NCBI GenBank assembly: GCA_028875345.1
Contig: JAPPEG010000085.1
Span: 1-33,347 of the forward strand
Origin: Gemmatimonadota bacterium
GTDB taxonomy: Bacteria; Latescibacterota; UBA2968; UBA8231
Reading direction: 5' to 3'
Length of the DNA stretch: 33,347 nucleotides
The notes under the pieces were generated by a model. The model saw only the letters and a program-made list of their open reading frames with translations, was not told the origin of the DNA and searched no databases. A program made the translations under genes and the position numbers. Shown piece after piece: positions 1 through 33,347 of this stretch. The stretch's first letter is position 1. Every line of letters begins with the position of its first letter.

Positions 1-2
1 TC

Positions 3-257
3 GCCGCGACGCAGGCGCAGTGGGACGTGGTCAACAACTCGCCCCGAGGCAACGCTGTCGAGGTCAAGATCAATCCCAATGCGCCCTATCTTTGGGCCTT
101 CGACCCGGACGACGGCGCGCTAATGGGCAGAGTCGAACTGCCGCGCAACGCCTCGGGCCAGCCCATCACCTATATGGCCGGCGGCAAACAATACATCGCC
201 ATCCCCACCGGCGGGGCCGACCAGCCGGCCGAGTTGGTGGCGCTGAGTCTGCCTTGA
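3..257 (+). CDS. C-terminal part of a PQQ-binding-like beta-propeller dehydrogenase/outer membrane assembly-like protein (5' truncated by window edge)
   Basis: Frame open from base 3; reads ...AATQAQWDVVNNSPRGNAVEVKINPNAPYLWAFDPDDGALMGRVELPRNASGQPITYMAGGKQYIAIPTGG...; 'LWAFDPDDGALMGRVELP...GKQYIAI' is typical of quinoprotein propeller repeats. Confidence 0.65.
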   Translation, partial: AATQAQWDVVNNSPRGNAVEVKINPNAPYLWAFDPDDGALMGRVELPRNASGQPITYMAGGKQYIAIPTGGADQPAELVALSLP

Positions 258-308
258 TAACGGAAGGAGCGTGCGCGTAAATTTTCGCTTCCGTCTCGAT
301 GCCTTTCT

Positions 309-371
309 CTGACCGACTTAGAATCCTTACACCAAGACGGATTCGTCGCCATGCCCTAGGTTTTCGCTTGA
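309..371 (+). pseudogene. Possible remnant of a phytanoyl-CoA dioxygenase (PhyH) N-terminus, interrupted by stop codons
   Basis: Translation LTDLESLHQDGFVAMP*VFA* resembles PhyH N-termini in this window (DLDSFHQDGYIFYPDVL at 4344); no downstream PhyH body. Confidence 0.5.
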
Positions 372-420
372 TAAGCACCAGCCATCTCCGTCGCCGCTTT
401 GGTACCCACTGTCCATTTCA

Positions 421-1701
421 ATGAACTTTTTCCGCGGCTTCTCGCTCAACACAACCTGCTCCTTTCTGGTCTTTTCTTTGGGCTTTGTGAACTCGGTCCT
501 GCTGGCCGATCAGCTAGGACCGGAGCACTATGGCACCCTAAGGCTATGGGCCGCGCTCGTCATGCTGGGCGTCCTGTTCTTCGGCGAGTGGCTCAACAAG
601 GGGAACATTTACGTCGTGGGACGCGAGCGAGAGCGGGAGGCTGCGATCAACCACACCTTGTTGTATTGCCTCGTTTTGGGTGCCCTTCTGTTGCTGACGG
701 CCCCTTTTAGCTTGGCACTCGCAACGGTCTTCGTGCCCAGTATCACCTTGGTCCAATGGGTCTTGGGCATTTGCGTGATTGCGTTCACTGTGCTACAAAG
801 GGCGGGTTTGTCCGTCTTTTTAGGCGAAGATCGGCTCAAGCCCTACGCACTGCTGCCCGTAGTCTTCATCGCCATCTATCTCGGCGGCAATCTAGTCCTT
901 TCCCAGCTAGGGTATCTCGAATTGGAACGGGTGATGGGAGTGTGGGTAGGAGCAGTAGGAATAACGGGCTTGGCGATTTTTGCCCTATTCTCGTACCGGG
1001 GATTTCGCTTTCGGTGGGGAGGGCGACGCGCGCTCGGGCAAATGCTTCGCATTGGTTCGCGTGGCGAGGTCTGCTTGGTGCTCATGTTTTTGCTGCTCAA
1101 GAGCGACCTCTTTTTGATAGAACGCTTTTTGGGCGAGAAGGAGGTCGGCATGTATGGAGTGGCGACGAACTTTACGGACATGGTGCAGCGCGTCGCCAAC
1201 ATCGCCTCGGTCATCCTGCTCGCCAAAATAGTGCGCGGGCAAGACGACACGCGGCTTTCTTTGGGCGTGGGCCAAGGTATCTTTGTCTTCTCCCTGCTCT
1301 CGGCAGTTGTCTTGATCTTCGGCGGACGCTTACTGCTGAGTGTTTTCTTTCCCTTGTATCCAGATGCCTACGATCCTCTTATTTGGCTGCTGCCCGGCAT
1401 GTTGTTCTTGGGCTTCGGGGCCGTGTTCAACGCCAAGCTAATGGGCGAGGGCTACCCCTCCATGACCCTCTGGGCACCCAGTATCGCTTTGGCGGTCAAT
1501 GTGGCCCTGAATCTATGGTTGATCCCCAAGCTAGGGCTGCGGGGTGCCGCCTTATCTACTTCGCTCGCGTATGCGTTGTGGGGCGTGCTGACGGCCTCTT
1601 ATTACTTGCGTCTAAACCGGCTAGGCTGGCGGGCCGTCTTTGCGCTACCCTCTTTTGGGCAAGAGCAAAAGCCGTCGTCGAAGCAACCACCATCTGTATG
1701 A
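421..1701 (+). CDS. Oligosaccharide flippase / polysaccharide biosynthesis (Wzx/MATE-like) membrane protein
   Basis: 426 aa, many TM segments; N-term NFFRGFSLNTTCSFLVFSLGFVNSVLLADQLGPEHYGTLRLW and C-term WLIPKLGLRGAALSTSLAYALWGVLTASYYLR are typical of polysaccharide flippases. Confidence 0.85.
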   Translation: MNFFRGFSLNTTCSFLVFSLGFVNSVLLADQLGPEHYGTLRLWAALVMLGVLFFGEWLNKGNIYVVGREREREAAINHTLLYCLVLGALLLLTAPFSLALATVFVPSITLVQWVLGICVIAFTVLQRAGLSVFLGEDRLKPYALLPVVFIAIYLGGNLVLSQLGYLELERVMGVWVGAVGITGLAIFALFSYRGFRFRWGGRRALGQMLRIGSRGEVCLVLMFLLLKSDLFLIERFLGEKEVGMYGVATNFTDMVQRVANIASVILLAKIVRGQDDTRLSLGVGQGIFVFSLLSAVVLIFGGRLLLSVFFPLYPDAYDPLIWLLPGMLFLGFGAVFNAKLMGEGYPSMTLWAPSIALAVNVALNLWLIPKLGLRGAALSTSLAYALWGVLTASYYLRLNRLGWRAVFALPSFGQEQKPSSKQPPSV

Positions 1702-1720
1702 AGGAGATACAGTCTACATT

Positions 1721-2536
1721 ATGAAGAGCGATTACGATAAACCCGCAGCACTTGAACATATATTTAAGCGGAAATACGACTCCGACAATCCGCAACCGGA
1801 GATACCGTTTACACGCGATGAAGTAAGAGACGCGATTACCGCGACAGGCGGGAAGATTCCATCGAATCTGAACAATTTTGTGAAAGATCTTACTCGGTCG
1901 GGAAATTCAGACGCGAGAAGCTCTTCTGCTAGGCAAGCAGGTTATTTTTTGCGAGAAGGAACTCATAGCGGTTCAATGGGTATATTTTTTCAAGACAGCG
2001 GTCCTTTCGCAGGGGTAATCTCTGTAGCTTGTCCCTCAGATTTAGTAGCTAAACCCATTCGTATTGATATCCCTCCTGATATACTCGACCTTCTGCGTCC
2101 CGATGAAGGCGGCCTGTTAGCCGCTATAGAGTATGGAGGAATTCTCGACGACTTTTTTGGCGTTCCTAAAGGAACCATAACGCGCGTCCAAGCTCCAGTA
2201 AAAGTTCAGCCTCATGAATTGGATTGCTTTTTCGTAATGAAAGAAGGAAATCGCCGAATACCGATTCCCTGTGAGGCAAAATCCAAAGGGAACGATGTAC
2301 TCACTCTAAATCAGATCGTAGGGATAGCTGCTGCAACTTTACAGCGACTTATGGAAGACGATATGGATTTTACAATTCCATTAGGAGTGAAACTCGAAGA
2401 CAATGGGGATATATTTATCGCAGAATTTCCCAAGTGCGACTCAAACGATGTGTTGCAGCTAAACTCAAAACTCGTAGCCTCTTCGGTTGTGAAGAAAGCT
2501 CGATATACATTGGTTCCCAAGCCCCCGAAGTGGTAA
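1721..2536 (+). CDS. Putative restriction endonuclease, PD-(D/E)XK-like, partner of adjacent DNA methyltransferase
   Basis: ATG at 1721 with AAGGAG upstream (1701-1706); motif ELDCFFVMKEGNRRIPIPCEAKSKG (D at 2222, E-A-K at 2273-2281); 0-bp convergent junction with a methyltransferase gene. Confidence 0.65.
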   Translation: MKSDYDKPAALEHIFKRKYDSDNPQPEIPFTRDEVRDAITATGGKIPSNLNNFVKDLTRSGNSDARSSSARQAGYFLREGTHSGSMGIFFQDSGPFAGVISVACPSDLVAKPIRIDIPPDILDLLRPDEGGLLAAIEYGGILDDFFGVPKGTITRVQAPVKVQPHELDCFFVMKEGNRRIPIPCEAKSKGNDVLTLNQIVGIAAATLQRLMEDDMDFTIPLGVKLEDNGDIFIAEFPKCDSNDVLQLNSKLVASSVVKKARYTLVPKPPKW

Positions 2537-3853
2537 CTAACTGTTCCATCGCAAAAGAACAACCTCTTCGCGCAAATGCTCTTGCGTCGCTGTAGAGAAC
2601 CGCGTACGAAATAAATCAATGTCCATTACTTCATAGCCAAGCTCTTCCGCTATACTTGCTAAAAGCTCTCCCGTCCGAATTAAAATCCTGAAGAAAGAAG
2701 CCTGATCTCCGACGACATAAGCGAGCTGGGCACCTGGTGCTAAAACTCGTTTTAATTCTTCTAAGTGGCGCGCCATGCCTCCAAAATATAGTCTCACTAC
2801 TCGAGCATAGAGTTTCTCAAACCCCGACGTTTTTCCCAGCTCTATCCGACGAGCTTCTATCCGATCCGCCAACTCTTGTATGCGTTCATTATCCTCAACC
2901 CAGCTCTCGTCTGTATCTGCTTTATACACTGCTCTAGTATTGGATCGAAGCAATTTCTGCTTTTGTCGACGCAGATCGGCGCGATTGTTTATATAACCAA
3001 GTAAAACAGATTCAAGACGAGTCGTTCTCGTATAATCTTTTTCATTGGGATATGGAGGTGAGGTTATAACGGCATCAAACATCAAGGGCTCTAAGCAAGG
3101 ATCTACGCTGCGTGAGTCCGTAAGTTTTACTAGTGATGGTACACCTTTGTAGCGCTTGATCTGGGTATGGCGTAAATCATTCGCCATGTCTTTTACACCC
3201 TTTAACCAAGGAGCAATAACCGGAGCATCCTCTTTCGGCTTTCCAACTCCAACTTCTGGACCAAAACGCAAATTACTGATACTGTAAACTAGCTGTTTAG
3301 CAAGCGCTAACCTTTCATGTGCAATTAGATGTTTATCTGAATTTTTATTTAGGTTATTTATAAGTGTAAGAGCCTTATGGAGTGGTTTCGGGCTTATGGA
3401 GTTTTTGATGAGCAGCGATTCTAATTGGGGGTCTAAGGGTTTCAGATTCGTTTCTTTGCCGTTAACAAAAGGCTTGAAAATAGGATCGTCTTCGATGCCT
3501 TCTTTTTCTAGTTCCGCTTCTACTTCTTTAGTAATCCCCCTAGCATGTTTAACAAGCTTATCGGGATCTATATCCCATGCTACCTTAGTTTGAGCGAAGA
3601 ACTGCACCACAGGATTGGCCTCTAAGCCCGCACTGGGAATACCATTCTTCTTGCACTCTACTAAGGTTGTTCCCGTACCACAAAATGGATCCAAGACCCA
3701 GTGGTGCTTTGTCAAGCCAAACCTTTCAATGTAGCGGCGAACCAAGTGAGGCGGATAGGAAAGAACAAACCGATACCATTCGTGGACAGGCAGATCTTCC
3801 TCGTAAATTCGATTTAATTCTTCCCCGGCTTTAGTTTGCACTGCATATACCAT
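2537..3853 (-). CDS. DNA methyltransferase (N4-cytosine/N6-adenine family; TSPPY motif favours m4C)
   Basis: Motif I DPFCGTGTTLVE near N-terminus and motif IV AVITSPPYPNEKDY later; start ATG at 3853 preceded by GAAAGGTAGAGAG; in-frame upstream extension to 3895 would overlap the antitoxin gene. Confidence 0.9.
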   Translation of the reverse strand: MVYAVQTKAGEELNRIYEEDLPVHEWYRFVLSYPPHLVRRYIERFGLTKHHWVLDPFCGTGTTLVECKKNGIPSAGLEANPVVQFFAQTKVAWDIDPDKLVKHARGITKEVEAELEKEGIEDDPIFKPFVNGKETNLKPLDPQLESLLIKNSISPKPLHKALTLINNLNKNSDKHLIAHERLALAKQLVYSISNLRFGPEVGVGKPKEDAPVIAPWLKGVKDMANDLRHTQIKRYKGVPSLVKLTDSRSVDPCLEPLMFDAVITSPPYPNEKDYTRTTRLESVLLGYINNRADLRRQKQKLLRSNTRAVYKADTDESWVEDNERIQELADRIEARRIELGKTSGFEKLYARVVRLYFGGMARHLEELKRVLAPGAQLAYVVGDQASFFRILIRTGELLASIAEELGYEVMDIDLFRTRFSTATQEHLREEVVLLRWNS

Positions 3854-3866
3854 CTCTCTACCTTTC

Positions 3867-4136
3867 TCAATCTTGGACTTCAGCCTCGTCTTCAACAGAA
3901 GAGCCTATTGTTTCGCCGAGACTGTAAACGGGAGCCAATTCGCCGATCATATCGCTCATCTTCTGTCTTTCAGACGAATTTGCCAACAATTGATTAAAGT
4001 CCGCTAAGCTCATTATGATTGCTTGAGATACATTGCGTCGTTTGACAATATATCTAGTCCGATTCTGAACAACTGAGTCTATTACCTGACCAAAGTTATT
4101 TTGAGCTTTGGTCGAAGCTATGACTTTTGTTTCCAT
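3867..4136 (-). CDS. Phd/YefM family antitoxin-like DNA-binding protein
   Basis: 89 aa: METKVIASTKAQNNFGQVIDSVVQNRTRYIVKRRNVSQAIIMSLADFNQLLANSSERQ... is the classic Phd/YefM pattern; AGGAGG upstream of start. Confidence 0.85.
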   Translation of the reverse strand: METKVIASTKAQNNFGQVIDSVVQNRTRYIVKRRNVSQAIIMSLADFNQLLANSSERQKMSDMIGELAPVYSLGETIGSSVEDEAEVQD

Positions 4137-4160
4137 AGAGTAAACGCCTCCTGATTTAGT

Positions 4161-4176
4161 TATATTAGCTAATATA
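4161..4176. promoter_or_regulatory. Perfect 16-bp palindrome TATATTAGCTAATATA, candidate operator for the antitoxin-methyltransferase operon
   Basis: Self-complementary over all 16 bases; lies just downstream of the predicted -10 on the minus strand and upstream of the ribosome-binding site. Confidence 0.65.
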
Positions 4177-4179
4177 GCT

Positions 4180-4208
4180 TATATACCTATCCAATATATC
4201 TCTGTCAA
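4180..4208 (-). promoter_or_regulatory. Sigma70-type promoter for antitoxin-methyltransferase operon
   Basis: Minus strand reads TTGACA (4208-4203) - 17 nt - TATATA (4185-4180), followed by the palindrome and the AGGAGG RBS. Confidence 0.75.
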
Positions 4209-4304
4209 GGCTCTAATGGTAGAATCGGAAAGCTAGATTCTCAGCCGCCTAGATGAGTTGCAAAACGCCGCGTCGCACTCGGTAGCTAAAAACTAAGGAC
4301 CGCC

Positions 4305-5123
4305 ATGAACTCACTATTTCGCCGCCAAGCACCCTCTGCAGCCGATTTGGACTCCTTCCACCAAGACGGCTACATCTTCTACCCAGACGTACTCAAAGAC
4401 GAGGCACGGCGCAGCCTAACCAACGAAATCCTCGGTCTCGACTCGGTGCGCGGCTACCTCGACGCCTTGGACGAGAAATCCGCCGCGCCCCAGTCCTATT
4501 TCGTCCGCCCTTGGAACGACCGCGGCCCGTGCGGCGACCACCTCATCGACGATCCTTTTGTCATCGCGCTGCTGCAAGCCACCATCGGCCCCAACTACCA
4601 CTTCTGCCACTCCGCCCTCAACCTCGCCCCACGCGGCATAGGCCCCATTCCCTTTCACCAAGACCACCACCACTGGAAGCACGAAAACCCCGTCAACCTC
4701 GCCGAGCGCGACAAGTACTACATTCAACTTCTCTACTATCCCAATGGCTTCACACTCGGCGACCGCAACCTCAAGGTCATTCCCGGCAGCCACCTCGTCG
4801 CTCCGACCGCAGAGGCCACGCCTGAACGCATGCTGGCCGGGGCATACGACGCAGAAGCTGGGCGCGAGCTAAAAGAGGTTCGGCTCGCAGTGCCTCCGGG
4901 CAGCATGGTCTATATCAACGCTCGGATTTTCCACGCTGTCGAGGCCAAACCCGCGGACTCTCCCCAACCCTATCGCATCTTCAACATCGACATCTTCAAA
5001 GAAGCCGGGCCGCCGCATCGCTATACGCAGGAGATCCCGCCCGAGTGGATTGAACGCGCCAGTCCCCAACGCAAAAAACTCTTTCTCCGCGAGCCTTATA
5101 CGGAGGGATGCTGGGCGGCCTGA
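4305..5123 (+). CDS. Phytanoyl-CoA dioxygenase (PhyH) family protein
   Basis: 272 aa; DSFHQDGYIFYPDVL N-term, Fe-binding HxD in IPFHQDHHHW, distal FHAVEAKP. Confidence 0.88.
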   Translation: MNSLFRRQAPSAADLDSFHQDGYIFYPDVLKDEARRSLTNEILGLDSVRGYLDALDEKSAAPQSYFVRPWNDRGPCGDHLIDDPFVIALLQATIGPNYHFCHSALNLAPRGIGPIPFHQDHHHWKHENPVNLAERDKYYIQLLYYPNGFTLGDRNLKVIPGSHLVAPTAEATPERMLAGAYDAEAGRELKEVRLAVPPGSMVYINARIFHAVEAKPADSPQPYRIFNIDIFKEAGPPHRYTQEIPPEWIERASPQRKKLFLREPYTEGCWAA

Positions 5124-5230
5124 GCGTTTTCGGTTAGGCTGGTAGCACTCGACTCACGACATTACAATACCACCTTCCACTGTCTTCGGCATACAGCAGC
5201 AAGTGCCGTTTCCATTATAGGAGCTTTACC

Positions 5231-6406
5231 ATGAGAGTAGCCGCCATCGCCACCATCTACTATCCCAAATCCCATGCCGATGTCATTGCCACCAAGTTTA
5301 TGAAGGGCATGTCCACGGACGAAGGACTGATGCCCCCAGAAGTGGACCTAGCGTCCCTGTACATCGACCATGTACTGGAAAACGATATCGGCGTGGGCTT
5401 GGCTCAAGAGTACGGGGTCCCCATCTATCCCAGCATCCGCCGCGCCCTGCACGCTGGTGCCGACAAGCTCAATGTAGATGCGGTGCTGCTCATCGGCGAG
5501 CACGGTGACTACCCCTGGAACGAGCGGGGCCGCCACATGTACCCGCGCCGCTATTTCTTCGAGCAAATCGCCGGCGTCTTTGCCGAGAGCGGCCGCTCGG
5601 TGCCCGTGTTTTCAGATAAGCATTTTGCGTATGACTTTAGGGACGCTCAGTGGATGTGGGACCGGGCAGAAGAATTGGCCATCCCGCTGATGGCCGGGTC
5701 GTCGCTACCCTTGTCTTGGCGCTCTCCTTGGCTGGAACACCCCAAGGAGACGTCCATTGAAGAAGCCCTGTCCATCGGCTACGGCGGCATCGAGGCGTAC
5801 GGGTACCACGCCTTGGAGACTTTGCAGTGCATGGTCGAGCGACGCAGCGGCGGCGAACGGGGGGTGGCGTGGGTGCAGTGCCTTGAAGGGGACGACGTGT
5901 GGCGCGCCCGCGACGAGGGGCTGTGGTCTGGGGAGCTAGCCGAGGCCGCTTGCGCTGCCATTGCGAAAAAGCCGGATGGGCCTATGGAGGAACATGCCAA
6001 AGAGCCGGCCGTTTTCCTCATGGAGCACGGCGACGGCTTGCGCACGGCGACGTTGATGCTCAGCGGCTATGTCAGCGACTTCGCCTATGCCGTGCGGATA
6101 GGAGGGCAGGTGCAGGCCACGGAGTTTTACTTGCAGAACGAGGGGCCGTTTGCCCATTTCGGCTATCTGTGCCGCAACATCCAGCAGTTTTTCAAAACGG
6201 GTCAGGCCCCGTACCCGCCCGAGCGCACCCTGCTGACAACTGGCGTTATCGACGCGGCAATGATTTCGCGCCACGAAGGGCACCGCCGCGTCGAGACGCC
6301 GTACTTAGACATCTCGTACCAGTCCTACGACCAGATGCCGCAGCGGCCACAGGGGCCGCGACCCAGCGGGGCCTGCATCGATCCGCAGTCTCCTGACATT
6401 CTGTAG
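5231..6406 (+). CDS. Conserved uncharacterised protein, C-terminal part reminiscent of Gfo/Idh-type oxidoreductases
   Basis: 391 aa; MRVAAIATIYYPKSHADVIATKFMKG... and C-term CRNIQQFFKTGQAPYPPERTLLTTGVIDAAMISRHEGHRRVETPYLDI; ORF position and codon use support coding. Confidence 0.7.
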   Translation: MRVAAIATIYYPKSHADVIATKFMKGMSTDEGLMPPEVDLASLYIDHVLENDIGVGLAQEYGVPIYPSIRRALHAGADKLNVDAVLLIGEHGDYPWNERGRHMYPRRYFFEQIAGVFAESGRSVPVFSDKHFAYDFRDAQWMWDRAEELAIPLMAGSSLPLSWRSPWLEHPKETSIEEALSIGYGGIEAYGYHALETLQCMVERRSGGERGVAWVQCLEGDDVWRARDEGLWSGELAEAACAAIAKKPDGPMEEHAKEPAVFLMEHGDGLRTATLMLSGYVSDFAYAVRIGGQVQATEFYLQNEGPFAHFGYLCRNIQQFFKTGQAPYPPERTLLTTGVIDAAMISRHEGHRRVETPYLDISYQSYDQMPQRPQGPRPSGACIDPQSPDIL

Positions 6407-6409
6407 GAC

Positions 6410-6841
6410 TTAGTGTGCGCCGCGCCGGAAGAAGGCGTCGAGAGAATAGCGTCCCCCGCCCGTTAGAAACAACGTGGCAAAGGGGAAAAAATACAATACA
6501 GCTAATTCCTTTTTCGCCCACGGATCGTCCCCGTGTATGATAAGCGCGGCCACTGCCATGGTGACCATGAGCGGCACGGCAGCCCAGCGGGTGGCGAATC
6601 CCAAAATCACCGCTAGGGCGCAAAACGCTTCGGCACTGGTAGCCAAGGCCATGCTCAGCGACGATCCGATGCCCAAGGGGTCGGGAAACGAGGAGGAACG
6701 CTCCGCAAAGCTGGTCAATTTACCCCAGCCGTGGCCGAGCAACATCATGCTGCCGACGGACGCCCTCAACAGCAGCAGCCCCAGTGAATAGCCAACACCG
6801 GCCGAGGGGGCCGGGCCGAATAACAGCCTTCTTAGGATCAT
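6410..6841 (-). CDS. DoxX family membrane protein
   Basis: 143 aa, four TM-like segments: LGLLLLRASVGSMMLLGHGWGKL...PLGIGSSLSMALATSAEAFCALAVILGFATRWAAVPL. Confidence 0.85.
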   Translation of the reverse strand: MILRRLLFGPAPSAGVGYSLGLLLLRASVGSMMLLGHGWGKLTSFAERSSSFPDPLGIGSSLSMALATSAEAFCALAVILGFATRWAAVPLMVTMAVAALIIHGDDPWAKKELAVLYFFPFATLFLTGGGRYSLDAFFRRGAH

Positions 6842-6865
6842 ATTCTCTCCTTGAGTCAGTCGGCT

Positions 6866-7180
6866 TCAGTCTTTCAATTCGACGATAATATTGCGCCACG
6901 GCTTTTCGCCGACGTTAAACGCCTCGTGTACCGCCTCTCCTTCGACCTCGCTGAACCGCACGTCCCCGTCCTTCATCTCCCTAGCCTCCCCTCGACTTCC
7001 CTCTGCATCGGCCGCCTGCAACCGGCCATCGCCAATAACTACGTATAGGTAGTCGTGCTCGTGCCGATGCACTCCCGTGCTCTCGCCCGGAGCCAACCGC
7101 AGATCCCAAACCCGCACCCGCTCATTTTCAAAGAGCAACTGCGTCCCTACTTCTGGCGAAATGGTTTTGTTTGCTTCCAT
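6866..7180 (-). CDS. Cupin-domain protein
   Basis: 104 aa: LLFENERVRVWDLRLAPGESTGVHRHEHDYLYVVIGDGRLQ; GGAGGAGG RBS upstream. Confidence 0.85.
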   Translation of the reverse strand: MEANKTISPEVGTQLLFENERVRVWDLRLAPGESTGVHRHEHDYLYVVIGDGRLQAADAEGSRGEAREMKDGDVRFSEVEGEAVHEAFNVGEKPWRNIIVELKD

Positions 7181-7258
7181 TATCCTCCTCCTTTTGCGCC
7201 CAAGATATATTTAGAGTTACCTGCTCACAACCCCACGCCTTGGAATAGGCTGTCCACA

Positions 7259-7822
7259 ATGAGAATAGTTATTTCAGCAATCGTTGCACTCCTCTTTTTC
7301 TTAGGTGCAGCTAGCCGCAACATCACACCCGACGCCATGACCCGGGCTACGATCTGGAATTCCCACGAGGGCGATCCCGATGTTCTGGGAGACGGCAAGG
7401 TTCCCCAAGATGCCGATGCCCAACCCTTCACCTGGAAGACCAAGGGGATTTTGGTATTTGCCTGGGAGGAACCGCTACAACTGGAAAAGTTGCGGATCTA
7501 CGTCGGTGCCATCGGCAATGATTACCAAGTTCGCGCCTATCTAGGCGGACGCTTAGACGAGACCGGCACCCTGCGCGAACCCGAAGGAGTGCAAACCGCC
7601 CTGATCGAAGAGAATGCGCGGGCAGTGGACCAGTGGATCGAGATTTATTTTCCCCCGGACACTACAGCCGACAACCTTGAGCTCTGGACGCTAGGCCCTA
7701 CCATCTTTTACGAAGTGGAGATCTACGTGTACAGTCCAGACGCTACCTCAGTCGAGAAGTTGAGTTGGGGAAAAATCAAGACAGGCCAAGGATCACTTTC
7801 AGTTCTACGCGAAATACCGTAA
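7259..7822 (+). CDS. Hypothetical secreted beta-sandwich (discoidin-like) protein
   Basis: N-term MRIVISAIVALLFFLGAASRN signal-like; body PFTWKTKGILVFAWEEPLQLEKLRIYVG...YEVEIYVY; start chosen at 7259 within longer ORF. Confidence 0.6.
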   Translation: MRIVISAIVALLFFLGAASRNITPDAMTRATIWNSHEGDPDVLGDGKVPQDADAQPFTWKTKGILVFAWEEPLQLEKLRIYVGAIGNDYQVRAYLGGRLDETGTLREPEGVQTALIEENARAVDQWIEIYFPPDTTADNLELWTLGPTIFYEVEIYVYSPDATSVEKLSWGKIKTGQGSLSVLREIP

Positions 7823-7893
7823 CTATATCTGGTGACCGTGCGGACATCCGCCGCTTGCGCGCAGTACCGACCTCAAACGCGGGAGAGTCGATC

Positions 7894-10038
7894 ATGCCCA
7901 AAATGACAAAACGCAAACTTGCAAATTTAGCCCTGCTTCTGCTGATCGGCGCTCTGATCGCCTGGGACATCTACGCCCACCAAGCGCAGACCTTTTTCGT
8001 CGGGACGGCAGGATCGGTGCACCAAGCCCAAGAGCCCTTGCAGGTAGAGGGCCTGCCCCTCCTGCGCCCCGGCACTCTTACTTTGGGCGAGGGCCATCCG
8101 ACCGTAGCGGTAGCCACTTCAAGCGACTCGGAACTGGCCGAGCCGGCAGCCCTAAACACCTCCTTGAACTTCGCGCAAGTGGACGCCATCGTCCGCCGTG
8201 CCCTTGACTTGGACCAATCGGAGCGCTCCATTCGCGCCGTTATCGAGCCAAGCGACTGGGTCGTCGTCAAAGTCAACATTGTGACCAACAGGGGAAATCC
8301 CTCCTCGGCATACTACCACAATGGCATCGAACACCCGGGCCAGATCACGGATTTGCGGGTAGTTAAGAGCGTGATTAACTACCTCATCGAGCAGGTGGGA
8401 CCGCGGCGCATCACCATTGCCGAGGGCGGGGCCGAATCTCCCCGCAAAGGCGAGCCTGGCTTTCCCACCAATGCAGAAGAAGACGGCTGGTCCGCGACCT
8501 ATCCCGAATTCGGCGATCTCTCGTACATCAAGATGCTAGAAAAGTTCGCCGCCATGGGGGTCTCCACCGTGGTGGACACCTCCGACCTCAACTACGCCCC
8601 CTTCCGCCGTGAGCCGGTTCCGGGCGGACCCATTCAGCGCTTGGGCGTGACGCGTCTGCGGTATCCAGGTGCCCAGTTCGGCTTCCACGTGGAGGGCACC
8701 GGCAGCTTCCGCAAGGAAGGCTACTTCATGCCCGAACCGATCATAGACGCCGATAAAGTAATTTCCATCGCCGCCATGAAGACCACCATCTACGGCACCA
8801 CCCTAGGCATCAAGAACTACGTCGGCACCCTCGCCTCGGGAGCCTACGGCGACGGCACCTCCAAGCGTCAACACTACCAGAACAACCCCGAGCACGGGTA
8901 CGTGGACCTGTTCTCCTACAACCCGGCGGCCTATACCGTCATCGAGGGATTCTGGGGCACCGAAGGCGACGGGCCGCAGTGGGGGCAGAACGTCCAACAC
9001 AACGTGGTAGTAGCAGGCGGCGATCCCCTCGCCACCGAAGCCATGGCCAACGTGGTCATGGGCTTCAATCCGCTCGACTTGGAGCATCTCTACCTAGCAG
9101 CGACCAAGGGCTTTGGCACTTTCGATCTAAATCGGATCCAAGTGGAGGGACGCGCGCCCGCTAGCGCGCAGCGCAACTTCGTCAAATCCCGTGGCGGCAG
9201 TCGGCAGGGCGCGTTCTACGGGCGCGGCATCCGGCGCTGGCTCGTCGCCGGTCCGTTTCCCAACAGCAGCGATATCGGCTTCGAACCTCTGCCCAACGAA
9301 GCCCAGCTATATCCCCGAAAGGACGAGCCGGCCGGCGATGTGGTGTGGACGCAGGTAGAGCACCTCGGTTATACCGCTGAAGTCTTACCGTTGGGCGACC
9401 TCAATGGAAAGGATCAGGACATCGCCAACTACGCCTTCACTCTAGTGCATACACCGCAGGCGCAGGAAGGCTTCCTGTGGCTCGGCTACGGCGACTACGC
9501 CAAGGTCTGGCTGAATGGCGATGTAGTCTATGAGAACGTCGCTCGGCGCAATTTTCAACTGGCCGACCAGAAGGTTCCGATTCGTCTAGTACAGGGGGAA
9601 AACAGACTGCTCTTCAAAATCGGCAACTCAGCCGGGAACACCGTGCTGGCCGCGCACGTGGTGGACCAAGACGGGGACCGCCTACCCGGCATTGAATTCC
9701 TGCTGCCGGGCGAGATTCCCACGGCCGTGGAAGAGTCAACGGCCAGCCAGCCCCTACCAGAATCACCGGTGCTACTGGAAAACTACCCGAATCCATTCAA
9801 TCCCAGCACCCGCATCCGCTTCGCCCTGCCCCAAGCAGGACCTGCTAAGCTGGACATCTACAATGCGGCGGGCCAGTGGATCTGTACCCTGGTGGAAGGA
9901 GACGTCACCTCGGGCTATCACGAGGTGATGTGGGACGCGCGCAACGCCTCGGGCTTCAACGTGGCTAGCGGAACCTACTTCGCCGTCCTCAAGGCCGGTG
10001 ATCTGCGCAAGGCCCGACCCATGACCTTGGTTCGCTGA
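7894..10038 (+). CDS. DUF362 domain protein with N-terminal TM, beta-sandwich module and C-terminal FlgD-Ig/T9SS-like sorting domain
   Basis: ATG 7894; TM RKLANLALLLLIGALIAWDIYA; DUF362-like DWVVVKVNIVTNRGNP...ITDLRVVKSVINYLIEQVGPRRITIAEGG; C-term LLENYPNPFNPSTRIRFALPQAGPAKLDIYNAAGQ. Confidence 0.82.
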   Translation: MPKMTKRKLANLALLLLIGALIAWDIYAHQAQTFFVGTAGSVHQAQEPLQVEGLPLLRPGTLTLGEGHPTVAVATSSDSELAEPAALNTSLNFAQVDAIVRRALDLDQSERSIRAVIEPSDWVVVKVNIVTNRGNPSSAYYHNGIEHPGQITDLRVVKSVINYLIEQVGPRRITIAEGGAESPRKGEPGFPTNAEEDGWSATYPEFGDLSYIKMLEKFAAMGVSTVVDTSDLNYAPFRREPVPGGPIQRLGVTRLRYPGAQFGFHVEGTGSFRKEGYFMPEPIIDADKVISIAAMKTTIYGTTLGIKNYVGTLASGAYGDGTSKRQHYQNNPEHGYVDLFSYNPAAYTVIEGFWGTEGDGPQWGQNVQHNVVVAGGDPLATEAMANVVMGFNPLDLEHLYLAATKGFGTFDLNRIQVEGRAPASAQRNFVKSRGGSRQGAFYGRGIRRWLVAGPFPNSSDIGFEPLPNEAQLYPRKDEPAGDVVWTQVEHLGYTAEVLPLGDLNGKDQDIANYAFTLVHTPQAQEGFLWLGYGDYAKVWLNGDVVYENVARRNFQLADQKVPIRLVQGENRLLFKIGNSAGNTVLAAHVVDQDGDRLPGIEFLLPGEIPTAVEESTASQPLPESPVLLENYPNPFNPSTRIRFALPQAGPAKLDIYNAAGQWICTLVEGDVTSGYHEVMWDARNASGFNVASGTYFAVLKAGDLRKARPMTLVR

Positions 10039-10064
10039 GCGTAGACTTCACCGCGCCTTCAGGC

Positions 10065-11081
10065 GTGAAAATGATTCAAACCCTTTACCACGACCTGACG
10101 CATCCGCTCTGGCAAGCCGCCAGCATTGCAGAGCATTACCTGCGGAATACCTACACGCTGCGCGTCTTGGCAAATTTCTGGGATTTGGCAGCCCAGCTCT
10201 GGTACTTTGTGGTCCTAGGTGCCCTGTTCAGCACCCTAGCCTGGCGCTACTTGCCTAAGACTCGGATCCGCCGCACCCTCCAGCAACGAGCCAACGGCTC
10301 CATTGTGGCATCCACCCTGCTAGCCCTGATCTCGCCCCTGTGTACCTTTGCCGCCATTCCCGTGGCCGGCCGCCTAATTAATATGGGCGTACCGGCCGCA
10401 CCTTTGGTGGCCTTTGTCGTGGCTTCGCCGCTGATGAACCCCGCCCTGTTCGTGTACACCGCTGGCACCATAAGTATGGAAATGGCCGTAGCCCGGTTGG
10501 TCTCGGCGGCCAGCGTGGGACTGTTGGCCGGTTTTGCAGCCCAGTCCACTCTGCGTCGCCTAACGTTCGCCGTCCGCACAGCCGTCCCTGCGGAACACGC
10601 TCCGGCCAAGACGGACGGGCGGTCTGAAGTCAGAATACTAGCACAGCGCTTTCGCGGCGATTTGCTCTTCATCGCCAAATTCTTCGGCCTGGGAATCTTC
10701 ATCGCCGCTTTGGTAAAGACCTTCCTGTCCCAAGAGCTAGTGCTGGCGCTGGTCGGCCCCGGTAGCGTCTGGGCCGTGCCCGTGGCTGTGGCTCTGGGGG
10801 TGCCGCTCTACGCCTGCGGCGGCGGCAGCATTCCCATTGTCGAGAGCATGATGCAGATGGGGATGAGTCCGGGGGCGGCCTTGGGCTTTTTCATTGCCGG
10901 GCCAGCCACCAAGTTCTCCACTCTGACCATGCTTGGGGCGGTCTGGGGCCGCCGCATCTTGCTATTCTACCTCAGTTTGATGTTGGTGGGGGCTCTGGTC
11001 TGGGGGTTTCTCTATCCCTTTGGCGGCGAAAATATCCAAGCCAAGACGGGCGGGGTCTACGAGGAACTGATGGGCCGATGA
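10065..11081 (+). CDS. Permease, YraQ/DUF318 family
   Basis: 338 aa; ISPLCTFAAIPVAGRLINMGVPAAPLVAFVVASPLMNPALF and ACGGGSIPIVESMMQMGMSPGAALGFFIAGPATKFSTL. Confidence 0.82.
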   Translation: MKMIQTLYHDLTHPLWQAASIAEHYLRNTYTLRVLANFWDLAAQLWYFVVLGALFSTLAWRYLPKTRIRRTLQQRANGSIVASTLLALISPLCTFAAIPVAGRLINMGVPAAPLVAFVVASPLMNPALFVYTAGTISMEMAVARLVSAASVGLLAGFAAQSTLRRLTFAVRTAVPAEHAPAKTDGRSEVRILAQRFRGDLLFIAKFFGLGIFIAALVKTFLSQELVLALVGPGSVWAVPVAVALGVPLYACGGGSIPIVESMMQMGMSPGAALGFFIAGPATKFSTLTMLGAVWGRRILLFYLSLMLVGALVWGFLYPFGGENIQAKTGGVYEELMGR

Positions 11082-11206
11082 ACAGATCGACAGACCTCGT
11101 CGAGATCACCAGCGAATTCTTCTACGCCGACTATCTCCCACCCTTGAGACAAGGAGCAAATTGCGTTTTATTTGCGAACCTATCTGCTAGGAGAATGACG
11201 CCATGA
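11078..11206 (+). CDS. Small ORF (42 aa) overlapping neighbours by ATGA at both ends
   Basis: MNRSTDLVEITSEFFYADYLPPLRQGANCVLFANLSARRMTP*; start overlaps permease stop (11078-11081), stop overlaps PhyH start (11203-11206). Confidence 0.3.
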   Translation: MNRSTDLVEITSEFFYADYLPPLRQGANCVLFANLSARRMTP

Positions 11207-12063
11207 CAAACCAGATTGATCACACCTTCAAGGCTGTGCCGACCCACGACGAACTGCGCGAAATGGACCGCGACTTGCGCTTCTATCCCAGCACCGTCGA
11301 CGACCCCACCACCCTCACTACCGAACAGGTCGCCGCTTTCAACCAAGACGGCTACCTCAAGGGCTCGCGCATTTTCGACGACGCCGAGATTGCCGAGCAC
11401 CGGGCCTTCTTCGACGAGCAACTGAGAAAGGTTATGGCCGCCGGCTATGGTAGCTTCACCCTCAGCTCGGCGCATCTCAAGTTCGCCAAGGTCTATGACC
11501 TCATGCACCATCCCAAGATCCTCGCCTGCGTCCACGATCTCCTCGGTCCCGAGTTGATCGGCCTAGCCTCACACTACTTCTGCAAGATGCCCAAGGACGG
11601 CACCACCATCTCCTGGCACCAAGACGCCAGCTACTGGCCGCTGACTCCTTCAAAGACGGCGACCGTCTGGCTAGCGATTGACGACGCTGACATCGACAAT
11701 GGCTGCATGCGCTTCGTCGCGGGCTCGCAGCTCCACGGCCAGCTCGAATTCCGCCCAAGCGACGCCTCGGAAAACAACGTCCTCGATCAGACGGTGGAAG
11801 ATGTTGAGCGCTACGGCGAGATCGTCGACGTCGAGCTCAAGGCCGGCGAGGTCTCGATCCACTCTGACCTGCTTTTGCACAGCTCGCACTACAACGAATC
11901 GGATCGCCGTCGCTGCGGGCTAACGCTGCGCTACTGCACCCCCGACGTGCGCGCAATCCCCGGCTACTCTTGGGAGAAGGAAGGCGTGCTGATTAACGCC
12001 GCCGATCCGGCTGGCCACTGGGGCAACCCGGCCCGGCCCGAGCGCGACTACGAGGTGGCTTGA
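11203..12063 (+). CDS. Phytanoyl-CoA dioxygenase (PhyH) family protein
   Basis: 286 aa; FNQDGYLKGSRIF, ISWHQDASYWPL, DNGCMRFVAGS, HSDLLLHSS. Confidence 0.92.
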   Translation: MTNQIDHTFKAVPTHDELREMDRDLRFYPSTVDDPTTLTTEQVAAFNQDGYLKGSRIFDDAEIAEHRAFFDEQLRKVMAAGYGSFTLSSAHLKFAKVYDLMHHPKILACVHDLLGPELIGLASHYFCKMPKDGTTISWHQDASYWPLTPSKTATVWLAIDDADIDNGCMRFVAGSQLHGQLEFRPSDASENNVLDQTVEDVERYGEIVDVELKAGEVSIHSDLLLHSSHYNESDRRRCGLTLRYCTPDVRAIPGYSWEKEGVLINAADPAGHWGNPARPERDYEVA

Positions 12064-12067
12064 GCCG

Positions 12068-13546
12068 ATGGCAAACGACAGACCGCACGTCCTCCTGATT
12101 TCCACCGACCATTGGTCCGCTTCCCTCTTGGGCGAAGCCAACCATTCCGCCATTCTCACCCCCACCCTCGACTCTTTAGCCCGCAGCGGCACCCGCTTTG
12201 CCAACACCTATAGCGAATGCCCGGTCTGCATTCCCGCTCGTCGCACCCTGATGACGGGCACTTCGCCGCGCACCCACGGCGACCGGGTCTTCAAAACGAC
12301 CGCCCCCATGCCCGAGCTGCCGACCGTGGCGCAGACCTTCCGCGACGCCGGCTATCAAGCGTATGCCGTTGGCAAGCTCCACGTCTATCCCCAGCGCGAC
12401 CGCATCGGTTTCGACGACGTGCTCCTCGACGAAGAAGGCCGGCCGCATTTGGGAGCGGTTGACGACTACGATCTCTTCTTGGCGGACCAAGGCCATGCGG
12501 GTATGGGTTTTGCCCACGGCATGAGCAACAACGAATATTCCTTCCGCCCCTGGCACTTGCCCGAGGACTGCCACCCCACCACTTGGGCGGCGCGCCAGAT
12601 GAGCCGGATGATTAAGCGGCGCAACCCGGCCAAGCCCGGCTTCTGGTACCTGTCCTTCCGCCACCCACACCCACCGCTGGTGCCCTTGCAGAGCTATCTC
12701 GACCTCTACCGCGACATCGACATCGACGCGCCGCACCACGGCACTTGGGCACGCGACTTTGACGATCTGCCCTATGCGCTCAAAGTCATTCAAGGAGCCA
12801 ACGCCCACCTCAAGGGGCCGGAGGTTCTGCGCATCCGCCGCGCCTTCTACGCGCTCTGCACCCAGATTGACCACCAACTCCGCGTGGTCATCGGCACCCT
12901 GCGCGAGGAGGGGCTGCTCGACAATACCATTATTTGCTTCACAGCCGACCACGGCGATATGCTCGGCAACCACGGCCTCTGGGCCAAGCGGCTCTACTAT
13001 GAGCAGTCGGCCAACGTGCCGATGATCTTGCTCGGAGGCCGGGACGGACGAGTGCCGCATCACACCGTCGATGACCGCCTCGTCGGCTGGCAGGACGTCA
13101 TGCCGACCTTGCTCGACCTAGCGGGCATCAATATCCCCGACACCGTCGAGGGCCTATCGATGGTCGGCGAGGAACGGCGCAGTTATCTCTACGGCGAATG
13201 CGGCGAAGGGACGACTGCCACCCGCATGATCCACGCGGGGCGACACAAACTGATCTACTATCCGGTGGGCAACCGCGTCCAACTCTTTGATCTCGCAAGC
13301 GACCCCAGCGAGCTGAACGACCTCGCTGGCTCACCAGACCACGCCGCAATACAGGCCCAGCTCAGCGAGCGCCTCGTCGGCGAACTCTACGGCAGCGACG
13401 AAGCCTGGGTCCAAGACGATCAACTCGTCGGCTTACCCGACCAGCAATGGGCACCCCGTCCCAACCGCAACCTCTCCGGCCAACGCGGCCAGCACTATCC
13501 CACGCCACCCCAAATCGGCGCAGACAAAGTCGTTGGAGCGCCGTGA
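12068..13546 (+). CDS. Sulfatase (arylsulfatase/alkaline phosphatase superfamily)
   Basis: NDRPHVLLISTDHWSA...; formylglycine motif CIPAR in ECPVCIPARRTLMTGTSP; FTADHGDMLGNHGLWAKRLYYEQSANVPMI. Confidence 0.95.
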   Translation: MANDRPHVLLISTDHWSASLLGEANHSAILTPTLDSLARSGTRFANTYSECPVCIPARRTLMTGTSPRTHGDRVFKTTAPMPELPTVAQTFRDAGYQAYAVGKLHVYPQRDRIGFDDVLLDEEGRPHLGAVDDYDLFLADQGHAGMGFAHGMSNNEYSFRPWHLPEDCHPTTWAARQMSRMIKRRNPAKPGFWYLSFRHPHPPLVPLQSYLDLYRDIDIDAPHHGTWARDFDDLPYALKVIQGANAHLKGPEVLRIRRAFYALCTQIDHQLRVVIGTLREEGLLDNTIICFTADHGDMLGNHGLWAKRLYYEQSANVPMILLGGRDGRVPHHTVDDRLVGWQDVMPTLLDLAGINIPDTVEGLSMVGEERRSYLYGECGEGTTATRMIHAGRHKLIYYPVGNRVQLFDLASDPSELNDLAGSPDHAAIQAQLSERLVGELYGSDEAWVQDDQLVGLPDQQWAPRPNRNLSGQRGQHYPTPPQIGADKVVGAP

Positions 13547-14988
13547 AACCGCGCAATTTTCTCTTCATTTTGTCCGACCAGCACCACCGGCTCGCTAGCG
13601 GCTGCTACGGCAATCCACTGGTGCAGACGCCCCATCTGGACGCCTTAGCTGCTCGCGGCACTCGCTTCCAGAACGCCTATACCAATTGCCCGATCTGCGT
13701 TCCGGCCCGCGCCTCGCTGGCCACCGGCCGCTACGTGCATCAGATCGGCTACTGGGACAACGGACATCCCTATGACGGCACGCCCGTCTCCTGGCATCAG
13801 CGCCTGCGCGAACAGGGCTTCTGCTGCGATTCGATCGGCAAGCTGCACTTCAAGGGGCAAGGCGCAGATCACGGATTTAGCGAGGAAATCGAGCCGTTGC
13901 ACGTAGTCGATGGCGTCGGCGATGTCCTCGGCTGCATCCGCGATCAGCCGCCCTTTCGCGACAAGCACGGCGAGCTTGGGCGAGCGGGCGCGGGCGATTC
14001 GACTTATTTGCAGTACGACGCCCTCTGCACCGAACACGCCTTGCGCTGGCTCGCCGAACACCGCGACGATGCCAAGCCTTGGGTGGTTTTCCTCAATTTC
14101 GTCTGTCCGCATCCACCCTATATCGCCCCGCCGGAAATCTACGCCCAATACCCGCTTGCAGACGTGCCGCTGCCACCGCAGTGGACGCCTGACACGTGGC
14201 CCGATCATCCCGCGCTAGACTACTTCCGCCGCTTCTTCCGCTTCGACCAAGGGCACAGCGAAGAGACGGTGCGGCGAGTTACAGCCGCGTACTACGGTAC
14301 CACGACCTATCTCGACCAGCAGATCGGTCGCGTACTCAGTGCGCTCGACGAGTTCAGCCTGACGGATTCCACCCGCGTTCTCTACACGTCTGATCACGGC
14401 GAGTGTTTGGGAGCCCGAGGCATCTTCGGCAAGTTCACGCTCTACGACGAGGCCGCGGCTGTGCCGATGATTATGGCTGGGCCTGACGTGCCGGAGGGGA
14501 AGGTGGTGCAGACGCCTGTTTCTTTGGTGGATTGCTTTCCAACCGCGCTCGAATGCGTCGGGGCTAAACTGATCGACGAAGACCTCCCCAGCCGCTCGCT
14601 GTGGCAGATCGCACAAGGGGACGATCAAGAGCGCACCGTCTTTAGCGAGTATCACGCGCTGGGCACCGAGCACGGCACCTACATGTTGCGCCGCAATCGC
14701 TACAAGTACAATTACTACGTCGGCGCACCACCGCAACTCTTCGACCTGGCGGAGGATCCCGACGAGCTAAACGACTTGTCCGGAATGCCTGAACACCAAG
14801 ACCTGTTGCGAGATTGCGAAAGAGAATTGCGCGCCTTGCTCGACCCGGAAGCAGTTGACGAGCAGGTCCATGCCAGCCAGCGGGCAACCATCGAAGCGGC
14901 GGGCGGGACGGCTGCAGTGATCCAACGCGGTGCCTTCGACCACTCGCCGACGCCCGGGGAAAAAGCCGCATTTAGATCGCACCAGTGA
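13543..14988 (+). CDS. Sulfatase
   Basis: GTG start 13543 overlapping upstream stop (GTGA); KPRNFLFILSDQHH; CVPAR in NCPICVPARASLATGR; YTSDHGECLGARGIFGKFTLYDEAAAVPMIMAGP. Confidence 0.95.
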   Translation: MKPRNFLFILSDQHHRLASGCYGNPLVQTPHLDALAARGTRFQNAYTNCPICVPARASLATGRYVHQIGYWDNGHPYDGTPVSWHQRLREQGFCCDSIGKLHFKGQGADHGFSEEIEPLHVVDGVGDVLGCIRDQPPFRDKHGELGRAGAGDSTYLQYDALCTEHALRWLAEHRDDAKPWVVFLNFVCPHPPYIAPPEIYAQYPLADVPLPPQWTPDTWPDHPALDYFRRFFRFDQGHSEETVRRVTAAYYGTTTYLDQQIGRVLSALDEFSLTDSTRVLYTSDHGECLGARGIFGKFTLYDEAAAVPMIMAGPDVPEGKVVQTPVSLVDCFPTALECVGAKLIDEDLPSRSLWQIAQGDDQERTVFSEYHALGTEHGTYMLRRNRYKYNYYVGAPPQLFDLAEDPDELNDLSGMPEHQDLLRDCERELRALLDPEAVDEQVHASQRATIEAAGGTAAVIQRGAFDHSPTPGEKAAFRSHQ

Positions 14989-15072
14989 TGTTGAGCAGCA
15001 CCCATTTAGCGCGCTGATGCGCGAGCACTGAGCGCAATTTGCCCTGATGTACTGTCGGCCTTTTCTTTTTTT

Positions 15073-16374
15073 ATGCCCGACACCCCAAGCAACACGGCAA
15101 ACCCCAGGCACAGAATTTCTCCAGCAACTCGTCGCCGCAGCCAGTCGCGGCTGATCGGCGTCGCCGTTAGCGGCTCGATCAGTAGTGCCCTCCTCACTTC
15201 TCTCGTCCCCCTCTTTCTCCTCTCGCTCAATGCTTCGCCTTTTCTCATCGGTTTAGTCGCCACCAGCGAGTATTTACAAAGGATGGGGCGCGTCGTCGGG
15301 TTGCAGCTAATGCACCGCACTGGGAAGGCCGGGGTCTTCTTTTGGGGTCGGCTCTGCTCGTTCCCGGCCGGGCTAGCACTGGCGCTGTTGGCGTTCTATG
15401 GCGCAAACGGGGTTTGGGCCGCTTGGATCGGCCTAGCCCTGTTTAGCGCGCGCGGTCTCGCATACCAAGCGGGCAACACCGCTTGGTGGCCCCTAGTCCA
15501 AGACAACACCGCTAGCAGTGGGCTCGGAGCCTTTCTAACGCGCATGCGCCTTCAGCAGCGCCTGCTCGAACTCGCCTTGCCCATCCTGATCGGCTGGTAC
15601 CTCGGCTCTCAGCCCATGGCTGACGACTTTGGGCCGCTCTTTGCCCTAGCAGTTTTCTCCACTTTCGGTGGGGCCTTCTTGGCTCGCCAAGTAGCTGAGC
15701 GACCTCTGTCCCCGCCCGGCGAAGGCCTCATCCGCCGCTTGCGCCAAGCCTTAGCTACGCCCCAGATGCGCGCATACGCGCTCTTTGTCATGGCCCGCAC
15801 GGCCGTGCTAGCGGCGACCTTTCCGCTGTGGGTCGTGGCGCTCACGGATTGGGGGCTGCCCGTTAGCTACTTCGTCTGGATGACGCCAGTACAAGCCCTC
15901 GGCTATGTGGCGGGGCTGCATGGCTGGGGTCGGATGGTGGACCGGCACGGCAGCCGGGGACCGCTGACCATTACTCTGTTGCTACAAGCGGCCATGGCAC
16001 CCGCTTGGCTCTTCCTGCCTACGGGACTTCCGTGGATTGCACTCTGGGCGGGGGGAGTCTATCTGCTCTGGGGTGCGCTGGACGGCGGCCACCAAATGGG
16101 GCAGTCGCGGGCGATGATCGACGCTGTCTCCAAAGAGCACCAAGCCGAAGGATTCTCCCTTGCGATGTACGCCTCGGCGCTAGGGGGTATTGTCGGCGGC
16201 ATCGCGGGTGGGGCTTGTTTCCAATGGTCTGCTGCGCTGGCAGGTCCGCGGGGGCCGCTTTTTTATTTGTGTGCAGTCCAGTTCGCGTTTGTTGCGGCTT
16301 GGCTGCTCAGTACTCGGCTGGCCGGTTACCGGGAGCAAACCCCCGTGCGCCGCTTCTGGCGCTTGTCATCTTAG
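15073..16374 (+). CDS. MFS-type transporter
   Basis: 433 aa, ~12 hydrophobic segments; SSALLTSLVPLFLLSLNASPFLIGLVATSEYLQRMGRVVGLQL. Confidence 0.75.
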   Translation: MPDTPSNTANPRHRISPATRRRSQSRLIGVAVSGSISSALLTSLVPLFLLSLNASPFLIGLVATSEYLQRMGRVVGLQLMHRTGKAGVFFWGRLCSFPAGLALALLAFYGANGVWAAWIGLALFSARGLAYQAGNTAWWPLVQDNTASSGLGAFLTRMRLQQRLLELALPILIGWYLGSQPMADDFGPLFALAVFSTFGGAFLARQVAERPLSPPGEGLIRRLRQALATPQMRAYALFVMARTAVLAATFPLWVVALTDWGLPVSYFVWMTPVQALGYVAGLHGWGRMVDRHGSRGPLTITLLLQAAMAPAWLFLPTGLPWIALWAGGVYLLWGALDGGHQMGQSRAMIDAVSKEHQAEGFSLAMYASALGGIVGGIAGGACFQWSAALAGPRGPLFYLCAVQFAFVAAWLLSTRLAGYREQTPVRRFWRLSS

Positions 16375-16424
16375 AGCCTCCGTCGTATGTTGCTTAATCT
16401 TCACTTCAAGATGCTCATGGACGC

Positions 16425-17534
16425 ATGATCCACACTGCAAACGCTCTTGCCGAACTTGTCGAGCGCGCTCTAGACTGTGAGCGCGTTGCCCTAGACACTG
16501 AATTCGTTTGGAACCGCACCTACTATCCCAAGCTAGGCGTGATCCAATTGGCTCTCGCCGACGGCGACTGCCACCTGATTGACCCGGTGGCGATTGCGGA
16601 TCTTTCGCCTCTGGGTACCCTGTTAGAGCACCCAAAGGTCGAACTGATTCTCCACGACGCCCAACAGGACTTGGCCATTCTGCGCCGGGCCACGGGTGCT
16701 TTTCCGCGCAACATCTTCGACACCCGCTGCGCAGCCGGGCTTGCCAATATGAGTTCTACCACTTCGCTGGCTGAGCTTTTGGAGCAGACCCTCGGCGTGG
16801 TCCTCGACAAAACCGAGACACTCACCAATTGGGTCCGCCGCCCGCTCTCCGAGGACCAGCTAGCGTACGCCATTGAGGACGTGCGCTATCTGCACAAGGC
16901 GCACGACGTGTTGCAGGCGCGCGTCGAGGAAATCGGTCGCGGCTCTTGGCTGGCAGAGGAAATGGCCGCGTACGACGACCCGAGTCTATACGAGGAGCGA
17001 GACCCGCGAGAGCAATTCACGCGGATCAAGGGCACGGGCCGAGCTTCCCCGCGCGAATTGGCCATTCTCCGCGAGTTGGCCGCTTGGCGCGAAAAGGAAG
17101 CCCAGCGATGCGACCGGCCGCGCAATCACGTGTTGACGGACGAAGTCCTCGTGTTGCTAGCCCGGCGCAAGCCTCAGTCGCTGGAGGAACTGGGCCGGAT
17201 CCGCACGCTCGGCAATCACCGCTACGACCGCTATCTTCTCGAACAGATTCGCCGTGGCTTGGCCGTCCCCGACGCGGAGTGCCCGCCCCGGCTGCGCCGA
17301 CCGCAGCTCGACAAGGAGGTCATCGAACGCAAGCTCGCCCAGTCCATGGATCACTTGCGCCGCCAAAGCGACGCGGCGCGGATTGATGCGCCCTTTGTCG
17401 CGACCCGCGCCGAAGTGCACAATCTAGTCATCGCCGCAGTCGCGGCCACGCCCGAGGATCATCGCCTCCTGCGCGGGTGGCGGCGCGATTTCATTGGCGA
17501 AGCCCTATACGGCATCGCCACTTGCCCCGAGTAA
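16425..17534 (+). CDS. rnd: Ribonuclease D
   Basis: VALDTEFVWNRTYYPKLGVIQLA (DEDD exonuclease motif I), HDAQQDLAILRR, FDTRCAAGL, AYAIEDVRYLHKAHDVL; HRDC region at C-terminus. Confidence 0.92.
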   Translation: MIHTANALAELVERALDCERVALDTEFVWNRTYYPKLGVIQLALADGDCHLIDPVAIADLSPLGTLLEHPKVELILHDAQQDLAILRRATGAFPRNIFDTRCAAGLANMSSTTSLAELLEQTLGVVLDKTETLTNWVRRPLSEDQLAYAIEDVRYLHKAHDVLQARVEEIGRGSWLAEEMAAYDDPSLYEERDPREQFTRIKGTGRASPRELAILRELAAWREKEAQRCDRPRNHVLTDEVLVLLARRKPQSLEELGRIRTLGNHRYDRYLLEQIRRGLAVPDAECPPRLRRPQLDKEVIERKLAQSMDHLRRQSDAARIDAPFVATRAEVHNLVIAAVAATPEDHRLLRGWRRDFIGEALYGIATCPE

Positions 17535-17536
17535 TC

Positions 17537-17557
17537 CGGCCACACTTGATGTGGCCG
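17537..17557. terminator. Hairpin right after rnd: CGGCCACA-CTTGA-TGTGGCCG; possible terminator/attenuator without T-tract
   Basis: Perfect 8-bp stem and 5-nt loop starting 3 nt after the rnd stop; no T-run follows. Confidence 0.4.
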
Positions 17558-17614
17558 CATGAGGTACAGCCGGACACAGATCGTCGCGTAGAACACCGAT
17601 GACGCCGCCCTTGG

Positions 17615-18880
17615 ATGGGTAAACAACAGATGCTCAACTTACTGCGCAGCCAATTTCTCGAATGGGGCCTCGGCAAGGACCTCGGCGAAGACCTCGCCGC
17701 ACTGGTCGCCTTGGCCGTGGTGGCCTTCGTCGCCTTGCTCGCCCACCTTCTAGCCAGAGGGCCTTTACTCCGCGGCTTCGACGCCATCATTCGCCGCACC
17801 GATATCCCCTGGGACGACGCCCTGATCGAGTGCCGGGTCCTGCACCGGCTGGCCCATCTAGTCCCCGGCCTCGTCTTCTACCACCTAGGGCCAATGGCCT
17901 TAGAGGGCCACCCCGTTTCCGTCAAAATCATCCAGACCGCGGCGCATGTTTATCTGGTGCTCTCTGGCTTACTAGCCGTTGAGGCGTTGATAAGCGCAGG
18001 CGTCCGCATCTACAACAGCACTAGGACCTCGCACGAAGTCTCTATCAAGGGGCCGGTGCAGTTCCTCAAGATCATCCTCTTTTTGCTCGGCAGCATCATC
18101 GTCGTCGCAACCCTAATCGGCCAATCGCCGCTCTACTTGCTCGGCGGCCTGACGGCGATGACCGCGGTTTTGCTTTTGGTTTTCCGCGACTCGATCCTCG
18201 GGTTAGTCGCTGGCATCCAGATCTCGGTAAATCGCATGGTCGCCTACGGCGACTGGATTGAAATGCCCCAGTACGGAGCCGACGGCGACGTAATCGACAT
18301 CACGCTGACGACGGTCAAGGTACAAAACTGGGACAAGACCATTACGACCATCCCCACGTACGCGCTAATCGGCGAGTCGTTCAAAAACTGGCGCGGCATG
18401 CAGGAGTCAGGCGGGCGGCGGATCAAGCGGGCGATCTACCTCGACGTTAGCACCATCAAGTTTTGCGACGAGGAAATGCTCACCCGCTTCGCCAAAATCC
18501 AGTACATCACCGCCCACATTGAGCGGAAGAAGCAAGAGCTAGCCGAATACAACAAGCTCAATCAAGTGGACCTCTCACATCTGGTAAACGGTCGGCGCAT
18601 GACTAATATCGGCACCTTCCGCGCCTATGTGCAGGCCTATCTGAAAAACCATCCGCAGATCAACCAAGAGATGACCTTTCTCGTGCGTCAGCTAGCGCCG
18701 ACCTCCAAGGGGCTACCCCTCGAAATCTACGTCTTCTGCCAGGATATCGTCTGGGCCAACTACGAGGCGATTCAGGCCGACATTTTCGACCACATCTTCG
18801 CCATTGTGCCCGCCTTTGATCTGCGAGTTTTTCAGGAGCCGACGGGGACGGATTTTCAGGCGCTGGGGGAATCGCAGTAA
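17615..18880 (+). CDS. Mechanosensitive ion channel family protein (YbdG/MscS-like)
   Basis: GLTAMTAVLLLVFRDSILGLVAGIQISVNRMVAYGDWIEMPQYGADGDVIDITLTTVKVQNWDKTITTIPTYALI. Confidence 0.92.
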   Translation: MGKQQMLNLLRSQFLEWGLGKDLGEDLAALVALAVVAFVALLAHLLARGPLLRGFDAIIRRTDIPWDDALIECRVLHRLAHLVPGLVFYHLGPMALEGHPVSVKIIQTAAHVYLVLSGLLAVEALISAGVRIYNSTRTSHEVSIKGPVQFLKIILFLLGSIIVVATLIGQSPLYLLGGLTAMTAVLLLVFRDSILGLVAGIQISVNRMVAYGDWIEMPQYGADGDVIDITLTTVKVQNWDKTITTIPTYALIGESFKNWRGMQESGGRRIKRAIYLDVSTIKFCDEEMLTRFAKIQYITAHIERKKQELAEYNKLNQVDLSHLVNGRRMTNIGTFRAYVQAYLKNHPQINQEMTFLVRQLAPTSKGLPLEIYVFCQDIVWANYEAIQADIFDHIFAIVPAFDLRVFQEPTGTDFQALGESQ

Positions 18881-18918
18881 GACGAGCTATGTTGCCGTCA
18901 GAAATTAAAGATATCGCT

Positions 18919-19419
18919 ATGTCCACTGAAAACTTGCTCTACACCACTGTGTCCAGTTCCATCGGCGAACTGCTCCTAGCCGGTGACTCCACGGGCTTGC
19001 GACACATCTATTTCGAGAACGGCGACTTTAGCCCACCGCCAGATTGGCAGGCCGTGGCTGCGTTACCCTATCCGGTCGCCGACCAGCTCGATTCCTACTT
19101 CGCCGGTCATCTACGCAGCTTCGATCTGCCGCTCAACCCCCAAGGAACGGCGTTTCAGCGCAAAGTCTGGGCCGCACTCGCGGAGATTCCCTACGGCGAG
19201 ACGGTCTCCTACCTAGAACTAGCTCGCCGCATCGGCAACCCAAACTCGGTCCGCGCCGTCGGTCTAGCCAACGGTAAGAATCCCCTGCCGATAGTCGTGC
19301 CTTGTCATCGCGTCATTGGCAGCAACGGCGCGCTAGTCGGCTACGCCGGAGGGCTGCCGATCAAAAAAGCGTTGCTCGCCCTCGAAGGTGTGCTTGCTCC
19401 TCAACTCGATCTCTTCTAA
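18919..19419 (+). CDS. ogt: Methylated-DNA--protein-cysteine S-methyltransferase
   Basis: PCHRVIGSNGALVGYAGGLPIKKALLALEG active site; GTAFQRKVWAALAEIPYGETVSY. Confidence 0.95.
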   Translation: MSTENLLYTTVSSSIGELLLAGDSTGLRHIYFENGDFSPPPDWQAVAALPYPVADQLDSYFAGHLRSFDLPLNPQGTAFQRKVWAALAEIPYGETVSYLELARRIGNPNSVRAVGLANGKNPLPIVVPCHRVIGSNGALVGYAGGLPIKKALLALEGVLAPQLDLF

Positions 19420-19432
19420 AGCTGGAGGTTTC

Positions 19433-20533
19433 ATGTCCACGTATCGCATTGCTATCATCGGCACGGGTCGCGTCGGCTATCAGTTCAGTTTCTCCGACCT
19501 GCCCGACAACCACGCCGCCGCCATTGTCCAACATCCTTCCTGCGAGTTGGTCGCCGGCGTCAACCGAGGGCGCGAAAAGCTCGACGCCTTTGGCGAGCGC
19601 TTCGGCGTCGAGGCGCTCTACCACGACTATCGGCAAATGCTCGCCGAAGTCCAGCCCGACCTCTGCATCGTCGCCACCCATCCCGAGCTCCATGCCGAAA
19701 TGGTCACCAACTGCGCCCAAGCCTCCGCGACGCGAGCCATCATCTGCGAAAAGCCAATGGCACTCTCACTGGAGGAATGCGACCAGATGATCGCGGCCTG
19801 CCAAGCAGAGGACGTGCTCTTGCAGATCAACCACAACCGCCGCTGGCACTCCGAGTGGGTTCTCGCCAAAACGCTCCTCGACGCGGGAGCTATCGGCGAG
19901 TTTAATCACATCTACTGCTACATGGACGGGGGCAAGCCAGCCCCTTGGTGGCGCAGCGAGAACGAAGGCCCCTTACTGCACGACTTCACCCACTATTTCG
20001 ACCTAATGGATCTCTACGCCGGCGAGGTGGATTGGCTGTGCGGCATGGCTGAGCAGCGCATGCGTCCCTGGGCGGTCGAGGATTTTTCGGCTGCTATGCT
20101 TAAATTCAAAGGGGGAGCCACTGGGCTGATCTGTGGTGCCGAACTGACGCAGTACAACGACAACGCCTTCGAGCTGCGCGGCTCAACCGGCCTGATCCGT
20201 ATGGATGCTGAGCAAGTCCGCCTCTTTCAGTCCAAGGTCGCGCTGTCCGAGCCTGACAGCGGCTTTGAGTGGAGCAGCCTCGAAGAAGTCGAAGTCGAAC
20301 GGCCAGCCCCTGTCTCTACGTACGTCGCTGCCTTATCCGAGTTGATCGATGCTTTGGAAGGCCGCGGCACCTTGCGCAGCGACGGTGCCGTGGGCCGCCG
20401 CTCGCTGGAAATGGTCATGGCCATCTATCAGTCGCAGCTAGAAGGCAACCGCCCCGTTCACTTTCCCGTCTCGCTCGCCGAGTCCGGTGTCGAGGCGCTG
20501 CGCCGGGCGGGGAATTTTAAGGAGCGAGTGTAG
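19433..20533 (+). CDS. Gfo/Idh/MocA family oxidoreductase
   Basis: YRIAIIGTGRVGYQFS, ALYHDYRQMLAEVQPDLCIVATHPELHAEMV, AIICEKPMALSLEECDQMI. Confidence 0.93.
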   Translation: MSTYRIAIIGTGRVGYQFSFSDLPDNHAAAIVQHPSCELVAGVNRGREKLDAFGERFGVEALYHDYRQMLAEVQPDLCIVATHPELHAEMVTNCAQASATRAIICEKPMALSLEECDQMIAACQAEDVLLQINHNRRWHSEWVLAKTLLDAGAIGEFNHIYCYMDGGKPAPWWRSENEGPLLHDFTHYFDLMDLYAGEVDWLCGMAEQRMRPWAVEDFSAAMLKFKGGATGLICGAELTQYNDNAFELRGSTGLIRMDAEQVRLFQSKVALSEPDSGFEWSSLEEVEVERPAPVSTYVAALSELIDALEGRGTLRSDGAVGRRSLEMVMAIYQSQLEGNRPVHFPVSLAESGVEALRRAGNFKERV

Positions 20534-20634
20534 TCCGACTGCAGTACCTTGCGGCCGCAGCGTAACCTCCGCAGCCATTCAGACAGGCAACGCGACCGCG
20601 CATCTTCACTCATAGCTGCGTCCGGAGAACAGAC

Positions 20635-21642
20635 ATGGCCAAAGCCAAAACGCGACCCAAGTACAAAAGTCGCGCTCGCAAAAAAATCCGCGTCGCCTTC
20701 ATCGGCGCTGGTGGCCGCGCCCTGATGGCCCACTATCCCTCACTGCGCGACATCCCCGAGGCCGAACTAGTCGCCGTCGCCGAGCTCGACGAACAGCGCC
20801 TGCACAAAACCTGTGACCTCTACGACATCAAAGGCCGCTACAGCGACTATCGCCAAATGCTCGAACGCGAAAAACCCGACGCGGTCTACGCCATCATGCC
20901 GCCGCACCACCTTTTCGACATCTGCGCCACCGTGATCGAACACGGCTGCCATCTCATCATCGAAAAACCCCCCGCCGTTACCACCGAGCAAATCCGCCAA
21001 CTCGCCGCTTTAGCCCGGCGACACAAAGTCCTGACCGGCGTCGCCTTCCAACGCCGTTTTGCCCCCGTCATTCGCCGTGGTAAAACGCTGTGCGAAGAGC
21101 GCGGCATCGTGCACACCGCCCACGCCAGCTTCTACAAAAACTGGGTCGGCGGCGCGCCCTACTATCGCGGAGCGTTGGACATGCTTACCTGCGATGGCAT
21201 CCACGCCGTCGATACCTTGCGCTACTTATGCGGCGGCGAAGTCGAATCCGTTGCCAGCGACTCGCGCCGCCTCGACGCCGACCACTGGAATGTCCACCTA
21301 GCTCTAGTCCGTTTCAGCAGCGGGGCCACCGGACTCTTGCTCAACAACTTCATGGCTGGTCGGCGGATGTTCAGCGTCGAGGTCCATGCCCCCGGCATCT
21401 CCTTCTTCGGCGACCCCGAAGAAGGCGGCCAGCTCTACGCCGACAACAAGACCGAGCCTATCGACGAATTGGACCCTACCGTCTTAGCCGGCAGCGCAGA
21501 GGACTATCGAGCCTTCGGCCCCTACGATATCAACCGCCATTTTGTGGATTGTATGTTAAAGGGGAAAGATTCCGAAACGAATTTCGACGACGCAACCAAG
21601 ACCATGGAATTGGTCGACGCGATCTACCGTTCGCAGATTTGA
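20635..21642 (+). CDS. Gfo/Idh/MocA family oxidoreductase with basic N-terminal extension
   Basis: MAKAKTRPKYKSRARKKIRVAFIGAGGRALMAHYPSL..., RYSDYRQMLEREKPDAVYAIMPPHHLFD, LIIEKPPAVTTEQIRQLA. Confidence 0.93.
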   Translation: MAKAKTRPKYKSRARKKIRVAFIGAGGRALMAHYPSLRDIPEAELVAVAELDEQRLHKTCDLYDIKGRYSDYRQMLEREKPDAVYAIMPPHHLFDICATVIEHGCHLIIEKPPAVTTEQIRQLAALARRHKVLTGVAFQRRFAPVIRRGKTLCEERGIVHTAHASFYKNWVGGAPYYRGALDMLTCDGIHAVDTLRYLCGGEVESVASDSRRLDADHWNVHLALVRFSSGATGLLLNNFMAGRRMFSVEVHAPGISFFGDPEEGGQLYADNKTEPIDELDPTVLAGSAEDYRAFGPYDINRHFVDCMLKGKDSETNFDDATKTMELVDAIYRSQI

Positions 21643-21684
21643 GCAGAGCGGTCCGAGTTGATCAACGATCTTAAAGGCAAGGCG

Positions 21685-22089
21685 TCACTCGGCGACGCAC
21701 CGTCCATCCCTATACGCCAACACCGGCGCGTTGGGCACTGAGCAGTCCGAAGCTAACCCATAGCGCTCGTTCATCTCAGCTTCAAAGGCGTTATACGCTG
21801 TCAGCCGCTCGGCTAATGCCGTCGAATCGGTTGACGAGGCGGAGTAAATTACAAACTCCCAAGGCCCGCCGCAGGGCTTGGAGCCCACGCCCGCGTAGCG
21901 ACAATCCGCAATGGACGCACCCGCAGCGTCGCCGACGAGCGCGTCGATTTCCCGTCGCATTTCCGCTAGCTGTGCATGGTCGCCTTCCTCAGTCCGCTGG
22001 TCGCCATGGTTGTCCCCAACAACAGAGTCCGAGTCGCCACAAGCAAGGAGGGAAACGGCGATCCATGCCGCCGCAATCAAGTATCGCAT
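21685..22089 (-). CDS. Putative lipoprotein of unknown function
   Basis: MRYLIAAAWIAVSLLACGDSDS lipobox-like LLAC; 134 aa; start chosen at 22089. Confidence 0.6.
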   Translation of the reverse strand: MRYLIAAAWIAVSLLACGDSDSVVGDNHGDQRTEEGDHAQLAEMRREIDALVGDAAGASIADCRYAGVGSKPCGGPWEFVIYSASSTDSTALAERLTAYNAFEAEMNERYGLASDCSVPNAPVLAYRDGRCVAE

Positions 22090-22138
22090 AGTCTTCCTCT
22101 CCGTTAAAAGAGAGCCATCGCTTGCACTGTGAGAACAC

Positions 22139-23104
22139 CTAACCTGCTGCACGGTTCCCCCACCGCGTCGCGATAACTGCATCCATGAAAATCTGCCCTA
22201 GGTGAAACACAATACAAGGTATTGCTAGCAACCCCTTCTGCTCGGGCGACACCGCCGAATCCGGCAAAAAAGCCAGCACCGTCATCGCCACCGGCAAGGT
22301 CTTCTGGCTCGCCATCAGCACAACGGTCTTGCGCGCCGCCGCTTCGAGCTGCAAAAGCACGCAAGCGCCGCCATTGAGCAGCAGGTAGAGTGCGTGGATT
22401 GCCAATCCAGACACTACCAGAATCAACAAGCTCGCAGGTTCTATCTGGGCTAGCCGTCCAGAAGACTCGCTGAATTTCATCCACGGAATCGAGATCAGCG
22501 CCGCGTTGCTGGCCAAAGTCAACCGCGAGCGCTGGGCGTCGACCCAATCGACGGCGAAGCGCCGCAGGTACTTGCCGACGCCCAAGGGCAGCAAGATCGA
22601 AAGACAGAGTTTGGCGAACAGATCGCTAGCCGAAAGCTCGACTTGGCCTAGGGAACTCAGCAGATGCGCCAACACGAAGGGGACCGTGAAGATGCCGGCG
22701 ATATTGGTCAGCACCGTCAAAAGCAAGGCCAAGGCTACGTTGCCTCTGGCCTGCGCCGTCAACGCCACGCCCGAGGTCAGGGTCGTCGGCATGCAGCAGA
22801 ACAGGGCCAGACCGAATTGGAAGGCGGGCTCCATCGGAAGCTGGAATGCGATCGCCGCACCTATAAAGGGCGTGGCGAAGAGAATCGAAACACACCCCCA
22901 AGACGTCGCCTTCCACGCAGCGAGGGCCGCGTGGACTTCATCGGTCTTTAGCATCAGCCCCGACAGAAAAAAAATAAAACTGACAGCGATGTACTGAGTG
23001 GGTAACTCGGCCATGTACCTACCCGAAGTCGGGAAGAAGACGCCGACCACGGCCGCGATCACTAGACCGATGGGAAGGAATTGTCGCAGTAGGAAACCTA
23101 GCAT
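22139..23104 (-). CDS. Bile acid:sodium symporter (SBF/YfeH-like) family protein
   Basis: FLLRQFLPIGLVIAAVVGVFFPTSG..., FFLSGLMLKTDEVHAAL, GLALFCCMPTTLTSGVALTAQARGNVALALLLTVLTNI. Confidence 0.9.
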   Translation of the reverse strand: MLGFLLRQFLPIGLVIAAVVGVFFPTSGRYMAELPTQYIAVSFIFFLSGLMLKTDEVHAALAAWKATSWGCVSILFATPFIGAAIAFQLPMEPAFQFGLALFCCMPTTLTSGVALTAQARGNVALALLLTVLTNIAGIFTVPFVLAHLLSSLGQVELSASDLFAKLCLSILLPLGVGKYLRRFAVDWVDAQRSRLTLASNAALISIPWMKFSESSGRLAQIEPASLLILVVSGLAIHALYLLLNGGACVLLQLEAAARKTVVLMASQKTLPVAMTVLAFLPDSAVSPEQKGLLAIPCIVFHLGQIFMDAVIATRWGNRAAG

Positions 23105-23113
23105 CGTTCGCTC

Positions 23114-23140
23114 AAAAAAAGGCCGGACGACGTCCGGCCT
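23114..23140 (-). terminator. Rho-independent terminator downstream of the DtxR-family regulator gene
   Basis: Minus strand: AGGCCGGAC-GTC-GTCCGGCCT followed by a T-run (A7 at 23114-23120 on plus, one A shared with the stem). Confidence 0.85.
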
Positions 23141-23223
23141 GATAGATAAAAACTATATCCTCTCGGAATCTACTCGCTCTCTGCTAGGCAACCATAGGGC
23201 AACCGTAACAGATCGCAGAGGTT

Positions 23224-23712
23224 TCACGCTTTCACGTCGCCGCCATTGCGAAGCTCTAGGGCATCTTCGCGGAACATCTGGAGAAACCCGTTGGCCGCAG
23301 GTTTTTCCGAAAACAACACGCGCAGAAAATGGACCAGCCGCATCCGCGCTTCCGTGCTGATTAGGTGCTCGACCTTACAGGCGTCGATCATTGCGTCGTC
23401 CTCGTCCATACCGAGGGCGTCTCTGAGGAACCGCTGCACGACCAAGCGCGTTTCCTCGACCTCCTGCACTACTTTCAAGCCTTGTTCGGTAAGTTCGAGG
23501 AAGCGGTTGAGATCCTCTTGCACATAGCCGCGTTCCTTGAGGTGCTTCATGGCCGTCGAGACGCTGCCTTTGGTGATGCTTAGGTGCTTGGCGATATCCG
23601 AGACGCGGGCGTAGCCGTGCATCTCGCGCAGCTCGTGGATCGCCATCAAGTGATGTGCCGCGCTGTGGCTTAGTTCGTTTTCTTCGTAGGCTCTCCAGAC
23701 TTCCTCAAACAT
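23224..23712 (-). CDS. DtxR/MntR-family metal-dependent transcriptional regulator
   Basis: SHSAAHHLMAIHELREMHGYARVSDIAKHLSITKGSVSTAMKHLKERGYVQEDLNRFLELTEQGLK; KVEHLISTEA metal-site-like segment. Confidence 0.88.
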   Translation of the reverse strand: MFEEVWRAYEENELSHSAAHHLMAIHELREMHGYARVSDIAKHLSITKGSVSTAMKHLKERGYVQEDLNRFLELTEQGLKVVQEVEETRLVVQRFLRDALGMDEDDAMIDACKVEHLISTEARMRLVHFLRVLFSEKPAANGFLQMFREDALELRNGGDVKA

Positions 23713-23760
23713 GCGTTTCGCCTTTCTGCCTCCGCTTACGTCGCAGGGCCTCGTATTGGG

Positions 23761-24759
23761 TCATTGGCCGAGCTTGCGCAGCAAATCTACGCAGCGATTG
23801 GAGTAGCCCCATTCATTGTCGTACCATCCGAGAATCTTGACCATATTTCCTTCGAGAACATTCGTCGATAGCGCGTCGAAGACACACGAGTGTGGGTTGC
23901 CTACGATGTCGGCCAAGACCAAAGGCTCCTCAGAGTACTCGAGGATGCCAGCCAGCGAGTTGGCCGCAGCGGCTTTGAATGCCGCGTTGATTGCTTCGGC
24001 ATCCGCTGCGCTTTTGAGTTCGGCGGTGAGGTCGGTCAATGAACCGTCGGGGGTTGGCACGCGGATGGCCAAGCCATCGAGCTTGCCGTCGAGCTCGGGT
24101 AGCACCTTACCTACCGCGGCCGCGGCCCCCGTAGTTGTGGGCACCATTGATGCCGCCGCCGAGCGCGCCCGCCGCATGTCACTGTGCGGAGCATCGAGCA
24201 GGCGTTGGTCGCCGGTGTACGAGTGAATCGTATTCATCATGCCTTTGACGATGCCGAATTTTTCGTGTAGGACTTTGACCATGGGGGCTAGACAGTTGGT
24301 CGTACACGAAGCATTGGAAATGATCGCATGGCCGGCTTGGATGGCGTCGTCGTTGACGCCCATTACCACGGTTACGTCTTCGCCTTTGGCCGGAGCAGAA
24401 ATGACGACTTTGTTGGCCCCAGCGTCGATATGGGCACGAGCCTTGCTAGCCTCGGTGAAAAATCCCGTTGACTCCAGCACCACTTCGACCCCCAAATCAC
24501 CCCAAGACAGGTTGGCCGGGTCGCGCTCGGCCAAGATGCGAATCGCTTGGCCATTGACGATCAAGTCGTCTCCAGCAACCTCTATCTCGCCGGCGAAGCG
24601 GCCATGGGTGGAGTCGTATTTGAGCAGATGAGCAAGTGTTTGGGCGTCGGTTAGATCGTTAATGGCTTTGATCTCGATGCCACCTTGCTCGACGGCCGCC
24701 CTGAACACCAAGCGACCGATTCGACCAAAGCCATTAATAGCAACAGGTAGCTCTCCCAT
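23761..24759 (-). CDS. gap: Glyceraldehyde-3-phosphate dehydrogenase, type I
   Basis: [72 protein letters not shown]. Confidence 0.97.
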
Positions 24760-24870
24760 TTTCCAGTGTATTCCTTCCTATAAATAGCAGTAGATTTGGG
24801 GGTCTGAGAAAAGTCAGCCACTCATCCCTGCGGGCCATGCGACGATCCAAATGAATATGGTAGCAAACGG

Positions 24871-24990
24871 ATGAACGGAACTTTACAGCCCGATGTAAAA
24901 ACTTATATTGCACAGTTGCGGGAAGTGTGCAAGGCGGGCAAATCGGACTTGATTCTCAACTTTTGCGTTTTTTGCGTTGCAAAAAGCTAA
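24871..24990 (+). other. Structured intergenic region with a possible 39-aa ORF
   Basis: Inverted repeat TTGCACA(24908-24914)/TGTGCAA(24926-24932); tandem TTTTGCGTT x2 (24961-24978); hairpin TTTTTGC-GTT-GCAAAAA (24969-24985); ORF MNGTLQPDVKTYIAQLREVCKAGKSDLILNFCVFCVAKS*. Confidence 0.4.
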
Positions 24991-25090
24991 CGAATAAACC
25001 CGACCTCAGCAAGAGCACTACCACTGGCCGAGATGTGCGCTGGCGGGCTAGACTGAAGGACGGGACAGACGATCAAAGAACAGAGAAGCG

Positions 25091-26503
25091 ATGCGCGAGG
25101 AAGGCATAGCCTTGGAGAAAGCGCTGCTGTGCATCGATGAGCAGCAGCGGACCTACATCGAACAACTGAAATCTTTTATCCGCATCCCTAGCGTCAGCGC
25201 AGGGGCCGATGAAGACACCAGCGACGGCCTCGCCCAAGCGGCCGATTTCCTCGTCGGCCAATTCGACCAAATGGGGTTTGAGGTCGAGAAGGTCCAAGTA
25301 CGGGCCGCTACCAACCCCTTAGTCGTCGCCCGCAGCCCCGCGTTCTCGCCGCACCAACCCACCGTCTTGATCTATGGCCACTACGATGTACAAGGGGTGG
25401 ACAATCCGCGCTCGGCTTGGGAGGTGGATCCCTTTGCTGCCGAGGAGCGGGATGGCTTCCTCATCGCCCGGGGGGCCAGCGACAATAAGGGGCCTTGTTT
25501 CGCGCATCTGAAGGCGGCCGAAGTCGTCTTCGCCAATGGGAATCAGCTTCCGTTCAACCTGGTCTTCCTAATCGAAGGCGAGGAGGAATGCGGCAGCGCT
25601 GCGTTGAGCCAGTTTGTGGCCGAGGGTGGGCTTGACGAGTTTGCCCCGGTGCTTTGTACGGTGATTTCCGACACCAGCATGTACGGGCCGGACCAGCCCT
25701 CGCTGACTGTGGGCCTGCGCGGCATTGTCTATACCGAGGTCGAGGTTTTTGGGCCGGTGCAGGACGTGCATTCCGGCCTTTTCGGCGGCATTGTCCACAA
25801 TCCCAACCAACTTCTCGTCAACGCTTTGGCCGGCCTCATCAACGCCGAAGGAAGCATTGCTGTGCCCGGTTTCTACGAGGGAGTGCAGCCGCTTTCGGCC
25901 CGCGAAAAGAGCCTCTACGCTGCCCTTGCGGTGGACGAGGAGGCTTATTGTCGCACCTTGGGCGTAACCTCGCTAGTGGGAGAGCAGGAGTACCCCATTC
26001 TCGAAAGGCGCTGGACTCGTCCCACGCTCGACATCAACCTCCTCAGCGGCGGCAGTCCGCGCACCGTCATCCCGGCTGTCGCCCGAGCGGCCATCTCTTG
26101 CCGATTAGTGCCCGACCAAGATCCCGAACACATCCAAGCCACCCTCGAAGGGCACATCCGCTCTCGACTGCCCGCAGCCACCCGCGTCGAGTTCAAAAAC
26201 CAGCATTGCTCACTGGCCTACTACTTGGATCTAGACCATCCACTAGTCAAGCCAGCGCTCGCGGCGATGCGCAAGGGATTCGGGATCGAGCCGGTGTTTA
26301 CCCGCGAAGGCGGCTCCATCCCCATCGTCGTCGATTTTGCCGCTGCGACAGGGGCACCAGTCCTGCTCATCGGCCTAGGGCAAATCACCGACAATTGGCA
26401 CGGCCCCAACGAGCGCTTTTCTATGCGCGACTTTCACCGCGGCATCCGTACCTCGGCTGCGCTCTTATGCGAGTTGGCGCGAGCCTCTCAGCGCGCAACC
26501 TAG
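25091..26503 (+). CDS. M20 family metallopeptidase (dipeptidase)
   Basis: PTVLIYGHYDVQGVDNPRSAWEVDPFAAEERDGFLIARGASDNKGP; LIEGEEECGSAAL; TREGGSIPIVVDF. Confidence 0.95.
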   Translation: MREEGIALEKALLCIDEQQRTYIEQLKSFIRIPSVSAGADEDTSDGLAQAADFLVGQFDQMGFEVEKVQVRAATNPLVVARSPAFSPHQPTVLIYGHYDVQGVDNPRSAWEVDPFAAEERDGFLIARGASDNKGPCFAHLKAAEVVFANGNQLPFNLVFLIEGEEECGSAALSQFVAEGGLDEFAPVLCTVISDTSMYGPDQPSLTVGLRGIVYTEVEVFGPVQDVHSGLFGGIVHNPNQLLVNALAGLINAEGSIAVPGFYEGVQPLSAREKSLYAALAVDEEAYCRTLGVTSLVGEQEYPILERRWTRPTLDINLLSGGSPRTVIPAVARAAISCRLVPDQDPEHIQATLEGHIRSRLPAATRVEFKNQHCSLAYYLDLDHPLVKPALAAMRKGFGIEPVFTREGGSIPIVVDFAAATGAPVLLIGLGQITDNWHGPNERFSMRDFHRGIRTSAALLCELARASQRAT

Positions 26504-26536
26504 TCCCATCATTCTGCACAAGGCAAGGAGTCACCC

Positions 26537-27352
26537 GTGTCTCTCTCCCAAGCCCAAATAACCCATTTCAAAAATCACGGCTACACCGCGGTGCCCGATT
26601 TTTTTGACCCCCGCGAAGTCCGAGCCATACAAGCTGAAGTCGAGCGCTTCAAACGCGAAGGCTTGGTCCGCAATGTGGCCACCGAAGGCGACAGCAAGAC
26701 TCCCTCCACCACCAAGGTCAACTTGCAACTGATTCCCCTGTACGACAAAAGCGATCTCATTCGCGCCCTGCCCTTTGACGAAAAAATCACCGTCGCCGTC
26801 TCACAGCTCATCGGCACGCCCTTCATCCTGCACCTAGATCAGATGTTTCTCAAGCCGGCTGGCCACGGCATTGGCACGGACTGGCACCAAGACAACGCCT
26901 ATTTCAAAATAGACGATCCATTAAAAGGCACTGCCATGTGGGTCGCCGTTCACGACGCAACCATTGAAAATGGCACCATCCACGTCGTGCATGACTCCTT
27001 CAAGGAGGAATACCCACACGACCGCGATCCCTACTCCGATCACCACATCCACTGCCAAGTACCCGAGGAGCGCGCCGTGCCCATAGAGCTAAAGGCCGGT
27101 GGCGTCGTTTTCTTCTGCTACGGCACTGCCCACGCTACCAAGGAAAATACCACCAATCGCGAGCGCGCCGGACTTGCCTTTCACTTCCTGCATACCGCCT
27201 GCGTCGAGCGCGCCAAGCTCATCGGCCAAAAACGCGGTCAGCCCATCTTGGTGGGGCCGGAAGCCACGGGTGGCCAAGCCGAATACGGCGTGCGAGTCGC
27301 CGGGACTTGGGAACGGGAAATCGAGCGCATCCTCAAGGGAGCAACCAACTAA
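26537..27352 (+). CDS. Phytanoyl-CoA dioxygenase (PhyH) family protein
   Basis: FKNHGYTAVPDFFDPREVRAIQAEV; GTDWHQDNAYF; GVVFFCYGTAHAT; GGAG-like RBS. Confidence 0.92.
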   Translation: MSLSQAQITHFKNHGYTAVPDFFDPREVRAIQAEVERFKREGLVRNVATEGDSKTPSTTKVNLQLIPLYDKSDLIRALPFDEKITVAVSQLIGTPFILHLDQMFLKPAGHGIGTDWHQDNAYFKIDDPLKGTAMWVAVHDATIENGTIHVVHDSFKEEYPHDRDPYSDHHIHCQVPEERAVPIELKAGGVVFFCYGTAHATKENTTNRERAGLAFHFLHTACVERAKLIGQKRGQPILVGPEATGGQAEYGVRVAGTWEREIERILKGATN

Positions 27353-28410
27353 TGCCACACATCAAACCCGACGACCTGCGCCAGATAGGCTACCTGCTTT
27401 TTGAGACGGCTGGGTGTCCTCCCGCCAGCGCTCGCGCCGTGACCGATCACTTAGTCGAGTCCTCCCTCTACGGGCACGACTCGCACGGCAGCCTGCGCCT
27501 CTACGAATACGTCGAACAGATCCAAGAAGGCATCTTTGATCCCAAAGGCCAGCCCTCTATTGTCAGCGAAAGACCCTGCACGGTGGTCGTCGATGGCGGC
27601 GGCACTATGGGCCAGATCGGCGGGACGTTCGCCACCCAGCTAGCCATCGACAAGGCCGCCCAGTACGGGGTCGCTACCGCCACGCTACGCAACTGCGGCC
27701 ACGTTGGCCGGGTGGGAGCCTATCCGCTACAGGTCGCCCGCCAAGGCATGATTGGCCTAGCCTTTTGCAACGCCGGTCACCTCGGGCGGCAGATCGCTCC
27801 CTACGGTGGGATTGACGGTAAGCTCAGCACCAATCCCATATCCTGCGCCGCGCCGCGGCGCAATGCCGACCCGCTCTTGGTTGATATGACCACCTCGGTC
27901 TGCGCTGAGGGCAAGGTCCGCGTTGCCTATAACCGCGGGGAACAGCTACCCGAGGGCCGGATTATCGACCACGATGGCAACCCTTCTACCGATCCAGAGG
28001 CATTTGTCGGCGATCCGCCCGGCGCGATCCTGCCTTTCGGCGGTCCGGTGGCCTACAAGGGGTACTGCCTGAGTATGATAGTGGAGATTCTAGGCGGGGC
28101 TCTCAGCGGTCAGGGCTGTGCCAACGGCGAGACCGTCATGCAGAGCAACGGGCTGCACCTGACGGTGTACAACATCGAGCACTTCGTCGAAATGGACTAC
28201 TACTTCGACGAACTCGAAAGTCTAATCCGCCATGTATCCACCAGCCGCGTCGATCCGCACATCGGCGAGATACAACTGCCCGGCGACCCCGAATACCGCA
28301 CAGGACACCAGCGCCAAGAAGAGGGTATTCCCATCGACGACACGACTTGGAGCCACATCGTCGAGGCCGCACATAGTCTCGGGCTAGATCCTCAAGCTTG
28401 GTCGCAATAA
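27352..28410 (+). CDS. Ldh family oxidoreductase (malate/L-lactate dehydrogenase family)
   Basis: Start overlaps PhyH stop (TAATG); ESSLYGHDSHGSLRLYEYVEQI, NCGHVGRVGAYPLQVARQGMIGLAFCNAG, NPISCAAPR, PFGGPVAYKGYCLSMIVEILGGALSG. Confidence 0.93.
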   Translation: MPHIKPDDLRQIGYLLFETAGCPPASARAVTDHLVESSLYGHDSHGSLRLYEYVEQIQEGIFDPKGQPSIVSERPCTVVVDGGGTMGQIGGTFATQLAIDKAAQYGVATATLRNCGHVGRVGAYPLQVARQGMIGLAFCNAGHLGRQIAPYGGIDGKLSTNPISCAAPRRNADPLLVDMTTSVCAEGKVRVAYNRGEQLPEGRIIDHDGNPSTDPEAFVGDPPGAILPFGGPVAYKGYCLSMIVEILGGALSGQGCANGETVMQSNGLHLTVYNIEHFVEMDYYFDELESLIRHVSTSRVDPHIGEIQLPGDPEYRTGHQRQEEGIPIDDTTWSHIVEAAHSLGLDPQAWSQ

Positions 28411-28417
28411 GGACGAG

Positions 28418-28443
28418 TGGCGGGAACGTGTGGGAATCGAACC
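28418..28443 (-). other. tRNA 3'-end-like fragment (T-loop + acceptor + CCA), possible att-site remnant
   Basis: Minus strand GGTTCGATTCCCACACGTTCCCGCCA; fits TTCGATT loop, 5-nt T-stem 3' strand, 8-nt acceptor strand, G73, CCA; no 5' tRNA body present. Confidence 0.4.
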
Positions 28444-29556
28444 TCAGAATGACGCCTCCACGTTCTCGGCCGCTAGATCGACTTCGGCGACGAAGATGTC
28501 GGCAGGCCCGGTCTTGAAGTGCGATAACTCGTAGCCGGGCGGGGGCGCGTCTCGCCGGAGAGCCCCCCACCGCTCCATGTGGGGGAGGTGCCTCTTCTCG
28601 CCCTCGACCACGCCGCTCAGATAGGCGTGCTGCGAGTAGTAGCTGATGATCAGCCGGTCCGCCTCGAGCGAGAGAAGACCCGGATAGGCCGCGTCCCCGT
28701 CGCTCGGCAGCGCGAACACCGGCGTCACTCCATCCCGACCTAGCAGGAAGATCCCAGTATTGCCCGCGGGCGAGTGCTGCGGAATCCAGGGCGCGGTGGG
28801 GTCGCGGCGCCCGGCCGCGTACACCTTCCCTCCCGATTCGCACAGCGCCGGACAGTGGATCAGCGTCTCGAGGTCCACGCACGACCACTCCTTGTAGGGG
28901 GGGATGGAAGTGTAGAGGAGCGAATGCTGGTCGGGCTCCCTCGTCCGGGATACGCACCACAGCTCTCCGTCCGGTCGGAAGATGACGTCCGCTTCGTTGA
29001 ATCGCGGCGTCGTGCGGTGGTCGAGCTCGCGGGCTTCCTGCAGCTCCTGCGGGGTTGCGCCCTCACCATCGGGAATCCTAGAAACAAACGTCCAGTTGCG
29101 GCCGTCTTGGCTGGAAAGGAGCTCACCCCCCTTTTCGGCACAGTAGAAGACCCCGTCGTGTACCCTCACGCGCCACAGCCAGTAGTTTCTGTCGAGTATT
29201 CCCGTCGGTGCTGACCAACTGTAGCCGTCGTCCGAAACGAAGACGTAAGGGTAGATTATCTGCCGCTTCCGTCCGGCGATCGGTTCATATCTGCTGTCGG
29301 CACAGAACACGAAGAGCTCATCGTCGGTAGCCGCGAGCTTCGCGTCCCTCGCATCGTTGGGCGTCCTGAAGACGGCGACCTCGTCCCAGCGTCTCAAGTC
29401 CGCCGATCTCAGCAGAACGATGACGCCGTCAGGCGCTGTGTGTGCCGAAGTCCGATCATAGACCAGCCAGAAGGTGTCCCGCCAGAAGCAGAGGTCGGAA
29501 CACATATTGTGCCAACCGTCCCGGACAACGGTGCGATTAGATAGAACCTGAGCCAT
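28444..29556 (-). CDS. Glycosidase/sialidase-like beta-propeller protein
   Basis: 370 aa; DLCFWRDTFWLVYDRTSAHTAPDGVIVLLRSADLRRWDEVAVFRTPNDARDAKLAATDDELFVF..., VSDDGYSWSAPTGI. Confidence 0.7.
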   Translation of the reverse strand: MAQVLSNRTVVRDGWHNMCSDLCFWRDTFWLVYDRTSAHTAPDGVIVLLRSADLRRWDEVAVFRTPNDARDAKLAATDDELFVFCADSRYEPIAGRKRQIIYPYVFVSDDGYSWSAPTGILDRNYWLWRVRVHDGVFYCAEKGGELLSSQDGRNWTFVSRIPDGEGATPQELQEARELDHRTTPRFNEADVIFRPDGELWCVSRTREPDQHSLLYTSIPPYKEWSCVDLETLIHCPALCESGGKVYAAGRRDPTAPWIPQHSPAGNTGIFLLGRDGVTPVFALPSDGDAAYPGLLSLEADRLIISYYSQHAYLSGVVEGEKRHLPHMERWGALRRDAPPPGYELSHFKTGPADIFVAEVDLAAENVEASF

Positions 29557-29610
29557 CAGAGCACGCCCTATTGGTTATGAGTGAAATATCAGAGGAGGAT
29601 GCTTGCCAAG

Positions 29611-29636
29611 TTAGGCTTTTCGGGCCTAAATTTAGG
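29611..29636. promoter_or_regulatory. Overlapping dyads TTAGGC-N7-GCCTAA and CCTAAATTTAGG; candidate operator between divergent genes
   Basis: 6-bp inverted repeat at 29611-29616/29624-29629 and a perfect 12-bp palindrome at 29625-29636. Confidence 0.45.
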
Positions 29637-29710
29637 ACAAAAATCAGATAAAGAAATCAAAATAAGAAATTAAGCGCCTGATACGAGTTATGCCTCAAAA
29701 CCATGAGAAA

Positions 29711-29738
29711 AACGGCGCGCTTGGAACGGCGCGCTTGG
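29711..29738 (+). repeat. Exact 14-bp tandem duplication AACGGCGCGCTTGG x2
   Basis: 29711-29724 and 29725-29738 are identical. Confidence 0.9.
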
Positions 29739-29793
29739 CGTACATTTTTACACCATTTTGGTCGGTCGCGACGCACCACCAGCCACGCCCCCG

Positions 29794-31755
29794 ATGACGG
29801 CACCTCCACAGGGGGACCGACAGCAGGTGCGGGATCTGCTGGGGATCCCTCTGCGGGGCATCCTTATTGGGGCAGTGCTGGCTCTAGTGCTCAACATTTG
29901 CGATACCTACGCGACCAATGCGATCCAAGGTTCCTACCTGACCCTCAACTTCAGCACCCCGGCGGCCCTCTTTTTATTTTTTTTCCTCGTCCTAGCCAGC
30001 GCCGCGGTCGGCCTCCTCCACCGATGGCTGGCGCTGACTCGGGCGGAACTGATCACGATCTACATCATGCTGGTGGTGGCTTGCTGCATCCCTGGCATGG
30101 GCTTCACCCAGTTCATGATCCCCTGCCTCCTCGGGTCGACCTACTACGCCACGCCCGAGAACAACTGGGATTCCCTCTACAATCAGTACATCCCCGAATG
30201 GATGATCCCGCGCGGCGAGAACGTGGCCCGCTACTTCTTTGAGGGGTTGCCCGAGGGGGCCTCGATCCCTTGGGGCGCCTGGGTCGTGCCGCTGAGCCTG
30301 TGGTTCGGCTTCTTTCTCGCCCTCGGCTTCGCGATGATCTGCGCGATGGTCATTATGCGCAAACAGTGGGTCGACAACGAGAAACTCAGCTACGCGCTGG
30401 TGCAAGTGCCGATGGAGATGATGCGGCAGGAGGGCGGCGGCGCTGTGGGCCGCTCGTTTTTCACCAACAAGACCATGTGGCTGGGCTTCGCCGTCTCCTT
30501 CCTGCTGCTGAGCGTCAACGGCGTGCACTCCTACTTTCCGGAGTTTCCCCGCTTCGAGCGCACCGTGGGCGTGCCCCTGTTCGGCAACACCTGGCTCAGC
30601 TTCTGGTTCAGCCCGCCCTGGACCGGGTTCTTCTATTTCGTCAACCTCGACATCTCGGCCTCGATCTGGGTCTTCTACGTCCTCGTCAGGCTGCAGCGGG
30701 GCATCTTCAACACGATCGGCGTGCAGAGCACGCAGCGGATCGACTTCTACTCCGAAGATCCCTTCCTAGCTCACCAAGGTCTCGGGGCGATGATCGCCTT
30801 CGTCGTCGTCGGGCTGTGGGTGGCGCGCCGACACCTGCGCGATGTGGTGGCGAAGGCCGTGGTCGGGCTGCGGGAGGTCGATGACAGCGGCGAGATTCTC
30901 TCCTACCGGCAGGCGTTTTTCGGGCTGCTCGCCAGCCTGCTGACCGTCGCCGTCTGGCTGTCGGCGATCGGCCTGCCCTTCCCGGTGGCACTGCTGTTCG
31001 TCTTCGGTGCCATGATCCTGTTCATGGCGCTGACGCGGGTGGTCGCCGAGGGCGGCATCCCGGCCATGCGTCCGCCCCTGATGACCTCGACCTTCGCGAT
31101 CTCCGCGGTTGGCACCTCCTCCATCGGAACCCAAGGCTTGGTGGCACTCGGCTTCTCCTACGGCTGGCACGCCGAGGTCCGCTCCTTCGTGATGGCCTCG
31201 GTCGCCAACGGACTGAAGATGAGCGAAATGATCCGCGGCCAGAAGCGTCGGCTGTTCTGGGCCATTGTCCTCGCCATCTTAGTCAGCCTGGCGGGCTCCT
31301 CCTACGTCACCCTAGTCATGGCGTACGAGCACGGCGGCATCAACCTCAACCCCCTGTTCTTCTCCTGGCAATCTACCCACTTCGGACCCATGGACATGGC
31401 CCCGCGCATCGCCGCCGAACCCGAAGGCCCGCGCTGGGACGCCTATCAGTTCATGGGCATCGGGGCGGGCGTGATGGCGGCGCTCATGTGGGCACGCCAC
31501 CACTTCCTGTGGTGGCCCCTCAACCCGCTCGGGTTCACGATCGCCGCCAATTGGAAGACGGGCCACATCTTTTGCAGCGCCCTGCTGGCTTGGTTCCTGA
31601 AGCTGGTGATCCTGCGCTACGGCGGCGTACGCCTCTACCGCAACCTGCGGCCCTTCTTCCTCGGCCTGATCTTGGGCGAAATCGTCGGGGCCGGGGTATT
31701 CCTAGTGATCGACTATGTCACCGGCACCACGGGCAGCTTCCTGACCCAGATCTGA
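29794..31755 (+). CDS. Large polytopic membrane protein, DUF6785/DUF6784-like
   Basis: ~653 aa with many TM segments; RGILIGAVLALVLNICDTYATNAIQGSYLTLNFSTPAALFLFFFLVL; ALTRVVAEGGIPAMRPPLMTSTFAISAVGT. Confidence 0.75.
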   Translation: MTAPPQGDRQQVRDLLGIPLRGILIGAVLALVLNICDTYATNAIQGSYLTLNFSTPAALFLFFFLVLASAAVGLLHRWLALTRAELITIYIMLVVACCIPGMGFTQFMIPCLLGSTYYATPENNWDSLYNQYIPEWMIPRGENVARYFFEGLPEGASIPWGAWVVPLSLWFGFFLALGFAMICAMVIMRKQWVDNEKLSYALVQVPMEMMRQEGGGAVGRSFFTNKTMWLGFAVSFLLLSVNGVHSYFPEFPRFERTVGVPLFGNTWLSFWFSPPWTGFFYFVNLDISASIWVFYVLVRLQRGIFNTIGVQSTQRIDFYSEDPFLAHQGLGAMIAFVVVGLWVARRHLRDVVAKAVVGLREVDDSGEILSYRQAFFGLLASLLTVAVWLSAIGLPFPVALLFVFGAMILFMALTRVVAEGGIPAMRPPLMTSTFAISAVGTSSIGTQGLVALGFSYGWHAEVRSFVMASVANGLKMSEMIRGQKRRLFWAIVLAILVSLAGSSYVTLVMAYEHGGINLNPLFFSWQSTHFGPMDMAPRIAAEPEGPRWDAYQFMGIGAGVMAALMWARHHFLWWPLNPLGFTIAANWKTGHIFCSALLAWFLKLVILRYGGVRLYRNLRPFFLGLILGEIVGAGVFLVIDYVTGTTGSFLTQI

Positions 31756-31803
31756 AGGCCGATCGTCGGCAGGGTAGCCCGCAATACAGAAAGGAAACCG
31801 GAG

Positions 31804-33246
31804 ATGGCCAAGAGTAAGAGAGCGAAGCCGACGAAGAGAAAGACCGCCAGCAGCGCCTCGGCGGGCGTCATCGAGCTGGGCGACCGGCGCGAGCTGTTCG
31901 TCGACGACTACCTGATCGAGCGATTGTCCAACGTCGAACTGCGCCTGCAGAAGCCGGTGCCGCGGAACGTGGCGATCGACCACGACGTGCCGTGGGAGGG
32001 CAACACCAGCGCCTACCACACGGTATTCCAAGACGGCAAGCTGTTCCGCGCCTACTATCGCGGCTCGCACTACGACCCGTCAGGCAACCACTACCGGCCG
32101 GTCGTATGCTACGCCGAAAGCCGCGACGGCATCGAGTGGTACCGGCCGGAGCTGGGCCTGGTCAACTACCAGGGCTCGACGCGCAACAACATCGTCTGGG
32201 ACGGCATCGGCGCGCACAACTTCGCGCCCTTCCGCGACCGCAACCCGGACTGCCGGGAGGGGGAAGAGTACAAAGCCTTGGGGAGCGCGCTGGCGCGCAC
32301 CACCGAGGAGCAGGCCCTCTACGCCTTCAAGTCGGCCGACGGCGTACATTGGAGCCTGCTGTCGGAGAAGCCGGTGATCACCGTGGGCGCCTTCGACTCG
32401 CTGAACCTCGCCTTTTTCGACCCGCTGCGCGGCTGCTACGTCGACTACCACCGAGACTCCATCTACCCCGGCGGGAAACGGGTGCGCAACATCATGACCT
32501 GCACCTCGAAAGACTTCCGCCGCTGGACGAAGCCGCAGTGGCTCGACTTCGCCGACGCACCCGTCGAGCATCTCTACACCAACGCGGTGACCCCCTACCA
32601 CCGGGCCCCGCACATCTACATGGGCTTCCCCAAGCGTTTCGTGCCGGATCGCCGCATGCCCGGCAACATGGCCGCTGGCGTATCGGACGGCGTGTACATG
32701 ACCAGCCGCGACGGCCTGCACTTCAAGCGCTGGAGCGAGGCTTTCGTGCGGCCCGGACTGCAGCCGGAGCGCTGGGAGAACCGCAACAACATGACGGCTT
32801 GGGGCATTCTGGAGACGGCCAACGATCTGCCGACGGCACCCAAGGAGCTATCGATCTTCACCACCGAGGGCTACTACCGCGGCGACGCCTGCCGGCTGCG
32901 GCGCTTCACGCTGCGCCTGGACGGCTTCGTCTCCGCCAACGCGCCGCTGAAGGGGGGCGAGCTGATCACGCGGCCCTTCACCTTCGCGGGCGGGGCCCTG
33001 AGCCTGAACGCGGCCACCTCCGCGGCCGGCTCGGTGCGCGTCGAGATCCAAGACGGCGACGGCAAGGCGCTGAAGGGGTACACTCTGCGCGACTGCGACG
33101 AGATCTACGGCGACTACCTAGAGCACACGGTCACTTGGAAAGATGCCGCCGACGTCAGCGGACTGGCCGGCAAGCCAGTGCGCCTGCGCTTCGCCCTCAG
33201 CGACGCCGACCTGTACGGCCTGCAGTTCACGCCGCTGCACGTCTGA
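31804..33246 (+). CDS. Glycoside-hydrolase-like (GH32/43/68-type propeller) uncharacterised protein
   Basis: 480 aa; MAKSKRAKPTKRKTASSASAGVIELGDRRELFVDDYLIERLSNVELRLQKPVPR...; ARPGL..RWENRNNMTAWGIL..., C-terminal beta-sandwich. Confidence 0.7.
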   Translation: MAKSKRAKPTKRKTASSASAGVIELGDRRELFVDDYLIERLSNVELRLQKPVPRNVAIDHDVPWEGNTSAYHTVFQDGKLFRAYYRGSHYDPSGNHYRPVVCYAESRDGIEWYRPELGLVNYQGSTRNNIVWDGIGAHNFAPFRDRNPDCREGEEYKALGSALARTTEEQALYAFKSADGVHWSLLSEKPVITVGAFDSLNLAFFDPLRGCYVDYHRDSIYPGGKRVRNIMTCTSKDFRRWTKPQWLDFADAPVEHLYTNAVTPYHRAPHIYMGFPKRFVPDRRMPGNMAAGVSDGVYMTSRDGLHFKRWSEAFVRPGLQPERWENRNNMTAWGILETANDLPTAPKELSIFTTEGYYRGDACRLRRFTLRLDGFVSANAPLKGGELITRPFTFAGGALSLNAATSAAGSVRVEIQDGDGKALKGYTLRDCDEIYGDYLEHTVTWKDAADVSGLAGKPVRLRFALSDADLYGLQFTPLHV

Positions 33247-33262
33247 GAGAGGAGGCCATCCG

Positions 33263-33347
33263 ATGCCTCAACACGTTGGGACGCAGATCTTTTGCGACGA
33301 CGCAATGCTAGCGCAAACGGAGAACGTCTGGCGCTCGGTCCATCACC
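33263..33347 (+). CDS. Start of a downstream CDS (truncated by window), function unknown
   Basis: GAGAGAGGAGG RBS then ATG: MPQHVGTQIFCDDAMLAQTENVWRSVHH..., open to end. Confidence 0.65.
   Translation, partial: MPQHVGTQIFCDDAMLAQTENVWRSVHH

Follow-up and report, generated by a model that had tools for sequence, protein, structure and literature searches.

A Phd/YefM-family protein encoded directly upstream of a DNA methyltransferase (MTase) in a Gemmatimonadota bacterium is likely, at a probability of roughly 70%, to repress its own operon and so clamp expression of phd and the MTase. It would act as the controller of a type II restriction-modification (R-M) system, with the Phd/YefM fold instead of the helix-turn-helix (HTH) fold of a C protein. 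In any R-M system the protective enzyme has to be made ahead of the one that cuts, and the HTH C protein is the classical solution. A reading of the sequence alone had proposed that an antitoxin-fold autorepressor sets the MTase level here, and this proposal gains support from the conservation of the Phd-MTase pair in two R-M families, from the lack of a toxin gene, and from a conserved, single-copy putative operator. The Phd-MTase association holds up on inspection and is conserved. The controller reading, too, is supported, and it can be taken further: a Phd-type protein was probably recruited to R-M systems as their dedicated switch.

The locus and its three genes

The window (the whole stretch of DNA analysed, 33,347 nucleotides) is one contig of a 5.0-Mb draft genome, G000, that is 87% complete. 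The nearest deposited relative with the nuclease is the metagenome-assembled genome (MAG) Gemmatimonadetes bacterium SB0661_bin_36. Features of the locus are listed by window position, with the evidence for each in parentheses.

421-1701: polysaccharide-flippase-like gene flanking the locus (PF01943)
1721-2536, plus strand: candidate type II restriction endonuclease (REase), 271 aa, PD-(D/E)XK-like, with E185-A186-K187 (weak PADLOC match, synteny)
2537-3853, minus strand: DNA amino-methyltransferase, 438 aa, motif I N-terminal and TSPPY C-terminal (profiles and orthologues)
3867-4136, minus strand: Phd/YefM-family protein, 89 aa, proposed autorepressor and R-M controller (PF02604, TIGR01552)
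4147-4152, minus strand: Shine-Dalgarno sequence AGGAGG of phd (sequence, orthologue alignment)
4161-4176, unstranded: putative operator, perfect 16-bp palindrome TATATTAGCTAATATA (conservation, genome counts, half-site comparison)
4180-4185, minus strand: -10 hexamer TATATA of the phd-MTase promoter (sequence; TATATA or TATAAT in most orthologues)
4203-4208, minus strand: -35 hexamer TTGACA of the phd-MTase promoter (sequence; TTGAC(A/G) in seven of eight phd loci, the one without it being that of G053)
4305-5123: PhyH dioxygenase gene flanking the locus on the other side (PF05721)

All three ORFs lie where the sequence-only reading had placed them, and its description of the arrangement holds. 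The Phd/YefM gene is upstream of and co-oriented with the TSPPY MTase, with 13 bp separating the Phd stop from the MTase ATG, and the EAK-motif nuclease is convergent with the MTase with no gap between them, the two stop codons abutting at 2536/2537. The toxin gene is likewise absent: with ORFs down to 20 aa checked in the window, no toxin ORF is found around Phd.

The Phd protein belongs to family PF02604 (E 1.7e-9; 37.7 bits against a cut-off of 29.8), with orthologues scoring 42.8 and 46.5 bits, and it also matches TIGR01552. Residues 3-52 give a profile match to the E. coli YefM structure 2a6q, while a single-sequence AlphaFold prediction of Phd alone is one long, implausible helix. The family is usual company for a toxin, yet the adjacent toxin gene of a Phd/YefM toxin-antitoxin module is missing, the next gene being an MTase at all eight loci. 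A C-terminal segment, PVYxLGET, is kept across loci with different neighbours; it is the toxin-binding part in canonical Phd/YefM proteins, and its conservation means that this Phd may also have a protein partner. In plasmids, phages and viral contigs the relatives of this Phd are only weak or absent, and the weak relatives examined are ordinary antitoxins, two of them beside YoeB toxins.

The MTase matches PF01555 (E 8e-12) and the PADLOC model MTase_II (E 1e-42). Its motif I, DPFCGTGTT, is at residues 55-63 and TSPPY at residues 264-268, with a long middle part between. The nuclease has no Pfam match and weakly matches the PADLOC type II REase model PDLC03404 (E 9e-4). Synteny supports this weak match as a real one: the gene next to MTase homologues of 54-58% identity (G002, G017, G021, G022), and next to a homologue of 62% in G039, encodes a PDLC03404-type REase, as assigned by strong profile matches or by alignment. 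The locus thus holds the linked MTase and REase of a type II system, the REase being recognised by distant similarity together with synteny. An AlphaFold model of the nuclease built from four sequences has a mean pLDDT of only 38.

A single-sequence search with the nuclease finds nothing in plasmids, phages or viral contigs; an alignment-based search finds its REase family in two viral contigs, where it is paired with a C5 cytosine MTase (L101 2623-4780, L102 2650-4762) and comes after that gene. The occurrence of the family with a different kind of MTase makes this a type II REase lineage that swaps its MTase partners.

In the window, the REase ATG is 20 bp past the flippase stop (1701-1721) and has its own Shine-Dalgarno sequence and no convincing promoter. 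REase expression may for this reason need read-through from the host gene.

Occupied, empty and nuclease-deleted sites

The check proposed along with the sequence-only reading, a genome search for a conserved neighbourhood, finds the Phd-MTase adjacency in five congeneric genomes and in two further MTase contexts. In the five congeneric genomes (G000, G043, G047, G042, G050) the pair occupies one site, and MTase orthologues in the other four are 86-98% identical to that of the window. All three genes are present in G000, G043 and G050; G047 and G042 have Phd and MTase without the nuclease. The site is empty in G048 and G049 (L161, L162), where the flippase and PhyH genes are direct neighbours, and comparison of occupied with empty sites shows similarity to the window resuming at the PhyH start. 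By this comparison the locus is a horizontally acquired island.

The two nuclease losses look like separate deletions. In G047 (L048 7252-7362) the start and the last codons are kept around the deletion, and in G042 (L049 740-761) the last codons alone remain. These two genomes represent natural solitary-MTase states of the same island.

A second restriction-modification family behind Phd

In another family of the phylum, genomes G032 and G039 encode an orthologous Phd (67% and 63% identical to the window Phd) located 17-23 bp upstream of a 360-aa beta-class MTase. The MTase of G039 matches PF01555 (E 5e-44), and the convergent REase is of the NotI family (PF12183, E 4e-11), so that this is a NotI-type R-M system. 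The NotI-family REase gene overlaps the MTase gene at the 3' ends, and that of G032 carries an in-frame stop.

L059 3832-6020 (G039): Phd-MTase with convergent NotI-family REase
L058 2749-4943 (G032): Phd-MTase with convergent NotI-family REase

In G053, a Phd of 62% identity precedes a further MTase start (...DCVITSPP) at a contig end, which cuts the gene to 54 aa, too short for Pfam. Its best matches in the phylum are the MTases of G032 and G039, so this MTase, too, may be of the NotI type. Because of this resemblance, two secure R-M families are counted, not three, and independent associations of Phd with R-M number two, perhaps three, in genomes that are mostly MAGs.

The association stands out from the usual company of Phd/YefM genes in the phylum. 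A sample of 68 further PF02604 loci, in about 60 of which the Phd ORF was located, has no case of a following MTase (0 of ~60), and most of these genes precede RelE/ParE-like or PIN-like genes; ORFs were assigned from position plus simple motifs and individual loci may have been misjudged, but the contrast is clear. Beyond the phylum, no Phd-MTase pair is found in plasmids, phages, viral contigs or one nuclease scan of genome contigs. With the association conserved and a canonical toxin not normally present, two of the outcomes named beforehand as fatal to the controller reading do not hold, and they leave the reading unrefuted.

Gene orientation differs between R-M systems with and without Phd. 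Where Phd is missing, relatives of both families arrange the MTase and REase genes as a tandem pair on a single strand (the first family at five loci, the NotI family in plasmids of Klebsiella and Acinetobacter and in a viral contig), whereas in both Phd-linked systems the REase is inverted, tail to tail with the MTase. Phd would thus go with an REase that has moved out of the operon. The link between REase inversion and Phd is suggestive, coming as it does from just two independent events.

A candidate operator at the phd promoter

Reading toward phd, the upstream region consists of TTGACA, a 17-bp spacer, TATATA, TATATTAGCTAATATA, AGGAGG and the ATG. The palindrome and an adjoining AGCTA make up two AGCTA half-sites 9 bp apart, beside the -10 hexamer. 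This is a putative palindromic operator at the gene's own promoter, a trait of the PF02604 family. A 30-bp promoter-operator block of G000 is identical at 22 of 30 and 21 of 30 positions to those of G032 and G039, with none of 1000 shuffles as good. Identity to G053 is 17 of 30 (26 of 1000 shuffles), or 16 of 22 over the 22-bp palindrome part (1 of 1000), and two upstream control blocks are at chance in the same comparison. The block is conserved even though synonymous sites between these genes are saturated, which points to constraint.

Paired AGCTA-like half-sites 9 bp apart occur in seven of eight phd promoters of this group against none of 67 other Phd promoters. TAGCTA itself is found in four of the 67, three of them before PIN-like genes; the Phd-PIN toxin-antitoxin promoters of the phylum that carry TTAGCTA-type sites include those of L123, L127 and L136 (about 1500-1600 in each). 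Such counts suggest that TAGCTA-type sites belong to the repertoire of Phd-type repressors.

Each of the genomes G000, G042, G043 and G050 has a single copy of the 12-bp core TATTAGCTAATA, and in every case that copy is at phd; elsewhere the core is seen just in G026 (twice) and G006 (once). The two exact sites in G026 (L110 1771-1864) are 82 bp apart, upstream of an unrelated XRE-type regulator gene.

The REase gene has no recognisable operator, and other operator-like sites in the window have two mismatches and are at chance, so any control of the REase by Phd would be indirect at best. A promoter pattern scan finds no more sites than in shuffles; the phd promoter escapes it, since the rule accepts only -10 hexamers that end in T.

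Possible roles of the Phd protein

Phd might be a roleless leftover of a decayed toxin-antitoxin module, placed before the MTase by chance. Solitary antitoxins are common, the toxin is absent here, and the five congeneric loci amount to one inherited insertion. Chance placement is nevertheless unlikely, as it does not explain why Phd also accompanies an unrelated R-M family in a different taxonomic family of the phylum, and it leaves unaccounted for the conserved operator and strong purifying selection: the phd genes of G000, G043 and G047 have 7-14 synonymous and no nonsynonymous differences (dN/dS for the MTase is ~0.04-0.14).

It is improbable that Phd serves mainly as a partner protein of the MTase, acting on its specificity, stability or inhibition, and not mainly as a transcription regulator. 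Phd does remain with the MTase after REase loss, and its C-terminal segment is conserved. The MTases concerned, however, differ in motif order (I before IV in one, IV before I in the other) and have little in common beyond catalytic motifs, and the conserved operator indicates a DNA role for Phd.

The sequence-only reading had Phd as a controller of the MTase/endonuclease pair, and this is supported for the MTase and not supported for direct action on the nuclease, for which an acidic C-terminal tail had been put forward. A related possibility is that Phd is a true antitoxin that binds the REase directly, with the REase as its toxin. Phd/YefM proteins neutralise toxins via their C-terminal tails, the PVYxLGET segment is conserved, and R-M systems behave like toxin-antitoxin systems (PMC3874152). 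The acidic tail, however, is not conserved (...NTPKK in G039, ...NTSD in G032, ...GQR in G042), the REases found beside Phd are unrelated to each other (PDLC03404-like in one case, NotI-family in the other), and the REase gene lies outside the phd operon. Phd is also kept after two different REase deletions, with no amino-acid change in G047, and beside the stop-bearing REase of G032. A nuclease-holding Phd would not be expected to persist after nuclease loss, and retention of Phd and MTase where the nuclease is lost (two genomes) or broken (a third locus) shows Phd going with the MTase, not the nuclease. Direct binding of the REase is accordingly quite improbable.

That the partner of Phd is a toxin from another part of the genome, and its co-transcription with the MTase incidental, is very improbable: the C-terminal segment is conserved despite varied neighbours and the genome has several further Phd/YefM genes, but the once-per-genome operator core means that no distant toxin promoter has it too, and close Phd orthologues sit before MTases only.

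It would appear, then, that Phd is an autorepressor of the phd-MTase operon. Type II antitoxins repress their own promoters via inverted repeats (PMC3874152), and on this basis we infer that Phd binds a TTAGCTAA-type operator beside the -10 of its own promoter and, once bound, represses the operon. On entry into a Phd-free cell the promoter would be open and the MTase made first, in an early burst; Phd would accumulate later and clamp the MTase at a steady level. Because the REase gene is on the opposite strand, outside the Phd operon and tail to tail with the MTase, early transcription of the MTase operon would run antisense into it and delay the REase, and later repression by Phd would relieve the effect. 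Antisense or convergent control occurs in other R-M systems (PMC12707154).

Relation to known regulators

C proteins of type II R-M systems are also small DNA-binding proteins encoded within the R-M locus, with a palindromic operator at their own promoter. The C protein of Esp1396I, which also represses its MTase, is an especially close case. C proteins have an HTH fold and usually precede and activate the REase, whereas here the protein has a probable Phd fold and precedes the MTase. The locus has a single regulator-like gene, the Phd-type one, and shows neither a regulator gene before the REase nor an operator at an REase promoter. Autogenous feedback and MTase-first timing, both described for C proteins (PMC12707154), would be expected of Phd as well.

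The regulator nearest in logic is RptR, a dedicated autorepressor of type I R-M defence islands, about 80 aa long and encoded by the first gene before a methyltransferase gene (PMC12255303). RptR binds direct repeats of 9 bp that contain TAGCTA, and this operator is close to the -10 and 31-58 bp upstream of the start codon (PMC12255303); here, also with a small proposed autorepressor before an MTase, AGCTA half-sites 9 bp apart lie 27-53 bp before the start. RptR belongs to type I systems and is described as four alpha helices, with no close PDB relatives (PMC12255303), whereas the present protein matches PF02604 and YefM and goes with a type II system; RptR (WP_000343040.1, 9R2Z) is not among the matches listed by a profile search of a PDB copy. 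The operator region at 4161-4185 is strikingly like the RptR operator though the proteins appear unrelated, RptR being reported as all-helical and without close relatives.

P1 Phd and E. coli YefM have the same domain (PF02604), size and autorepressor logic with inverted-repeat operators; the differences here are that the toxin is absent and the operon partner is a DNA methyltransferase. A Phd-type protein within an R-M locus is also seen in TvrA/TvrT, a phd-doc-like pair reported to limit gene expression in the SpnIV type I locus of pneumococcus (PMC6265443), but there a Doc-like toxin is present, a recombinase gene is targeted and the system is type I. Searches of open-access literature turned up no earlier description of a type II system controlled by a Phd-type protein.

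Tentatively, and at somewhat short of even odds, the two families may belong to a class of exchangeable Phd-fold R-M controllers that move between unrelated type II systems, repressing the MTase via paired AGCTA sites and delaying a convergent REase. If such a class exists, the TAGCTA 9-bp-repeat operator it has in common with RptR would represent either convergence or a common control code.

A Phd-fold controller, if the autorepressor reading is true, would be a separate solution to MTase-first timing, with an antitoxin fold turned pure regulator of an immune system. It would predict that other "orphan" Phd genes control neighbouring defence genes, and would bring together at a single real locus two kinds of regulation that theory has long compared, that of toxin-antitoxin modules and that of R-M systems.
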